A DNA stretch of 64,000 bases, taken from NCBI RefSeq assembly GCF_004570975.1, contig NZ_SPPC01000001.1:310001-374000 (forward strand). The letters run 5' to 3'. Source of the stretch: Barnesiella sp. WM24 (GTDB taxonomy: Bacteria; Bacteroidota; Bacteroidia; Bacteroidales; Muribaculaceae). Shown here in pieces: positions 1-64,000 of this stretch. Positions within the stretch are counted from its first letter, which is position 1; the number at the start of each line of letters is the position of its first letter. Below the pieces are notes generated by a model, which was not told the origin of the DNA, searched no databases, and worked only from the letters and a program-made list of their open reading frames with translations. The position numbers and the translations under genes are program-made.

Positions 1-1119
1 TTCTTTTCCATACTGACATTTCTCGACTCATGGGTCGATAACATGTCGTTTTATCTATGGTTTTACGGCATTCTGGTCATTCTGCTTCCGCTCGGATGGA
101 CAATGACGCGCCTGTCACTGAAATATTTCCGCCGCAACGGCATAAACTCGGCAAACGCCGTAATTATCGGCACCGGGGAAAGTGCCATAAGACTCCGTGA
201 CGCCATGCTTGCCGACCCCGGCTACGGCTACCGCTTTCTCGGATTTTTTGACAGCAAGCCAGCAAGACCTGATGCTGTCGACGGATATCGCGGCACTATC
301 GACGACCTTGAACGCTTCATGAATCTTGAACCGGTCAATGAAGTCTACTACACGCTTTCAGGAGAAGACCACGAGACCTTACGCCGATGTGTAGGATATG
401 CCGACAATCATGTCGCGCAGTTCTACTATGTCCCGCAGCTCAATCAGTATGTCAGCCGTGTCAGCGAGCTTTCCAACATAGGGAAAGTGCCCATACTTAA
501 CATCAGGGAAAATCCGCTGAAACGCATCTCCAACCGTTACATGAAGAGAGCCTTTGATGTAATCTTTTCATCAACGTTTCTTATACTGTCACCGATACTG
601 TTTATCCCGATTGCCATAGCCATAAAGCTCAGTTCGCCCGGACCGATACTCTTCAAGCAGAAACGCACAGGCTACCTCGGCAAGGACTTCAACTGTTACA
701 AATTCCGCACCATGCGGCTAAACGAGGCAAGCGACACGCAACAGGCTGTGAGAGAAGACCCGCGCGTCACCCGTGTAGGCAATTTTCTGCGACGCACGAG
801 CCTTGACGAGCTGCCTCAATTCATAAATGTGTGGCTCGGCGACATGTCGGTCGTGGGTCCGCGTCCTCACATGCTCAAGCACACCGCCGACTACAGTAAG
901 CTGATTGACAAATACATGTTACGACATCTCATCAAGCCGGGCATAACCGGATGGGCCCAGATAAATGGCTTCAGAGGTCAGACCGAAGAACTGTGGCAGA
1001 TGGAGAAGCGTGTCGAACACGATGTGTGGTATATCGAAAACTGGAATTTTTTCCTCGACATAAAGATAATAATACTTACTGTCATTGACGTATTCCGCGG
1101 TGATGACAACGCTTTCTGA
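1..1119 (+). CDS. Undecaprenyl-phosphate sugar phosphotransferase, 5' end outside the window
   Basis: Transfers a sugar-1-phosphate from a UDP-sugar to undecaprenyl phosphate at the inner membrane, the first step of exopolysaccharide or capsule repeat-unit synthesis. The frame is open from base 1, so the gene begins upstream; 372 residues are visible. The first part is a membrane segment and a Rossmann-like domain (motif VIIGTGESA). A further membrane segment at about residues 185-210 precedes the catalytic domain with KRAFDV, SPGPILFKQKRTGYLG, KFRTM, TSLDELPQF and GPRP, all typical of the WcaJ/WbaP family. The stop overlaps the start of recQ by 17 bases. The transferred sugar (glucose is usual for this architecture) cannot be read from sequence alone. 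Confidence 0.9.
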   Translation, partial: FFSILTFLDSWVDNMSFYLWFYGILVILLPLGWTMTRLSLKYFRRNGINSANAVIIGTGESAIRLRDAMLADPGYGYRFLGFFDSKPARPDAVDGYRGTIDDLERFMNLEPVNEVYYTLSGEDHETLRRCVGYADNHVAQFYYVPQLNQYVSRVSELSNIGKVPILNIRENPLKRISNRYMKRAFDVIFSSTFLILSPILFIPIAIAIKLSSPGPILFKQKRTGYLGKDFNCYKFRTMRLNEASDTQQAVREDPRVTRVGNFLRRTSLDELPQFINVWLGDMSVVGPRPHMLKHTADYSKLIDKYMLRHLIKPGITGWAQINGFRGQTEELWQMEKRVEHDVWYIENWNFFLDIKIIILTVIDVFRGDDNAF

Positions 1120-2932
1120 CAACGGCATGCCCCAAAACGACATAACCAAACAGGCACGCGCTCTGCTCAACCGTTTCTACGGTTACCGCGACTTCCGTCC
1201 CGGACAACTTGACATCATCAAGTCAATAATGTCGGGACGAGACACGCTTGTACTTATGCCGACAGGCGGCGGCAAGTCAATATGCTATCAGATTCCGGCA
1301 ATGCTTGGTGAAGGATGCACGATAGTGATATCCCCGCTCATCTCCCTGATGAAAGACCAGGTAAGCGGACTGAATGCCAACGGCATTCCGGCTGCGGCGA
1401 TAAACAGCGGAAACTCCGAAATAGACAACCGGAATGTGCTTCGCGAAGCCATGCGCGGAAAGATAAAACTGCTCTACATGTCGCCCGAGCGTCTGATGGT
1501 GGAAATGGAGCATGTGGATTTCCGTGGCTGGGTCGACCTTTTTGCCATTGACGAGGCACACTGCATCTCTCAGTGGGGGCACGATTTCCGTCCGGAATAT
1601 TCCGCACTCGGGCTTATAAAGAAACGCATGGGAAATGTCCCGGTAATGGCGCTTACCGCGACCGCCGACAAGCTTACACGCGATGACATAGCAAAGCAGC
1701 TGTCGCTCTGCGACCCGTTTGTCTACATCTCGTCGTTTGACCGCCCCAATCTGTCGCTGCGTGTAATCCCCGCTCCACCCAAAAGCAAGAAAGTCGCCTA
1801 CATATCACGCCTGATCGACCGGTATCCCGACGACTCAGGAATCGTCTACACCCTTAGCCGCAAGGGCGCCGAGGCTATTAACGCGGAGCTTACGCTTAAA
1901 GGCTATAAAAGCACCGTGTACCACGCCGGACTTTCAGCCTCGGAGCGTGACCGCGCCCAGGAGATGTTTATCAACGGGGAGGTACAGGCCGTATGCGCCA
2001 CCGTGGCATTCGGCATGGGTATTGACAAAAGCAATATACGATGGGTCGTCCACTCCAACATGCCCCGCAACCTCGAAAGCTACTATCAGGAAATCGGACG
2101 TGCCGGACGTGACGGCATGAAAGCTGAGACAACCCTGTTTTATTCTTACGCAGATGTCGCAACCCTCCAAAGCTTCATAAACGAGTCGGGACAACGGGAA
2201 ATAAACCAGGAAAAGCTCAAGCGCATGATGGAATATTGCGAGAGTCCCGTGTGCAGAAGGCGCGTGCTGCTGAGCTATTTTAACGAGGTCCTTGACCACG
2301 ACTGCAAAAACTGCGATGTGTGTCTGTCGCCTCCCGAACGATTTGACGGCACTATCCCCGCCCAGATGGCACTCAGTGCAATAATACGCACAGGAGAGAA
2401 AACCGGCATACAGATGCTCATCGACATCCTGCGCGGTTCGGCCCGCACCGAGCTTATAAATCTCGGATATGACAAGATTAAGACCTACGGAGTAGGCAGG
2501 ATGATTCCGTTTGTCGAGTGGAATGAATATATCTCCCAGCTAATACAGCTCGGCGCCGTCGACATCGCCTACAATGACTCCAACCACCTTAAAATCACTC
2601 CCTACGGACAAAAAATCCTTAGAGGAGAAGTCACGGTAATGCTTGCCCGCCGACAGAAAGAGGCCACGGCAAAGAAATCGCGCGGCGCCAAAAACACAGC
2701 TCCGGTCAATCCCGCCGAGCAGCTTTTCAGCGAGCTCAAGTCGCTTCGCAAAGAGCTTGCCGCCAAAGAAGGCATCCCGCCCTATCTCGTGTTTACCGAC
2801 AAGACTCTCATGGACATGGTGCGCCGCCGCCCCGTGACTATGAACGAGTTCATGCAGGTAGAAGGCGTAGGAGAGCGAAAATGTGTAAAATACTGGGCAC
2901 AGTTCACCGCCCACATAAGCAAATTCAAGTAA
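1103..2932 (+). CDS. recQ: ATP-dependent DNA helicase RecQ
   Basis: 3'-5' DNA helicase acting in recombination and repair. The ATG at 1103 gives 609 aa; an in-frame TTG at 1085 lies further inside the upstream gene and is less likely. Walker A TGGGKS is at about residues 54-59 and the DEAH box at 150-153; motif VI GRAGRDG follows. A zinc-binding Cys cluster (CESPVCRRR, then CKNCDVC) marks the RQC region at about residues 370-405, and a C-terminal HRDC domain ends in GVGERKCVKYW. This is the full RecQ architecture. It overlaps the preceding gene by 17 bases and is followed after 5 bases by a Crp/Fnr-type regulator, so the three may be co-transcribed. Confidence 0.96.
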   Translation: MTTLSDNGMPQNDITKQARALLNRFYGYRDFRPGQLDIIKSIMSGRDTLVLMPTGGGKSICYQIPAMLGEGCTIVISPLISLMKDQVSGLNANGIPAAAINSGNSEIDNRNVLREAMRGKIKLLYMSPERLMVEMEHVDFRGWVDLFAIDEAHCISQWGHDFRPEYSALGLIKKRMGNVPVMALTATADKLTRDDIAKQLSLCDPFVYISSFDRPNLSLRVIPAPPKSKKVAYISRLIDRYPDDSGIVYTLSRKGAEAINAELTLKGYKSTVYHAGLSASERDRAQEMFINGEVQAVCATVAFGMGIDKSNIRWVVHSNMPRNLESYYQEIGRAGRDGMKAETTLFYSYADVATLQSFINESGQREINQEKLKRMMEYCESPVCRRRVLLSYFNEVLDHDCKNCDVCLSPPERFDGTIPAQMALSAIIRTGEKTGIQMLIDILRGSARTELINLGYDKIKTYGVGRMIPFVEWNEYISQLIQLGAVDIAYNDSNHLKITPYGQKILRGEVTVMLARRQKEATAKKSRGAKNTAPVNPAEQLFSELKSLRKELAAKEGIPPYLVFTDKTLMDMVRRRPVTMNEFMQVEGVGERKCVKYWAQFTAHISKFK

Positions 2933-2937
2933 AAGCC

Positions 2938-3516
2938 ATGCCACATCCTGTCGAATTACTGCGCAAACTGTTTAACCTCTCGCCTGAATTGCTTGAAAAG
3001 CTCAGTGCTGAAATCAAGGAAAAACGCATGCCGAAAGGCTCGGCGATCGACGGCAACAAAAATGTACAGCAAAACACATATTATATAAAGAAAGGGGCGG
3101 CACGCGCCTATTACACAAAAGACGGCAAGGAACACACCATGTCATTTGCCTTCGACGACGAGTACCTGATGACCCACCTCGTGCTCAACTCGATTGACAT
3201 CCCGCTATCCATAAAGTTTATGGAAGACTCCGAGGTAATCTGCATCCCCATACGCTCATTAAGCTACAAGATGAAGAAAGAGGCTGACTCCAACATGTTA
3301 GAGGCGTCAATGTTTCTTAATTCAAGTCTTGTTGCCTATAATTCCTATCTTGAGGAACGCATTTACACCCTCCAGTGCATGGACGCGCGCGAAAGATATG
3401 ACTGGGCAATGAGGCGCTACCCGCGCCTGCTCGAATATGCGACAGTCACGCAGGTCGCTTCCTTTCTCGGAGTCACAAGAGAAACGCTTTATCGCATAAG
3501 GTCAGGAAAGTATTAA
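2938..3516 (+). CDS. Crp/Fnr-family transcriptional regulator
   Basis: A 192-residue regulator with an N-terminal cyclic-nucleotide-binding-like beta-roll (about residues 25-130) and a short C-terminal helix-turn-helix (TVTQVASFLGVTRETLYRIR). The ATG at 2938 begins a normal family N-terminus 5 bases after recQ; an upstream in-frame ATG at 2881 lies inside recQ. There is no Cys cluster for an Fe-S centre, so this is not a classical oxygen-sensing Fnr, and the cAMP-contact residues of E. coli Crp are not evident. It sits directly upstream of the RND efflux operon, whose promoter contains a perfect 16-base palindrome, so control of that operon is plausible but inferred. Confidence 0.88.
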   Translation: MPHPVELLRKLFNLSPELLEKLSAEIKEKRMPKGSAIDGNKNVQQNTYYIKKGAARAYYTKDGKEHTMSFAFDDEYLMTHLVLNSIDIPLSIKFMEDSEVICIPIRSLSYKMKKEADSNMLEASMFLNSSLVAYNSYLEERIYTLQCMDARERYDWAMRRYPRLLEYATVTQVASFLGVTRETLYRIRSGKY

Positions 3517-3557
3517 ATCTTTAAAATGGTTTAATAATACTTAAATCATAGGAAATT

Positions 3558-3573
3558 TATGATATATATCATA
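3558..3573. promoter_or_regulatory. Perfect 16-bp palindrome, candidate operator
   Basis: TATGATATATATCATA reads identically on both strands. It ends 21 bases before the -7 box of the efflux operon and so would lie between the -33 and -7 regions, a normal place for a repressor site. The Crp/Fnr-type regulator that ends at 3516 is the obvious candidate to bind it. The AT-rich composition makes a chance palindrome less remarkable than its length suggests. Confidence 0.4.
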
Positions 3574-3594
3574 TACTTTCCGATTATCTGTGTC

Positions 3595-3602
3595 TAACTT
3601 TG
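3595..3602 (+). promoter_or_regulatory. Bacteroidetes-type promoter -7 box for the RND operon
   Basis: TAACTTTG matches the phylum consensus TAnnTTTG exactly. It lies 55 bases before the ATG of the adaptor gene, in the only gap between the regulator and the efflux operon. No clear TTG is seen at -33. Confidence 0.6.
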
Positions 3603-3657
3603 CACTAATTTTTATTAAAGTATACAATTCAATAGGGAAAAAGATAAGTCATAAATA

Positions 3658-4842
3658 ATGAAAAGTATGAAATTTAACGCAGCAAAGACAGCCGGAATGG
3701 CTCTCGCAACCGCAACTGTGCTGTGTGTGACCGCATGCGGTGGTCAGCAACAGCAGCAAGCTCAGGCACCGGCGCCTGAAATCGCAACTCTAACTGTCGA
3801 TTATGGGAATTCCAATCTCGAAAGCACCTATCCCGCGACCATTAAAGGACGCACTGACATTGACATCCGTCCGCAAGTGACAGGATTCATCACCAAAGTT
3901 CATGTTGACGAAGGTCAGCAGGTAAAAAAAGGACAAGTATTGTTCACTCTTGACCAAGTTCAATTTCAGGCAGCCGTAGACCAGGCGCTCGCTTCTGTAA
4001 AAGTAGCCGAGACCGGTGTACAGACAGCCCAGCTTACAGCTGACAACAAGCGCACACTATTTGACAAGAATATAATCAGCGAATATGAATGGCAGATGGC
4101 CGACAACGCCCTCGCCCAGGCTAAGGCACAGCTTGCCCAGGCTCAAGCCAACCTGGTGAACGCCCGCAAGAATCTTGCCTATACCTCAGTGACCTCCCCC
4201 AGTGACGGTGTGGTAGGCACTATACCCAACAGGGAAGGCTCTCTTGCTTCTCCCTCTTCGGCCCAGCCGCTCACAACCGTAAGCGACAACTCCGAAGTTT
4301 ACGCCTACTTCTCCCTGAACGAGAAAGACATCCTTGACCTTACTGAAAACGGGGCAAAGTCATTGAATGCAAGCATCAGCCAGATGCCTGAAGTGACACT
4401 CCGTCTTGCTAATGGCGAGCTTTATCCGACAAAGGGCAAAGTAGCCACAGTGTCGGGCGTGATTGACAACTCGACCGGTTCGGCGACAGTACGCGCCCTC
4501 TTTGACAACAAGAGCGGAATGTTACGCAGCGGTTCAACCGGTCAGGTGTTGATTCCCAACAACTTCGAGCAGGTCATCATGATTCCTCAGGCAGCCACCA
4601 ACGAGCTTCAGAACGTTCGTTTCGCCTATGTTGTAAATGACAGCAACAAGGTAGTAGCAACCCCTATCCAGGTGTCAGAAATCAATGACGGCAAAAACTT
4701 CATCGTCACTTCAGGACTTCAGCCCGGACAGCGCATTGCAGTCGAGGGCATCGGAACAAAGGTGCGCGACGGAATCACCATCGTGCCGGTCGATGCAGCC
4801 GCAGCAAAGCAGACACAACCCCAGGAAGCTTCACAGCAATAA
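3658..4842 (+). CDS. RND efflux periplasmic adaptor lipoprotein (AcrA/MexA type)
   Basis: Membrane-fusion protein that bridges the inner-membrane RND pump and the outer-membrane channel. It is 394 aa with a lipoprotein signal ending in VTAC (Cys27), so it is anchored by lipid. It carries the split biotinyl-lipoyl hairpin (KVHVDEGQQVKKGQVLF ... TSPSDGVVGTIPNREGSL) around an alpha-hairpin rich in Ala/Gln (about residues 95-175), then beta-barrel and membrane-proximal domains. First gene of the operon adaptor - pump - outer-membrane factor. A Gln-rich stretch follows the lipobox and the tail is also Gln-rich. Substrate unknown; drugs or bile salts are usual for the family in gut species. Confidence 0.94.
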   Translation: MKSMKFNAAKTAGMALATATVLCVTACGGQQQQQAQAPAPEIATLTVDYGNSNLESTYPATIKGRTDIDIRPQVTGFITKVHVDEGQQVKKGQVLFTLDQVQFQAAVDQALASVKVAETGVQTAQLTADNKRTLFDKNIISEYEWQMADNALAQAKAQLAQAQANLVNARKNLAYTSVTSPSDGVVGTIPNREGSLASPSSAQPLTTVSDNSEVYAYFSLNEKDILDLTENGAKSLNASISQMPEVTLRLANGELYPTKGKVATVSGVIDNSTGSATVRALFDNKSGMLRSGSTGQVLIPNNFEQVIMIPQAATNELQNVRFAYVVNDSNKVVATPIQVSEINDGKNFIVTSGLQPGQRIAVEGIGTKVRDGITIVPVDAAAAKQTQPQEASQQ

Positions 4843-4896
4843 CGATGACAGCTGTAAGCAATTTCATCAAAAAGTTATCATAACTACCATTCAAAC

Positions 4897-7800
4897 ATGA
4901 AATTAGATACTTTTATAAACCGCCCGGTGCTATCGACGGTTATATCAATCTTCATTGTATTGCTGGGTATAATCGGACTTACGTCCCTTCCTATCACCCA
5001 GTATCCCGACCTTGCGCCACCTACCATACGTGTGTCAACGACTTACACGGGTGCCAACGCCCAGGCGGTGCTTAACTCAGTGATTGCTCCCCTTGAAGAG
5101 TCAATCAACGGTGCGGAAGGCATGACCTACATGGAGTCTACCGCAACCAACACCGGCTCAGCCGACATTACCGTCTACTTCAAGCAAGGCTTCAACGCCG
5201 ACATGGCTGCTGTCGATGTACAGAACCGTGTCGCAAAGGCGTCCAACCTTCTTCCCGCAGAAGTAACGCAGGTCGGCGTGCAGACCCAGAAACGCCAGAC
5301 CTCAATGCTCATGGGTGTCTCTCTATATTGCGACAATGGCGAATATGACGAGACATTCATCGACAACTATATGAAAATCAACGTCATTCCTCAGCTGCAG
5401 CGTGTCAACGGTGTAGGTGATGTGATGTCATTCGGTGCCGACTACTCGATGCGAGTGTGGCTGAAGCCCGATGTAATGGCTCAGTACAACCTCATGCCTT
5501 CCGACATCTCGGCTGCGCTACGCGAGCAGAATGTCGAGGCGGCTCCCGGTTCGTTCGGTGACCAGGGCGACCAGTCGTTCCAATACACAATCAAATACAA
5601 AGGACGTCTCAGCACTCCGGAAGAATTTGGCAACATCGTTGTAAGCGCCAATTCCAACGGACAGATTCTCTACCTTAAAGATGTAGCCGACATCGAACTC
5701 GGCAAGGTGACATACGGATTCAACAACGGTCTTAACAGCTATCCCGCCACCTCGGCGATGATATTCCAGACGGCAGGCTCTAACGCTACCCAGATTATCA
5801 AGGATTGCGAAAAGGAGATTGACCTTCTCTCCAAAGACCTTCCCAACGGATTGAAATTTGCAATCCCGATGAACAACAATGACTTCCTTGAGGCGTCAAT
5901 CCACGAGGTAATCAAGACCCTCATCGAGGCATTCATCCTTGTGTTCTTCGTTACCTACATCTTCCTTCAGGACTTCCGCTCGACCATCATCCCGGCTATC
6001 GCCATCCCGGTTGCGCTCGTCGGCACATTCTTCATCATGAAGCTCATCGGCTTCTCTATCAACCTCATCACCCTTTCTGCACTTGTGCTTGCAATCGCGA
6101 TTGTGGTCGATGACGCGATTGTGGTCGTCGAAGCGGTCCATGCCAAGCTTGACGTAGGCTACAAGAGTGCGCGCAAGGCATCAATCGACGCCATGAACGA
6201 GATAGGCGGAGCCATCATCTCGATTACCCTTGTCATGATGCTCGTGTTTATCCCCGTGTCATTCATGCCCGGCACATCAGGTGTATTCTACCAGCAGTTT
6301 GGTCTTACAATGGCTATAGCCATCGGTCTTTCAGCGCTTAACGCGCTTACCCTTTCACCGGCACTCTGCGCCGTGTTCCTGAAAGCCCACGACAGCGATT
6401 CATCATTGAAGGAGCGCATGGGCGAAGCATATTCCGAGGCTGCAAAGACCATGAAGAAGCGCTACTCTTCAGCATGGAAACTCAACCTCCACCCCCTTGT
6501 GACATTTGCTTTCCTTGCCGCCACAATCACCTTCATGGTGCTTGGATGGTATCAGCTTGAGGTAATCTGGAAACTTGTTGTCGCTTCTATCTGCGCGATA
6601 ATAACCGTAATGGGTATTTTCAGCGACCGCTTTAAAGCCGGTTTTGAAAAGAGCTATGACTCTCTTCTAAAGTTCTATAACAAGCTTACCAAATTTTTCA
6701 TCAACCATAAGATTACATCATTCGGTATCGTAGCCGCCTCAGTAGCAGTGCTTGTATGGCTCATGTCGGTGACTCCCACCACCCTCGTGCCCAATGAGGA
6801 CACCGGTACACTATTTGTAATGCTTGACATGCCTCCCGGCACATCACAGGAACGCACTAACGCAGTGCTCGACAAAATGGACCAGGCGATACTCTCGATT
6901 CCCGGAGTGAAGTACACCCAGAAAATCATGGGCTACAGCTTCCTTGCCGGTCAGGGTAACACTTACGGTACATTCATCATCAAGCTGAATGACTGGGCCG
7001 ACCGCGATGAAAGCCAGAGCAGTGACGCGATACTCGCCCAGATATATGGCGTGACATCCTCGATAAAGGACGGACGTATTGTCGCGTTTGCGCCCCCTAT
7101 GATCAGCGGTTACTCGCTCACCAACGGTTTCGACCTGAAGATGCAGGATAAGACCGGCGGCTCGATTGATGACTTCTTCGGCATCGTACAGAACTTCCTG
7201 GGCGCGCTGATGCAGCAGCCGGAAGTACAGATGGCATACTCTACATTCAACCCTTCATTCCCGCAATATATGGTCGACATTGATGCGGCAAAGGCTAAGC
7301 AGGCAGGCATCAGCCCGTCGACCATATTGTCAACTCTTCAGGGTTATTATGGTGGTATGTATGTCTCCAACTTCAACCGTTTCGGTAAGATTTACCGTGT
7401 AATGATGCAGGCGTCGCCTGAATCACGTGTATCACCCGAGACACTCGCAAGCATAAAGATCAGAAACGGAGCAGAGATGGCGTCACTGTCCAACTTTGTC
7501 ACCCTCAAGAAGGTCTACGGTCCTGACTTGCTCAACCGATTCAACATGTTTGCATCAATCTCCGTGACCGGACAGCCCGCGCCGGGCTACACCTCCGGCG
7601 ACTGTCTTGCCGCCATCGAGCGCGTTGCAGCCCAGACACTCCCGCAGGGTTACGGTTATGAATATTCAGGTATGACCCGCGAGGAGGCAAGCACCTCAGG
7701 CAACGCGACAGCGATGATATTCGGTCTGTGTCTATTGTTTGTCTACCTCCTTCTTTCGGCACAGTATGAGAGCTACATCATCCCCTGGGCGGTTATTCTC

Positions 7801-8265
7801 TCTATTCCGTTCGGTCTTATGGGTTCATTCGTGTTTGCGACCATCGACGGAATCGCCAACAGCGTTTACCTACAGATTGCGCTGATCATGCTTATCGGTC
7901 TACTTGCAAAAAATGCCATCCTTATCGTAGAGTTTGCGCTTGAGCGCCGCCGCACAGGCATGTCGGTGGTCAACGCTGCGATACAAGGTGCGTCGGCACG
8001 TCTGCGACCGATTCTCATGACCTCTCTCGCACTTGTCATCGGTCTTCTGCCTATGATGTTTGCCCACGGAGTAGGCGCCAACGGTAACCGTGCGCTCGGA
8101 ACGGGAGCCATCGGCGGTATGCTTATCGGTATGATTCTCCAGGTACTCATCGTGCCGGCTCTTTTTGTCGCCTTCCAGTATATCCAGGAGAAAATCTCAC
8201 CGCTCAAATGGGAAGACACCGACAACAGTGGACTCCAGTCAGAGATTGAACAATACTCCCGCTAA
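4897..8265 (+). CDS. RND efflux pump inner-membrane transporter (AcrB/MexB type)
   Basis: Proton-driven multidrug exporter of 1122 aa, the standard length or slightly above. The N-terminus (FINRPVLSTVISIFIVLLGIIGL) is the conserved first membrane helix. Helix 4 carries the proton-relay pair in AIVVDDAIVVVE, and PGTS and the GLLAKNAILIVEFA segment of the hydrophobe/amphiphile efflux-1 family are present. Two large periplasmic loops are intact. An extra stretch around residues 495-570 with two predicted membrane segments lies between the two halves. It is 54 bases downstream of the adaptor and 21 bases upstream of the outer-membrane factor. Confidence 0.96.
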   Translation: MKLDTFINRPVLSTVISIFIVLLGIIGLTSLPITQYPDLAPPTIRVSTTYTGANAQAVLNSVIAPLEESINGAEGMTYMESTATNTGSADITVYFKQGFNADMAAVDVQNRVAKASNLLPAEVTQVGVQTQKRQTSMLMGVSLYCDNGEYDETFIDNYMKINVIPQLQRVNGVGDVMSFGADYSMRVWLKPDVMAQYNLMPSDISAALREQNVEAAPGSFGDQGDQSFQYTIKYKGRLSTPEEFGNIVVSANSNGQILYLKDVADIELGKVTYGFNNGLNSYPATSAMIFQTAGSNATQIIKDCEKEIDLLSKDLPNGLKFAIPMNNNDFLEASIHEVIKTLIEAFILVFFVTYIFLQDFRSTIIPAIAIPVALVGTFFIMKLIGFSINLITLSALVLAIAIVVDDAIVVVEAVHAKLDVGYKSARKASIDAMNEIGGAIISITLVMMLVFIPVSFMPGTSGVFYQQFGLTMAIAIGLSALNALTLSPALCAVFLKAHDSDSSLKERMGEAYSEAAKTMKKRYSSAWKLNLHPLVTFAFLAATITFMVLGWYQLEVIWKLVVASICAIITVMGIFSDRFKAGFEKSYDSLLKFYNKLTKFFINHKITSFGIVAASVAVLVWLMSVTPTTLVPNEDTGTLFVMLDMPPGTSQERTNAVLDKMDQAILSIPGVKYTQKIMGYSFLAGQGNTYGTFIIKLNDWADRDESQSSDAILAQIYGVTSSIKDGRIVAFAPPMISGYSLTNGFDLKMQDKTGGSIDDFFGIVQNFLGALMQQPEVQMAYSTFNPSFPQYMVDIDAAKAKQAGISPSTILSTLQGYYGGMYVSNFNRFGKIYRVMMQASPESRVSPETLASIKIRNGAEMASLSNFVTLKKVYGPDLLNRFNMFASISVTGQPAPGYTSGDCLAAIERVAAQTLPQGYGYEYSGMTREEASTSGNATAMIFGLCLLFVYLLLSAQYESYIIPWAVILSIPFGLMGSFVFATIDGIANSVYLQIALIMLIGLLAKNAILIVEFALERRRTGMSVVNAAIQGASARLRPILMTSLALVIGLLPMMFAHGVGANGNRALGTGAIGGMLIGMILQVLIVPALFVAFQYIQEKISPLKWEDTDNSGLQSEIEQYSR

Positions 8266-8286
8266 TCATAATCGAATATTCAAATC

Positions 8287-9669
8287 ATGTCTATAAATAA
8301 TATTTCACGCATAGCAATCCTTGCTGTAAGTGTGGGGGCTCTTTCGAGCTGCCACATTTACAACAAGTTTGACTTGCCCACCGACACCCCGGTAACAGCA
8401 GAATACGCCGAAGCACGCGACGCGTCAATTGACAGCGCAGCCTACGGCAACCTTCAGTGGCAGGACGTGTTCACCGACCCTTTCCTCGCCGAGCTTATTG
8501 ACCGCGCCCTTGTCAACAACAAGGATCTCAACAATGCCAAATTAAACGTCGACATGGCACATGCCCAGCTCAAAGGCGCACGCCTGAGCTATCTGCCTTC
8601 GCTGACGTTCAACCCCAACGGTAGCGGAGCCTCTTACGACCACTCCACCATAAACTGGACCTACCAGATACCTATCGCGGTAAGCTGGGAAATAGACCTG
8701 TTTGGAAAGCTTCTCAACGCCGACCGCAAGGCGAAAGCCTCTTTACTGCAAAGCCAGGCCTACGAGCAGGCGGTGCGCTCTCAGATTATAGGAGGCGTGG
8801 CCAACTGCTACTATACCATCGCGATGCTTGAGAAGCAATTGCAAATAAGCCGTCAGACAGCCGAATACTGGGCTGAAAGCGTAGAGGTGATGAAAAACCT
8901 CAAGCTCGCCGGACGCGTCAACGAAAGCGCCGTAGTACAAAGCACAGCCAACTACTACAGCATCCTCGGCTCGATAACCGACCTTGAAGTGTCGCTCCAC
9001 GAGGCAAACAACACAATGTCGCTCCTCATGAACGAGATGCCCCACTCATGGGACATTCCCGCCGACGCCACTTTCTCTACTCCCGAAATACTACGCGAGG
9101 GAATCCCGATGAAAGAACTTGCCTCCCGCCCCGATGTGCGCGCAGCCGAACAGAGCCTCGCAGCCGCCTACTATACCACCAACGAGGCCCGGGCGGCATT
9201 CTATCCAGGACTGACAATCTCTTCCAACGGCGGATTCACCAACCTTCTCGGGTCGTTCATCTCCAATCCCGGAAAATGGTTTATCCAGCTCGCCGGACAG
9301 TTGACCCAGCCGATATTTGCCCGCGGAAAGCTCATTGCCAATCTTGAGGCGACTAAAGCACAGCAGCAGCAGGCGATGAACAATTTCGAGTACACTCTCT
9401 TGAGCGCCTCAGCCGAAGTAAGCGACGCCCTGATGCTCTACACCAAGAGCCAGGAAAAAGCAGCATTTCTTGAAAAACAGGTGGAAAATCTTGAAAAATC
9501 TGTAGAATATACGGAAGAATTGTTATCTTTGAACGGTTCATCTACTTATCTGGAAGTGTTGACCGCACAGCAGAGCCTGCTCTCAGCCCAGATTTCACAA
9601 GTGGCATGCGAGAACGCTAAAGCACGCGCGGCAATCAATCTCTACCAGTCGCTGGGAGGTGGACGTTAA
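8287..9669 (+). CDS. RND outer-membrane factor lipoprotein (OprM/NodT type)
   Basis: TolC-like outer-membrane channel of 460 aa that completes the tripartite pump. The signal peptide ends in the lipobox LSSC (Cys22). Two outer-membrane efflux repeats are visible; motifs such as SWEIDLFGKL and ASRPDVRAAEQSLAAA are characteristic of the OprM group. It ends 27 bases before the LpxA-like gene, so read-through into that gene is likely. Confidence 0.94.
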   Translation: MSINNISRIAILAVSVGALSSCHIYNKFDLPTDTPVTAEYAEARDASIDSAAYGNLQWQDVFTDPFLAELIDRALVNNKDLNNAKLNVDMAHAQLKGARLSYLPSLTFNPNGSGASYDHSTINWTYQIPIAVSWEIDLFGKLLNADRKAKASLLQSQAYEQAVRSQIIGGVANCYYTIAMLEKQLQISRQTAEYWAESVEVMKNLKLAGRVNESAVVQSTANYYSILGSITDLEVSLHEANNTMSLLMNEMPHSWDIPADATFSTPEILREGIPMKELASRPDVRAAEQSLAAAYYTTNEARAAFYPGLTISSNGGFTNLLGSFISNPGKWFIQLAGQLTQPIFARGKLIANLEATKAQQQQAMNNFEYTLLSASAEVSDALMLYTKSQEKAAFLEKQVENLEKSVEYTEELLSLNGSSTYLEVLTAQQSLLSAQISQVACENAKARAAINLYQSLGGGR

Positions 9670-9696
9670 TACCAGTCAAACTAAAACTATAACACA

Positions 9697-10482
9697 ATGA
9701 TCAGTCCGTTATCTTATGTCGACCCTGCTGCCAAAATAGGCAACAACGTCACAATCCACCCCTTCGCCTACATTGATGCCGATGTCGAAATCGGTGATGA
9801 CTGCGAGATCATGCCCCATGTAAGCATAATCCGCGGCACAAAGATCGGCAGACACAACAAGATATATCAGGGCGCCATAATAGGCGCCGACCCGCAGGAT
9901 TTCCGATGGAAAGGCGAGAAGACCTATTGCACCATCGGTGACAATAACATCATCCGCGAGTATGTGATTATAAACCGTGGCATCCGCAACAGCGGAGGGA
10001 CTGTAATCGGCGACGACTGCTTTATCGCGGCAGAGACCCATATAGGTCACGACTGCCTCATAAAAGGCAAGACTGTGCTTGGCAACGGAGTCATGCTTGC
10101 AGGCGACTGCAAAGTGGGACAATGTACAATCATGTCATCCAACTCTATGCTCCACGAGCGCAGCGAAGTAGGCGACTGGGTACTCATAAAGGGAGGCTGC
10201 CGCATAATGGGCAATGTCCCGCCCTATATCGTGATAGCCCATAACCCCGCGTCATATTACGGAATCAACGCCGTGATAATGCGCAAACATGGCTTCACTG
10301 AAGACCAGATTGACGATGTTGCCAAAAGCTACCGCCACGTCTACCAGTGCGGGACATCCGTGTTCAATGCCCTGCGCCGCATAGAGGCCGACGTGACCAA
10401 GAGCGACATCCGCGACAATATCGTGGACTTCATCCGCAACCACGAGATGAAAATCGTAGCCATTCCCAAAGAATTAGAGTAA
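9697..10482 (+). CDS. LpxA-like acyl-ACP:UDP-sugar O-acyltransferase, divergent
   Basis: A 261-residue left-handed beta-helix acyltransferase. The N-terminus (hexapeptide repeats such as KIGNNVTIHPFAYID) and overall length match LpxA, the first enzyme of lipid A synthesis. The catalytic His is present (IGHDC, His118). The usual HQF signature further on is replaced by MLHER (His153), and the ACP-contact segment and C-terminal helices are unlike typical Bacteroidetes LpxA. It does not lie in the usual lpxD-lpxC/fabZ-lpxA cluster but behind an efflux operon. I read it as a second, divergent LpxA-family member; whether it acylates UDP-GlcNAc or another nucleotide sugar is open. Confidence 0.75.
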   Translation: MISPLSYVDPAAKIGNNVTIHPFAYIDADVEIGDDCEIMPHVSIIRGTKIGRHNKIYQGAIIGADPQDFRWKGEKTYCTIGDNNIIREYVIINRGIRNSGGTVIGDDCFIAAETHIGHDCLIKGKTVLGNGVMLAGDCKVGQCTIMSSNSMLHERSEVGDWVLIKGGCRIMGNVPPYIVIAHNPASYYGINAVIMRKHGFTEDQIDDVAKSYRHVYQCGTSVFNALRRIEADVTKSDIRDNIVDFIRNHEMKIVAIPKELE

Positions 10483-10509
10483 TTAATTTACAATAATTTA
10501 TCTTAACCT

Positions 10510-10550
10510 GCCGTCTTGCCGTGACCTCATCATGGCAAGACGGCTTGTTT
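10510..10550 (+). terminator. Intrinsic terminator of the RND-lpxA-like operon
   Basis: A perfect 11-bp inverted repeat (GCCGTCTTGCC at 10510-10520 with GGCAAGACGGC at 10534-10544) is followed by TTGTTTTATT. Confidence 0.85.
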
Positions 10551-10575
10551 TATTGCCTCAGATGATTTATCTTTG
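10545..10575 (+). promoter_or_regulatory. Promoter of the lipid kinase gene
   Basis: TTG at 10545-10547 is followed after 20 bases by TATCTTTG at 10568-10575, an exact fit to the Bacteroidetes -33/-7 arrangement. It overlaps the T-tail of the preceding terminator. The ATG is 36 bases downstream of the -7 box. Confidence 0.7.
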
Positions 10576-10611
10576 TAAAAGAGTACTCAACTGTTTTCTC
10601 AATTTACTGAA

Positions 10612-11586
10612 ATGGATTCCAACCGAAAGCTGCTTCTGATAATCAACCCCGTCTCAGGCATCGGCAGCAAGGATGCTATAGAGACACTTGTCCACAATCG
10701 ACTTGAGCCGCTTGGCTACAAGATATCCACCGCCTACACGTGTGCGCGCGGTGACGCCACAAGACTTGCCGGAAAAGCCGTAGACGAAGGTTTCTATGGT
10801 GTAATCGCTGTAGGAGGCGACGGAACGGTCAACGAAAGCGCAAGGGCGCTATGTGACACCGAGACAGCACTCGGCATTATCCCCTGCGGCTCCGGCAACG
10901 GACTTGCACGGCATCTCGGCATCCCGCTTGACCCCTACCTCGCAGCCGACATAATAGCCGAAGACAACATAGTAAAAAGCGACTACGGCTCAGTCAACGG
11001 ACGCCACTTCTTCTGCACGTTTGGAGTAGGGTTTGACGCGGCAGTAAGCAGCAATTTCGCGCGTCAGCGCCGAAGAGGAAGGCTCACCTATCTTAAAAGC
11101 GCCATCACCGAATATATCAAATATCATCCGCAGGTCTACACCGTAAGCGCCAACGGCAAGGTGCTTACCGAAAAAGCGTTTCTCATAGCGTGCTGCAACG
11201 CATCGCAATATGGCAACAACGCCTACATCGCGCCCCATGCAAGCCTCACCGACGGACTTCTCGACATCACCATAATCCACGCCGGAACCCCTTTTGACGA
11301 GGCAATGGCAGGAGTCGACCTGTTCACAGGATATATAAACTCAAACACTCTCATACACACATTCCGCGCACCCGCCGCAGTGATATACCGCCAGGAAGAA
11401 GGACCGGCTCATCTTGACGGCGAACCATTCAACATGGAGGACACGATGGACATTAAGTGTCACCACAACTCACTGAAGATTTTCGCTCCGACAAGGGAAA
11501 TAAAATTCCGCCCAATCATCACGCCCTTAGAGAATATGATAAGGGAGCTTTCGACAAGCATGACGCGTGTTTTAGGAAGAAAATAG
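10612..11586 (+). CDS. Diacylglycerol kinase-family lipid kinase
   Basis: A 324-residue cytoplasmic kinase of the DagK/YegS/sphingosine-kinase fold. The nucleotide-binding signature is AVGGDGTVNESA at about residues 66-77, followed by IPCGSGNGLARHLG. The C-terminal lobe contains the family motif HLDGEPF. It probably phosphorylates diacylglycerol or, since Bacteroidales make sphingolipids, a sphingoid base; sequence does not decide. It has its own promoter and sits alone between the LpxA-like gene and the glycogen operon. Confidence 0.87.
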   Translation: MDSNRKLLLIINPVSGIGSKDAIETLVHNRLEPLGYKISTAYTCARGDATRLAGKAVDEGFYGVIAVGGDGTVNESARALCDTETALGIIPCGSGNGLARHLGIPLDPYLAADIIAEDNIVKSDYGSVNGRHFFCTFGVGFDAAVSSNFARQRRRGRLTYLKSAITEYIKYHPQVYTVSANGKVLTEKAFLIACCNASQYGNNAYIAPHASLTDGLLDITIIHAGTPFDEAMAGVDLFTGYINSNTLIHTFRAPAAVIYRQEEGPAHLDGEPFNMEDTMDIKCHHNSLKIFAPTREIKFRPIITPLENMIRELSTSMTRVLGRK

Positions 11587-11737
11587 CCCAGTAACCGTGT
11601 TTAATAACATACGATAAGTTTTATACACCCGTTTTCAAAATATTTTTCATCATTTTTTTTGCAACACAAAAAAAAATCAGTAAAATTGTAGCTGTATATA
11701 TATTTCTACAAATCAAAAACACTAACATACCATACCA

Positions 11738-13681
11738 ATGAGTTATCTTAAATTTGATAAAAACCTCATGATTAACCTTGAACAGTCTCTATCCAAAGAG
11801 ATGCTCAGGACCAATCAGGCAGGCGCTTACCATTGCTCATCAATCGTAGGGTGCAACACGAGAAAGCAACACGGACTTCTCGTGATTCCTATTCCCGAAA
11901 TGGACAACAAGTCATTTGTCATGCTGTCTTCGCTTGATGAGACCGTGATTCAACACGGCGCCCCGTTCAACCTCGGACTTCACCGCTATTCCGGAGGTGT
12001 ATACAGCCCTAACGGACACAAATACATTCGTGAATATGACTGCGAGAGCGTTCCCCGCACCACTTACCGTGTCGGCGGCGTTATCCTGACCAAGGAGATG
12101 GTCTTTATATCGCAGGAAAACCGAATCCTGATACGTTATACGCTCGTTGACGCCCACTCGGCCACCACACTGCAGTTCCGACCGTTTCTTGCGTTCCGCG
12201 AGTCCAATCAGCTGGTAGTGCAGAATGACCGCCTCAATCAGAATTACGACGAGATTAAAAACGGAGTCTCATTCCGCCTTTACGACGGCTTCCCCACCCT
12301 TTACATGCAGTTCAGCCATAAACCGACATGGGTACAGAACCCCAACTGGTATAACGGCATCGAATATGTAAAAGACCTTGAACGCGGCATCCCCTACACC
12401 GAAGACCTCTGGGTGCCCGGATATTTCGAGATTCCGATTAAAAAAGGCGAGTCAATAATCTTCTCGGCAGGAGTCGAAGAAATGTCGCCAAGATCGATGG
12501 CAAAGCTCTATGAGACAGAAGTGGCAAGCCGCACAAGCCGCACAAGCTTCTATAACTGCCTTAAAAACGCGGCAAAACAATTCTACATCAAAGACCAAGA
12601 CGGAGAATTTATAATATCAGGCTATCCCTGGGGACAAATAAGGGCACGAGACACATTTATCGCACTTCCCGGCACCACTCTCGCCATAAACCACAACGAA
12701 GACTTCCACGATATAATGGCAACCGCCTCGAAGGCTCTTGACAACTATATCGAAAACGAACTTCTTGACACGCGTATCCACGGCATAGACCTGCCCGATG
12801 TCCCGTTATGGGCGATATGGAGCATACAGCAATATGCAAAGAATCTCGGATTTGACGCGGCGCGCGACCGCTACATGCCGATGATTGCAAAGATACTCAA
12901 CTGGATTATCGCCGGCGGACACCCCAATCTTCAGGTCGAGACAAGCGGACTTGTAGGCACTACAGGCACTAACACCCCGGTATCATGGATGAACGTCACC
13001 TCCAACGGCTGGCCTTTGATTCCCCGCTCCGGACTGCTCGTCGAGTTCAACGCGCTCTGGTACAACGCCCTCATGTTTGCCTACAATCTTGCTGAAGGCA
13101 ACGAGACCTATGCCAAGGACCGCGAGACATGGCTCACGATTGCCGAGCAGGCTAAACCGGCATTTGTCGAGACGTTCCTCAACGATTACGGTTATCTCTA
13201 TGACTACGTGAACGGACATCACGCCGACCTTGCCGTGCGCCCCAACATGGCTATTGCAATCGGACTTGATTACTCCCCGCTCGACCGACGCCAGCGCAAA
13301 GGAGTGCTTGACGTAGTGACACGAGAGCTGCTCACCCCCAAAGGACTGCGCACCCTCTCACCGAAGAGCTATGGCTACCAGCCCTTCTACGTAGGGTCGC
13401 CTGAAGAACGAGAGCGCGCCTATCACAACGGACCGGCACGTCCCTGGCTTATGGGCATGTATGCCGATGCCTACATCAAAGTGTTCGGCATCAGCGGTGT
13501 CAGCTATATCGACCGTATGCTGATAGGCTTTGAGGATGAGATGAGCCAGAATTGCATAGGCACAATCTCGCAGCTCTATGACGGCAATCCTCCGTTTACC
13601 GGACGTGGAGCGATTTCCCAGGCAACAAATGTCGCCGAAGTGCTCCGCACATTACGTAATCTTAAAAAATTAAACGTGTAA
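11738..13681 (+). CDS. Glycogen debranching enzyme (amylo-alpha-1,6-glucosidase)
   Basis: Removes alpha-1,6 branch residues during alpha-glucan turnover. The 647 aa divide into an N-terminal beta-rich domain (starting KFDKNLMINLEQSLSKEML, with GAYHCSSIVGCNTRKQHGLLV) and a C-terminal (alpha/alpha)6 catalytic domain (GYPWGQIRARDTFIALPG, then DIPLWAIWSIQQ-like and GPARPWLMGMYADAY). This is the bacterial AGL type. It is the first gene of a tight three-gene operon with a GT4 synthase (9 bases on) and a GH57 enzyme, an arrangement also known from Bacteroides. Confidence 0.92.
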   Translation: MSYLKFDKNLMINLEQSLSKEMLRTNQAGAYHCSSIVGCNTRKQHGLLVIPIPEMDNKSFVMLSSLDETVIQHGAPFNLGLHRYSGGVYSPNGHKYIREYDCESVPRTTYRVGGVILTKEMVFISQENRILIRYTLVDAHSATTLQFRPFLAFRESNQLVVQNDRLNQNYDEIKNGVSFRLYDGFPTLYMQFSHKPTWVQNPNWYNGIEYVKDLERGIPYTEDLWVPGYFEIPIKKGESIIFSAGVEEMSPRSMAKLYETEVASRTSRTSFYNCLKNAAKQFYIKDQDGEFIISGYPWGQIRARDTFIALPGTTLAINHNEDFHDIMATASKALDNYIENELLDTRIHGIDLPDVPLWAIWSIQQYAKNLGFDAARDRYMPMIAKILNWIIAGGHPNLQVETSGLVGTTGTNTPVSWMNVTSNGWPLIPRSGLLVEFNALWYNALMFAYNLAEGNETYAKDRETWLTIAEQAKPAFVETFLNDYGYLYDYVNGHHADLAVRPNMAIAIGLDYSPLDRRQRKGVLDVVTRELLTPKGLRTLSPKSYGYQPFYVGSPEERERAYHNGPARPWLMGMYADAYIKVFGISGVSYIDRMLIGFEDEMSQNCIGTISQLYDGNPPFTGRGAISQATNVAEVLRTLRNLKKLNV

Positions 13682-13690
13682 ATCATTACC

Positions 13691-14953
13691 ATGAAAGCGT
13701 TAATGTTCGGGTGGGAATTCCCGCCCCATATCCTCGGCGGACTCGGCACCGCCAGCTACGGTCTCACAAAAGGCATGTGGGAATGTGGCGACATGGACAT
13801 CACTTTTGTGATTCCAAAGCCGTTTGGAGATGAAGACAAGAGTTTCGCCAAAATAATCGGAGCCTCACAGGTCCCGGTAGGATGGCGCGACGTAAGCCGC
13901 GAATATGTGGAGAGCCGCATCGGCAATGTCATGAGCCCTGACGAATACTTCCGTCTGCGCGACCACATCTATGCCGATTTCAATTATATGCGCCTCAACG
14001 ACCTTGGCTGCATCGAGTTTTCGGGACGCTACCCCGACAACCTGCTTGAAGAAATCAACAACTACTCTATCTGTGCAGGAGTGATTGCACGCACCGAAGA
14101 ATTTGACGTGATACACTCCCACGACTGGCTCACCTACCCTGCCGGCATACACGCAAAGCAGGTCACGGGAAAGCCGCTGGTAATTCATGTCCATGCCACT
14201 GACTTCGACCGCTCTCGAGGCAATGTAAACCCGACGGTCTACAATATCGAACGCGACGGAATGCTCCACGCCGACCATATCATCACCGTCAGCAACCTTA
14301 CACGCAACACAGTGATTGACAAATATGGCATCGACCCGGCAAAAGTCACCACAGTACACAATGCCGTGACCCCGCTGAGCGAGGAGCTGCTTAACGTCGA
14401 CCCGCCCCGTTCAAAAGAGAAAGTAGTGACATTTCTCGGACGTATAACCATGCAGAAAGGGCCCGAATACTTTGTCGAGGCGGCGGCACGCGTGCTGAAA
14501 AACAATCACAACGTAAGATTTGTGATGGCAGGAAGCGGCGACATGATGGAGAAGATGATCACGCTCGCTGCCGAACGCGGCATCGCTGACCGATTCCACT
14601 TCCCCGGATTCCAGAAAGGCAAGCAGGTATATGAGATGCTGAAGGCAAGCGACGTGTATGTAATGCCCTCCGTTTCAGAACCGTTTGGCATATCTCCGCT
14701 TGAAGCGATGCAGATGGGGGTTCCATCGATAATCTCCAAGCAGAGCGGATGTGCCGAAATCCTCACCAACGTAATCAAGACCGACTACTGGGACATCGAT
14801 GCAATGGCCGACGCCATCTATTCCATCGTGACCTATCCCGCCATGTACACCCAGCTACAGGAAGACGGGCTGAATGAAGTCAACCAGATTACATGGGACA
14901 AGGCAGGAGCAAAAGTCATCGACATATACAACAAAGTGCTCCATAGAAATTAA
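13691..14953 (+). CDS. GT4-family glycosyltransferase, probable glycogen synthase
   Basis: A retaining GT-B glycosyltransferase of 420 aa, 9 bases behind the debranching enzyme. The N-terminus MFGWEFPPHILGGLGTASYG holds the glycine-rich donor/acceptor loop, HSHDW lies near residue 140, and the C-terminal GT4 signature EPFGISPLEAMQMG contains the EX7E motif. Placement between debranching enzyme and GH57 supports a role in elongating alpha-1,4-glucan from a nucleotide-glucose. It is not the GT5 GlgA type. Confidence 0.9.
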   Translation: MKALMFGWEFPPHILGGLGTASYGLTKGMWECGDMDITFVIPKPFGDEDKSFAKIIGASQVPVGWRDVSREYVESRIGNVMSPDEYFRLRDHIYADFNYMRLNDLGCIEFSGRYPDNLLEEINNYSICAGVIARTEEFDVIHSHDWLTYPAGIHAKQVTGKPLVIHVHATDFDRSRGNVNPTVYNIERDGMLHADHIITVSNLTRNTVIDKYGIDPAKVTTVHNAVTPLSEELLNVDPPRSKEKVVTFLGRITMQKGPEYFVEAAARVLKNNHNVRFVMAGSGDMMEKMITLAAERGIADRFHFPGFQKGKQVYEMLKASDVYVMPSVSEPFGISPLEAMQMGVPSIISKQSGCAEILTNVIKTDYWDIDAMADAIYSIVTYPAMYTQLQEDGLNEVNQITWDKAGAKVIDIYNKVLHRN

Positions 14954-14992
14954 TCAAACTCGAAAAACTAACTATCAAAATAAACCAAGCTC

Positions 14993-16432
14993 ATGAAAGC
15001 TATTTGTTTTTATTTCCAGATTCATCAACCGTTCCGCCTCAAAAGATACCGCTTTTTTGATATAGGCAACGACCACTACTACTACGATGACTTTGCAAAT
15101 GACGATATAATTACCCGCATCGCACATCGAAGCTATATACCCGCCGCAGAAACCCTGCTACGCATGATTGAAAACTCCGACGGAAAATTCCGCTGCGCGC
15201 TGTCAATAACCGGAACAGCGCTCGAACAGTGTGAGCAATACGTCCCCGAGTTTATCGACATCCTCAAGAAACTCGCCGATACAGGAAAAGTGGAATTCCT
15301 TGCCGAGACTTACGCCCACTCGCTCTCTTCTCTTATTGACCCGGAAGAGTTTGCATCGCAGGTACGCGTTCATGATGAAAAGATTTATGAGCTTTTCGGA
15401 CAGCACCCCAAGGTATTGCGCAACACCGAGCTTATCTACTGCGACGAGATGGCTCCCATGATTTACGACATGGGCTACAAGGGCTGCATCACCGAAGGAG
15501 CAAAACACATACTTGGATGGAAATCGCCCAATTACGTTTATTCGGCGGCATCATGCCCCAAGCTCAAGCTGCTTCTTAAAAACGACAAGCTCAGCGACGA
15601 CATCTCTTTCCGATTCAGCAACCACGACTGGGATTCTTATCCGCTGACAGCCGACAAGTATATGGACTGGATTGCATCGACTCCCGCCGAGGAGCAGGTA
15701 ATCAACCTGTTCATGAGTCTTGACACTTTCGGCGAACTTCAGCCGAGAGAGAGCGGAATATTCCAGTTCCTGGAAGCGATACCCCGCTTCGCCGCCGAAC
15801 GCGGAATTGACTTCTGGACCCCCTCGGAGGTAGTGGCAAAGTGCAAGGCGGTAGACACTCTCAGCGTGCTTCACCCCATCTCGTGGGCCGACGAGGCAAG
15901 AGACACCTCGGCATGGCTCGGAAACAAGTTGCAGAATGAAGCGTTCAACAAGCTTTATTCGGTAGCAGAGCGTGTGCGCCTTTGCTCTGACAGGCGCTTG
16001 AAGCAGGACTGGTCCTATCTTCAGGGCTCCGACCATTTCTTCTACATGTCGACCAAGCATATGAATGACGGTGCAGTGCATGCAATGTTCAGCCCCTACG
16101 AGACCCCATTCCAGGCATTCACCAATTACATGAACGTGCTTGCCGACTTCATCGTGCGTGTCGAAGAGCAGTATCCGCTTTCTATCGAAAACGAAGAGCT
16201 CAACGCCCTCCTGACCACAATCCGCAACCAGGCTACCGAAATCGAGGTCCTGAACAAGGAAGTGGCATCAATGCGCAACAACCTCGAGCACTACAACGAG
16301 GAGCATGCAAAGCGCGAGGCTCTTGCTGAAGGCTCTGCCGAGAAGGCAGAAGAAGCCAAAGCTCCGAAAGCCAAAAAGACTACAAAGAAGGCCGCTGCAA
16401 AGAAGGCTCCGGCAAAAAAGAAAGCTGAATAA
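14993..16432 (+). CDS. GH57 alpha-amylase/glucan enzyme with a Lys/Ala-rich tail
   Basis: A 479-residue glycoside hydrolase family 57 protein, last of the glycogen operon. The opening FYFQIHQPFRLKRY is the GH57 N-terminal signature, and GTALEQ, EFLAETYAHS (likely nucleophile region) and DTFGELQPRE follow. After the catalytic domain come a predicted coiled-coil segment (about 400-440) and a basic Lys/Ala-rich tail from about residue 445 to the end, resembling histone H1-like tails. The tail is unusual for the family and may bind acidic partners or be a low-complexity expansion. Cytoplasmic, since no signal peptide is present. Confidence 0.9.
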   Translation: MKAICFYFQIHQPFRLKRYRFFDIGNDHYYYDDFANDDIITRIAHRSYIPAAETLLRMIENSDGKFRCALSITGTALEQCEQYVPEFIDILKKLADTGKVEFLAETYAHSLSSLIDPEEFASQVRVHDEKIYELFGQHPKVLRNTELIYCDEMAPMIYDMGYKGCITEGAKHILGWKSPNYVYSAASCPKLKLLLKNDKLSDDISFRFSNHDWDSYPLTADKYMDWIASTPAEEQVINLFMSLDTFGELQPRESGIFQFLEAIPRFAAERGIDFWTPSEVVAKCKAVDTLSVLHPISWADEARDTSAWLGNKLQNEAFNKLYSVAERVRLCSDRRLKQDWSYLQGSDHFFYMSTKHMNDGAVHAMFSPYETPFQAFTNYMNVLADFIVRVEEQYPLSIENEELNALLTTIRNQATEIEVLNKEVASMRNNLEHYNEEHAKREALAEGSAEKAEEAKAPKAKKTTKKAAAKKAPAKKKAE

Positions 16433-16454
16433 AAAATATCCTATCATGAAACAA

Positions 16455-16495
16455 CAGGACAAACGGAATCCAACAATTCCGCTTGTCCTGTGTTT
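16455..16495 (+). terminator. Intrinsic terminator of the glycogen operon
   Basis: A 15-base inverted repeat with one mismatch (16455-16469 with 16476-16490; arms begin CAGGACAAA and end TTGTCCTG) is followed by TGTTTCTTAA. Confidence 0.75.
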
Positions 16496-16533
16496 CTTAA
16501 TTACACAATAAAAACATATAAAAACGTATTACC

Positions 16534-17052
16534 ATGCTTAGTCCTAAAGTACAAGACGCTCTCAACGAGCAAATCAATGCCGAGTTCTGGTCGGCTTATC
16601 TCTACCTGTCAATGGCATGCAATTTTGATGCCGACGGAAAGCCCGGAATAGCCAACTGGTTTCGCATTCAGTTTCAGGAAGAACAGGCCCACGCCCAGAT
16701 TTTCATGAATTACGTGAATGCAAGAGGAGGCAGAGTAGTCCTGAAGCCCATCGATGAAGTACCGGTCACCTGGGAAAAGCCTATTGACGCCTTTGAGGCG
16801 ACTCTCGCCCATGAGCAGAAAGTTACGGCTCTTATCAACAATCTTTACTCAATCGCAGAAGCAGAAAAAGACTATCCCACCTGCGACCGCCTGAACTGGT
16901 TTGTCAACGAGCAGGTCGAAGAAGAAGAGAGCGCCCAGGAACTTATCAACAAATTCCGCATGATCGGAGATAACGGCATGGGGCTTTACATGCTTGACCA
17001 GGAACTCGCCGCACGCGTATACAACGTGCCTTCACCCCTTGCGGCAAAATAA
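16534..17052 (+). CDS. ftnA: Ferritin (non-haem, FtnA type)
   Basis: Iron-storage protein of 172 aa that forms 24-mer cages and oxidises Fe(II). The ferroxidase residues are visible in NAEFWSAYLYLSMA (first helix Glu), FQEEQAHAQIF (Glu and His of helix B) and in NEQVEEEE of the later helix. There is no haem-binding Met pattern of bacterioferritin. It is preceded by the terminator of the glycogen operon and followed by a strong terminator, so it is monocistronic. Confidence 0.95.
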   Translation: MLSPKVQDALNEQINAEFWSAYLYLSMACNFDADGKPGIANWFRIQFQEEQAHAQIFMNYVNARGGRVVLKPIDEVPVTWEKPIDAFEATLAHEQKVTALINNLYSIAEAEKDYPTCDRLNWFVNEQVEEEESAQELINKFRMIGDNGMGLYMLDQELAARVYNVPSPLAAK

Positions 17053-17076
17053 AATCCCCCGGGACAATGCAAAAAT

Positions 17077-17115
17077 AAAGCGCGGGCACTCACTATGGTG
17101 TCCGCGCTTTTTATT
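17077..17115. terminator. Bidirectional terminator between ferritin and RNase G
   Basis: A GC-rich stem (AAAGCGCGG paired with CCGCGCTTT, extended inward with wobble pairs) has TTTTTATT on the plus side and TTTATTTTTGC on the minus side. It serves the convergent ferritin and rng genes. Confidence 0.85.
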
Positions 17116-17136
17116 GAGCGATAAGTGGGGCAAAGA

Positions 17137-18762
17137 CTACGATTCTTCGCTATCCCGATTCTTGGCTTTAGATTTTGACTTCGATGACGATGACTCAAGG
17201 TCCTTCTCCTCAGCGAGGTCTATTTCATTTTTATCGCTGTCCACCACCTTATACTGAAGGTAGGCAAGCGACTGGTCAGGTAAAATCTTAAACTTGCCGC
17301 CAAGCTCGACGCGCCATTTCCTGTAAAGCGACAGCAGACCCTTTTTAAGATATGCGTCAACAAAGGGATGGACATACATTATGAAGCCCGTGACTTTAAG
17401 ATTATTAATTAGATAGTCCAGTTTTTCGTGCAGAGTATCGGTAAAGAGTAGCGAGGGCTGCACCTCTCCTTTCCCGAAGCATGACGGACACTTTTCCGCT
17501 ATGACCACATCAAGCGCCGGACGCACTCTCTGACGTGTTATCTGCATCAGTCCGAATTTACTTAGCGGCAATATATTGTGACGCGCACGGTCATTAGCCA
17601 TGACTTCCTTCATGTGTTCATACAAGGTCTGTCTATGTTCCGCCTTGTTCATGTCGATGAAGTCAATCACAATTATACCACCCATGTCACGCAGACGCAA
17701 TTGGCGTGCGATTTCGTCGGCCGCACGGAGATTCACTTCAAGGGCGTTGCTTTCCTGGTCGGCAGAGGCTTTGGAGCGATTGCCGGAGTTCACGTCAATC
17801 ACATGAAGCGCCTCGGTATGCTCGATTATAATATAAGCACCCGACTTGAAAGATACGGTCTTGCCAAATGAAGACTTTATCTGCCGCGTAATGTTGAAAT
17901 GGTCAAAAATCGGTTCATCCTTTGAGTACAGCTTTACGATGTCGTGACATTCGGGAGCAATCAGGTCGACATACTTCGATATCTGATTAAATGTCTCCGC
18001 GTCATTCACATATATGCTTTCAAAAGAAGGACTGAACACGTCACGCAACATGCTCACAATACGGCTTTCCTCCTCAAATATGAGAGAGGGCACAGTAGAG
18101 TGCTGCGCTTTCAACACAGTGTCTTCCCAGCATTTCAGCAACGTCTTCAGCTCATGATTGAGCTCTGCGACACGCTTGCCTTCAGCCGAGGTACGCACAA
18201 TTACTCCGAAGTTCTTAGGTCTGATACTGTCGACGAGCTGACGCAGACGCAGCTTCTCCTCGGTTGTCTTGATTTTCTGCGACACGGAAATTTTGTCAGA
18301 AAAAGGAATAAGGACAAGAAAACGTCCCGTAAATGTAATTTCCGTAGTCAGTCGCGGACCCTTTGTAGAGATGGGTTCCTTGGCTATCTGCACCATCAAC
18401 GTCATGTCCTTCTCCAGGACATCGGCAATAGAGCCCTGCTTGTTGATGTCGGGCAGCAGTTTCATTTTTGACAGCGAGGGCACACGCTTGGGATCATCGA
18501 GAGCCTGCTTTACAAACTGGTAATAGGTAGAGAATTGGGAACCAAGATCCAGGTAATGAAGAAAAGCGTCTTTCTCGTAGCCTACGTCAACGAAAGCGGC
18601 ATTTAATCCGGGCATGAGCTTCTTGACTCTCGCCAGATAAATGTCACCGACAGCGTAGGAAATATTCCTCGACTCCTTCTGAAGCGAAACGAGACGGGAA
18701 TCTTCCGCCAAGGCTATCGACACCTCGGAGGGTTGGACATCTACAATGAGTTCACTTTTCAT
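17137..18762 (-). CDS. rng: Ribonuclease G (RNase E/G family)
   Basis: Endoribonuclease for rRNA and mRNA processing. The ATG at 18762 (MKSELIVDVQPSEVSIAL) gives 541 aa and starts at the conserved N-terminus; the frame is open upstream but that sequence is not family-like. An S1-like domain (VGDIYLARVKKLMPGLNAAFVDVGYEKDAFLHYLDLG) is followed by the catalytic DNase I-like domain with VIDVNSGNR and IVIDFIDMN (metal-binding Asp residues) and the zinc-link Cys pair CPSCFGKGE. The C-terminus is Glu/Lys/Ser-rich. Its stop faces a bidirectional terminator shared with ferritin. Confidence 0.95.
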   Translation of the reverse strand: MKSELIVDVQPSEVSIALAEDSRLVSLQKESRNISYAVGDIYLARVKKLMPGLNAAFVDVGYEKDAFLHYLDLGSQFSTYYQFVKQALDDPKRVPSLSKMKLLPDINKQGSIADVLEKDMTLMVQIAKEPISTKGPRLTTEITFTGRFLVLIPFSDKISVSQKIKTTEEKLRLRQLVDSIRPKNFGVIVRTSAEGKRVAELNHELKTLLKCWEDTVLKAQHSTVPSLIFEEESRIVSMLRDVFSPSFESIYVNDAETFNQISKYVDLIAPECHDIVKLYSKDEPIFDHFNITRQIKSSFGKTVSFKSGAYIIIEHTEALHVIDVNSGNRSKASADQESNALEVNLRAADEIARQLRLRDMGGIIVIDFIDMNKAEHRQTLYEHMKEVMANDRARHNILPLSKFGLMQITRQRVRPALDVVIAEKCPSCFGKGEVQPSLLFTDTLHEKLDYLINNLKVTGFIMYVHPFVDAYLKKGLLSLYRKWRVELGGKFKILPDQSLAYLQYKVVDSDKNEIDLAEEKDLESSSSKSKSKAKNRDSEES

Positions 18763-18898
18763 TTGGTCTTTTTCTTTTATATACGCAGAGAACAAACTTG
18801 ACTTCATCGCATTATGGTGTGATTGGTCACGTTTGTTCTCATGTATATACAAAAATCTTGTTTAAACAGTCATTTCTGAAAATAAACGGTCACCCTGA

Positions 18899-18988
18899 TT
18901 ATTTCTTCTTATGACGATTCTTTCTTAGGCGTTTTTTGCGCTTGTGAGTAGCCATCTTGTGGCCTTTTCTTTTCTTTCCGCTTGGCAT
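18899..18988 (-). CDS. AURKAIP1/COX24-domain ribosomal peptide, 29 aa
   Basis: A tiny, extremely basic protein beginning MPSGKKRKGHKMATHKRKK and ending in RHKKK, with stop TAA at 18899-18901. This matches the very conserved Bacteroidetes peptide annotated as AURKAIP1/COX24 domain, related to mitochondrial small-subunit protein mS38 and thought to sit on the ribosome. More than half of its residues are Lys, Arg or His. It lies between rng and the HU gene on the same strand, 65 bases downstream of the HU stop. Confidence 0.88.
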   Translation of the reverse strand: MPSGKKRKGHKMATHKRKKRLRKNRHKKK

Positions 18989-19053
18989 TGTACGCTAATT
19001 TGAAGTTAATATAATTGGTTAATTAAAATATGTATCAGAAGTGTAAAACCGGA

Positions 19054-19326
19054 TTACTTCACCTCTTCCATGAACACTTTTGCAGGCTTGAATGCCGGAA
19101 TCTTATGTTCGGGGATAATGATAGTGGTGTTCTTTGAAATGTTACGTGCGGTCTTCTCTGAACGGGTCTTAACGATGAAGCTACCAAAACCACGGAGATA
19201 AACATTCTCACCGTGAGCCAGAGAATCCTTTACAATCTCCATGAACTTTTCGATAGTCTCAAGCACATTTACTTTCTCTATACCGGTAGTCTTAGAGATT
19301 TCGTTTACGATGTCGGCTTTTGTCAT
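19054..19326 (-). CDS. HU-family DNA-binding protein
   Basis: A 90-residue histone-like protein that bends and compacts DNA. The N-terminal helices MTKADIVNEISKTTGIEK and the family signature GFGSFIVKTRSEKTARNISK are present, with the beta-arm Pro in IIPEHKIPAFKPAK. Full length for the family. A 200-base AT-rich gap separates it from the upstream asparaginase gene; I see no convincing -7 box there, only a near match. Confidence 0.95.
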   Translation of the reverse strand: MTKADIVNEISKTTGIEKVNVLETIEKFMEIVKDSLAHGENVYLRGFGSFIVKTRSEKTARNISKNTTIIIPEHKIPAFKPAKVFMEEVK

Positions 19327-19529
19327 TTTTCGTTTATTTTTATTATAATGGTAATAATTTTATGATTTGCAAGCGGTTACGCTCTTTTAAGCGTTCTCGC
19401 TGATTTTGCAAGTGCAAATATCGCACTTTTTTTTCAATTAGCTACAATCCGTAGCTCACTTTTTAAAATAAAATTCTCAAATCCACACTTTTAGGAGGGT
19501 CAATCGCGGAAAGGCTTACATATATTATT

Positions 19530-20570
19530 TTATAAGGTGACCTCTCCGCATAGCGAACATTCGAGATACTTTCTCACCTCAGCGGGCGGCAATCCAAGCC
19601 CGAAAAGATACATAAGCTTGGTTATCGCAGCTTCCGATGTCATGTCATGACCGGAGATGACGCCTGCAGCGGCAAGCCTGTCGCCTGACAGGTAACGCTT
19701 TGTATGCACTCCGCCGTTGACACATTGGGTCACGTTGACAATCACTATGCCACGGTCGACCGCATCGCGTATGGCATCAAGAAACCATAGGTAAGTCGGG
19801 GCGTTTCCGGCGCCGAATGTCTTCAGCACAATACCCTTTATGCCGGGTGTCGACAACTGGTGACGCAGTATCTCCTCCGATATTCCCGGATTCAAATCCA
19901 GAAACATCACATTGGTGTCCATCGCGTAGCGCACCTTCAACGGGCGTTTCATCACCGCCCTCATCAGCGCCTCTTCGTTGAAGTGGATGCCGAGACCTAT
20001 CTTCGCAAGCGAGGGATAGTTGTTGCTCTTAAACGCGTTGAAGTTGTCGGCGCTCATTTTTGTCGAGCGGTTTCCTCGCCAAAGATAGTTTTCAAACAAT
20101 ATCGCCACTTCCTGAACCATCGGCGCATCATTTATATCGGTCGCAGCAGCTATCTGCAAAGCAGTGATAAGATTTTCCTCACCGTCGGTCCTTACCTCGC
20201 CTATCGGCAACTGCGAGCCGGTTATAATCACCGGCTTATGCAGGTTTTCAAGCATAAATGAAAGTGCCGACGCCGTATAGGACATTGTGTCGGTACCGTG
20301 AAGCACGACAAATCCGTCAAAGCGGTCAAAATTTTCCTCGATCGCGCGAGCCATCTCCATCCAATACTTCGGATTCATGTCGGAAGAATCGAGCGGAGGA
20401 TTGAACTGTATATTTTCAATCGTGTAATCAAGCATCTTGATTTTCGGCACATTGTCAATCAGATGCGTGAAGTCAAATGGCTGAAGCGTGTGAGTCTCCG
20501 GATTCTCGATCATACCGATTGTACCACCGGTATATATGATCAGAATATGAGGTTTTCGCGCACTTTTCAT
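19530..20570 (-). CDS. ansA: Type I (cytoplasmic) L-asparaginase
   Basis: Hydrolyses L-asparagine to aspartate and ammonia. The 346-residue protein has the two catalytic Thr motifs: IYTGGTIGMIE near residue 13 and VLHGTDTMSYTASAL near residue 90. No signal peptide is present, which indicates the type I cytoplasmic form, and the length is typical. It starts 47 bases after metG on the same strand and is probably co-transcribed with it. Confidence 0.94.
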   Translation of the reverse strand: MKSARKPHILIIYTGGTIGMIENPETHTLQPFDFTHLIDNVPKIKMLDYTIENIQFNPPLDSSDMNPKYWMEMARAIEENFDRFDGFVVLHGTDTMSYTASALSFMLENLHKPVIITGSQLPIGEVRTDGEENLITALQIAAATDINDAPMVQEVAILFENYLWRGNRSTKMSADNFNAFKSNNYPSLAKIGLGIHFNEEALMRAVMKRPLKVRYAMDTNVMFLDLNPGISEEILRHQLSTPGIKGIVLKTFGAGNAPTYLWFLDAIRDAVDRGIVIVNVTQCVNGGVHTKRYLSGDRLAAAGVISGHDMTSEAAITKLMYLFGLGLPPAEVRKYLECSLCGEVTL

Positions 20571-20617
20571 CTATATCTCTGTCTTTGTGGGTTTGAATTT
20601 TCTGTTAAGTTGCGGCA

Positions 20618-22660
20618 TCACATCACCTGTGCGCCGGGACGCACCGGGGCAGTGGGACCTATAACGACAAGCGAGCCGTCGGGATTTTCAGCCGAAAGAA
20701 TCATGCCTTCCGACAGGATGCCGCGCAACTTTCGGGGCTCGAAGTTGGCGATAAAGCACACCTGCTTGCCGATAAGGTCTTCCGGAGCATAATATTTGGC
20801 TATACCTGACACGATTGTCCTCTTTTTCATGCCGTCGTCAATAAGGAAGCGGAGCAGCTTGTCGGCCTTGGGCACTTTTTCACACTCAAGCACAGTCCCG
20901 ACACGGATGTCACACTTCTTGAATGTGTCAAAGTCCACGTTTTCAGCCTGCGGCGCCACCTTCCAGTTGTCAAGCTGGTTCTGGCGCTTGATATCCTCAA
21001 GACGCTTTATCTGCGCTTCGATAGCGTCATCCTCGATTTTCTCAAAGAGCAGTTCGGGCTCTCCTATCTTGGCTCCGGCGGGAATGAGGTCATTGCAGCC
21101 GAGCATATCCCATGTCAAGGTCTCTCCGCCGAGCATCTTCAGCAGCTTAGCCGACATGAATGGCAAGAATGGCTCAAACGCGACCGTGATATTGGCGCAT
21201 ATCTGCAACGCGACATTCAATATCGTGCCGGCACGGCCGATGTCAGTCTTTGCCACCTTCCAAGGCTCTGTCTCCTGAAGGTAACGGTTGCCGAGACGCG
21301 CTATGTTCATAGCGTCTTTCAGCGCGTCGCGGAAGTGGAAGTTATCAAGATTATCGGTAAGCGACTGCTTTATATCGGCAAGTTCCTTGAATGCATTATT
21401 GTCCACGTCAAGATACTCACCGACAGCAGGCACCACGCCGTCAAAATATTTATGGGTAAGCACCACGGCACGGTTCACGAAGTTGCCGAGTATGGCCACA
21501 AGTTCACTGTTGTTACGAGCCTGGAAATCGCGCCATGTGAAGTCATTGTCCTTTGTCTCAGGAGCATTTGCGGTAAGCACGTAGCGGAGCACATCCTGCT
21601 TGCCGGGGAAGTCACGCAGATATTCATGCAGCCACACAGCCCAGTTGCGTGAGGTCGAGATTTTGTCGCCCTCAAGATTGAGGAATTCATTTGCCGGCAC
21701 GTTGTCAGGAAGCTGGAAATTGTCACCGTAGGCCATGAGCATAGACGGGAACACGATACAATGAAACACGATGTTATCCTTTCCGATGAAATGAATCAAC
21801 CGGGTCTCAGGGTCTTTCCACCATGTCTCCCACGAGTCGGGGAGTATCTCCTTGGTATTTGAAATATAGCCGATAGGTGCATCAAACCATACATACAGCA
21901 CCTTTCCTTCAGCCCCTTCCACAGGCACAGGGATACCCCAGTCAAGGTCGCGGCTCACGGCACGCGGCTGAAGCCCCATGTCAAGCCATGACTTGCACTG
22001 TCCGTAAACATTGCTGCGCCACTCCTTGTGTCCGTCAAGAATCCACTTGCGCAGTGTGGGCTCCCACTTGTCAAGAGGAAGATACCAATGTTTTGTCTCC
22101 TTCATTACGGGCTTGCTGCCGGTGATTGCGCTTGTCGGGTCGATAAGCTCCTCGGGGCTAAGCGATGTGCCGCATGCCTCACACTGGTCTCCGTAGGCAC
22201 GCTCATTGCCGCAGTGAGGACATTTTCCGGTCACATAACGGTCGGCGAGAAACTGACCCGCCTCCTCGTCATACAACTGCATGGATGTCTTCTCGACAAA
22301 CTCGCCTTTGTCGTAGAGTCTCTTGAAAAATTCCGACGCGGTAGCCGCGTGGGTCGACGAAGTTGTGCGTGAATACACGTCAAACGAGATACCAAGTTCC
22401 TCAAAAGAGTCCTTGATAATGTTGTGGTAGCGGTCCACGATGTCCTGCGGTGTCACCCCCTCGCGGCGCGCCTTTATAGTGATGGGCACTCCATGCTCGT
22501 CACTGCCACCGATCATCTTCACATCCTCCCCGCGCAGACGCAGGTAACGGGCATAGATGTCGGCAGGCACATATACTCCGGCAAGATGTCCGATGTGGAC
22601 AGGGCCGTTGGCATAAGGGAGAGCGGTAGTTATCAGAGTGCGTTTAAAGTTCTTTTCCAT
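20618..22660 (-). CDS. metG: Methionyl-tRNA synthetase
   Basis: Charges tRNA-Met. The ATG at 22660 ([19 protein letters not shown]) gives 680 aa. The HIGH motif is PVHIGHLAG, the KMSKS loop appears as GDKISTSRN, and the zinc knuckle is [18 protein letters not shown]. An anticodon-binding helical domain is followed by the C-terminal EMAP/Trbp111-like tRNA-binding domain ([20 protein letters not shown]), as in E. coli and other Bacteroidetes. A -7 box lies 36 bases upstream. Confidence 0.97.
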
Positions 22661-22695
22661 TTCTATTTTTGCGGATAACAATTTTATTTTCAGTA

Positions 22696-22703
22696 CAAAA
22701 TTA
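22696..22703 (-). promoter_or_regulatory. Promoter -7 box for metG
   Basis: On the minus strand the sequence is TAATTTTG, an exact TAnnTTTG match, placed 36 bases before the metG ATG. No TTG is seen at -33. Confidence 0.5.
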
Positions 22704-22766
22704 ACTTTTTATCGCGAGATATTAAAATCCATTCATCTCGTTAACGCGTTATTCCCATAAACAATC

Positions 22767-22812
22767 ACGCCTTGGCATGGCTTTTCCTTATACATTTGCC
22801 ACGCCAAGGCGT
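22767..22812. other. Long imperfect hairpin between divergent promoters
   Basis: Two 15-base arms (22767-22781 and 22798-22812), with one mismatch, flank a 16-base loop. Arms start ACGCCTTGGC and end GCCAAGGCGT. It lies between the metG promoter (minus) and the DUF4250 promoter (plus), so it is outside both expected transcripts. It looks like a terminator stem, but no gene points into it and no T-run follows. Confidence 0.6.
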
Positions 22813-22868
22813 AAATATCTGACTAATTGCCATTAATCCACACTATTTTAACATCAAGCAAAAAGATG

Positions 22869-22876
22869 TAATTTTG
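22869..22876 (+). promoter_or_regulatory. Promoter -7 box for the DUF4250 gene
   Basis: TAATTTTG fits TAnnTTTG and lies 17 bases before the ATG at 22894, giving a leader of only about ten bases. Confidence 0.55.
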
Positions 22877-22893
22877 CACAAAATTTTTATTAC

Positions 22894-23073
22894 ATGGACA
22901 ATTTACCTAAAGACCCTGCAATGCTGTTCAGCTTTCTGAACATGAAACTGCGCGACAATTACACCTCGCTCGATGAACTCTGCGACGACCTTGACATAGA
23001 CCGCGGCGAGCTGGAGAGAAAAATGAGCGAATACGGATGGGAATACAATCCGTCGACAAATAAGTTCTGGTAA
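22894..23073 (+). CDS. DUF4250 domain protein, 59 aa
   Basis: A small cytoplasmic protein opening MDNLPKDPAMLFSFLNMKLR and ending in EYGWEYNPSTNKFW. This is the DUF4250 family, common in Bacteroidales and Firmicutes and of unknown function. The predicted structure is helical with a short C-terminal aromatic tail; the middle (SLDELCDDLDIDRGELERKM) resembles a small winged-helix or HTH-like element. It converges with the Omp28-type gene, with only 7 bases between stops. Confidence 0.88.
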   Translation: MDNLPKDPAMLFSFLNMKLRDNYTSLDELCDDLDIDRGELERKMSEYGWEYNPSTNKFW

Positions 23074-23080
23074 CGCTCCG

Positions 23081-25045
23081 TTATCTCACGGCAACCTTCA
23101 CCGTAGAGCTATTGCCGTCAGTATCCATAGTCCTTACGACGTAAAGTCCGGGAGCAACAGATATTGACCCTGCGCCTGAAATTTCGGCCACACGCACCCC
23201 GTTGAAGCCATAGACCTCGGCAACGGCACACTCACCGGCTACCGTAATCTCTCCGGCGCCCGCGCTCACTGCAACAGCTGAAGCAGAGCCGCCGGCGGTA
23301 ATGGCGTCGATTGATGCCACTCGCTGCGGACCGGCTATCTTAACGGCATTTTCAATAAAGCCGGTAGTCGTGTTGATAAGCATCGCGATAATATCTATAT
23401 TGCTGCCGACCTTGACATTAGAGGGCAACTTAATCTGATGGGTGAAGGCATATTCCTTATCCTTCTCCATGACTGCGGGAAGCAGACCGTCCACTCCGTC
23501 AAACGTGTCAATCAAGCGCGCCACATCATCAAATTTCCAATTAACGCTACTGGGATAGGATTCCCATCCGCCACACAGTCCGTAGCCACCGCCGGCGAAG
23601 TAATTTGCCTGAGTTCCAGCAACACCATTTTCAGTGATGACAAATGACACCCGATACTGCGACTTGGCAAGAATGTCGTTTACATTGGCGCGGTCATACA
23701 CAATTTTAGCGTTACCACTTATTTCAAGAGTCTTTTCAGCTTCATCTATATACTTCGCGTCAATAGAAATGTCGCCAAAGCCCTTCTCACCGCCAACTTC
23801 CGTTACAAGCGCCACAAAATCATTAGGACTGGGATTTGCAGTAAGCATGCGGTCGGCAAGACCTCCGGGGAATCCGGCTACATAGCCGGTGTTTACGAGC
23901 GAGGTGATATAATTAGTCTCCTGCATGTCATCGTTGTAATGCACGCCGATGCCGATGAAATCATCGGGATAATTCTCTTTCATGTATTCCATACCCCAGA
24001 TACCTCTCGGGCAATAGCCACACCATGTACCGGTCCACTCTTCAAAAACGACACGACGCTTCACGCCCTTATCGATAGCCTTTACATAAGATTCAGCCTC
24101 GGCAGTCTCCATCGGCTCGCCATTCACCTTGTCAAATGCGACATTGACGAGATACAAGCCATCTTTATCGACAGGAGCCGTCTTGAGGTTCACGATACCT
24201 GAGCGGTGAGAGCTAATTTTCAGCGGCAGTTCCTGCTCTTCGCCATTCACGCCGTCAACTCCTGTAAACCCGGAGAATGACGTAATCTGACGACCTCCTA
24301 TATTGACAAACTGCATGGCGACATCAATAGCCTCCCCGGTCTTTACGACACTTGACATGTCGTAGCCTACGGGAATAGCCCAAAGTGGCAGATTTTCGCC
24401 CTCTACCCCTGCCATAATAGTAAGAGGCACTCCAAGATTATTCCACACTTCTTCTCCATCAGTAACCAACGCCGCATTATCGCAATACTCGCTGATAGCG
24501 TCCTCATTCACGTAACAAAATGGATAATAACTGCGGATTGCGGTATTTCGCGGCGCCTTGAACTTATATCCTATTGCGATCTCTTCTCCTGTAAACACAT
24601 AAGGCTCATCAAGTTCAACCACGTTTTCTCCGGGATTAAAGCTGTTGCCAGAAAGAGTGCCAAGATTAAGAGTGATCTCCTTCTCCCAGATTGTCTCGCC
24701 TCCGAGACCTTTTGTTATAAACACCGAACCGGCGGAATCAGTAGATGTTCCCATATAGAAAACAATACTGGTAAGCTTTGAACCGATACACTGCTTCGCT
24801 TTATCTTCAGGAATTACGATTGAGAGCTTATAAGTACCGGGGGTATTAAAATTGCCTGCGGTAATACTGCTTCCAAGAAAATAATAGCAGTCCCAACGCG
24901 GGGTTGAAGCCGCAGCGGCTTTTCTAACGACAGGCTTGTCAATTGCAGCCAATACGTCCGACGAAATGAGCCCTACTTGTTTTGCCGCACTCATGCCGCT
25001 TACACCAAGCAGCAATGCCATGGCAGAGAGTAAAAACTTTTTCAT
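23081..25045 (-). CDS. Omp28-type secreted protein with a T9SS-like C-terminal sorting domain
   Basis: 654 aa from the ATG at 25045 (MKKFLLSAMALLLGVSGMSAA), a clear signal peptide. The middle holds a thioredoxin-like Omp28 domain with RRVVFEEWTGTWCGYCPRG (a CxxC motif) followed by a search-like GIGVHYNDDM segment. The last 70 residues (AEVYGFNGVRVAEISGAG ... LYVVRTMDTDGNSSTVKV) resemble the type A C-terminal domain used by the type IX secretion system. Function of these proteins is unknown; a surface or outer-membrane location is expected. The -7 box TATCTTTG lies 51 bases upstream. Confidence 0.85.
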   Translation of the reverse strand: MKKFLLSAMALLLGVSGMSAAKQVGLISSDVLAAIDKPVVRKAAAASTPRWDCYYFLGSSITAGNFNTPGTYKLSIVIPEDKAKQCIGSKLTSIVFYMGTSTDSAGSVFITKGLGGETIWEKEITLNLGTLSGNSFNPGENVVELDEPYVFTGEEIAIGYKFKAPRNTAIRSYYPFCYVNEDAISEYCDNAALVTDGEEVWNNLGVPLTIMAGVEGENLPLWAIPVGYDMSSVVKTGEAIDVAMQFVNIGGRQITSFSGFTGVDGVNGEEQELPLKISSHRSGIVNLKTAPVDKDGLYLVNVAFDKVNGEPMETAEAESYVKAIDKGVKRRVVFEEWTGTWCGYCPRGIWGMEYMKENYPDDFIGIGVHYNDDMQETNYITSLVNTGYVAGFPGGLADRMLTANPSPNDFVALVTEVGGEKGFGDISIDAKYIDEAEKTLEISGNAKIVYDRANVNDILAKSQYRVSFVITENGVAGTQANYFAGGGYGLCGGWESYPSSVNWKFDDVARLIDTFDGVDGLLPAVMEKDKEYAFTHQIKLPSNVKVGSNIDIIAMLINTTTGFIENAVKIAGPQRVASIDAITAGGSASAVAVSAGAGEITVAGECAVAEVYGFNGVRVAEISGAGSISVAPGLYVVRTMDTDGNSSTVKVAVR

Positions 25046-25095
25046 ATACACTTTATAAATTAATGATTGGATTGACAAATTATTTCATTTTTATG

Positions 25096-25103
25096 CAAAG
25101 ATA
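25096..25103 (-). promoter_or_regulatory. Promoter -7 box for the Omp28-type gene
   Basis: Minus-strand TATCTTTG, an exact consensus match, 51 bases before the ATG. Confidence 0.5.
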
Positions 25104-25190
25104 CCACTTTTCTCAATCCAAATTAAGTTTATATACGTTATATTTATAGAAATATATCATCCGGATTAAACTTAACACAATCAAGCAATC

Positions 25191-25742
25191 ATGAACCGAC
25201 TGTTTTTAATCATTGCCACGGCAATCGCACTGACAACCTCATGCACCACTCTCACCCCGGAACAGAAGGCGGCAAGGGAAGAGCAGAAAACACTTGAAGC
25301 ACGCCGCGATTCAATCAATCATATCATTGCCGTGAAGTCGCTCGCGGGAATGGACTTTGTGCTTGAAGCCGACAGGCTCATCTTCAAGCGCGGACGACCG
25401 GCATATGTATCTTCGGTAACAAACTTCATATCCTCGGTCAACGGCAGGACAACTGTACAGATAGCGCCGTTTAACTCGGGCGGACCTAACGGAGTAGGAG
25501 GAATCACGGTAGAAGGAGTCGCATCCAACATCAAGACATCGCAAAACAAAGACGGGTCATTCACCCAGTCCATGAGCGTGACCGGCAACGGCATTTCGGC
25601 TGTAATCTCCATCACCGTAATAGAAGGCACCGACCGCGCGACAGCAGTCGTGACACCCAATTTCAACTCCAACCGCATCACCCTCGAGGGCACACTGTAT
25701 CCTGCCGCAAAAAGCAGCGTCTACAAAGGAAGAGCCTTTTAA
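25191..25742 (+). CDS. DUF4251 lipoprotein
   Basis: A 183-residue lipoprotein with signal and lipobox LTTSC (Cys18). A short charged helix (PEQKAAREEQKTLEARRDSIN) leads into the DUF4251 beta-rich domain with AGMDFVLEADRLIFKRGRPAYV and INSVTNFISSVNG-like segments. The family is found in Bacteroidetes only and has no known activity. It converges with folB, the two stops being 5 bases apart, and no hairpin separates them. Confidence 0.85.
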   Translation: MNRLFLIIATAIALTTSCTTLTPEQKAAREEQKTLEARRDSINHIIAVKSLAGMDFVLEADRLIFKRGRPAYVSSVTNFISSVNGRTTVQIAPFNSGGPNGVGGITVEGVASNIKTSQNKDGSFTQSMSVTGNGISAVISITVIEGTDRATAVVTPNFNSNRITLEGTLYPAAKSSVYKGRAF

Positions 25743-25747
25743 AGCCG

Positions 25748-26104
25748 TCACCACCTGATGCTGACCGAGGCTGAGGCAAGCTGTGCCGTGACCGGCGGGG
25801 TGAGCTTGGAGATTTTTATATATCCTCCTGTGGCTGCATCCCACCGGTCCGTTATACGCCGGTATATCCTTCCCGCCACATGCTCAAGCAGAGCCGACGG
25901 CTTTGCCATCTCCTCTTTCACAAGCGCCACGAGCTCACCGTAATTAAGAGTGCCGTCAAGCGAATCGGAGTCTATATCCCAGGGATAGTCAACTCTTACG
26001 GTGACCTCAAAATCGTTTCCGACCTTACGCTCCTGGTCAAAGACACCGTGACGCGCCCTCACTGCCAGACGCTCTATTTCAACTGATGTAGTCAATTTAT
26101 CCAT
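25748..26104 (-). CDS. folB: Dihydroneopterin aldolase
   Basis: Cleaves 7,8-dihydroneopterin to 6-hydroxymethyl-dihydropterin and glycolaldehyde in folate synthesis. 118 aa, normal size. The start ERLAVRARHGVFDQERKVGNDFEVTV is the family signature including the conserved Glu; the substrate-binding NYGELVALVKEEM and the conserved Lys in GGYIKISKLTPP follow. It is 60 bases downstream of the terminator that closes the micro-ORF unit, with a 12-bp palindrome in the gap. Confidence 0.93.
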   Translation of the reverse strand: MDKLTTSVEIERLAVRARHGVFDQERKVGNDFEVTVRVDYPWDIDSDSLDGTLNYGELVALVKEEMAKPSALLEHVAGRIYRRITDRWDAATGGYIKISKLTPPVTAQLASASVSIRW

Positions 26105-26148
26105 AACTAAAAAAAACAGGATGGCTAAGATAGTGATTTTTGCCTGTT

Positions 26149-26160
26149 CCTGACGTCAGG
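26149..26160. promoter_or_regulatory. 12-bp palindrome upstream of folB
   Basis: CCTGACGTCAGG is a perfect palindrome lying 45 bases before the folB start, between the terminator and a weak -7-like box (minus-strand TATCTTAG at 26125-26132). A regulator site is possible; nothing else supports it. Confidence 0.3.
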
Positions 26161-26164
26161 GCAC

Positions 26165-26190
26165 AAAAAAATCGTGAGATGTTCACGATT
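26165..26190 (-). terminator. Intrinsic terminator closing the micro-ORF unit
   Basis: On the minus strand AATCGTGA-ACATC-TCACGATT is followed by a run of T. It lies between the 21-aa micro-ORF and folB, so it either ends the micro-ORF transcript or acts as an attenuator ahead of folB. Confidence 0.8.
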
Positions 26191-26241
26191 CTCTAATTTT
26201 AAACCTAAATTCATTTACTTGCTCACTAATGCAAGTTTTTT

Positions 26242-26307
26242 TTACTTGTACATCTCTGATGCTGCTTCAAAGTACCAAGTAAGTACTTTCTTAAAAAACT
26301 TCTTCAT
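26242..26307 (-). CDS. Micro-ORF, 21 aa, cationic amphipathic peptide
   Basis: ATG at 26307, TAA at 26242-26244. The peptide begins MKKFFKKVLTWYFEAA and ends in EMYK; it would form one amphipathic helix with basic and aromatic residues. An inverted repeat (AAAGTAC / GTACTTT, 26269-26289) lies inside the coding sequence. It shares the KFFK start pattern with the 39-aa ORF upstream, which suggests the two are related or act together. I do not recognise a named family. Support comes from the common promoter and terminator, not from homology. Confidence 0.5.
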   Translation of the reverse strand: MKKFFKKVLTWYFEAASEMYK

Positions 26308-26404
26308 AACACTTCTTCTTTAAATTCCTAAAACATTCTTCATTCTCAAGTGTGCCGCTTCCTTCAACAAGCCCCGGGCGGCATCCGGGCGGGGGCGATT
26401 CATA

Positions 26405-26524
26405 CTAATTCTCTTCGTCAAACATAGGAGTGCAGTCGCCGGTAATCCTGAACAACTGGTGGTCACTCATGTTTCTTACATATGAATTGACTCCCTCTTT
26501 AAAAAACTTAATCATCTTGTTCAT
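26405..26524 (-). CDS. Micro-ORF, 39 aa
   Basis: ATG at 26524, TAG at 26405-26407. The peptide begins MNKMIKFFKEGVNSYVRNM and ends in CTPMFDEEN: a basic amphipathic start followed by an acidic tail with a single Cys. A clear -7 box lies 77 bases upstream and the leader contains a small GGGG/CCCC hairpin (about 26549-26566). It would be the first cistron of a transcript that also carries the 21-aa ORF 97 bases on. No family recognised. Confidence 0.5.
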   Translation of the reverse strand: MNKMIKFFKEGVNSYVRNMSDHQLFRITGDCTPMFDEEN

Positions 26525-26601
26525 GACTATAAAGTTTTAGTTAATATTTATCGGGGTTTCCTTTCTCCCCGTTTCACTACTATATACAACTAAATACGGT
26601 G

Positions 26602-26609
26602 CAAAGTTA
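26602..26609 (-). promoter_or_regulatory. Promoter -7 box for the micro-ORF unit
   Basis: Minus-strand TAACTTTG, an exact match, followed by a roughly 70-base leader to the 39-aa ORF. The stretch 26105-26821 has no larger gene; apart from the two micro-ORFs, this promoter, the terminator and the GlmU-like gene's promoter I see only AT-rich spacer. Confidence 0.6.
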
Positions 26610-26766
26610 GATGTTTTTTCTTAAACCATGCAATAAAACTATGTTATTTAACATATAAATTTACACAAATCACTGATTACCTGATATTTAATTTTCATTG
26701 ATTTTGAGGTTAAAAATCGTCTAATTTATGCATATCTGCATATTTATGCACTCTAACCATTATCAA

Positions 26767-26799
26767 TTGACCATATCTCAATAATTTTTCTTACATTTG
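26767..26799 (+). promoter_or_regulatory. Promoter of the GlmU-like gene
   Basis: TTG at 26767-26769 and TACATTTG at 26792-26799, spaced 22 bases, slightly longer than usual. The ATG is 22 bases after the -7 box. Confidence 0.55.
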
Positions 26800-26821
26800 T
26801 AGAAACATTAATTCAGAAACC

Positions 26822-28003
26822 ATGACACGTAACATCATACTTTTTGACGACGCCGACTTGCGCGAAAATCTACTACCCATTACATTTACCCGACCTATAG
26901 CCGACATAAGATTCGGCATAATGACCATAAGGGAAAAATGGGAAAAAGCGTTACCGGGCACTTATTCCTACCGGACAGTCGAATATCTTTCGCCAAAATA
27001 TCCGATAAAAGAGTCAGACACTAATGAAGACCTTTATATTGCCGGCAATGTATGTCCTTCAGCCGACCTTGTCAAGGCAATCGAGTCGCTGCCGCAGGCT
27101 ACGGCACTTTTCATCGGCGACACCTTGATTGCAAGTCATGGAAAGCGCCATGAGGCGACAGTGCAGTTTGAAGATGACGTGCTCGCAATAAAAACGTTGC
27201 CCGACATATTTATGCTCAACGAGCAAGCCCTCGCCGCCGACTACCGCACATTGACTGAAAACCGTAGCTCGAAACCACTCAGCCCTACATGCACCCTTAT
27301 CGGCTCGCCCACTCTCAGCGACGGCACTCCGGCAATCTTTATTGAAGAAGGCGCGACAGTGGAAGGGGCGATGCTCAATGTGACCCACGGTCCCATATAT
27401 ATCGGTCGCGATGCGGAGATTATGGAGGGATCATGTGTAAGAGGGCCTCTCGCTCTTTGCGAACACTCTTATATAAACATGGGCACAAAGGTATATGGCG
27501 CAACGACCATCGGTCCCTACTGCAAAGTAGGCGGCGAGCTCAACAATGTGGTCATGATCGGATACAGCAACAAGGGTCATGACGGATTTCTCGGCAACGC
27601 CGTCATCGGCGAGTGGTGTAATCTCGGCGCCAATTGTGTCGCCTCCAACCTCAAAAACGACTATTCGGAAATCAAACTCTGGAACTACCCAGCCCACCGT
27701 TTCCTGCGCACAGGGCTCCAGTTCTGCGGACTTATCATGGGCGACCACACAAAAGCCGGCATCAACACCATGTTTAACACCGCCACAGTGGTAGGTGTAG
27801 GATGCAATATCCACGGGTCAGGATTTCCTCGCAACTTCGTAGCGTCATTCAGCGAAGGCGGCGCTGCGGGCTTCAGCGACGTGTCACTATCCAAATTCTT
27901 TGACATCGCACGACGCGTAATGGCGCGACGCCATGTCGAGCTGACCGATACCGACATCGAAATCTTCAATTCGATTTATTCAATAGCGGAGACTTACAAA
28001 TAA
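26822..28003 (+). CDS. GlmU-like UDP-GlcNAc diphosphorylase / glucosamine-1-P N-acetyltransferase (Bacteroidetes type)
   Basis: 393 aa. The N-terminal half (ILFDDADLRENLLPITFTRPIADIRFGIMTIREKW) is a reduced nucleotidyltransferase domain characteristic of the alternative Bacteroidetes GlmU family, not the E. coli type. The C-terminal half is a left-handed beta-helix with hexapeptide repeats (GPIYIGRDAEIMEGSCVRGP, then GGELNNVVMIGYSNKGHDGFLG). Together they are expected to make UDP-GlcNAc for peptidoglycan and lipid A. It has its own promoter and ends in a hairpin shared with the convergent DUF4249 gene. Confidence 0.87.
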   Translation: MTRNIILFDDADLRENLLPITFTRPIADIRFGIMTIREKWEKALPGTYSYRTVEYLSPKYPIKESDTNEDLYIAGNVCPSADLVKAIESLPQATALFIGDTLIASHGKRHEATVQFEDDVLAIKTLPDIFMLNEQALAADYRTLTENRSSKPLSPTCTLIGSPTLSDGTPAIFIEEGATVEGAMLNVTHGPIYIGRDAEIMEGSCVRGPLALCEHSYINMGTKVYGATTIGPYCKVGGELNNVVMIGYSNKGHDGFLGNAVIGEWCNLGANCVASNLKNDYSEIKLWNYPAHRFLRTGLQFCGLIMGDHTKAGINTMFNTATVVGVGCNIHGSGFPRNFVASFSEGGAAGFSDVSLSKFFDIARRVMARRHVELTDTDIEIFNSIYSIAETYK

Positions 28004-28024
28004 GAGTCGGTCAGGACTCTTTAC
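28002..28024. terminator. Bidirectional terminator
   Basis: AAGAGTC and GACTCTT pair around a 6-base loop. The stem begins in the stop codon of the GlmU-like gene and lies 4 bases from the stop of the convergent DUF4249 gene; short T-rich tails occur on both sides. Confidence 0.6.
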
Positions 28025-28025
28025 A

Positions 28026-28868
28026 TTACGGAGCTATGACAACTGTGTGGAGCGCAACTCCGCGTGCGCTCCATACTCCGTAACCATTCATGACATTGGA
28101 CTGAAGATTGCCGGACGACGTTACAAACTGGTTTCCGCCAAAAGCCACCTCTTCGTCATATCCGAGCCAGAAGTCATAGACCTCAGGCGTAATTGTACAC
28201 AACGCCACCTCGATAATATCGCCCGTTTTAAAATATGGCGAGAAATCATCGGGTGAGGTATCGGTCTTAGGCGCATAAACAGGCACACTTACCGTATCAG
28301 CACCGACATCGGCTTTCACAGCCCCCATAAATGAGGGCAGCATGCGTCCCCTGCTGCCGTAAGGTCGCGTCACTATATGATAGAAGCGCTCGCCTGCGGC
28401 AGGCACAAAGTTCAGCGTGAGTTCACACAACGAGTCAGAGTCCTGCACCTTACGGGTCACGACGCCGGTAATCCGTGGTCGGGATGGCATTTTGCATGAC
28501 GATGATGCTGTCATGCCGTCATATGAAGCCGTGACAGAATAAGTCCTGCCCGGCTCTCCTTTCATCTCATAACTACGGTAGATATAAGGAGGGAAATAAT
28601 TTTCATTAGAAGAGCCTGTAAGCACCACCTCCCGCTCCCCGTCTGACACAGTGACCTTCCCCCATCTCACAAGACAATCGGCAACAGGAGTCTTTTTGGA
28701 GTCGCCGGGTGAAATAGTCCTGGTAAGCACGACGACAGGATAGCCGTCGGAATCAATCCACCCGTCAATGACAAGTGACGGGGCCGATGGGGCGGTCGTG
28801 TTGTTACAGGCGACAAGCCATGTCATGACAACTGAAATCAACGATATGTATAACAGTCTGTATCTCAT
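28026..28868 (-). CDS. DUF4249 lipoprotein
   Basis: 280 aa with lipobox WLVAC (Cys21), so outer-membrane anchored. The body (SLVIDGWIDSDGYPVVVLTRTI) is the DUF4249 family, beta-rich domains almost always encoded next to a TonB-dependent receptor in Bacteroidetes. Its ATG overlaps the last base of the receptor stop (TGATG), indicating translational coupling. It probably acts as an accessory surface lipoprotein of that receptor; the ligand is unknown. Confidence 0.88.
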   Translation of the reverse strand: MRYRLLYISLISVVMTWLVACNNTTAPSAPSLVIDGWIDSDGYPVVVLTRTISPGDSKKTPVADCLVRWGKVTVSDGEREVVLTGSSNENYFPPYIYRSYEMKGEPGRTYSVTASYDGMTASSSCKMPSRPRITGVVTRKVQDSDSLCELTLNFVPAAGERFYHIVTRPYGSRGRMLPSFMGAVKADVGADTVSVPVYAPKTDTSPDDFSPYFKTGDIIEVALCTITPEVYDFWLGYDEEVAFGGNQFVTSSGNLQSNVMNGYGVWSARGVALHTVVIAP

Positions 28869-30910
28869 CAGAATTCCACACTATAGCTGACCGACGGCAT
28901 AAACCGGTAAAGCGACGTCACCTCCTTGCGGTAAAAGAGATTGTCGTCACTGTCATAATTGAACCCGACTATATCCACATTACGGTGACCGTAAGCGTTC
29001 AGCAACGAAAGATTTATAAAATGTCGCAGACTCAGCCATTTCCTTGTAGTCCACGAGTATGTAGCAGAGAGGTCAAGCCGATGATAGGCAGGAAGATTGC
29101 CGGAGTTACGCCTGCCGTAGTCCATAAACACATTTTCACCGACCATATAAAACGCTTTTATCGGTGTCACAGGCCGCCCGGTAGTGTAAGTGAACACAGA
29201 GGAAAGCGACCAATGAGTCGACAGGTTGTAACGAATCCACAGATTGACCGAATGACGCAGCTCTGACGAAGCGGTCACCCACCCTGTCTTATCGTCAAAC
29301 ATCCGGCGCGCTATCCCATAGGCATAGCCGGCAGAGCCTGTAAGCTTTCCGAAATTTTTTGACACCATAATATCAGCCCCGTAATTATAGCCTTTGCCAC
29401 TTAATATATTGTCGCGCGACTGATAATTGCCGTCAAGCAATCCGAGGATTATGCCGTCATATTCGGAGCATCCGCGCAAACGTTTATAATACAAGTCAAC
29501 CGACATCGTGTATCGCCCGTCAAGAAATGACCGGTTGTAATTGACAGCAGCCGACAATGCCCTCTGAACGGGAAGCGACCCGTCGGAGCCAATCCAGAAA
29601 TTTGACGACATTCCTATCTCTGAGAATCCTACCTGATGAAGAGTCTGGCTGTAACTTGCAACCTGCATCATCAGGTCGCCCCACGGTCGGGAAAGCGACG
29701 CTGTGACCGACGGATCGGCAAGCACAGTCCCGTAGGAGCCCTGCTCATATCCGGTGACACGTACACCTGCCGAAAGCGTAAGCGACGGCACAACCCGACG
29801 GTAAATCTCGGCAAACAATGCCGCTTCACGGCTATGCTCCTTAACAAGCTCCGCATTTCCCCGTGAATAGCCATTGACATCGGCCCACTGCGGAATCACG
29901 CGGTTAAGCATAAGCGCATATCCGGTTTTCAGCCGCCAGTTACGGTCAAGCGACAAGTCAAGCCGCCCGTTAACCGACAGTTGTGATATTTCTGACGGCA
30001 TTCTGATACCGAGCTGCGGCATCTCCATCGTCAGCGAATTGTTAAATCCGGAATAATAAGCGGTGTTAGTAATCTCTCCATGAGAAAGCCGGTGACACCA
30101 GCCGACAGAGCCGGCGACATTGCCCCATTTCATGACAGTACCGAGCGCATACGCGTCATCCGTGACCTTCAGATTGTCGGAATTGAGAAAAAAGTCAGCG
30201 GTAACGCGATCCGACTCTCCCGGAGTCCACGCCGCAGTCACGCAAACATCTCTGAGATTATAATATATCGCTGAACTCTTCCCCTTGAGCAATTTACCGT
30301 AAAGGCGGTCAATATAGGAGGTTCTTGCCGTGACAGTCAGATCGACTGTGTTGCTGAGAGGGAATCCGACACTGACCCCCGAGGATATGACACCGATATT
30401 TACCGACCCTCTCACACTTTCAAGCTTGTCCCTGCGCGTGGACATGTCCACTATGCCACCAAGTCTCGACGGAGCGGAACGGTCATGTATAGCCTTTTCA
30501 AATTTAACCAGAGGAAAGTGCATCGGAGAGACAACGGAAAATATCCCTCCGAAATGATACGGAAAAAACAGCGGCATGCCGTTAATGCGAAATAACGTGT
30601 GGGAATAATCGCCGCCTTGAACAGAAAGCCCCGACCCGTAGTCGCTGCCGCCGCTTACACCGGGGAGCAATTTCAGATAACCTACGGCATCAGCCTCGCC
30701 CAACGAACGCAGCGTCCGCCCCAAAAGCGAGGCATCCATGGTCAACGCCCCCGATTCACCGATGCGTGTGGTCCTTGTAGATGTCGCGACAACTTCCACC
30801 TCCCGCAACTCCACGCTGTCACGTGACTCCACGGCAAAGCAGGCAACGCCACTTGCCGCCATGCCTACAGTCAACAAGAGCCGTGCCGCCCGGCGGGCGA
30901 CACAGCTCAT
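28868..30910 (-). CDS. TonB-dependent outer-membrane receptor
   Basis: 680 aa from the ATG at 30910; a TTG at 30940 is the only earlier start. After a signal peptide (RRAARLLLTVGMAASGVACFA) comes the plug domain (LREVEVVATSTRTTRIG, GVSGGSDYGSGLSVQGGDYSHTLF in two parts, and RINGMPLFFPYHFGG), then a 22-strand barrel ending in an aromatic C-terminus (SVSYSVEF). No SusC-type carboxypeptidase-like N-terminal extension is present, so it belongs to the smaller receptor group paired with DUF4249. It starts 33 bases after the lipoprotein upstream and forms a three-gene operon. Confidence 0.92.
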   Translation of the reverse strand: MSCVARRAARLLLTVGMAASGVACFAVESRDSVELREVEVVATSTRTTRIGESGALTMDASLLGRTLRSLGEADAVGYLKLLPGVSGGSDYGSGLSVQGGDYSHTLFRINGMPLFFPYHFGGIFSVVSPMHFPLVKFEKAIHDRSAPSRLGGIVDMSTRRDKLESVRGSVNIGVISSGVSVGFPLSNTVDLTVTARTSYIDRLYGKLLKGKSSAIYYNLRDVCVTAAWTPGESDRVTADFFLNSDNLKVTDDAYALGTVMKWGNVAGSVGWCHRLSHGEITNTAYYSGFNNSLTMEMPQLGIRMPSEISQLSVNGRLDLSLDRNWRLKTGYALMLNRVIPQWADVNGYSRGNAELVKEHSREAALFAEIYRRVVPSLTLSAGVRVTGYEQGSYGTVLADPSVTASLSRPWGDLMMQVASYSQTLHQVGFSEIGMSSNFWIGSDGSLPVQRALSAAVNYNRSFLDGRYTMSVDLYYKRLRGCSEYDGIILGLLDGNYQSRDNILSGKGYNYGADIMVSKNFGKLTGSAGYAYGIARRMFDDKTGWVTASSELRHSVNLWIRYNLSTHWSLSSVFTYTTGRPVTPIKAFYMVGENVFMDYGRRNSGNLPAYHRLDLSATYSWTTRKWLSLRHFINLSLLNAYGHRNVDIVGFNYDSDDNLFYRKEVTSLYRFMPSVSYSVEF

Positions 30911-30943
30911 ATATGCAAGAGTCAAATGTCTTGTTCTCAATTA

Positions 30944-32290
30944 TTACCAGAGACTTTCGTACAGATATACGAGACTCAAGAACTTGTTTTCGGCATTAGC
31001 AAAGCGCGACTCGTCGAAATACTCCTCAAAAGTAAAGCGGCTGCCATCGCCAAACACTATCACAGGCTCGACATACCAATCGCCCACGCCGGCATAGTAT
31101 TCATAATAACATTTCTGCCACTGCACATCAGCCTGCGCGACAGAAGTATTTCCGAAATACATCTGAGCCTTCACGTTATTGTTGAGCGATGAAGCAAATT
31201 TTACAGCATCGTTTTCGGCATTCTTGTTATAATAAGTGTAGGAATCATAGCTGCCGGCAGCCATCAGTGTGCCGATTTTGCTTATCTCAGCCTTTATCTG
31301 AACACGGTCACAGATGTTTACCGAGGTCACACCCTTGCCGAATGTATTGTCAATCTTGCTTACGGCTGACTCAACGTCTTCGTCAAAAATCTCTGAAAGA
31401 TACTCCACGTCACAGAGGTGGCTGCCGTTGACAGAAGTAACTGTAGTCAGGAAACGCTGACCGCCCACAGTCATCGACTGCGACTCGGATATAAGATTGT
31501 TGTTTCCGTCCACAAGCGCATCAAGAGTGATGTTAGCCGCGCGGAGCGAAGTCTTTACATGGAAATTGCGTCCATTGACATCAAGATTGGTCTCGACAAC
31601 GCTCTTTACAAGCTCCTTGCCTGAGTCAGTCACAGTCATCACGATGTTTTTAGGAACAGTCACCTTGTATTCCTCAACATAAGTGGCGTCATCCCACCAG
31701 TCATCGTAAGAATCAGCAAATTCAATGTCCCAGTTGCCTCCGCTCACCTGAACCTTAAATTCGGTAGTGCCGAAACGGAACACAATGTCGTTGCCGCTCG
31801 GGTCACGCTTCCACACCTGGTTACGGGTGTCAGGTGTATAGACACCTTTAAGCTTGTCAAATGATATTTCGTAACGTGTCACAAACGTGTTAGCCGCACG
31901 CGACAGGCTTCCGGGATCGCCGGTAGAAAGTCCGATTACAAATGACTTTGCCATCTCGGCAAGCATGCTTCTTCCACCTGTCTCAAAGTTAAAGTAGTCT
32001 TCATCAAATTCGTAGTAACCATATCGGTCGACAAAATTCTGAAATACATCAATAACCTCTTTCTGGTCGGCCGGATCAAACATCTCACTGATTTTTGTAG
32101 CCGTCTCATCAAGATAATTACCGGCCTCGGCCGATGTCAACTGACGGTTGACAGTCTCATCAACCTGTCCAGGCTCAACCACAGGATCATCACCCTCGTC
32201 ATTGCCCGGTTCATCGCTGCCACATGAAGCAAATCCGGTCATCAATAGTCCGGAAAACGCAACCATTCCAAATAGTCTAAATAATTTCAT
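30944..32290 (-). CDS. Lipoprotein of unknown function
   Basis: 448 aa. Signal and lipobox GFASC (Cys23) are followed by an acidic linker (SDEPGNDEGDDPVVEPG) typical of surface-exposed Bacteroidetes lipoproteins. The rest is predicted mixed alpha/beta with many Tyr, Asp and Trp residues and no motif I recognise. It is first in the operon with the TonB receptor and DUF4249 protein, so it may be a ligand-binding or cargo protein of that system. A likely -7 box is at 32324-32331. Confidence 0.8.
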   Translation of the reverse strand: MKLFRLFGMVAFSGLLMTGFASCGSDEPGNDEGDDPVVEPGQVDETVNRQLTSAEAGNYLDETATKISEMFDPADQKEVIDVFQNFVDRYGYYEFDEDYFNFETGGRSMLAEMAKSFVIGLSTGDPGSLSRAANTFVTRYEISFDKLKGVYTPDTRNQVWKRDPSGNDIVFRFGTTEFKVQVSGGNWDIEFADSYDDWWDDATYVEEYKVTVPKNIVMTVTDSGKELVKSVVETNLDVNGRNFHVKTSLRAANITLDALVDGNNNLISESQSMTVGGQRFLTTVTSVNGSHLCDVEYLSEIFDEDVESAVSKIDNTFGKGVTSVNICDRVQIKAEISKIGTLMAAGSYDSYTYYNKNAENDAVKFASSLNNNVKAQMYFGNTSVAQADVQWQKCYYEYYAGVGDWYVEPVIVFGDGSRFTFEEYFDESRFANAENKFLSLVYLYESLW

Positions 32291-32323
32291 AGTCTTAATT
32301 GTGATAAAATGATTTATTTAATG

Positions 32324-32331
32324 CAAAAATA
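32324..32331 (-). promoter_or_regulatory. Promoter -7 box for the lipoprotein/TonB receptor operon
   Basis: Minus-strand TATTTTTG matches TAnnTTTG 33 bases before the ATG at 32290. The surroundings are AT-rich, which lowers its weight. Confidence 0.4.
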
Positions 32332-32437
32332 AGCATAATTATACAATATTTAACACAAACCATGTCCAAAAATGCCAAACATGTACAATAAACCGATTAA
32401 ACATGTCATTTCGATGCTTAAACTGCACCAATCGACA

Positions 32438-34606
32438 TCAGAGATCTATTTTCTTCACGCGTTTTCGCTGAGTGAACCGCTTCCTGAACTGTATCAGCTT
32501 ACGATAGTAGGAAAGCAGCTGCAACCAGAGCCCGCTCGGGGTCGCTGTGACATCACTGGCAAGCGGGTCGATTGATGAAGCATTTGTCACGTCCGAGCCA
32601 AACTGCTCAGGATATAGCACCACAAGATTGTTGCGTGAAAAATACTTCTGCAGGAATCCGGGCATCTCATCCATGCCGGAATTAAACGACAGTGACGCGC
32701 GGCGCGCACTCACGACAATAAACAGGTCATCGTCAAGCACCCGGTTGGCGAGAAGCACAAAGTCATCCCAATCCTCCACGTCACGGTACTCGGCGCGGAT
32801 GTCATATTTCTCTTTATAAAGCACTCCGCGTATATAAGGCTGCACGTCGGGATGGCAGCAGAATATCACACGGCATCCGAGCTGGCGCGCGAGATTTCCG
32901 ATGGAAAATACCCAACGACGGAAACCGGTCTCATACTGAGCCTTGTCAGGCACTGACACGACGATACGCGTAATCGTGCTGACCGGGATGAAGCATCGGG
33001 TTATGACCACCATGCGATGGGTAGATGTCAACAACTGCTCTATCTTGTTGCCGAAAAAAGAGTCTATCACAGTAGCCTTGCGGTGCATGCCGATTATAAC
33101 GTCAGAAATATCCCGCTCTTCGATAGTGTTGACAAGACCGGTCACCACATTCAAGTCGTAACGTTCAATCGGGATAAGCTTTGCGTCCACACTCGCCGCA
33201 GCCTGTTCCGCCACGTCAAGCGAGTTTCGGCCTATCGCCCTTGAGCCGGCGGAATTATCATTGCGCACGTGTATCGCATAAAGCTTGTTTCCCTTTATGC
33301 CCGGATTACGGGTAAGAATGGCAAGCTCGACAAGCGACCCGGCGGTAATAGGGTTGGACACAGAGATTAATGTATTGGACGACCTGCCCTGCGGCTCGCT
33401 TACCTCCGATTCTGACTCAAGCTGCTGCAGTTTCAGTCTTGAAGCCGCGCGCTCGGTGATTATAGAGGAGATTGTGCATGTGACAAGAATCATCACAATA
33501 GTGCCATTCAGCACATTCTCGTCAAACATCCCGATATTAAAGCCGATCATCACCGCGGCAAGCGTTGCCGCCGCCTGAGCATTGGAGAGCCCGAATATCA
33601 TGCTTCGTTCGGCGCCGCTCATCTTATAGGTAAGCTGCGTCATCCACGCGGCAATCCACTTTACAGCCGTCGCCATTATAGTCATGACAGCCGCGACATA
33701 GACCGTGTCCCAACTTCTGACAACAACACCGACATTAATCAGCATACCTACACCGATAAGGAAATACGGGATGAAAATCGCATTGCCGACAAACTCGATA
33801 CGGTTCATCAACGGCGACATGTTAGGGATGTAACGGTTAAGCACAAGACCGGCAAAGAAGGCTCCCAACACGCTTTCAAGCCCTATCATCTGAGCCGAGA
33901 AACTCGCCAGGAAGACCATCGCCAGAACATATACGAACTGCGACACATTGTCACTGTATTTCTTGAAAAACCATCGTGTCATCCTCGGGAAAGAATACAC
34001 GACAACGATGCAATAAATCACAAGACGCAACATCAGCCGCAATACCTCACCGATATTGAACGCCCCGTCGGAATAGATACCGACACACACGGCAAGCACA
34101 ATGAGCGCGCCAAGCACTGTCACGATAGTGCCGGCGATTGTGATAATGACAGCCGGAGTCTTTGTCAGCCCGAAACGCGAGACGACAGGATAAGCGATAA
34201 GAGTATGGGACGCATACATCGAAGCAAGCAGCACCGATGTGAGCCAGTCAAGTTTCAGGAGGAAATAGGATGACACCGTGCCGAGTATCATCGGCACAAG
34301 AAAGGTGTACATACCAAAACAGAGACCTTTTTTGAGATTTTTCTTCAGATGATACATGTCAATCTCTATTCCGGCAAGGAACATGAGATACAGGATGCCG
34401 ACCTGACCGAATATAGCAAAACTTGCATCGCGGGCGAGCAGGCCTATTCCATAGGGACCCACGACAATTCCCGCGACAATCATCCCTATTATATGGGGAA
34501 TCCTTAGCTTATTGAGCAACAGAGGAGACAACAATATTATTACCAGCACGATAAAAAATATCAGCACCGGGTCAGTGACAAGAACTGCTGCATTCATAAC
34601 GCCCAT
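32438..34606 (-). CDS. CPA2-type cation:proton antiporter with C-terminal USP-like domains
   Basis: 722 aa from the ATG at 34606 (MGVMNAAVLVTD); a GTG at 34633 overlaps the -7 box and so is rejected. The first ~400 residues form about 12 membrane helices with LNKLRIPHIIGMIVAGIVVGPYG and FLAGIEIDM, typical of the Kef/NhaP-like CPA2 family. The last ~320 residues are cytoplasmic and contain two universal-stress-protein-like halves (VSNPITAGSLVELAIL; TRIVVSVPDKAQYETGF). A role in Na+ or K+ and pH balance is expected. The ion is not determined by sequence. Confidence 0.9.
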   Translation of the reverse strand: MGVMNAAVLVTDPVLIFFIVLVIILLSPLLLNKLRIPHIIGMIVAGIVVGPYGIGLLARDASFAIFGQVGILYLMFLAGIEIDMYHLKKNLKKGLCFGMYTFLVPMILGTVSSYFLLKLDWLTSVLLASMYASHTLIAYPVVSRFGLTKTPAVIITIAGTIVTVLGALIVLAVCVGIYSDGAFNIGEVLRLMLRLVIYCIVVVYSFPRMTRWFFKKYSDNVSQFVYVLAMVFLASFSAQMIGLESVLGAFFAGLVLNRYIPNMSPLMNRIEFVGNAIFIPYFLIGVGMLINVGVVVRSWDTVYVAAVMTIMATAVKWIAAWMTQLTYKMSGAERSMIFGLSNAQAAATLAAVMIGFNIGMFDENVLNGTIVMILVTCTISSIITERAASRLKLQQLESESEVSEPQGRSSNTLISVSNPITAGSLVELAILTRNPGIKGNKLYAIHVRNDNSAGSRAIGRNSLDVAEQAAASVDAKLIPIERYDLNVVTGLVNTIEERDISDVIIGMHRKATVIDSFFGNKIEQLLTSTHRMVVITRCFIPVSTITRIVVSVPDKAQYETGFRRWVFSIGNLARQLGCRVIFCCHPDVQPYIRGVLYKEKYDIRAEYRDVEDWDDFVLLANRVLDDDLFIVVSARRASLSFNSGMDEMPGFLQKYFSRNNLVVLYPEQFGSDVTNASSIDPLASDVTATPSGLWLQLLSYYRKLIQFRKRFTQRKRVKKIDL

Positions 34607-34632
34607 ACTACATTCTCTGGAAAAATCATCCA

Positions 34633-34640
34633 CAAATTTA
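34633..34640 (-). promoter_or_regulatory. Promoter -7 box for the antiporter gene
   Basis: Minus-strand TAAATTTG, with the ATG at 34606 about 26 bases downstream. It fixes the start codon choice. Confidence 0.5.
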
Positions 34641-34654
34641 GCAATTTTTCACCA

Positions 34655-34688
34655 ATAAAAAAAGGAGGCGGCTCTCGTCGACTCCTTT
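34655..34688 (-). terminator. Intrinsic terminator of asd
   Basis: On the minus strand AAAGGAG pairs with CTCCTTT (34661-34667 and 34682-34688) and is followed by TTTTATT. It separates asd from the antiporter promoter. Confidence 0.75.
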
Positions 34689-34762
34689 CGTAAATAAAAT
34701 AAAGGCTTAAAAGAATAAAATCTTAGTTTGTACAGAGGTTTCTTATAAGGATATATTAATCT

Positions 34763-35776
34763 TCAAAATTTCTTACCGTGGGCAAGCATGTACTGTGCAA
34801 TCTGCACGGCATTAAGCGCTGCGCCCTTCTTTATCTGGTCGCCGACCACCCAGAATGACAGACCGTTGTCACATGTGAGATCCTTGCGGAGACGTCCCAC
34901 ATAAACGGGGTCTTGATTTGCGATGTCAAGCGGCATCGGGTATTTCTTGTTTGCAGGGTCATCGAAGACAACTACACCTTCCGCCTCGGAAAGAGCCTTG
35001 CGGGCAGCGTCAAGCGACACGGGGCTCTCCGTCTCAATCCAGATTGACTCGGAATGGGCACGCATCACAGGCACACGCACACATGTGGCGCTCACCTCGA
35101 TGTCGGGCGCATGCATTATCTTCTTGGTCTCGTTGTACATCTTCATCTCCTCCTTGGTATAACCGTTGTCGGTAAACACGTCAACCTGAGGGATTACATT
35201 GTAGGCGAGCTGATAGGCAAACTTTTCAACGGTGGGTTCCTCTCCCCTGCCAAGCTGGGCATACTGCTCTACAAGCTCATCCATAGCCGCAGCTCCGGCA
35301 CCTGACGCAGCCTGATAGGTAGCGACATGCACACGCTTTATCGGCGAGATGTCATTAATAGGTTTCAGAGCCACCACCATCTGTATGGTCGTACAGTTAG
35401 GATTGGCTATGATATTGCGCGGAGTGTTAAAAGCGTCGTCACCGTTTACCTCAGGGACAACCAAAGGCACATCGTCATCCATGCGAAACGCGCTTGAGTT
35501 GTCAATCATGATGGCGCCATGCTTGGTGATGGTCTCGGCAAATTCGCGCGACGTGCCGGCTCCGGCAGAAGCAAATGCGATATCAACTCCCTTGAAGTCA
35601 TCGTTGTGTTTAAGCTCCTTGACCTCAATCTCTTTGCCGCGGAACGTATATTTACGTCCTGCACTGCGGACTGAGCCAAACAACAACAGTTCGTCAATAG
35701 GGAAATTCTGCTGGTCAAGTACACGAAGGAACTCTTGACCTACGGCGCCGCTCGCGCCAACTATCGCAACTCTCAT
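34763..35776 (-). CDS. asd: Aspartate-semialdehyde dehydrogenase
   Basis: Reduces aspartyl-4-phosphate to aspartate semialdehyde in the Lys/Thr/Met/DAP pathway. 337 aa, normal length. The NADP-binding start is [18 protein letters not shown]; the active-site Cys lies in [10 protein letters not shown] (near residue 129), and the conserved [21 protein letters not shown] region is present. Monocistronic, with a well-formed promoter and a terminator. Confidence 0.96.
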
Positions 35777-35803
35777 AGCTTTCCGTTTTCTTTATTAATC
35801 GCA

Positions 35804-35834
35804 CAAAGTTATACAATTCTTTCCTTTTATCCAA
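35804..35834 (-). promoter_or_regulatory. Promoter of asd
   Basis: On the minus strand TTG (35834-35832) is followed after 20 bases by TAACTTTG (35811-35804), an ideal Bacteroidetes promoter, 27 bases before the ATG. Confidence 0.7.
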
Positions 35835-35853
35835 ATTTTGCAAAATTATGTGA

Positions 35854-35895
35854 CAAAAAAAGACCGGTCGGCACATATTGTCAAGTGCCGACCGG
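35854..35895 (-). terminator. Intrinsic terminator after the porin gene
   Basis: A perfect 11-bp stem (CCGGTCGGCAC / GTGCCGACCGG) with a 10-base loop is followed on the minus strand by TCTTTTTTT. It is the strongest terminator in the window. Confidence 0.92.
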
Positions 35896-35903
35896 AATTT
35901 ATA

Positions 35904-37187
35904 TTAGAATGTAACGGAAAGTTGAGCCTGGACACGGTTGACATGCAACCCCTCGCCGCCAAATGACTTTCTGTGTCCATAATCATATTCCACGCCGACA
36001 CCTACAATCTTGTTGACCGTGTAGATAAGGTTTGCCGCTACATAATCGCCGTAACGGTAACGGCTGTCGTCAGTAACAGCCCCCGACGGAGCCCAGTTGG
36101 TTACATGGCTGTAAGCGCCGTTAAACACCAGGCGGTCGGTAAGTCCGATTGACATACCCGCAGTCAGTCCCATTGACTTCATCAACCGGCATCGCCCGTC
36201 ACGGTCGGCATCGGGCAGGGCGTCAAGCCCCATGCCCGTATTATCCTGCAGGTAGTCAGCCACGCCGTGACCATAAGTGGCATCATAATACAGCGTCAGC
36301 GCAGGCAACACCTTGGCAAGACCGGAGAGCTGCACGCCCCACCCTACAGGAGTGCGGTTCTTACCCGCGACAACATCCCGGTATTGCATAGGTCTGACAA
36401 GTCCTGACAGCCTTATGTGGCTTGCACCGCCATCCCATCCGTATTGCAGATACAACGGCACGGCAGGTATGCGCTGATTCACGGTTGAGGTACCGTCTCC
36501 CGCAGTTATATCGGCAGTCGGGGCATCTATACCGATAGCTCCCGTTATAGATGAAGAAAATTCATGTATATACCCTGCCGTAAACACTGACATGTTAGCC
36601 GAGCCGTTAGGTCCCTGGGCATCAATCGTAAATGGCATCGCCGCACCATCAGCAAACAGGCTTGACGTATAACCGATCTGGAATCCGCGGTAAGTCACAT
36701 AGAAATGTGACACATTAAAGCCATAATCGTTACCGTCATTTATCTGCGCTTTGAAAAATAACCCCACCTTATCCTTAGTGCCCGGAAGAGCGACTGCGTT
36801 TATGTAAAACGAGGATGTCAGCGCAGTAAAGCGTAACGACGACCCGTTGCCGGGCGTAGCCGGAGTGATAGCCGACGGAACAAAGTTATAAGGCGAGGGC
36901 ATCTCTCCGCCGAAGTCCACCAGCCCTTCGCCAAGAAACTGAGCGCCTATACCAAGGTAAAACTTATTGTCTTTCCCGACGATTGCAAATCGGGGCAAAC
37001 CGTTGTCACTTTTACGCTTAGGCGCATTTTTCACAAACTCGTCCTGGACATCTACGGCTGCGTTATCATCGCCGACGATTACAGTGACAATTGTTTCATC
37101 ATCTTCTACAGCCTGGGCTGCAACGGTTGCCGGCAACACCGAAAATGTGACGGCAAGAATAGTTGACACCGACTTTTTCATCATCAT
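35904..37187 (-). CDS. Outer-membrane porin-like protein (DcaP-like)
   Basis: 427 aa beginning with three consecutive Met codons and a signal peptide (STILAVTFSVLPATVAAQA). A hydrophilic N-terminal stretch leads to a beta-barrel of alternating strands ending in the outer-membrane signature RVQAQLSVTF. Features such as FYLGIGAQFLGEGLVDFGG and KAQINDGNDYGFNVSHFYVTY resemble DcaP/porin-O-P type trimeric porins. It lies 41 bases behind the MFS gene and ends in a very strong terminator; it may supply outer-membrane entry or exit for the small molecules handled by the transporters upstream. Confidence 0.75.
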   Translation of the reverse strand: MMMKKSVSTILAVTFSVLPATVAAQAVEDDETIVTVIVGDDNAAVDVQDEFVKNAPKRKSDNGLPRFAIVGKDNKFYLGIGAQFLGEGLVDFGGEMPSPYNFVPSAITPATPGNGSSLRFTALTSSFYINAVALPGTKDKVGLFFKAQINDGNDYGFNVSHFYVTYRGFQIGYTSSLFADGAAMPFTIDAQGPNGSANMSVFTAGYIHEFSSSITGAIGIDAPTADITAGDGTSTVNQRIPAVPLYLQYGWDGGASHIRLSGLVRPMQYRDVVAGKNRTPVGWGVQLSGLAKVLPALTLYYDATYGHGVADYLQDNTGMGLDALPDADRDGRCRLMKSMGLTAGMSIGLTDRLVFNGAYSHVTNWAPSGAVTDDSRYRYGDYVAANLIYTVNKIVGVGVEYDYGHRKSFGGEGLHVNRVQAQLSVTF

Positions 37188-37228
37188 AAAGTAACTTTAA
37201 AGTAATAAAATCCATATTATAAATATTG

Positions 37229-38464
37229 CTAATCAAGGTGTTTCTTCCCATAGGCGGCAAGCTCGTCATCGACACTGAACGTAAATGAATGACGCCTTAG
37301 AATCGCCACCACAAGCACGACCGCCATACATGCCGCGCTTATCACAAACGCCACTACCGAATTTAAGCCGACAAAGAAAAGCGGACACACGGCGACACCG
37401 ATATAATTTGCCGACATGACATATGAAAGCACCCTTGTGGAATGAGCGGCCGACGGGGCAAGTTCCGACGCCTTGTCATAGAAAATCGGCTGCAAGGCAC
37501 CATATCCGAACCCCATCAGTGACGCTCCTATAAAATAAGCCGTCAGCGACGGGCAGAAAGCGATTATAAGCGGACCGACAATCATCATGGCTATACACAC
37601 CGGAATTGTCGACCTGCGCAATCCGCACACAATCTTGCCAAGGAAAAACCCCGGCAATGTCACCATCAGATAAAACACCGCGCTCACATAACCGGTAGCG
37701 TCATCGCTCATGTGATGAGCCGACATCAGAAACGGGATAAAAAACGACAGTGTGATTCCCGAGATTGTCACGACAAGATAGAAAAAGATTATTCCCATGA
37801 TGCGGCGGCGCACAACTCCGGCAGGCAATCCCGCCAATTTAATGTGAGCCTGCACGGGAGTAGCCACATCTGAGCCTCCGTTTGCCGAAAGAAACCTGCG
37901 CGACAGAAACACCGACATCACCAATGGGACGACCGGCAAGAGGTAGACGACAAACGGCAGGTGCCAGTTTTTTCCCTCGATAAGCCCGACGGCAAGCGTC
38001 GCCAACACGAGTGTGCCGTTGGCAATACCCGACTTTATACCCATCTGTTCAAGCCGATAGCGCCCGGTGAAGATTTCGGCAAGCAATCCCGCGGCAAGGG
38101 GGATGACAAGCCCGCAACCCATGCCGAGAATACAGCTTACGATTATAAGCCCGAGAATCGAGTCGACAAAGAAATAAGCAATCCCCGCCAATAAAAACAC
38201 GACAAGCCCCACCACGACAAGCCCCACCTTGTTACGGCTCATAGACAGCTTGCCGGAAAGCAGTATAAAAGGGAAAATACAGAAATTGGGGAGAATCTCA
38301 AGCAACTGACATTCGAGATGAGTCGCACCGGGAAACACCTTGTCAATCACGCTTATCAACGGAGATATGGCAAGTCCGGGAAGATCAACGACCAACGACA
38401 TCGACCACACGGCAATCAATGTCAGCAACGGAATATATCCCCTGCCTGTAGCTATACGTTTCAT
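37229..38464 (-). CDS. MFS transporter
   Basis: 411 aa with about 12 membrane helices and a long central loop (about residues 190-215). The first half carries LLSGKLSMSRNKVGLVVVGL, in the position of the MFS loop 2-3 motif, and GMGCGLVIPLAAGLLAEIF. No drug-specific family signature is clear. It is followed 41 bases on by the porin gene, and preceded by a 156-base gap with a perfect 8-bp inverted repeat that separates it from the amino-acid exchanger. Confidence 0.85.
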   Translation of the reverse strand: MKRIATGRGYIPLLTLIAVWSMSLVVDLPGLAISPLISVIDKVFPGATHLECQLLEILPNFCIFPFILLSGKLSMSRNKVGLVVVGLVVFLLAGIAYFFVDSILGLIIVSCILGMGCGLVIPLAAGLLAEIFTGRYRLEQMGIKSGIANGTLVLATLAVGLIEGKNWHLPFVVYLLPVVPLVMSVFLSRRFLSANGGSDVATPVQAHIKLAGLPAGVVRRRIMGIIFFYLVVTISGITLSFFIPFLMSAHHMSDDATGYVSAVFYLMVTLPGFFLGKIVCGLRRSTIPVCIAMMIVGPLIIAFCPSLTAYFIGASLMGFGYGALQPIFYDKASELAPSAAHSTRVLSYVMSANYIGVAVCPLFFVGLNSVVAFVISAACMAVVLVVAILRRHSFTFSVDDELAAYGKKHLD

Positions 38465-38543
38465 AATCTCAGGATAGCTCTTGAAAAATTAACCAGAATA
38501 AATATTTTACCGGAGATGACTCTTTTAAATTTTAATGAAAGCG

Positions 38544-38567
38544 GTGTCATGACCGGAATCATGACAC
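38544..38567. promoter_or_regulatory. Inverted repeat between exchanger and MFS genes
   Basis: GTGTCATG and CATGACAC flank an 8-base spacer, 80 bases upstream of the MFS start. It could be an operator or a terminator of the exchanger gene; the minus-strand flank after it is CGCTTTCATT, a poor T-run. Confidence 0.4.
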
Positions 38568-38620
38568 ACAGCCTTCACTAAACAGCATTTCAAGAGCCGC
38601 TGCCTCAAGACAGCCGATTA

Positions 38621-40234
38621 TCACTTCCCGGAAGCATCAGCAGGCTCACCCTCCTCCTTTGAGATTCGAGCCACGGCAGCCGACACTTCCGCGGGAGTAG
38701 GCTCATAGCCGGCACTCCACCGCGACACCTGAGAAGGTTTACGGTTTTCTATCTGCCAGTCAAACGGGTAGAACTTGTCAGCGACAGCCGGGTCACGCCA
38801 GTCGGGACGACGGCAGCCATAAACGACGAGAGGGACACAGAAGAACACAGCAGCACCAATCAAAATGATAAGCACATAGACGACAGGGCTTCCTGTATTA
38901 ATCTGCGACGGGGGAATAAAGCTCAATATCATCGCCACAACCGCACCGAGAATGCCGATTCCGGTAACAATGACCTCGCCCAATTTACCGCCGGGCACCC
39001 GGAATCCGCGACGCTTCGAGGGCTGGGTGTGACGCAGACGGATAAAAGCGAAGTAAATCATCAACACGAGAATCAGGTATATGACGGTAGCCATCTGCGA
39101 CATCACCTGGTAAGCCGACTCGACCGAAGGCAAAACGACAAGCACAAATGCAAGCAACGTCACAAACAATGCCTGAACATAAAGGATAGGCTTGTTGACA
39201 CCCTTGGAATTGGTCTTCTGCAGTGCACGCGGCAGATAACCGCTCTCGCCCACGGCGACAAGTCCGGTCGACGGGCCGGCGATAATCACGCTGACCTGAC
39301 CTATGACTCCAAAAGTGATAAGCACAGCCATCACGTTGCCGAGCCAGGGCACACCGATAGACGCCCAAAGGTCATTGTATGCGACAAGAAGCGACGCAAG
39401 CAGATTGATATCCTTCGCCGGGACGACAAAGCCTATGGCAAGAGTCGCAAAGACAAACAGAGCAACGATTACAGCCACGGCTGTAAACATAGCCTTAGGA
39501 AACTGACGCGCAGGGTCACGCATGTTCTGCACGTGTACGGCGTTCATCTCCATTCCGCCATAAAACAGGAATATAGACGCGGCAAGCACTATTGTGCCGA
39601 TTTTGGTAAAATCAGGGAAAAATGACTCATGAGTAAGCATGATAGGCTTGCCCATGCAGAAATATGCCACGCCAAGCACGATAAGAATCGCCCCCGGAAC
39701 GATTGTTCCGAAAAGTCCGCCAAGCGTACTTAGCATCTTTGACGATTTCATGCCGCGGAACGCCATGAAATTACAGAACCAGTAGACACCAAGCACTATG
39801 ATAAGAGTGTAAATCTTGTTGGATGCAAGGCGGGCGTCAAATGATTCCGGCCAGAAAATATAGGCAAGAGAGACGGCGCCAAACATAAGCACGGCAGGAA
39901 ACCATATTACGAGGGTCTGCCATTCAAGATACATCGCCGACCATCCCCAACGGGTGCCAAACGCTTCCGATACCCACCGGTAGAGACCTCCGGAATGAGT
40001 ATAAGTCGAGGCAAGTTCGGCACACACAAGAGAGAAAGGAATAAGAAACACTATCGCAGCAAAGAGATAGTAGAAAATTGACTGTATGCCAAATTCCGCC
40101 TGGGAAGGAAGTCCGCGGAGGCTCACCACCGTCGTGATAATCATTACGGTCATCGCACCGGTCGAGATGAGAGCCTTCGCGGGTTTGCTTTCCTTAGGCT
40201 GAACTGATGGCTTTTTTACATCGGGAGCAGCCAT
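38621..40234 (-). CDS. APC-family amino-acid permease, GadC-like exchanger
   Basis: 537 aa with about 12 membrane helices. The opening TGAMTVMIITTVVSLRGLPSQAEFG and GGLYRWVSEAFGTRWGWSAMYLEW match the glutamate:GABA antiporter branch of the APC superfamily, and the C-terminal hydrophilic segment (about residues 470-537) recalls the C-plug of GadC. Such carriers swap an amino acid for its decarboxylation product. It starts 35 bases behind the pyruvoyl-type decarboxylase gene on the same strand, which supports a decarboxylase/antiporter pair. The amino acid transported is not determined. Confidence 0.88.
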   Translation of the reverse strand: MAAPDVKKPSVQPKESKPAKALISTGAMTVMIITTVVSLRGLPSQAEFGIQSIFYYLFAAIVFLIPFSLVCAELASTYTHSGGLYRWVSEAFGTRWGWSAMYLEWQTLVIWFPAVLMFGAVSLAYIFWPESFDARLASNKIYTLIIVLGVYWFCNFMAFRGMKSSKMLSTLGGLFGTIVPGAILIVLGVAYFCMGKPIMLTHESFFPDFTKIGTIVLAASIFLFYGGMEMNAVHVQNMRDPARQFPKAMFTAVAVIVALFVFATLAIGFVVPAKDINLLASLLVAYNDLWASIGVPWLGNVMAVLITFGVIGQVSVIIAGPSTGLVAVGESGYLPRALQKTNSKGVNKPILYVQALFVTLLAFVLVVLPSVESAYQVMSQMATVIYLILVLMIYFAFIRLRHTQPSKRRGFRVPGGKLGEVIVTGIGILGAVVAMILSFIPPSQINTGSPVVYVLIILIGAAVFFCVPLVVYGCRRPDWRDPAVADKFYPFDWQIENRKPSQVSRWSAGYEPTPAEVSAAVARISKEEGEPADASGK

Positions 40235-40269
40235 AGCCTAAGTTTTTATTGGTTGAAAGATTATTTTGT

Positions 40270-41415
40270 CTAAAGCTCTACCACCGGATAGATTTCACCA
40301 ATCTTGGTGCCTACCTTGTAGTGAGTGCCGAGATGAGCGGAGATTGAGACATTCATGTTGGCAGAGAACAGATATACTATATCAGAGCCGCCAAACTGGA
40401 AGTAAGAAATCTCATCGCCCTTCTTCAGAGCCATGCCTTCTTCTGCCGTAACCACAACTGACGATACCTGCGGCATAGCGATAGGCAGAATAGCGACGTA
40501 GCCATATTTTGTTTCAAGCACGATCAATCCACGGGTCTGCATAAACTCATAACCGGCCTGGTCAGGAGCGGTAGCACGCCATGCCTCGACTTGATTGGTG
40601 GCAGGATTTACCTTATCAGGCACAGCCACAAGGTCAACATAACATGCACCCTGGATAACACGCGCCTCGCGCACTATACCTGACAGCGGCGCATGCTGAC
40701 GATGATAGTCGGTCCAGCTAAGGAAGGAGTGACACCACATGCCGCCTTTGAATTTATCCTTGTAAGGGCTTCCCTCAAGAAGTTCGTCGATACTCCAGTC
40801 AAGACCCTTGATACGCACATGAGTGTCGGGGCGTATTTCCCATTGTCCACCGAAGCATGCATCGGCAGGATGCACTATGATCTTGTCATCTTCAATTGCT
40901 GCGATAGGACGGTATCCAGGTTTCACGTGACGCGCAAACATCTGGTTGAATGTCTTCCAGCCGCCACGGGGTTCAAGATACTCGTTCATGTTATATACCG
41001 CACAGTCATAGAATGACTTGACACTGGCATCAGTGATTGATTCAGGACTGTCAAGCCAGTCACCGATTGCGTAGCAGTAATCTACCATCCACTTTGACAG
41101 CGGGGTAAGTTCAGGCATTTTGTCGGCAGGACGACATGGTGTCTGCAACGACTTGACCGGTTCCTGATCCAGAAGGAAGAATGAACGGAAAAGATGCTGA
41201 TACACATGTGTGCCCTCGCTGTTTTCAGCAGGTACCCAGTGAGCATAAGCCTCAAGGTAATCAAGATAATCCTCGATAGTCTTCATGTCGGACAATCCGG
41301 GAATCTTGTAGGACACCACTTTTTCAATAGCCTGGTTAAACTTGTCTTCCCACTTGTTTTTCTTAATCAGGTCCGCAAGTTCCTGCACCGCAGGAGAATA
41401 CTTCTTGTCTGCCAT
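40270..41415 (-). CDS. Phosphatidylserine decarboxylase-family pyruvoyl enzyme, probable amino-acid decarboxylase
   Basis: 381 aa. The N-terminal ~170 residues are the PSDC-associated domain (SFYDCAVYNMNEYLEPRGG, TFNQMFARHVKPGYRPI). The catalytic domain follows, with the conserved HYDRQH-like segment WTDYHRQHAPLSG and the self-cleavage motif FQFGGSDIVYLF; Ser344 would become the pyruvoyl group, leaving a C-terminal subunit of 38 residues. There is no N-terminal membrane helix, unlike true bacterial Psd. This architecture is shared with soluble members such as the fungal tryptophan decarboxylase PsiD. With the GadC-like exchanger next door, I infer decarboxylation of a free amino acid, not of phosphatidylserine. 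Confidence 0.78.
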   Translation of the reverse strand: MADKKYSPAVQELADLIKKNKWEDKFNQAIEKVVSYKIPGLSDMKTIEDYLDYLEAYAHWVPAENSEGTHVYQHLFRSFFLLDQEPVKSLQTPCRPADKMPELTPLSKWMVDYCYAIGDWLDSPESITDASVKSFYDCAVYNMNEYLEPRGGWKTFNQMFARHVKPGYRPIAAIEDDKIIVHPADACFGGQWEIRPDTHVRIKGLDWSIDELLEGSPYKDKFKGGMWCHSFLSWTDYHRQHAPLSGIVREARVIQGACYVDLVAVPDKVNPATNQVEAWRATAPDQAGYEFMQTRGLIVLETKYGYVAILPIAMPQVSSVVVTAEEGMALKKGDEISYFQFGGSDIVYLFSANMNVSISAHLGTHYKVGTKIGEIYPVVEL

Positions 41416-41604
41416 AGTAATTGTGTTTTGTTAAGTTTGAATTATATTATTCTGTGGGGTACCGGGCATCAAGAAATATTCTCACGCGTCAATGTACCCG
41501 ACTGATATTCTTTTTAATCATATACATCATTTCAACATCGGCAGGCTAAAAAAGATTACATAATATAGTATTTTAACAATGCATCTCACTATTTAATTAT
41601 CAAT

Positions 41605-41635
41605 CGGGCGACAATCCTCAACGAATTGCCGCCCG
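41605..41635 (-). terminator. Terminator-like hairpin after argB
   Basis: On the minus strand CGGGCGGCAAT pairs with ATTGTCGCCCG (one G-U pair), followed by ATTGATAATTAAAT. The T-tail is weak. The remainder of 41416-41662 shows no clear -7 box for the decarboxylase gene. Confidence 0.6.
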
Positions 41636-41662
41636 ACCATTAATCTGTAGACAAATGTGACT

Positions 41663-42439
41663 TCAGAGCCTTATGTGAGTGCCGCCGTCAAGATTGTCAA
41701 GAGCCGACGCACGCGTTATCACGACTTCGCTTACTCCCTTGCCTACTGCGTCAAGCGCATTTTCAAGCTTGGGCAACATGCCGCCGGTTACGATTCCGTC
41801 ATTTCTCAATTTTTCAAACATAGCTGTGTCAATCTCGGCTATGACCGAATTGTCGTCATTCTCGTCACGCAACACACCCGGTTTCTCAAAACAATACACA
41901 AGGGTGACATCAAAATAAGGAGCAAGCCCCTTTGCCGTCTCCCCTGCCATGGTGTCGGCATTGGTGTTCAGAAGATGACCGTCACCGTCATGGGTAAGAG
42001 GCGCTATGACAGGCACGACGCCTGAACGCAACAATGACGCGAGAGCCTCGCCGTTTACACGGTCGACATCGCCTACCCAGCCGTAGTCGACAGTCTTCAC
42101 CGGTCGCTTGTGGCTGCGTATTATGTCCATGTCGGCACCTGTCATGCCGAGAGCGTCCACGCCGAGCCCCTGGAGCCTTGCCACCACTTTCTTGTTGACA
42201 AGACCGCCATAGACCATAGTGACGACATCAAGCATAGCGTCATCAGTCACACGCCTTCCGTCGACCATCACCGTCTCTACTCCGAGAGCGGCGGCAATCT
42301 TTGTCGCCGACCTGCCTCCGCCATGCACAAGAAGCTTGAAACCCTCTATTGCAGCAAAGTCGCGAAGGAGGCTATTCAACGATGCCTCCTCCTCGACAAT
42401 CTTGCCGCCCACCTTTATTACCGTGAGCTTATCTTTCAT
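41663..42439 (-). CDS. argB: Acetylglutamate (or N-succinylglutamate) kinase
   Basis: Phosphorylates the N-acylated glutamate in arginine synthesis. 258 aa of the amino-acid kinase fold: LTVIKVGGKIVEEE, LLVHGGGRSATKIAAALG, and LNTNADTMAGETAKGL for the nucleotide site. In Bacteroides the pathway uses N-succinylated intermediates, so the true substrate here may be N-succinylglutamate. It follows prfB by 18 bases; the two are likely co-transcribed. Confidence 0.93.
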   Translation of the reverse strand: MKDKLTVIKVGGKIVEEEASLNSLLRDFAAIEGFKLLVHGGGRSATKIAAALGVETVMVDGRRVTDDAMLDVVTMVYGGLVNKKVVARLQGLGVDALGMTGADMDIIRSHKRPVKTVDYGWVGDVDRVNGEALASLLRSGVVPVIAPLTHDGDGHLLNTNADTMAGETAKGLAPYFDVTLVYCFEKPGVLRDENDDNSVIAEIDTAMFEKLRNDGIVTGGMLPKLENALDAVGKGVSEVVITRASALDNLDGGTHIRL

Positions 42440-42457
42440 TGTTGTAACTTTATTAAA

Positions 42458-43577
42458 TTATTCTTCCGACTCCGAGGCAAACTCCATCAGATATGCCTTG
42501 ATGAATCCGTCGATGTCACCATCCATCACTCCGTTGACATCACTTGTCTGCCAGTTGGTGCGATGGTCCTTAACCCTCCGGTCGTCAAACACATAGCTTC
42601 TTATCTGCGAGCCCCACTCTATCTTCATCTTGCCGTCTTCAATCTTACGCTGCTCGGCAAGGCGGTGTTGCAACTCCTTGTCATATAGAATGGAACGGAG
42701 CTGACGCATGGCGTTTTCCTTGTTCTTGGGCTGGTCGCGGGTCTCGGTATTCTCAATCAGGATTTCCTCCTTCTCTCCGGTGTAAGGGTCGACAAACTGG
42801 TAGCGCAACCTGACGCCCGACTCGACCTTGTTCACGTTCTGACCTCCTGCTCCACCGCTTCGGAATGTATCCCACGACAGGGCGGCGGGGTCGACTTTCA
42901 CCTCGATGGTGTCATCGACAAGCGGAGTCACAAATACCGATGCAAATGATGTCATGCGCTTACCCTGAGCATTGTAAGGCGACACCCTGACAAGACGGTG
43001 GACTCCGTTTTCACTTTTAAGATAACCGTAGGCAAACGCGCCGTCGACATCGATAGTCACCGACTTTATACCTGCCTCGTCACCTTCAAGGATATTGGCG
43101 ATGGAAGCCTTATAGCCTTTTGCCTCACACCAACGCAGATACATGCGCATAAGCATTGACGCCCAATCCTGGCTCTCCGTGCCTCCGGCACCTGAATTAA
43201 TCTTCAGCACCGCACCGAGTGAATCTTCCTCGCGACGCAGCATGTTTTTCAGCTCAAGCGCCTCGATTTTCTCCATCACCGAGCCATACATGGAGTCAAT
43301 CTCTTCTTCCTCGACAAGCCCCTCTTTCAGAAAGTCCCAGGCAAGCTGAAGCTCGCCGACCGCCTTGTCAAGCTCATCGTAGCCGTCAATCCACTGATGC
43401 AGTTCCTTTACTTTTTTCATCTGCGCCTGTGCTTCTTTCTGATGTTCCCAGAAGTCGGGCACATGTGTGCGCAGTTCTTCCTCTTCTACTTCGACACGCT
43501 TACTGTCGATGTCAAAGATACCTCCCCAGCGCATCCTTGCGCTCTATCGTCTCTTTTAGCTGTTCAAATGTAATCAT
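42458..43577 (-). CDS. prfB: Peptide chain release factor 2, with programmed +1 frameshift
   Basis: Releases peptides at UGA and UAA. The true start is the ATG at 43577; codons 1-21 end at CTT, then an in-frame TGA (43514-43512) is bypassed by a +1 shift, and translation continues from GAC at 43513. The site GGGGAGG-TAT-CTT-TGA-C is the canonical RF2 autoregulatory frameshift. The product is 372 aa. GGQ is present in SGGAGGQNVNKVES. The stop-codon-reading tripeptide appears as SPY (VSPYNAQGKRM), not the E. coli SPF. A simple gene call would start at an internal ATG (43534) and lose the N-terminus. Confidence 0.95.
43512..43526 (-). promoter_or_regulatory. RF2 programmed frameshift site
   Basis: Internal Shine-Dalgarno-like GGGGAGG, TAT, the slippery CTT and the TGA stop followed by C, in the exact classical spacing. 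Low RF2 favours the shift and so raises RF2 synthesis. Confidence 0.92.
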
Positions 43578-43625
43578 CTGATTATGGTTGGTTAATAATA
43601 TGTTAATAATTCAATTTCTGTCTTT

Positions 43626-45434
43626 TCACTGGGCATACATAGCCTCTATCTCGCGGGCATAGCGATGGTTGATGACCGGACGTCGTATCTTCAGCGTGTT
43701 GGTCAGCTCGCCGCTCTCCATCGTGAATTCCTTAGGGAGCAAAGTGAACTTCTTCACCTTCTCATAGCTGGCAAATCCTTTCTGAAGCTTCTCTATACGC
43801 TCCTCGATCATACGCTTGATCTCGGTGTTGTTGACAAGGTCAACGACAGTCTTATATTTGATATGCTTCTTTTTTGCATACTCCTTCAGAGCCTCAAACG
43901 CGGGGATGATTATCGCCGTCACATACTTGCGCTGATCGCCTATGACAGCCACCTGCTCGATATATTCATCCTCTCCAAGACGGCTTTCTATCGCCTGCGG
44001 GGCTATATACTTGCCGTTGGAAGTCTTGAACAGGTCCTTGATGCGTTCGGTAAGTATCAGCGCTCCGGTATCGTCAATCTTGCCGGCGTCACCTGTGCGG
44101 AACCATCCGTCGGGAGTAAACGCGGCAGCCGTCTCCTCAGGCTTGTTGTAATAACCTGCCATAACGGTAGGACCCTTGACACAGATCTCGTCCTGCTCGC
44201 CAAGCCTTATCTGAATGCGCGGCATGACTGTCCCGACGGTGCCTATCTCATAACCGACCTTAGGGAAGCAGGTCACTGTAGCCGTAGTCTCGGATAGTCC
44301 GTAGCCGATTATTATAGGTATACCGCATGATTGCAGAAACTCGGTTATCGAAGCCGACAGCGGCGCTCCTGCGGTAGGAAACAGTGTCCCGTTTTCAATA
44401 CCTATCACCTTACGCATAGGCTCAAACACCTTCTTGTCGTAAAAGCGGTATTGCAATTCGAGCCATCCAGGCACCTTGCGTCCAAGCCTTACAAAGTCGA
44501 TGTTGCGGCGGCGACCCACGACAAGCGCCCGCTTGACAAGCAGCTTCTGGACCGCGTTCATCCGCGAGATCTTAGCCATCACAGCCGCATATACCTTCTC
44601 CCAGAATCGGGGGACACTGCACATACATGTCGGATGGGTCTCACGTATTGATGTCTGTATATTATGTGGGTCAAGATTTATATACACCTTTATTCCCATG
44701 ACCATGCAATAATAGGTCCACGCCTTTTCAAAGATGTGGCTTAAAGGCAGGAAGCTGATTGACGTGTCCTTGTCGGAAAGCATCGTAAGGCGCTCCTGGT
44801 GGATTGCCATCGCCGCGTCAAAACATGAGTGCAGCAAAATCGCGCCCTTGGGTTCACCTGTCGTGCCTGACGTATAGAGCAATGTGGCGATGTCATCGGG
44901 ACGAGCCGCCTCCGAGCGCGCCGCCACCTCCTTGCGACACAAGTCGCCGGCGGCAGCCCCAAGCTTTAGAAAATCCTCAAACGTAATTGTGTGAGAGTCG
45001 GCAGGATGCATCTTCACCTTCTCATATGTGACAATCTGCTTGAGGCAGTGACATTTTTCAGCTACCTTACGGGCTATCTCATACTGCTCCTGGTTACCTA
45101 CAAAAAGCAATGGTATGCGTGCATCCTTTACAATGTATTCGACCTGCTCCTCGCTGCTTGTGGCATAGATGGAGACAGTAACGACACGATTGGCAAATGA
45201 GGCAAAATCAGTGACAAGGATGTCAGGACGATTTGCCGAGAATACGCCCACCGTATGAGTAGGCTCTATCCCAAGTATCTCAAGCGCACAAGCCGCCTTG
45301 TCAACGTCAGCGCTGAAAGCGTTCCATGAAATCTCATCCCATGAGCCCTGCAATGTACTTTTGAAACAGAACACGGCTCTATCACCATATTTATGTGCCT
45401 GTTTGCGTACAAGGCTCGTCAATATATTTGGCAT
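43626..45434 (-). CDS. Long-chain fatty acid-CoA ligase (AMP-forming)
   Basis: Activates fatty acids with ATP and CoA. 602 aa, the long bacterial FadD/ACSL-like form. The P-loop is LLYTSGTTGEPKGAIL near residue 190, followed by FLPLSHIFEKAW, GYGLSETTATVT and the hinge GWFRTGDAGKIDDTG with LKIRRP at the end. The first residues (NILTSLVRKQAHKYGDRAVF) are typical. No signal peptide. A -7 box lies 20 bases upstream. Confidence 0.93.
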   Translation of the reverse strand: MPNILTSLVRKQAHKYGDRAVFCFKSTLQGSWDEISWNAFSADVDKAACALEILGIEPTHTVGVFSANRPDILVTDFASFANRVVTVSIYATSSEEQVEYIVKDARIPLLFVGNQEQYEIARKVAEKCHCLKQIVTYEKVKMHPADSHTITFEDFLKLGAAAGDLCRKEVAARSEAARPDDIATLLYTSGTTGEPKGAILLHSCFDAAMAIHQERLTMLSDKDTSISFLPLSHIFEKAWTYYCMVMGIKVYINLDPHNIQTSIRETHPTCMCSVPRFWEKVYAAVMAKISRMNAVQKLLVKRALVVGRRRNIDFVRLGRKVPGWLELQYRFYDKKVFEPMRKVIGIENGTLFPTAGAPLSASITEFLQSCGIPIIIGYGLSETTATVTCFPKVGYEIGTVGTVMPRIQIRLGEQDEICVKGPTVMAGYYNKPEETAAAFTPDGWFRTGDAGKIDDTGALILTERIKDLFKTSNGKYIAPQAIESRLGEDEYIEQVAVIGDQRKYVTAIIIPAFEALKEYAKKKHIKYKTVVDLVNNTEIKRMIEERIEKLQKGFASYEKVKKFTLLPKEFTMESGELTNTLKIRRPVINHRYAREIEAMYAQ

Positions 45435-45454
45435 AAACTTATAATTTGCTTGGA

Positions 45455-45462
45455 CAAAGTTA
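45455..45462 (-). promoter_or_regulatory. Promoter -7 box for the acyl-CoA ligase gene
   Basis: Minus-strand TAACTTTG, 20 bases before the ATG. The rest of 45435-45646 holds nothing I can name, apart from a short C-rich run near 45608-45619. Confidence 0.5.
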
Positions 45463-45646
45463 ACCCCTACTCGCTACTTTATAACATTATATACGCCCTT
45501 TTCTCGCACGATATTAACATTCATTTACATTCTGTCGATTTATACCGTCCGAAATTAAGTATCTATAACACTATACCGTCATATATGACACCGGAGGCAA
45601 AGGCCAACACCCCCACCCCCGGAAACAAACAAAAAGCCGAATTATA

Positions 45647-46177
45647 TTACAGGCGAAGCTTGAAGCCTACCTGAACAAGACCTTGCGCACCAAAACCGAG
45701 CTCGCCGAAGATAGAGAAGACATCAGTCAACCCTACAGTAGCTCCGATGGGGTTAATCTGAAATGCGAAATAGCCTTTGTCTTTGGTGTAATCGTCATCG
45801 TCATCATCCCAGGTCTCATGCATGATTACACAACCTACACCTACCTTTCCGTAGACTGTCACTATGCGGTTGCGATAGTAGTCATATCGACCGTTAAGCA
45901 TGATGGCATGATAATAGAAATGATTGTCATCCCATTTCTTTCTTGTTGTACTCGAAAATGTATAGGAAGGACCAATCCAGAAATTCGGTGCCACATTCAC
46001 ATTGACACCAAGATTGAGCGCACCCCAGGCATTGTTTACGTCAGGGCCACCGTCATGACAGTCCATCGCGTCCATCTGGGTATAACCGCCGTAGCTTGCA
46101 AATATTTCTGTACGTTGAGCCTGTGCTGTCATACAAAAACCGACCAATGCCATAAGGATGACTAAATACTTCTTCAT
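45647..46177 (-). CDS. Small outer-membrane beta-barrel protein
   Basis: 176 aa from the ATG at 46177 (MKKYLVILMALVGFCMTAQA signal peptide). The body alternates aromatic strands (WIGPSYTFSS, YYHAIMLNGRYDYYRNR) and ends GLVQVGFKLRL, the pattern of an 8-10-strand barrel. An acidic DDDDD stretch may be a surface loop. No specific family recognised beyond porin-family/OmpW-like barrels. It begins 68 bases after the histidine kinase stop and could be the last gene of the efflux operon. Confidence 0.75.
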   Translation of the reverse strand: MKKYLVILMALVGFCMTAQAQRTEIFASYGGYTQMDAMDCHDGGPDVNNAWGALNLGVNVNVAPNFWIGPSYTFSSTTRKKWDDNHFYYHAIMLNGRYDYYRNRIVTVYGKVGVGCVIMHETWDDDDDDYTKDKGYFAFQINPIGATVGLTDVFSIFGELGFGAQGLVQVGFKLRL

Positions 46178-46245
46178 AATCGTGAATTTAGATTGTTTAA
46201 ACGACATTAAATATAGTTCCGAGATTTTAAACAATCTTAATGGCA

Positions 46246-47529
46246 CTATGGTTGAAAACGTATCAAAAATCTTGTGAGTCCATCATCATAGGTGCGCAGT
46301 GAAAAGGTGCATCCGTGACCGTTAAGCACCTCACTGACAAAGAGCAGCCCGAGTCCCCTGCCATCGGCCTTGGATGAAAAAAACGGTGTAAAAATTTTCT
46401 GACGTGTCTCCTTGTCAATGCCGGCGCCATTGTCGGCGATACATATTTCATGACCCGCGACTGACACGGTAATCTCTCCTTCGGTCCCGATGCTTTCGGC
46501 GGCATTCTTGACAAGATTTATCAACACCTGCTCCATCTGCACCTTGTCAAGCATGACGTTCACAGCCTCCGGCGATGTCCTGAATACAAGATTTATCTCC
46601 CTTACCGTACACAGGCTTTCAAGAAGCGGCAATGTCTCGGCAACAAAAACGTTAAGGTCACACTCCTCAAGCCGCGGCGCCGGAATCTTGACCACATCGG
46701 CAAACGAGGTGATAAACCGGCTCATGCTCTCACACCGATGGCGACACACATCAAGAGCCTCAGCCATGTCAGGGTCTTCCGAAATCATGGATGCGGTCTC
46801 AAGCACTGAACTTACTCCGGCCACCGAATTGTTGACCTCATGAGCCATCATCCTTATCACCTTTTCATAAGCAAATTTCTCCGCTTTCATCACTTCATCG
46901 GTGAGCTTCTCAATCATGATGAACGGATGGGCATATCCCTTGTCCATAAACGACAGCCGCGCACAGCGGTAAATCATCGAGTCGCTGAGGCGCAAGGTCG
47001 TGGTTGTGTCCTGAGGGAGCGTCACCAGCGCCTCTGAGAGCGGGCTGTCGAGATCGGCGACCCTTTTTCCGGCAAGCGCCTTGCTCGCGTCGGCGTCAAG
47101 AAATTTAAGCGCGGCGTCATTAACCATCGTCACCCGGTCGTCATCGTCAAGGATGATTATACCCATAGGCGACGCGGCTATCAGCAGGTCAAGAAAATGA
47201 TTCTGCTCCCTGACTCTCAGGCGCTCCTCCTTCAGGCTTGCCATCATCCGGTTAAAGATGTCAACAAGGCGGTCGGCATCACTCTGCCCCACCGGAGAAA
47301 GCCGGCTGCTGAAATCCTGTTCACGCAGGAGGTCCATACCATTGGCAATCGTATTTATCGGCTTGACAAGACGCGCATAAAACACCCATAGCAGCAACAA
47401 GCAGAGCGCCAGCAGTCCCTCGGCAATAAAAAAAGAAGATGACGCTGTGTGCCTGACTATCACAAGAAGCGCGACACATGCAATCACAATCAGCACCGAC
47501 AGAATGATAAATACAGGATTACGCTTCAT
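46246..47529 (-). CDS. Sensor histidine kinase, NtrB/NtrY-like
   Basis: 427 aa. Two membrane helices at about 5-25 and 33-52 are separated by only ~8 residues, so there is almost no periplasmic sensor. HAMP-like linker, a PAS domain (LLIAASPMGIIILDDDDRVTMVN, about 105-210), the phospho-His box MMAHEVNNSVAGV, and the ATPase motifs NLVKNAAES, IADNGAGID and GRGLGLLFV follow. The HE-x-x-N box is the type found in partners of sigma-54 activators. Its ATG overlaps the regulator stop (ATGA), so the pair is coupled. It probably senses envelope or cytoplasmic signals. Confidence 0.92.
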   Translation of the reverse strand: MKRNPVFIILSVLIVIACVALLVIVRHTASSSFFIAEGLLALCLLLLWVFYARLVKPINTIANGMDLLREQDFSSRLSPVGQSDADRLVDIFNRMMASLKEERLRVREQNHFLDLLIAASPMGIIILDDDDRVTMVNDAALKFLDADASKALAGKRVADLDSPLSEALVTLPQDTTTTLRLSDSMIYRCARLSFMDKGYAHPFIMIEKLTDEVMKAEKFAYEKVIRMMAHEVNNSVAGVSSVLETASMISEDPDMAEALDVCRHRCESMSRFITSFADVVKIPAPRLEECDLNVFVAETLPLLESLCTVREINLVFRTSPEAVNVMLDKVQMEQVLINLVKNAAESIGTEGEITVSVAGHEICIADNGAGIDKETRQKIFTPFFSSKADGRGLGLLFVSEVLNGHGCTFSLRTYDDGLTRFLIRFQP

Positions 47530-48854
47530 GTCGATATGCCGAATTTTTCCATGCGACGGTAAAGTGCCTGCCGGCTTATGCCAAGCTGCGACGCTGCAGC
47601 CGACAGATTGCCGCCACTCTTGGCAAGCGCATTCTCAATAGCCGCCTTCTCTATATCCTCAAGGCTTCCCGAGGCGGCTACGGAAGCCACGGTCATATCG
47701 GGGGCAAATGACGACGCACTGCGAAACGCTCGCCCGTCAAGCACCGGCGACTGACTGATAATCATCGTGCGTTCAACAAGATTTTTCAGTTCGCGGATGT
47801 TGCCCGGATAAGGAAGCCCTGACAGATAATCGACGGCGTCGTCAGTAATGTCGGGCATCGCCATGCGGTTTGCCTTGCTGAACTGACGGGCAAAGTGGGC
47901 GACAAGCTCCGGGATGTCCTCTTTACGGTCCCTCAGCGGCGGGAGCGTGACAGTTATAAGGCTTATGCGGTAAAACAGGTCCTCACGGAAAGTGCGGTCA
48001 GCGACCATCGCGGAAAGGTCGGCATTGGTCGCACACACGACACGTATATCGACCTTGCGAGGGACACTGTCGCCAAGCACCTCAAACGTGTGTTCCTGCA
48101 ACACACGCAGCAGTTTTACCTGGGAGTTGACGTCAAGTTCACCTATCTCATCGAGAAATATAGTGCCCTTGTCGGCAACAGCAAAGCGTCCTTCACGGTC
48201 GGCGGCAGCTCCTGTAAACGCGCCCTTTTTATGACCAAACATCTCGCTCTCGAAAAGGGAGCGGGAGATTCCGCCAAGATTCACCTTTACAAACGGAGCC
48301 CCGTTGCGGCGACTGTTGGCATGCAGGGTCTCCGCGACAAGTTCCTTGCCGGTGCCGTTTTCACCCATTATCAGTACAGGCGCGTCAGTAGCAGCCACGC
48401 GCCTCACTGTGTCAAGGACGCTCATCAGAGCCGGCGACGACCCGATAATGCGGGAGCGGTCAAACTCTCCTGCATCAGTCTTGCCGCCCGTCATATTGAT
48501 AGCAGCCTCAATGCGTCCGAGAAGCGCCCGGTTGTCCCAGGGCTTGGTGATAAAATCAAACGCCCCTGCGCGAATCCCCTCCACAGCGAGAGGTATGCTC
48601 CCCCATGCCGTCATCAAAATGACCGGAACATCGGGGTGAAATATCTTTATCTGCCTCAACAGGGTAAGCCCCTCGTCGCCGGTTGTGGCACGCGAAAAAT
48701 TCATGTCGAGCAACACAAGCTGCGGCGCAGCCTGCCTCACCACAGCCATCGCCTCGGCGGGACCGGCCACAGCCTTGACTTCATAACCGCCCTTCCGCAA
48801 AAGCATGGAGAGCGACAGTCTTATGGCATTGTCATCATCGACTATGAGTATCAT
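47526..48854 (-). CDS. Sigma-54-dependent response regulator (NtrC family)
   Basis: 442 aa from the ATG at 48854 (MILIVDDDNAIRLSLSMLL). The receiver domain has phospho-acceptor Asp50 (LVLLDMNF). The AAA+ domain has GENGTGKE (Walker A), the sigma-54 contact loop GAFTGA, and the DEIGELD Walker B. A C-terminal Fis-type HTH (NLSAAASQLGISRQALYRRM) completes the canonical layout. Located in the same operon as the efflux genes, whose first gene has a -24/-12 promoter and GGAC/GTCC repeats, so it very likely activates its own operon. Confidence 0.94.
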   Translation of the reverse strand: MILIVDDDNAIRLSLSMLLRKGGYEVKAVAGPAEAMAVVRQAAPQLVLLDMNFSRATTGDEGLTLLRQIKIFHPDVPVILMTAWGSIPLAVEGIRAGAFDFITKPWDNRALLGRIEAAINMTGGKTDAGEFDRSRIIGSSPALMSVLDTVRRVAATDAPVLIMGENGTGKELVAETLHANSRRNGAPFVKVNLGGISRSLFESEMFGHKKGAFTGAAADREGRFAVADKGTIFLDEIGELDVNSQVKLLRVLQEHTFEVLGDSVPRKVDIRVVCATNADLSAMVADRTFREDLFYRISLITVTLPPLRDRKEDIPELVAHFARQFSKANRMAMPDITDDAVDYLSGLPYPGNIRELKNLVERTMIISQSPVLDGRAFRSASSFAPDMTVASVAASGSLEDIEKAAIENALAKSGGNLSAAASQLGISRQALYRRMEKFGIST

Positions 48855-48917
48855 CGGCAAACTCCTTTTCTGTTTATCAATACAAAGATAAGAATATTAC
48901 GCAACTTCAGGAAACTG

Positions 48918-50405
48918 TCACCGCTTAATTATCGCCTCAACGTCGCTGTCGATGCCTGTCCCCGATGCAAAATCCCACAGGGTGAGGCTCCGCAGCTGAT
49001 AGTAATAATACCAGTAGCGGAAAAGCTCGTTGATATATTCCTGACGCGAGAGATCTTTCCTCGACTGAGAGTCATTGAGGTCAAGCGTGGAAATCTTGCC
49101 GATCATGAATGTCTCGACATTGGTAGCATAGCGCTTCATAGCGATTGTGTCGGCGCGCGACGCGATGTCAAGCTGCGCCTGCTGATTGTTAAACCGCTCG
49201 ACGAGGATAAATATGTCTTGATTGAAGTTCATGGTCTCCTGACGCAGGCGGCTCTCCACGACTTCCCTGTTGCTTTCGGCGACCTTGACCTGACCGCGGC
49301 GCTTGCCCCAGTCAATAATAGGGATACGGAAGCCCACCTCCACCACCTGATTGTCTTTCAGCCGGTCGTAAGCGAGATTAAACCGTTCAGCCGTTCCGGT
49401 ATAGCCCACCTGGGCAAAGAGCGTTATCTCTCGCAGGTTGCCCTTGGCCTTAGCCACCTCATAGTCGGCTTCAAGCTGACGTCGCCTTATGTTTTTAGAA
49501 AAAGAGTTATTTGCCTTTGCCTTTTCAAGCACATCATAATAATCAATCGCGGCATGAGGTACCGCCTCCGGCAATACAGGCTCCAGCTCGACTGTCTCGT
49601 CAAGGCCGAGAAACGAGCGCAACTGAAACATCTTCGCCTTGAAATCGCTTTCCGAATCGGTCAGGGTCGACCTGTCGTTGAGCAGGTTAAGTTCAAGCTG
49701 TAGAAGGTCATTCTCGCTGATCTGCCCCATCTTGCGCTTTGCTTTCGCCACTTCATACAGCTTTACGGAATTGTCACAGTTCTGCCGCGCGGTAGCCAGG
49801 TTTTCCTTTGCCATAAGCAGGCTGAAAAAGTAGTCGACGGCTCTCATAGCCACAGTCTCCGTGGCACTCAGAAACGCCGCCTTAGCCTCTTCATAACGCA
49901 CCGGCTCGATGCGGCGGCTCCACTTTATATGGTTGACGCCAAATACAGGCTGACTCAAAGTAAGCGCCACAGGCACCGACATGAACCGGTCAAAGCGGTT
50001 GCCGTCAAGTTGCTTCAGATAGTCTATCGACGTGTTAAGCGACAGCTTTCCGCCTGTGAGCCATATATTCTGGTCAATCGACAGCACTCCGCTCATCTGA
50101 AGGTTATTATTGCGCACAAAGGTGTAGCTTCCGTCGTCAAGCTGATAGGTGCTGTAATTTTTGCGATAGCTCGGGATTGTAGCCTGAAAGTTCACTTCCG
50201 GCAGAAGGTCGGCGCGAAATGTGCGGTATTGCCAATAAGCGGTTTTCAGCTCGTTAAGAGCCACAGCCGCGTCAACGCTTTGTGTCCGCGCTGTGATAAT
50301 AGCCTCTTCAAGTGTTATACGGCTCACAGCTTCGCCGCCGCTTGCCGCCATCACAGGGGCGGCAAGGGCGACAACTGCTGACAGGAGTGTTTTTCGTAAA
50401 AACAT
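48918..50405 (-). CDS. TolC-family outer-membrane efflux protein
   Basis: 495 aa with signal peptide (LLSAVVALAAPVMAASG). Two TolC repeats with long amphipathic helices (about 30-240 and 270-470) are visible. Motifs include TLSQPVFGVNH and QSRKDLSRQEYINELFRYWYYYYQLRSL near the end. It would form the outer-membrane exit duct of the ABC efflux system encoded just upstream. It is not a lipoprotein, unlike the RND channel at 8287. Confidence 0.92.
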   Translation of the reverse strand: MFLRKTLLSAVVALAAPVMAASGGEAVSRITLEEAIITARTQSVDAAVALNELKTAYWQYRTFRADLLPEVNFQATIPSYRKNYSTYQLDDGSYTFVRNNNLQMSGVLSIDQNIWLTGGKLSLNTSIDYLKQLDGNRFDRFMSVPVALTLSQPVFGVNHIKWSRRIEPVRYEEAKAAFLSATETVAMRAVDYFFSLLMAKENLATARQNCDNSVKLYEVAKAKRKMGQISENDLLQLELNLLNDRSTLTDSESDFKAKMFQLRSFLGLDETVELEPVLPEAVPHAAIDYYDVLEKAKANNSFSKNIRRRQLEADYEVAKAKGNLREITLFAQVGYTGTAERFNLAYDRLKDNQVVEVGFRIPIIDWGKRRGQVKVAESNREVVESRLRQETMNFNQDIFILVERFNNQQAQLDIASRADTIAMKRYATNVETFMIGKISTLDLNDSQSRKDLSRQEYINELFRYWYYYYQLRSLTLWDFASGTGIDSDVEAIIKR

Positions 50406-50441
50406 TCTATTCTAACTATTTATTAACCTTTAAATCAATAT

Positions 50442-51710
50442 CTATTCATTGTGGAGCGCGACAGCCGGGGTGATATGCATGGCTCGGTAAGCAGGGATTG
50501 CAATACCGACCACAATCATAATCGCCATCACGATATAGGTCAAACCTCCGCACAGAGCAAGACGCCACCATGCGAAATAACCGTCACCTGCACCGTGCAG
50601 ATAGGCGCTAAGTTCAAGATTGGCTATGTTGGCGTCTATCGCAATGGCAATAGGCGTAACCACGGTAAGTATCAGCAACCCTTCCCCGAAAAGCAGACGC
50701 AGAATATCGCCTGAAGTAGCTCCGCTCACCTTGCGCACTGCGATGTCGCGGGTGCGCTGCTGTGTCCTGAACCAGAATGTGCCGAGAAGTCCGAGAAATA
50801 TATTGACCATCAGAAATCCCATTACGGTAAGCATGTTGCGTATTGTGTCCTTTTCCGCCTTTATATAGCTGTCGCGAAGTACAGAAAACGGTTTTATGTT
50901 TGATATATACATATTGCCTATCCGGAAATGACGGTCGATGTCGGCACGAAGATTTTTCTCGAAATCTTTGTCCATGTTTTCCTTTACCCTGACTACCCAT
51001 TCATTGGTGTTTACATTGGTCAAGCGCTCCGGAATCACGATTGTGCGGTTCATCGGTCCCTGCAAAAACTCGGAGTATTTCACAGGTTTCAACACAGCTC
51101 CTACCCTCACTGTTCGTGTAGTGTCCCAGTCAATATAAACATCCTTACCCATAAGGTCGGCTGCATCCATGCCCGGATCCTTCTCCATCGACAGCAGATT
51201 CTCGCTTATCAAGATTTCTCCCTTGTCGAGTATCTCGGCAAGTTGATCGGGAGTCTCCCCGTTGATGCCCTCGTAGCGGAATACCCTGACAAAATCAGGA
51301 GAGACCACTCGCCTTATAACATAACTTGACGTGTTTATCGTGTCATATTTGAGCATTGTGCCTGAATTGGAGCCGTTATAAGGATGAGAGTTCTGTCCCC
51401 TCCCTACAGCCTCTATCTCCGGACGGGCGCGCAAGCGGTCTTCCAACGTGTTCATCCATGACACCCATTCTTCCTCCGAAGCATCGGCGATATAATCAGG
51501 CGACTTTTCGTTCAAGTAAGACACATCCAGCCTATAGCAATGTTCCGTGTCAAAGCCGAGCGGCTCATTGTAGACTCTGTAATCGACATAGAAATAGTCG
51601 ATTATATACCACATCACCACACTCACAATAAGAAGCTCGATGGCGAGCCACAGATTGCTGCGCCATTCATTTTTTATCTGTTTAAATAGTTTCTGGTCCA
51701 TAGATGTCAT
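50442..51710 (-). CDS. ABC transporter permease, MacB/FtsX type (1 of 4)
   Basis: 422 aa. The ATG at 51710 overlaps the stop of the preceding permease (ATGA), so this start is preferred to one 16 codons upstream. One N-terminal membrane helix (WLAIELLIVSVVMWYIIDYF) is followed by a periplasmic MacB-PCD domain (about 50-290) and three C-terminal helices of the FtsX domain (MGFLMVNIFLGLLGTFWFRT, EGLLILTVVTPIAIAID, GLTYIVMAIMIVVGIAIPAYRA). RTQQRTRDIAVRKVSGATSGDI is the cytoplasmic loop contacting the ATPase. No fused ATPase. Confidence 0.9.
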   Translation of the reverse strand: MTSMDQKLFKQIKNEWRSNLWLAIELLIVSVVMWYIIDYFYVDYRVYNEPLGFDTEHCYRLDVSYLNEKSPDYIADASEEEWVSWMNTLEDRLRARPEIEAVGRGQNSHPYNGSNSGTMLKYDTINTSSYVIRRVVSPDFVRVFRYEGINGETPDQLAEILDKGEILISENLLSMEKDPGMDAADLMGKDVYIDWDTTRTVRVGAVLKPVKYSEFLQGPMNRTIVIPERLTNVNTNEWVVRVKENMDKDFEKNLRADIDRHFRIGNMYISNIKPFSVLRDSYIKAEKDTIRNMLTVMGFLMVNIFLGLLGTFWFRTQQRTRDIAVRKVSGATSGDILRLLFGEGLLILTVVTPIAIAIDANIANLELSAYLHGAGDGYFAWWRLALCGGLTYIVMAIMIVVGIAIPAYRAMHITPAVALHNE

Positions 51711-52999
51711 AGTTTGGCGTTGAGTGCATTGACGACATTTATCCGCGAGGCTCTCCATGCAGGCAAGCCGGTACTCAACAGGTTAAGCACAAAACAGAAT
51801 AAAATCGCCCACAGGAAAGTGGATGGCTGCACAAGCATCGTAATGTCCACTTTGGGCATCACCGACACCGTAGAATAGGGCGCGGTAAACAGGAATGAGC
51901 TGAAGACCCACGCAAATATCACACTCATAATCCACCCGAGCATGCCTGCGATAAGTGTAGTGACAAGATTTTCACCCACTATTCCTGCAAAAAGTTCGCT
52001 TCGTCGGCAACCGAACGCACGGCGCACACCGATTTCTTCCACCCTGCGGCGCAACCGGCTCTCTGACATGCTGCTCAGATTGACCGCCGGCACGATAAGC
52101 AATATCGCAAATATAATCCAGCGCATACGTCGCGCCCCTTCGACATCAGGCTCTATATTAGCCCATGCGCCACATGCTTCCTTTTCCTGGTCGTAAGGGC
52201 GGTTGCGCGTAATCATCTCCCATCCCGTCGATTCAATCTCCTTGTTCAACTGCCTTACGTTTTCCTCATATTCATGACGTATGCGGTCAAAATCATCGCG
52301 GTTGCGGGCAAGAATAGTGACACCGAGCGAACCCATGATGTCGTAGTTCCACGTCCAATTAACCATATTGGTCGATGTAAACGGCACCCATACAGAGGCA
52401 TAGGCATGTCCGGCAAGTGTTGACACATCCTTGACGACACCTGCCACCGTATAAGGCACATAATTAATCAGAATCTCTTTTCCGGCAACGTCAACACTGC
52501 CGAATAAACGGCGTGCCACACTCTCGCATATGACTGCCTCGGCAAGTCCGGAATCAAATGCCGCCTTATCGTAAGGTTTACCGCTCACGAAACTGAAATC
52601 AAATACTTTCCAGAAATTATCGTCGGTATTTCTAATGTCGACGCTTACTGCCTGTGACGCCGGAAGCGATACAGGCGCGGTGCTTGTGCCCGGCTCATAT
52701 ATGCTCACAGCCTCGGGAGTCTCCAATGCATAAAAAAGTTTACGCGCCGATTCATAGCTCAGCGGACCGTTGGACTCAAAGTAATTGTCAGCCCCGTCTA
52801 CGGTCTTTATACTTGCCATTGACGCATGAAGCAGCCTGTCACGGTTGCTCTCCGGAGCAAAAGGCACCACTTTCACCTGCTGCAGCATCACGACCACCAT
52901 AATCAGGAATATGGCAAGCGCCGTGCCGACAATGGAGATGATGCCGAGCATTTTCTGCGCTTTCAACTGCGCCAATGCCTGTCGGAATATATTTATCAT
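51707..52999 (-). CDS. ABC transporter permease, MacB/FtsX type (2 of 4)
   Basis: 430 aa, same layout: N-terminal helix (GIISIVGTALAIFLIMVVVML), periplasmic MacB-PCD domain, and FtsX domain with RRRVEEIGVRRAFGCRRSELF. It lies 19 bases downstream of the ATPase gene. The pair 51707/50442 is one of two adjacent permease pairs in the operon, and the two members differ in size and sequence, consistent with a heterodimer. Confidence 0.9.
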   Translation of the reverse strand: MINIFRQALAQLKAQKMLGIISIVGTALAIFLIMVVVMLQQVKVVPFAPESNRDRLLHASMASIKTVDGADNYFESNGPLSYESARKLFYALETPEAVSIYEPGTSTAPVSLPASQAVSVDIRNTDDNFWKVFDFSFVSGKPYDKAAFDSGLAEAVICESVARRLFGSVDVAGKEILINYVPYTVAGVVKDVSTLAGHAYASVWVPFTSTNMVNWTWNYDIMGSLGVTILARNRDDFDRIRHEYEENVRQLNKEIESTGWEMITRNRPYDQEKEACGAWANIEPDVEGARRMRWIIFAILLIVPAVNLSSMSESRLRRRVEEIGVRRAFGCRRSELFAGIVGENLVTTLIAGMLGWIMSVIFAWVFSSFLFTAPYSTVSVMPKVDITMLVQPSTFLWAILFCFVLNLLSTGLPAWRASRINVVNALNAKL

Positions 53000-53018
53000 A
53001 ACCTGTCGATTTTAATAT

Positions 53019-53690
53019 TTACTTTACCTGTCGACCGTCAAAGAAGCGAATAATCCTGTCGGTCAGCTTAGCCTGGTCTTCATTATGGGTAACCATGACG
53101 ATTGTGCGTCCGTCATTCTTGTTCAGGTCATGAAGCAGCTCCATCACCTCCGCGCCCATCTTTGAGTCAAGGTTACCTGTAGGCTCGTCGGCGAGGATAA
53201 TTTCGGGATTTCCGACAATCGCACGCGCTATCGCCACTCTCTGACACTGTCCGCCGGAAAGCTGCGACGGCATGTGGCGCATGCGGTGGCTCAGTCCTAC
53301 CCGTTCAAGCATCTCCTTGGCAAAACGCGTGCGCTCCGATGCCTTCATCTTGCGGTAAAGCAGCGGCAGCTCCACATTGTCAATGACATTGAGAGAATTG
53401 ATAAGGTGAAAACTCTGGAATACAAATCCAAGATTCTTGTTGCGGAATGATGACAGATTGCTGTCGTTCATGCCGGTCACGTTCACTCCGTCGATCTCCA
53501 CAGTGCCGCCGGTAGGAGTGTCGAGCAGCCCTATGACATTGAGCAGCGTGGACTTTCCGCATCCGGAAGGTCCCATGATACTTACAAACTCACCTTTTTC
53601 AACCTCTATATTCACGTTTTCGAGAGCAAGGGTCTCGATTTCATCGGTACGGTAGATTTTGTTGACTCCGCTAAGTTTAATGATTGCCAT
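53019..53690 (-). CDS. ABC transporter ATP-binding protein, MacB/LolD type
   Basis: 223 aa from the ATG at 53690 (MAIIKLSGVNKIYRTDEIET). Walker A GPSGCGKST at 40-48, Q-loop in FVFQSFHLI, signature LSGGQCQR, Walker B ILADEPTGNLD and the H-loop VMVTHN are all intact. It sits between the two permease pairs and is the only ATPase in the operon, so it presumably serves both. Confidence 0.95.
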   Translation of the reverse strand: MAIIKLSGVNKIYRTDEIETLALENVNIEVEKGEFVSIMGPSGCGKSTLLNVIGLLDTPTGGTVEIDGVNVTGMNDSNLSSFRNKNLGFVFQSFHLINSLNVIDNVELPLLYRKMKASERTRFAKEMLERVGLSHRMRHMPSQLSGGQCQRVAIARAIVGNPEIILADEPTGNLDSKMGAEVMELLHDLNKNDGRTIVMVTHNEDQAKLTDRIIRFFDGRQVK

Positions 53691-53739
53691 ATTTTTATAT
53701 ATTTTCTTTGGTTTATTAATATTCAATTATCATCGTTTA

Positions 53740-55032
53740 TCAATCATGACGCAGAGCGTCGACAGGGTTGACACGGCTTATACGCCATGCCGGTATACTG
53801 ATGCCGATGCCCGTGACTATCAGCATGAGTAGATATACCACAAGCGACACCACTATAAAATGGACAGACAGGTCGCTTCCCCATGATGAATCGTAAAGCT
53901 CGTAGCCGGTATTGGAATGAGCGCGTGCAAGGCCCTCCTTTACAGCATACTGCAAATAGACAAGGCATCCTATAAGACATCCTGCCGTCGCAAGCACCCA
54001 TCCCTCGCCGAGAAGCATCAGCCTTATACGCCGTGGTGTAGCGCCAAACGACCTCATAATCCCCGCCTCTTCACTCCTCTTCCGGGTCTGCAGATAAAAC
54101 ACGCCTGCCACACCAAGCAGAAGATTGGTGAAAAAGAAGAGCAACAGCATCGACCTTAGCCTGAGATCATTTGTCACGCCGGCAGAATAAGCGGCTTCTT
54201 CGCTTATATTGTCATAAGAATTTATGTCATAGCACATGTAATTGCCTGAACGCATCTCTGTCGACATCCTCTCCTTGAAATCATGTATAAACCGTCTCTT
54301 TCCGGAAGCGGAACGAAGCCTGACAACAATGCTGTAATCAAGGTCGGGATTGAACTCATAAGGGCGGAATGCCACTAAAGGACAGCTGCTCACACTCTGC
54401 GGCCTAACATCCTTAACGACACCGGCTATCCGATATGCGTCCTCAGGAGTGAAATCTTCAGCGTCATCTCCGATGTAACGTCCTACCGCGTTGCTTTCAG
54501 GAAACAACAGATTGGCGACAGAACGCGTGATAATGATGTCGCCCGTTTCGGGCCGGAGATTCTGCAACTGCCCGGCGACAGGACTACCGTCAATGGCGTC
54601 TATGCCGAAGGTGGTCAAATAATCCATGCCGCTCACCATAGGAAGAACCTGCAATGACAGCCACACACTGTCTTTTCCGACGCTAATCGAACTGTAGCCC
54701 ATAGCGTCGGGATAACTCCAGTCGACGATGGTGGCACTTTCGACCTCGGGCATATTGGTGACGCGGCGGATAAGGTTGCGCAAGTCGGTTTCCGACGATG
54801 CGCTGTCGGTGCGCTCCGCATTATATCCGGGAGAATTTTCCTTAACCCTGCGCGTCTTTACAAGACACAGCCTGTCGCGGTCATATCCGAGAGGGAGCGA
54901 GTCGACATAGCCATTGACTATAATCGGGTCGATAAACACCCATATGACTATAGTAACAATAGCCATTTCCGCGATAAGCCACGCCATGCGACGGCGTCGG
55001 CTATAAAGATTCTTGAATATCAGTTTCCACAT
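53740..55032 (-). CDS. ABC transporter permease, MacB/FtsX type (3 of 4)
   Basis: 430 aa with one N-terminal helix (MAWLIAEMAIVTIVIWVFID), a periplasmic domain, and three C-terminal helices. The loop KRSEEAGIMRSFGATPRRIRL replaces the usual RRREIGIRKA-type segment. It starts 6 bases after permease 4 and ends 49 bases before the ATPase start. Its sequence is closest in style to permease 1 (both begin MW/MDQ-like with a short helix and a YVDSLPLGYD / YNEPLGFD segment), suggesting duplication of a permease pair. Confidence 0.9.
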   Translation of the reverse strand: MWKLIFKNLYSRRRRMAWLIAEMAIVTIVIWVFIDPIIVNGYVDSLPLGYDRDRLCLVKTRRVKENSPGYNAERTDSASSETDLRNLIRRVTNMPEVESATIVDWSYPDAMGYSSISVGKDSVWLSLQVLPMVSGMDYLTTFGIDAIDGSPVAGQLQNLRPETGDIIITRSVANLLFPESNAVGRYIGDDAEDFTPEDAYRIAGVVKDVRPQSVSSCPLVAFRPYEFNPDLDYSIVVRLRSASGKRRFIHDFKERMSTEMRSGNYMCYDINSYDNISEEAAYSAGVTNDLRLRSMLLLFFFTNLLLGVAGVFYLQTRKRSEEAGIMRSFGATPRRIRLMLLGEGWVLATAGCLIGCLVYLQYAVKEGLARAHSNTGYELYDSSWGSDLSVHFIVVSLVVYLLMLIVTGIGISIPAWRISRVNPVDALRHD

Positions 55033-55038
55033 AACCTG

Positions 55039-56352
55039 TTATCTTTTTTCATTGAGGGAATCCACTATCGGGTGACGCAATGAGCGCCATGCCGGAATAA
55101 ACGCCGACAGCACGTTGAGAGCGACACACAGCAACAGCGCGGCAAGGAACACAGCCGGAGCGAAAAGCATCTCGCCGGTAACAGTGATTGTAGTCGTGTC
55201 ATGGACCGGCTCGTTTGTCGACAGCAGGAGGTCAAAAACCCACGTGCGGCAGACATACAGCACGACCCATGCCGCGACAAGACCTATCATGCCTCCGGTG
55301 AGGGTAAGCAGAAGGTTTTCCCACATTATCTGCGACAGCAATCCGCGCCTGTCGGCACCAAACGCCTTTCGTATGCCGATTTCCGAGAGGCGCGAGTCCA
55401 TCCTGCCCGCTATCATGGCGCTTATGTTGATTGCCGGTACAAGCAGTAGAGCCAGAAGCACAAGAATATTGTCAATCAGGATGTCAAGCCAGGAAAAGTC
55501 ATTGCCGGGAAAGCGTTGAAAGACACTCAGCAGGTGGGTGCGCGGCTGATTGAAGATGTCGATACTCCAATTGTCGCCGGAAGCATTGTTTTTTCTTACA
55601 AACTCCGCCATCTCGTGTCGCAAAGCCTTCTCCTGCCGCGCGTCGCTTACAAGAAACGCCACACTGTAGCCGCCACCGATATAGGGCGCTCCGACATTCC
55701 AGCCCTGACTGTCGTAACCCTCAGTCGCGGTATAGGGGGCATAGACCTCGGCAAATGAGCTGCGCGTAAGCCGGCTCGGCGACTTGACGACTCCCGCGAC
55801 GGTATAAATCTCTCCATCGCCCATGAACTCCCGCCCGGTCACTCCTTCAGCAGTGCCGAAAAGTTTGCGGGCAAGACTTTCGGCTATCACCGCTCTTTTA
55901 ATCCCGCTATTGAAATCGGCTTCTGAAAAACAGCTTCCTTCAATAAAATCAAATTCATATATCTTGAAGAAATCTACATCGGTATATGACGCTTCCGCGT
56001 CCATGCTCCTGTTTTCACCATTAACCGACACAGCCATTGTCCCGCCCTTTTTTGCCGATACAGCCTCGACATTTTCAAGACGGTAAATCCACTCGTCAAG
56101 CCCTCGGTAAGAGAGATTAGCCATTGCCGATGATGTACTGTCAGGCTTCACGCACCTTACGAGGTCAAGATAAAGAGTGCGGTCACGGTTCACCTCCGGA
56201 TATATCGGCGCAATCCTTACATAATATATCACCGCGAAAATCAATACCGTAGCGATACTCAGCGCCACTCCTCCTATATAAAGAGCCGTGTATGCCTTGT
56301 CAGCGCGAGCCTGCCTGACAGTCAGTCGTGCGATTTTACGTATATCAATCAT
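55039..56352 (-). CDS. ABC transporter permease, MacB/FtsX type (4 of 4)
   Basis: 437 aa. N-terminal helix (ALYIGGVALSIATVLIFAVIYY), periplasmic MacB-PCD domain and FtsX domain (DSRLSEIGIRKAFGADRRGL, then helices at about 345-370 and 390-425). The ATG overlaps the adaptor stop (ATGA). Its sequence parallels permease 2 (LSEIGIRKAFGADR versus VEEIGVRRAFGCRR), so the order 4-3, ATPase, 2-1 looks like a duplicated pair around the ATPase. Confidence 0.9.
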   Translation of the reverse strand: MIDIRKIARLTVRQARADKAYTALYIGGVALSIATVLIFAVIYYVRIAPIYPEVNRDRTLYLDLVRCVKPDSTSSAMANLSYRGLDEWIYRLENVEAVSAKKGGTMAVSVNGENRSMDAEASYTDVDFFKIYEFDFIEGSCFSEADFNSGIKRAVIAESLARKLFGTAEGVTGREFMGDGEIYTVAGVVKSPSRLTRSSFAEVYAPYTATEGYDSQGWNVGAPYIGGGYSVAFLVSDARQEKALRHEMAEFVRKNNASGDNWSIDIFNQPRTHLLSVFQRFPGNDFSWLDILIDNILVLLALLLVPAINISAMIAGRMDSRLSEIGIRKAFGADRRGLLSQIMWENLLLTLTGGMIGLVAAWVVLYVCRTWVFDLLLSTNEPVHDTTTITVTGEMLFAPAVFLAALLLCVALNVLSAFIPAWRSLRHPIVDSLNEKR

Positions 56353-57596
56353 TTGATTCTTAGCCTTTTCTTTGTTTTAAACTCTTTCATGTCGCTGATG
56401 ACCACCCTGTCGCCGGGCTGCAGTCCGCTTTTCACCTCCACATACTCGAAATTGCTGTCGCCGAGAGTCACCTTGCGCCTCAACAGTTCATCGTCGCCGT
56501 CAAGCACAAAAAGCTCATATTCGCCGGGACCGGTGTAAAAAGGTCCGTTGGTAATCCTCACCACATCCTCGATTACGTCACACATCACATATACATCGGT
56601 TTTAAGACCTGAACGCAGACGCTTGTTGCTGTCGTCATCAAGCCTTACGGTGAATGCCATCACGCCGTTACGCGACAGCGGCGTGACATTGCTCACCTTT
56701 CCGGGCAGACGCTCTTTGCCTATTTTCACTATCGCGTCGGCGCCTACCGACACGCGGTCGCTGTAGGTGTCGGCTATCTCGCCGTCGACCTTGAAATGTG
56801 ACAAATCTGATATAATGGCTATTCGCTCACCCTCGGCAATCTTCTGCCCTACCTGATCGTTGATATAGGTAAGTGTCGCCTTGCGCGGCGCACGTATGCG
56901 GGCATCATCGAGTGTGCGCTGCATCTCGCCGAGATTTTTACCGGTAATATTCAGTTCAAGTTCTTTAAGTCTGAGATTTGCATCGGTCACCTTACGCTCG
57001 TTGGCAAGACGCAGCCTCATCTGCTCAAGCTCAAGCTTGCCGGTATTGTATTCAAGTTCGACCTGCTTTACCCTGTCACCGGTGCCCGAGCCGAGACTGT
57101 CAAGATAGCGCTCGTTGCGAAGCTCTACTGCCATGCGGTCGACCGTCATAGCCTTTACCTTTATCTGCATTTCGAGGTCGCTGAGCTGAGTGGCATTGTT
57201 GACACGCTGCTGTTCAAGTTCATGACGCCTCATCTCTATCTGGTCCATAAGTTTGTTGAGCTCTGTCTCGGCAGTCTGCAGGTCAAGGCGCATGAGCGGT
57301 GTGCCCACATCGACGCTGTCGCCCGCCTTGCTGTAGACCTCGACTATACGGGTGGCTATCGGCGAATTGATTATCTCTTCAAATGCCGGAGCTACCTTGC
57401 CCCCGGCGCTTACCGACGACTGTATCGTGCCCCGGTCAACCGTAGCCACCACGATATCTTTACGCGACACCCCGGTACGCGTAAGCATCATGATAACTGC
57501 TATCACGACCGCAAGCATAGCTACAACACTTACCGTTGTGATGATTTTCTTCCGCTTCATCCGTCGAAGCTCTTCTTTCGGTATTTCTCTATCCAT
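56349..57596 (-). CDS. HlyD/MacA-type periplasmic adaptor
   Basis: 415 aa from the ATG at 57596 (MDREIPKEELRRMKRKKI). An ATG at 57623 is in frame but lies at or upstream of the expected start point of the -24/-12 promoter, so I prefer 57596. A single membrane helix (IITTVSVVAMLAVVIAVIMML) precedes the lipoyl half-motif, a long coiled coil (about 105-220) and a beta-barrel. It links the permeases to the TolC protein encoded downstream and is the first gene of the operon. Confidence 0.9.
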   Translation of the reverse strand: MDREIPKEELRRMKRKKIITTVSVVAMLAVVIAVIMMLTRTGVSRKDIVVATVDRGTIQSSVSAGGKVAPAFEEIINSPIATRIVEVYSKAGDSVDVGTPLMRLDLQTAETELNKLMDQIEMRRHELEQQRVNNATQLSDLEMQIKVKAMTVDRMAVELRNERYLDSLGSGTGDRVKQVELEYNTGKLELEQMRLRLANERKVTDANLRLKELELNITGKNLGEMQRTLDDARIRAPRKATLTYINDQVGQKIAEGERIAIISDLSHFKVDGEIADTYSDRVSVGADAIVKIGKERLPGKVSNVTPLSRNGVMAFTVRLDDDSNKRLRSGLKTDVYVMCDVIEDVVRITNGPFYTGPGEYELFVLDGDDELLRRKVTLGDSNFEYVEVKSGLQPGDRVVISDMKEFKTKKRLRIK

Positions 57597-57629
57597 TGCT
57601 GTTATTTGATGAATTTCCGTCATTTATAG

Positions 57630-57647
57630 TTGCATTTTCCGTGCCAA
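57630..57647 (-). promoter_or_regulatory. Sigma-54 (-24/-12) promoter of the nine-gene efflux operon
   Basis: On the minus strand TGGCACGGAAAATGCAA has the invariant GG and GC separated by exactly 10 bases and the -24 element TGGCAC in full; only the first T of TTGC is changed. Transcription would begin near 57620. The operon encodes an NtrC-type activator. Confidence 0.72.
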
Positions 57648-57683
57648 AAACATAAACTATTGGGAATCAACATTATCACAACA

Positions 57684-57716
57684 GGACTATTGTCCGATAA
57701 CGGACACTTTATGTCC
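57684..57716. promoter_or_regulatory. GGAC/GTCC repeat cluster, candidate activator binding site
   Basis: Alternating half-sites GGAC (57684), GTCC (57692), GGAC (57702) and GTCC (57713) include the inverted repeat TGTCCG-ATAA-CGGACA at 57691-57706. They lie about 65-95 bases upstream of the predicted sigma-54 start point, a usual place for an NtrC-type enhancer. Confidence 0.5.
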
Positions 57717-57778
57717 ATATTCAATAAAAAACGGCATGCCTTACATTACATACCTGCGACACAATTCACTTTTTTTCT

Positions 57779-57786
57779 TAACTTTG
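57779..57786 (+). promoter_or_regulatory. Promoter -7 box almost touching the start codon at 57795
   Basis: TAACTTTG ends 8 bases before the ATG, so the transcript would start at or next to the A of ATG, giving a leaderless mRNA. Confidence 0.5.
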
Positions 57787-57794
57787 ACTCCACT

Positions 57795-58289
57795 ATGACA
57801 ACTGACATATACAAAGTGGGGGCGTCGACGCTCGCCACATACATAATGAAACTATGGTGTCGCCGCAACTGGTGGCTTATTGCGCTGCCACCGGCAGCAT
57901 GTCTTGTGCTTGCCGCCGCCGTCGATGTAAAATTTCTTCTGATCGCGCTTATGATGGCATTCGTCATACTGCCGCCCATAATGATTACAGTATATTTCTA
58001 TCACGCGCTTGCCCCGGAGGCGCGCATGTCGATACTCCCTCATCACACACAGCTCTCGGAAGAGGGGCTCAGACTCGTGTATGAACCGATGGCGGAGGAT
58101 ATACCGGCAAGAGATGACGACATGATAACGTGGAGCCGCATAAAAGGCATCAAAATCACACAAGAATATATCGCGTACCGACTTGACTCCGGGAAATACT
58201 GCATATTACTTATCCCGAGGTCGGCATTTAAGAGCCCGGAGCAATATGACGGGTGGATAATGATGCAAAAACGCTATATGGCCTGCTGA
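57795..58289 (+). CDS. YcxB-like small membrane protein
   Basis: 164 aa from the ATG at 57795; the frame is open further upstream, but that part overlaps the divergent control region and is not protein-like. Two membrane helices at about 25-65 (WLIALPPAACLVLAAAV, LLIALMMAFVILPPIMITVYFYHAL) precede a cytoplasmic domain ending in ISWSRIKGI-like, YILLIPRSAF-like segments (seen as ITWSRIKGIKITQEYIAYRL and CILLIPRSAFKSPEQ), the hallmark of YcxB-like C-terminal domains. Function unknown. It is divergent from the efflux operon and 29 bases before the GH28 gene. Confidence 0.75.
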   Translation: MTTDIYKVGASTLATYIMKLWCRRNWWLIALPPAACLVLAAAVDVKFLLIALMMAFVILPPIMITVYFYHALAPEARMSILPHHTQLSEEGLRLVYEPMAEDIPARDDDMITWSRIKGIKITQEYIAYRLDSGKYCILLIPRSAFKSPEQYDGWIMMQKRYMAC

Positions 58290-58318
58290 AATCGCTAACA
58301 ATTTTTTATATCTTCACC

Positions 58319-59704
58319 ATGCTTAAACACTTATTTTCTTGCCTGATACTGGCAGCCGCATCGCTTGGAGCCGCTGCCACCGACCATTCAGCTGTCCGCG
58401 AGGCTTTGCGCGACAGCATCCTGTCATCTATAAGCGGAGCCGAAATCAGCGGCAACCGCGTGAAAATAACCGATTTCGGAGCCAAAGGCGACGGGATGAA
58501 AGACTGCCGTAAGGCTTTTGAAAAAGCCATGCGCCACGCCGACAAAAAAGGCGGCGTAAGAATATCAGTACCCCCGGGCACATATTATATCAAAGGTCCC
58601 GTAACGTTGACAAGCAATGTATGTATAGACCTTGAAGAGGGCGCAACGCTGAAGTTTGACCCCGACCCTGAGCTGTATCCCGTAGTAAGCACAAGCTGGG
58701 AAGGCACATTTCTTTACAATTACTCTCCCATGATTTACGGATATGGGCTAAAAAATGTGGCAATCACCGGAAAGGGCACGATCGACGGAAATGCCATGTC
58801 GACATTTGCCACCTGGAAAAAATCGCAGAAAGCCGGTCAAAAACGAAGCCGTGACATGAATCACAATGCCACACCGGTGTCAGAACGGATATTTGGCGAC
58901 GGCTACTACCTGCGCCCGCAACTCATCCAGCTGTATGAATGTAGCGGCGTGACCGTAGAAGGAGTGAAAATCATTAATTCGCCGTTCTGGTGTGTCCATC
59001 TGCTTAAAAGCGAAAATATAATATGCCGCTCAATCCGCTATGACGCCAAACTGATAAACAACGACGGCATCGACCCTGAATGTTCCCGCAACATTCTTAT
59101 CGAAGACATCTACTTTGACAATGGTGACGACAACATAGCCATAAAGAGCGGCCGTGACAATGACGGATGGACGCTCGGCTCGCCGACTGAGAATGTCATC
59201 ATCAGAAACTGTCATTTCAAGGGACTCCACGCAGTAGTGATCGGAAGCGAAATGTCGGCGGGTGTACGCAATATCATCATCGAGGACTGCGACTACTCGG
59301 GCTATTGCAAGCGCGGCATATATGTCAAGACCAACCCTGACCGTGGAGGATTTGTCGAGAATATCCATGTCAGCAATTGTCGGTTTGGTGAAGTCGAGGA
59401 CCTGTTTTACGTGACAAGCAGATATGCCGGCGAGGGGCTTGACAACGACCGATATTCAACCATACGCGGCATATATGTAGACGGGCTCACTTGTGACAAG
59501 GCGACAGCCGCCGCACTCGTCGTACAAGGCACTTCTCAAAAACCGGTATCTGACATCTATTTCAACAATGTCTCGGCGGGTGATGCAAAAATCGGCATAA
59601 GCTTCTCCAACACCACAGGAGTCGTAATGAACGACTGCCATATAGGAGGAATAGCAGGAACACCGACACAAGCAGCTGAAAAAGACAAAATTTTTGACCG
59701 CTGA
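58319..59704 (+). CDS. GH28-family glycoside hydrolase (polygalacturonase-like)
   Basis: 461 aa from the ATG at 58319 with signal peptide (LFSCLILAAASLGAAATD). A pectin-lyase-like right-handed beta-helix starts with ITDFGAKGDGMKDC. The GH28 motifs are present: NNDGIDPECS (for NTDG), DNGDDNIAIKSG (the two catalytic Asp), LHAVVIGSEMSAGV (for GHG) and KRGIYVKTNPDRGG. It should cleave galacturonan-type or related pectic linkages in the periplasm or at the surface. No SusCD genes accompany it here, so it is not in a classical polysaccharide-utilisation locus. Confidence 0.92.
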   Translation: MLKHLFSCLILAAASLGAAATDHSAVREALRDSILSSISGAEISGNRVKITDFGAKGDGMKDCRKAFEKAMRHADKKGGVRISVPPGTYYIKGPVTLTSNVCIDLEEGATLKFDPDPELYPVVSTSWEGTFLYNYSPMIYGYGLKNVAITGKGTIDGNAMSTFATWKKSQKAGQKRSRDMNHNATPVSERIFGDGYYLRPQLIQLYECSGVTVEGVKIINSPFWCVHLLKSENIICRSIRYDAKLINNDGIDPECSRNILIEDIYFDNGDDNIAIKSGRDNDGWTLGSPTENVIIRNCHFKGLHAVVIGSEMSAGVRNIIIEDCDYSGYCKRGIYVKTNPDRGGFVENIHVSNCRFGEVEDLFYVTSRYAGEGLDNDRYSTIRGIYVDGLTCDKATAAALVVQGTSQKPVSDIYFNNVSAGDAKIGISFSNTTGVVMNDCHIGGIAGTPTQAAEKDKIFDR

Positions 59705-59735
59705 AGCCTCGACAGTCTCCGCCTGAACGCCAGCC

Positions 59736-59751
59736 GATTACAATTGTAATC
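59736..59751. repeat. Perfect 16-bp palindrome after the GH28 gene
   Basis: GATTACAATTGTAATC lies 31 bases after the stop of the GH28 gene and 44 bases before the -33 element of the tRNA promoter. No T-run follows, so it is not an obvious terminator. Confidence 0.5.
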
Positions 59752-59794
59752 TGCATCTCACTCAAAAAAATCACAAAAAAAGTCGCGCAAACGC

Positions 59795-59825
59795 TTGCAT
59801 ATATCACAAGAATCGCCTACCTTTG
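59795..59825 (+). promoter_or_regulatory. Promoter of tRNA-Ser
   Basis: TTG at 59795-59797, 20-base spacer, TACCTTTG at 59818-59825; the tRNA starts 17 bases later. Confidence 0.75.
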
Positions 59826-59841
59826 CACTCATAATCTCAGA

Positions 59842-59926
59842 GGAGAGGTGGCAGAGTGGTCGATTGCGGCGGTCTTGAAAACCGTTGAGGGTCACACCTC
59901 CGGGGGTTCGAATCCCTCCCTCTCCG
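59842..59926 (+). tRNA. tRNA-Ser (anticodon UGA)
   Basis: The acceptor stem GGAGAGG pairs with CCTCTCC, discriminator G. The anticodon arm is GCGGT-CTTGAAA-ACCGT with TGA in the centre. A long variable arm (GAGG...CCTC) marks a class II tRNA, and the T-loop TTCGAAT is present. CCA is not encoded. Phage genes begin immediately beyond it, so its 3' end is a likely integration target. Confidence 0.95.
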
Positions 59927-59931
59927 CTTCT

Positions 59932-60010
59932 AACATTGAAAATCAATGTTTTAGCGAATAAGTACCCGAAAAAGTACCCAAAAACGGACTTTTGAGGGTA
60001 CTTTTCTTTT
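59932..60010 (+). terminator. Two hairpins behind tRNA-Ser
   Basis: The first hairpin is AACATTGA/TCAATGTT (59932-59950, followed by TTAG). The second is AAAAGTACCC/GGGTACTTTT (59970-59979 with 59996-60005) followed by CTTTTAT. AGTACCC occurs twice in direct orientation (59961 and 59973). These could end the tRNA transcript; they may also be the arm sites or junction of the integrated element. Confidence 0.6.
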
Positions 60011-60063
60011 ATCCGGGGCCAATATAAAGCCGGAAGCCCCGCCCGGCTCCCGGCTCTATTCGT

Positions 60064-60681
60064 TTATTTACCTTTGGCGGCCCGGTGCATCTTTATCGCC
60101 ACCTTCAAGCCGATAATTATCGCGTAGACACAGAACACGCCGACGACTGCCAAATATAGCCAATCCCAAATAGTGGTCTTTGGCTTTTCCTCGGTCTTGG
60201 TGTCGGTATCTTTCTTCGCTTCGGCGTTGATGTCCTGTTTTTCCGTGTCGTCTTCGGTAGTGGTTCGGTCGGCCTGTGCTTCCGTCCGGCTTTGCTCGTT
60301 TTTCTCCCCGTTAAGAACTGCCCGGCCTTTCGTGATGCTTTTCACGTTGGGGGGCTTCGCCTTCTCCCCGTTCTCGGAAGCGGTAGCGGCTATTACTGTA
60401 TTAAGCCAATCCGGGGCCGTACTGTCGTTAGGGAATGAAGGGAAGCCGCCGGGGTAAAACTCCACCGTTGTAAAATCTACTACCACGTTCCGGCGTTCGT
60501 CGGTCGTTATGTTGGTAATTATCCCCGCCTTCTCTATAGATCCGGCGTGGTGTTGTTTCTCGGTCGTCGCCGTAAACTGCGCTTCGGCCTGGGTGTTGGT
60601 CGCCGTCGCCTTCCGGCTCGTCGTACAGGCGGACGCGAAAAGCGCAAGCACAACTATAAGAATTTGGGCTACTCGGTTCAT
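60064..60681 (-). CDS. Unimolecular-spanin-like phage lipoprotein
   Basis: 205 aa. The N-terminus is a lipoprotein signal ending in LFASAC (Cys19), and the C-terminus carries one membrane helix ([23 protein letters not shown]) followed by a short basic tail. An outer-membrane lipid anchor at one end and an inner-membrane helix at the other, joined by a long Thr/Glu/Lys-rich periplasmic stretch, is the layout of u-spanins (for example phage T1 gp11), which fuse the two membranes in the last step of lysis. Its ATG overlaps the endolysin stop (ATGA), which fits a lysis cassette. Assignment rests on topology and position, not on sequence similarity. Confidence 0.65.
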
Positions 60682-61250
60682 ACGTCGGGGAAGGTTATTG
60701 TTTTTTCGGGGTTGGTGTTGTGGGTAAGACTTCCGTACTTAATACGGTTAAGACGCTTAAGCCATCCGTTCCCAAATCGCTTTTGCGAAGGGTTGGCGGC
60801 TACGATGCCTTCAATGAAGGCGACGCGGGCGGCTTTTATCCTGTCGAACAGGGCGCGGGGGTTCCGCGCGTTAAGGGCGGCTAAGGTCTTTTCGCCTACA
60901 ATGCCGTCCACCTTCACGCCGAGAAGGGCCTGAACCTTCGTTATTCCGTGCTTGCCGGAAGCCCATACCCAATCGACGACAATGTTAGCGACTGACTGCG
61001 ACGCTATGCGGTCGGCTTTCCACCGGTTCCAATAGTGCGGACGCATTACGCGCTCTATTGCGTCGGTGTCGGTTATCTTCTTGAGGTCGTCTACGTCTAT
61101 ATCGCCGTCGCCGTCCTTATCGTAGCCAACTTGTCGCCACGTTGCAATAGTTACTCCTTTGTTGGTCGCTCCGCCCCGGTCGTAGGGGTCGTTTACAAAC
61201 CCGCCTTCGTGCGACAAAATGAAGGGGGCTAATACTGCTAAATTTGCCAT
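60678..61250 (-). CDS. Phage endolysin, GH108 lysozyme
   Basis: 190 aa muramidase. The N-terminal GH108 motif [25 protein letters not shown] contains the catalytic Glu15; the C-terminal part ([23 protein letters not shown]) is the peptidoglycan-binding domain that accompanies GH108. [11 protein letters not shown] stretch in the middle looks like a calcium-binding loop. No signal peptide, so release depends on a holin. It lies 14 bases downstream of the membrane protein gene and overlaps the spanin gene. Confidence 0.92.
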
Positions 61251-61264
61251 GTGGTTTTAATTGA

Positions 61265-61870
61265 TTAGTCTATAAATGCCGGTAGAATGTACTGAATATT
61301 CATAGCGGCTTCGTGAAGAATGGCGCGGGCTTCTCCTTCGTCTATTTCCGTGCCGTGTGTGAACTCGCAAAAAATTGAGCCTACCCAATCGTGGGAATTG
61401 TCGGAAAGGCGTTTTATAATTACTTGCTCCGTTCCGCAGGACGAAAGTAAGGATTTCGCGTAGCGGTCGGATACTTCGTTATCTATGTCCGTTATGAACA
61501 TAAACAAGTTCTTCGTTAGTTCACTGCAAAACTTTGCTACGTCGCACATCTTAAGGTTTTGAATACGCGGCTTCATGCTTTCTACTCCTTTGCGCTTGCT
61601 TTCAAAGTAGATGCTAACCATACTTTCGTTCCCTAATGGGTGCGGCTGAACTATGTAAACGCGGTCGGCTTTTAGTTCGTGGAGTATCTCCCATAATTCG
61701 CCGTGAACTAACGCCGAATTGTCAGAACGACGCTTACGCTTTACTTCGTTTTCGCGTTGCATCTGCTCTACCTTCAAGTCGGTCAGTTTGTTTTTGGCGT
61801 ATTGGTTGTAACTAAACCACGCAGCTATAATTACACCAATCGCGCTTATTATTGCGGGTACGTTTTCCAT
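61265..61870 (-). CDS. Membrane-anchored phage protein, unknown
   Basis: 201 aa. One N-terminal membrane helix (VPAIISAIGVIIAAWFSYNQYA) is followed by a charged coil (KLTDLKVEQMQRENEVKRKRR) and a soluble domain of about 150 residues with conserved-looking segments YIVQPHPLG and SIYFESKRKGVESM. No family recognised. Being directly upstream of the endolysin it is the positional candidate for a holin or lysis regulator, though it is large and has only one membrane helix. Confidence 0.7.
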   Translation of the reverse strand: MENVPAIISAIGVIIAAWFSYNQYAKNKLTDLKVEQMQRENEVKRKRRSDNSALVHGELWEILHELKADRVYIVQPHPLGNESMVSIYFESKRKGVESMKPRIQNLKMCDVAKFCSELTKNLFMFITDIDNEVSDRYAKSLLSSCGTEQVIIKRLSDNSHDWVGSIFCEFTHGTEIDEGEARAILHEAAMNIQYILPAFID

Positions 61871-61885
61871 TGTCCTATGTCGTTT

Positions 61886-62308
61886 TTAGTACCCGGCCCC
61901 GGCGAGGTCAACTTTGACCATTGCCTTAATCTCGGCTACTCGGCGAAGGTGCGCGGTATAGGCGGCTTCCGCCTTTTCTGCTTCCTCGTCTTCAAGTAGC
62001 CCGGCGCGGGCGGCGTTGTAGTCGTTAATCAGTCCGAACTCTTCCGTTTCCGAAACTTCGGCACGAATGACGGCGCGGGTAAGGTCTTTGTAGTTGGGCG
62101 TTCCCCACACTTCCACGGTGTCGTAGTCATAGACTATCCGGGGGCTGACTATGTTAACGGCGGTGTCTGTTCCGTCCGGGGTTTCGTCGTCGGACTGAGC
62201 CACGGGTTCGGGTTCTTGGGTTCGGGCGGCTACGTTATAATTGTAGTGGTACGCGCCATTTCCGAGCGGCAAAATTGCCGCCGGCCTAACGTCTGAATTT
62301 GATTTCAT
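61886..62308 (-). CDS. Phage protein, unknown, next to the reverse transcriptase
   Basis: 140 aa, acidic, no membrane segment. It overlaps the 3' end of the reverse transcriptase gene by 23 bases in another frame, which points to coupled translation. The start (RPAAILPLGNGAYHYNYNV) is beta-like; the middle is negatively charged and Pro-rich; the C-terminal half (about 75-135) is predicted helical (GLLEDEEAEKAEAAYTAHLRRVAEIK). It could be an accessory protein of the retroelement, but it does not look like the four-helix Avd family. Confidence 0.7.
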   Translation of the reverse strand: MKSNSDVRPAAILPLGNGAYHYNYNVAARTQEPEPVAQSDDETPDGTDTAVNIVSPRIVYDYDTVEVWGTPNYKDLTRAVIRAEVSETEEFGLINDYNAARAGLLEDEEAEKAEAAYTAHLRRVAEIKAMVKVDLAGAGY

Positions 62309-63284
62309 ACGGGCTTATTTTATTAAGTTGGTTAATTAAGTATTGGCTATCGCTGTATTTAAGCCAACCCCACCACGGCGCAATAGCCTGTAAGAAGTCT
62401 TTCCGGGATATAGGGTTCTTGGCTTTCCTTAACTTCGCTATCTTCCTACAAAGGGCTTGTTTTATACCTTTCCTTATCCGTGTTTCGTTAAGGTAGAAGA
62501 CAAAGCCTAAAAAGTCTATGCCCCGGCCGTGTTTGTCGCTTCGGTCTAAGGCTACGGGGAATATTTGCTTATTCCTCTTTACCTCTATCCGTAGTTCTAC
62601 GGTAGAGTATCCCTCAATCTCCTTTAACAAACGGTGCAAAAACTCTTTATCGTTAGAAAGTATAATAAAGTCGTCGGCGTAGTTTATCAGCCACTTCGCG
62701 CCCATCTTCTCCTTAAGCCTGTGGCAAAGGTAGGTTATATAAAGGTTGGCGAAGTACGGACTTATAGGGCTACCCAGCATTACCCCTTCTTCGCTGTCTA
62801 TAATAGCGTCTAAATACCGAAGTATCTGTTTGTCCTTGATGCTCCTACGAACTAACGCCTTTAATACGTCGTGCTTTATCGTAGGGTAGAATTTCCGCAT
62901 ATCGAACTTAAGACAATACACCCGGCCGCTTTTGCGGGCTTCCTGTATGAAGCTGCGCGTTCTTAGTGCTGCCGGAAGCTGCCCGCGTTTCCTAATGCCG
63001 CAGTAACTATCGGCTATAAATACCTTATCCCAAATCGGGCGAAGTATCAACAACAGGGCGCGATGTATTATCTTGTCGGGGTTTTCGGGTAGAATGGTTA
63101 ACAGTCGTTCCTTACCGTCGTTTATGGTTATATTATAAGCGTCTGACGGTTGGAACTCGTCGCTATGAAGCAAAGCGCACACTTTCGCCGTGTTTTCGGG
63201 CTTATAGTGGTCGGACATACGGGCGGCGCGTTCTATGTTGTCCGCGTCGCTGAAACTGCCGAATAAATTACCGTGTCTTTTCAC
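62286..63284 (-). CDS. Reverse transcriptase, DGR-like
   Basis: 332 aa with start GTG at 63284 (the first ATG, at 63215, would drop the conserved KRHGNLF start). Motifs in order: KERLLTILPENPDKIIHRALL, KFDMRKFYPTI (catalytic Asp128), GVMLGSPISPYFANLYITYL (motif 4), NYADDFIILS (Asp204-Asp205), RGIDFLGFVFY. Overall length and motif spacing match diversity-generating retroelement RTs, and no maturase, endonuclease or retron ncRNA is seen. Motif 4 has SP where DGR enzymes usually have SQ. A template-repeat-like segment lies 133 bases upstream. The stop is TAG. Confidence 0.88.
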   Translation of the reverse strand: MKRHGNLFGSFSDADNIERAARMSDHYKPENTAKVCALLHSDEFQPSDAYNITINDGKERLLTILPENPDKIIHRALLLILRPIWDKVFIADSYCGIRKRGQLPAALRTRSFIQEARKSGRVYCLKFDMRKFYPTIKHDVLKALVRRSIKDKQILRYLDAIIDSEEGVMLGSPISPYFANLYITYLCHRLKEKMGAKWLINYADDFIILSNDKEFLHRLLKEIEGYSTVELRIEVKRNKQIFPVALDRSDKHGRGIDFLGFVFYLNETRIRKGIKQALCRKIAKLRKAKNPISRKDFLQAIAPWWGWLKYSDSQYLINQLNKISPYEIKFRR

Positions 63285-63416
63285 TTCTTTTATTGCTTTG
63301 CTGATTACTTGGCGTTCTTCGGCGCAAGCCTACCAAAAGCCAATAATTATTACTATTTTTCGCCAAGAGGCGGGGTCTTTGCCATTTCAAGTTATAAGCC
63401 CTTATTTCTAAGGTTA

Positions 63417-63554
63417 TCAGTAATTCCGAGAGCCGATGTTCGCATTCGTATTCGAAGCCGCGTTGTTCGTATTCGCATACGAAAGCCCGGCATTCGCGCC
63501 GTTATTCGCGTTCCCGCCGAACAAAACGCCCGTAGGCAAACAACCCAATTCGTT
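63417..63554 (-). repeat. DGR template repeat (TR), non-coding
   Basis: Read on the minus strand, one frame is open from the TAA of the upstream gene to TGA at 63417-63419, but has no start codon. It would encode an Asn-rich string with segments such as GGNANNGANAGLSY and NTNNAASNTNANIGSR. These AAC/AAT-dense codons and the NNA-SN-N-NIG pattern are typical of DGR template repeats, whose adenines are mutated on transfer into a variable repeat. The densest part is about 63438-63518. A small hairpin (CCTTA-GAAA-TAAGG) follows it. No matching variable repeat is seen elsewhere in the window. Confidence 0.78.
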
Positions 63555-63989
63555 TTATTCAAAGTAGTAGCGCGTACCCGAAGCCCTCATAGTGACTTTT
63601 CGCGGGAAGGCGTTACGCTTCTTAATCTCACGAAGAACGTATTTTATTTCGGTGGAATTGGTAAAGAACTTTTCCACTTGGCCCGGCTTGTCAGGGCTGT
63701 TGTCCGGGTGCTTTATCTTCACTAAGAAGCGTTCGTTTCCGAACTTTGTTTTTACTCCGTCGATGAAGTCAAGCACAAGGAAGGAAAGGTTTATTAGTTT
63801 TTGCTACGTGGTTTCGCGGCAGTTGAACTGCTTGTTTGTTTCGTCCTGTGGAATGTTCAAGAAGGCGAGGCTTCCGTCGTCTTCTACTGTGGGCTTGGTG
63901 TTGTAGTCGCTCATCGCTATTTCGTGTTTAGTTCTTGCTACCCATTGGCGTAATGCTCTGTCGGCTTGTCGCAAAGGGTCTATTTCCAT
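63555..63989 (-). pseudogene. Phage protein gene interrupted by an in-frame TAG
   Basis: One frame runs from ATG 63989 to TAA 63555 with a single TAG at 63804-63806. The upstream part is 61 aa (start MEIDPLRQADRALRQWVART; an internal ATG begins MSDYNTKPTVEDDG). The downstream part has no ATG start and is protein-like from the codon after TAG (QKLINLSFLVLDFIDGVKTK), with ERFLVKIKHPDN and KKRNAFPRKVTM, in the style of an OB-fold DNA-binding domain. A GTG at 63776 could start a separate 73-aa protein but would remove the first beta strand. Options are a nonsense-mutated gene, amber readthrough, or two genes. Confidence 0.5.
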
Positions 63990-64000
63990 AATTTGTCTTT

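Follow-up and report, generated by a model that had tools for sequence, protein, structure and literature searches.

The window is a stretch of 64,000 nucleotides from Barnesiella sp. WM24. Its right-hand end falls within a diversity-generating retroelement (DGR) of BPP-1-like type, part of a ~48.5 kb prophage that adjoins a tRNA-Ser gene. We are confident that the best overall explanation is a prophage DGR in which one template serves two targets, with target 2 acting as an intracellular binder. That the DGR has two targets is almost certain. An intracellular, non-virion role for target 2 is probable, given where its gene lies and that, on each side of arrays of related genes, the 25 commonest families of neighbours include none for tail or lysis.

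One template repeat and its two variable repeats

Phage genes run from the tRNA-Ser gene through to the contig end, and the tRNA gene is probably the attachment site of the prophage (Table 1). An IMG/VR record of 48,531 bases has a target-2 gene that is 100% identical and a reverse transcriptase (RT) of equal score, and on both grounds it probably represents this same prophage. From the tRNA and attachment site inward, the order is a small gene, the endolysin, two small genes, the RT, the template repeat (TR), an accessory gene, and a tail gene bearing a variable repeat (VR). This resembles the BPP-1 DGR (mtd/TR/avd/brt), where an endolysin, two small genes, RT, TR and accessory gene likewise lead up to a tail gene with a VR at its 3' end and the prophage end also lies at a tRNA. 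The preliminary description had named lysis genes as neighbours of the RT; the endolysin bears this out, whereas in domain and PHROG profile searches nothing matched the 205-aa ORF at 60064-60681 at an E below 0.009.

Table 1. Features of the DGR and of the adjoining prophage end. Positions given without a contig are those of the window; C11 is the contig of the window in the Barnesiella genome, G000.
Feature	Position	Strand	Description
tRNA-Ser (TGA)	59842..59927	+	prophage end
Endolysin	60678..61250	-	GH108 E=2.4e-23; phrog_315 E=2.4e-36; same place in gene order as BPP-1 endolysin
DGR reverse transcriptase	62286..63284	-	332 aa, GTG start; motif 4 LGSPISP, catalytic YADD
Template repeat	63419..63530	-	112 bases, 27 A; between RT and accessory gene
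Accessory gene, BPP-1 avd position	63555..63989	-	phrog_19665 relative
VR1	G000:C11:374096-374207 (= window 64096-64207)		112 bases; 96 bases past window end
Target gene 1	C11:374079-375491	-	470 aa as longest ORF; tail protein, PHROG 5302 E=1.2e-134
VR2	G000:C11:410625-410708		84 bases; 37 kb away
Target gene 2	C11:410545-411120	-	191 aa; phrog_11581 E=6.5e-33, residues 32-188 of 191

Upstream of the RT on the same strand lies a segment that is start-less, stop-bounded and rich in Asn codons, and that reads ...GVLFGGNANNGANAGLSYANTNNAASNTNANIGSRNY up to its stop. The preliminary description had proposed it as a template repeat, and two repeats that differ from it at A only do match it. Besides itself, the segment had these BLAST matches in the 40 contigs (3.49 Mb) of the genome: C11:374103-374207, C11:410632-410708, a 75% match on C8, which is a second template, and five short matches at E=5.74. 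All the differences between VR1 and the template fall on template adenines (16/16; hypergeometric p=1.4e-12). The same holds for VR2 (15/15; hypergeometric p=1.2e-11), with no non-A mismatch over its whole length. Three differences of each VR fall in the 3' end common to both and may be fixed; with this shared end left out, 13/13 differences of VR1 (p=1.8e-10) and 12/12 of VR2 (p=1.4e-9) are on A. A chance repeat and an effect of base composition are both ruled out by the A-only pattern and the controls.

VR1 and VR2 have GGCTCTCGGCTTTGCTT in common, and the end of the template differs there, a relation that would correspond to an IMH in the VRs and an IMH*-like end in the template. The pattern recurs on C8 and C2, where each VR pair shares a 3' end unlike that of its template. 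No stem-loop (perfect stem of at least 7, loop of 3-8) was found in the 120 bases beyond either VR1 or VR2. If BPP-1 biology is a guide, the RT would copy template RNA into cDNA, making errors at adenines, and this cDNA would replace those VRs that bear a matching 3' initiation sequence, giving mutagenic retrohoming into both targets.

VR1 lies at the 3' end of target gene 1, and the variable gene is thus where the preliminary description had looked for it, to the right of the window, in the form of a near-copy on the contig that differs at template adenines. Because target 1 is a tail protein, its diversification plausibly retunes host adsorption. Target 1 had no match at E<=0.1 among PDB sequences. 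The expectation of a single variable target was correct as to the tail gene and incomplete, since a second target lies among DNA-metabolism genes. Next to the gene for target 2 is an HU-like gene, with genes for a metal-dependent hydrolase and an SbcC-like protein nearby. VR2 sits within the gene rather than at its end, and a conserved tail of ~25 residues follows the hypervariable patch. The repeat region of target 2 weakly matches PHROGs 5302 (tail) and 14959, which may reflect the shared repeat alone.

The reverse transcriptase and the accessory gene

Taken with a short upstream extension, the window RT matched RVT_1 at E=4e-19 and phrog_1423 (reverse transcriptase) at E=5.8e-81, the same PHROG that BPP-1 brt matches. 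A 26-row tree grouped the window RT, BPP-1 brt and the RTs of the arrays described below in one clade (support 100/97); the group II intron RTs (4) and the retron RTs (5) fell elsewhere. The identification of a DGR-type RT in the preliminary description is thereby upheld, and a group II intron or retron identity is ruled out by the tree. In the same tree, the C2 and C4 RTs of this genome are long branches of unsure placement. The C4 enzyme (G000:C4:29512-30312; E=9.7e-34), the fourth PHROG 1423 RT of the genome, falls outside the BPP-1 group. Among PDB structures, the window RT best matched the 328-aa reverse transcriptase 8ub7 (E=2.1e-18), with a group II RT next (4.3e-18); BPP-1 brt has the same length of 328 aa, and we take 8ub7 to be the BPP-1 enzyme. 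The best NCBIfam match, TIGR04416, was below its cut-off (120.7 of 300 bits), and many PADLOC RT models matched weakly.

The window RT departs in motif 4 from the usual DGR form, (I/V/L)GxxxSQ, and differs in this LGxxxSP motif from BPP-1, as the DGR does in its distant second target. LGxxxSP is also present in the RTs of three relatives (L101-L103), and IGxxxSQ in 92 of the 95 array RT clusters. According to the available text of PMC3521204, the last two motif residues vary in 15 of 155 elements, SP is among the variants, and adenine exchanges are present in them; SP is therefore no bar to DGR membership. Excerpts of PMC11054128 report a GxxxSP motif in the crAssE-Sib DGR of epsilon crAss-like phages, which the myDGR program missed; unlike the present DGR, it belongs to a different phage group and has a target described as receptor-binding. 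Detectors based on SQ might overlook the group of RTs with LGxxxSP.

In contrast to BPP-1, whose Avd belongs to PHROG 3206, this DGR has an interrupted gene of the phrog_19665 type in the avd position. BPP-1 Avd gave no phmmer match at 1e-3 among ORFs of at least 60 aa in the fetched viral, genome and RT loci. The interruption is an in-frame amber codon at 63804-63806 (minus strand), and the pieces on both sides of it match PHROG 19665. Amber recoding is not supported as the cause of this TAG, since a sense codon stands at the site in six close relatives, of which two are almost the same. TAG ends 7 of the 50 chosen ORFs of at least 100 aa in the stretch. Because of the premature stop, this copy of the DGR may be impaired. 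Among 116 array loci, accessory genes of the phrog_19665 type were recognised in 20, after the RT in 17 and before it in 3, and PHROG 19665 is a candidate accessory protein of these DGRs. A PHROG 19665 gene was seen beside the RT in L051, L067, L152, L055 and others.

The family of target 2 in other phages and genomes

For three of the four PHROG 1423 RTs in the genome, those on C11, C8 and C2, a phrog_11581 gene is found on the same contig. On C8, the RT-side target is a PHROG 5302 tail protein adjoining the RT (13/15 differences at A), and the second target is a phrog_11581 gene near genes for RecT, a hydrolase and a replisome organizer (14/15 at A). On C2, the RT-side target is a 2729-aa protein (PHROG 14959, with a weak tail match; 13/13 at A), and the second is a phrog_11581 gene near a primase gene, with 10/10 differences at A over an ungapped 86 bases, a count so restricted because of a six-base gap further on in the repeat. 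This gap relative to the template (G000:C2, about 48287-48376) stands directly before the shared 3' end of the second-target repeat. LoVEphage likewise has one template, a tail-side target and a distal phrog_11581 target, the distal gene being near DUF2400 and methyltransferase genes. The phrog_11581 profile is matched by the homologues on C8 and C2, by that of LoVEphage and by those of two array phages.

We sampled 198 genomes from the same bacterial family, this one included. A gene of the target-2 family (E<=1e-10) was present in 19 and a PHROG 1423 RT (E<=1e-50) in 42, and the RT was found in 15 of the 19 genomes with the gene, against 27 of the 179 others (Fisher p=1.7e-8). The places of gene and RT were fetched for 13 of the 20 matches outside our genome. 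In 11 of these 13 pairs, a template near the RT had its mismatches mostly or all at A (best 10/10, worst 12/15); two of the 11 (G081 and G167) have gene and RT on separate contigs, and two others (G056 and G204) are apparently one phage. In the remaining two same-family pairs, G250 and G158, no A-biased template match was found near the fetched RT.

A search with our target-2 protein gave 44 viral loci, and 27 of the records also code for a PHROG 1423 RT. Of these 27, 25 have a template next to the RT and one or more family genes that match it with 75% or more of the mismatches at A; G028 and G039 fell below this level. For the wider search we used a 5-row alignment, a 13-row alignment having no conserved stretch, and took 68 genome-contig loci and, of 269 viral stretches, the best 80. 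Most genome contigs bear labels, as given in their records, of Bacteroidota groups or Ignavibacteria, with a few Clostridia, Lachnospiraceae and Bacilli MAGs; the viral contigs carry no host label. Over 191 loci, 11 duplicates included, the number of family ORFs recognised with this alignment's profile was two in 112, three in 22, four in 1, one in 53 and none in 3.

With the 11 duplicates dropped, 116 loci combined a DGR-type RT with one or more family genes, 244 such genes in all. For 233 of the 244 genes, from 112 of the 116 loci, there is a match to the template beside the RT in which A accounts for 75% or more of the mismatches; the other 11 fail this test of A-bias. Template matches below E=1e-5, all pooled, have 3216/3395 mismatches at A. 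Within the 233 genes the figure is 3167/3287 against ~872 expected at random, a count conditioned by the choice of these genes for an A-bias of at least 75%; in a control comparing paralogue with paralogue, 28% of differences were at A (1022/3600). Clustering of the RTs on shared 5-mers, which gauged the remaining redundancy, gave 95 clusters, 92 of them positive and 88 with at least two family ORFs. The distance from repeat end to C-terminus had a median of 25 residues and was within 10 residues in 0 of the 233; repeats at C-termini are called typical in the available part of PMC8144416.

Family copies are mostly in tandem beside the RT, and in 241 of 244 cases the family gene is upstream of the RT on its strand, with far-apart pairs of gene and RT under-counted because the fetched loci extend ~10 kb on each side. 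Within the fetched stretches, an A-biased copy outside the recognised family genes was found in 2 of 112 loci, one of them at a contig start. Template searches of the whole records of three array phages recovered 1/2, 0/3 and 0/2 of the repeats already known there. A plasmid search with one array protein gave no match. No Pfam family was found in 102 members of the target-2 family, and no NCBIfam or PADLOC family for the three members searched; against the PDB, the family profile had no credible relative, its best match being at E=0.22.

Natural variation in target 2 was visible among metagenomic relatives, and most clearly in two near-identical pairs of them. Between L038 and L044 the gene differs at 15 sites, all inside the repeat, and the differences between L040 and L046 are likewise confined to the repeat. 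The remaining pairs show no difference at all or have some outside the repeat too, as most of the differing relatives do: L036 and L038 have 17 differences in the repeat and 81 outside it, and L040 and L041 have 15 and 8. Six LoVEphage-type records, two of them alike in the region compared, vary in the repeat at 23 sites, all at template A (23/23; 26 template A in all), and at 16 sites in the remaining 472 bases.

To describe the surroundings of the arrays, we scanned 38 of 75 array loci and took from either flank the closest two ORFs with lengths of 100-700 aa (76 and 76). The 25 commonest of 114 upstream families include PHROG 846 (unknown function; 6), a RecT-like annealing protein (5) and a metal-dependent hydrolase (5), and further an ATPase, DNA methyltransferase, repressor, ParB-like and primase/helicase families. 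Downstream, the 25 commonest of 87 families include PHROG 19665 (11), DNA helicases, a D5-like regulator and HNH endonucleases, with single matches to an exonuclease, an integrase and a terminase. Tail and lysis families were absent from the 25 commonest on either side, the families considered here; rare structural neighbours may occur beyond them.

Possible roles of target 2

Judging by the place of its gene, target 2 would act inside the cell as a binding protein, with a binding face under constant alteration by the phage. Our guess is that its ligands would most likely be variable host or rival-phage proteins, defence factors for example, and a part in counter-defence or exclusion is possible, an assignment that we make tentatively. 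A broader reading, which we consider nearly as apt to hold as to fail, is that phages of Bacteroidota carry DGRs devoted to the phrog_11581 family, with two to three tandem genes, the template and the RT set among DNA-metabolism genes, and that a DGR of the tail module serving one distant gene is a variant of this plan. Such phages would have a self-mutating repertoire of intracellular binders against proteins of the host or of rival phages.

It might be argued that the DGR has the tail gene as its one target and that VR2 is a dead relic, shifted by chance recombination. VR2 is indeed shorter than VR1 and far from the RT, yet it has no non-A mismatch along its length, two pairs of relatives differ in the target-2 gene at 15 sites that are all in the repeat, and the phrog_11581 family is a second target in other phages too. 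We regard this account as very improbable for our prophage, and for the phage group it is largely refuted. An unlikely but less remote alternative is that target 2 is a virion or injected protein, such as a minor tail or capsid-carried one, and that both targets act in host entry. A single template for both makes a shared type of ligand conceivable, the repeat weakly matches a tail PHROG, and DGRs with two C-lec targets in other phages are described in the available text of PMC10743442. Against this stands the setting of the target-2 gene: in our prophage it has HU, SbcC-like and hydrolase genes nearby, on C8 RecT and replisome-organizer genes, on C2 a primase gene, and in LoVEphage DUF2400 and methyltransferase genes. 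Array loci, too, have DNA-metabolism families as neighbours, and on neither side do the 25 commonest families include one for tail or lysis. An intracellular role is the reading that we prefer.

Whether the DGR of this prophage still works is a separate matter. The atypical RT motif and the amber stop that cuts the accessory gene at a codon read as sense in close relatives would fit a decaying element that mutates nothing now. Avd is needed in BPP-1. We find decay doubtful, as DGR RTs with both SP and A exchanges exist (PMC3521204, in the part available), DGR activity was probably recent because the repeats differ from the present template at A only, and the accessory gene may be dispensable because it was recognised in so few of the array loci. 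An intracellular target 2 could also serve in lysogeny control or superinfection exclusion rather than in counter-defence, by binding proteins of rival phages, be they repressors or proteins of partition or replication. The array neighbours include families of repressors and of ParB-like and replication proteins, and tandem copies suggest several simultaneous ligands. To this reading, however, we give a low probability, since PMC8008677 and PMC12629997, in the passages available, report defence-related neighbours instead.

Parts of this design have precedents. The accessible text of PMC8008677 (Benler 2021) describes, for the Quimbyvirus DGR, a structural target and a distal, non-structural one near defence-related genes. 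Quimbyvirus aligns with a Bacteroides dorei prophage, as the same excerpts have it, and LoVEphage is related to the same B. dorei record in those of PMC8525569; by way of this shared prophage, and without an alignment, we infer that the distal ORF of Quimbyvirus is the distal gene of LoVEphage, itself a phrog_11581 homologue of our target 2. Like our DGR, that of Quimbyvirus and LoVEphage has one template with a tail-side and a distal target, theirs near methyltransferase and tRNA ligase genes according to the portion available of PMC8008677. It differs from ours, in which the distal gene has HU, SbcC-like and hydrolase genes nearby and the RT is one ORF.

The two-repeat layout is shared as well by four gut prophage species with a distal second VR near counter-defence genes (PMC12629997), which the available part of that paper describes without a family name for the distal target or tandem arrays; the same text associates 57 of 143 genes of raised dN/dS with DGRs. 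With these reports, distal second targets count as already known; they are in print in Benler 2021 and in a 2025 Nature paper. One template also serves two targets in Bacuni phages (PMC8143477) and in the nd4 and nd12 tentaclin phages (PMC10743442), whose targets, adhesin-like or C-lec in the excerpted descriptions, are set apart from ours by those descriptions. The 24 target clusters of PMC8144416 may well include the target-2 family, unnamed in the text available. A literature search that covered mostly the main texts of freely accessible papers found no account of the target as one family, of tandem cassettes among DNA-metabolism or early-type genes, or of a non-terminal repeat.

Phage DGRs are mostly explained as tropism switches. 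If our reading is true, a conserved, DGR-diversified family stands among the early-type genes of many phages, and targeted hypermutation would then also act after entry. Isolated notes on distal second targets, those for Quimbyvirus and the four gut prophages, would thereby become a definable protein family with a profile and hundreds of natural variants. Short, distant relatives of target 2 with a variable-looking middle were also seen in the crAss-like phages cr109_1 and cr4_1 and in record MT835863 (L017, L018 and L019).
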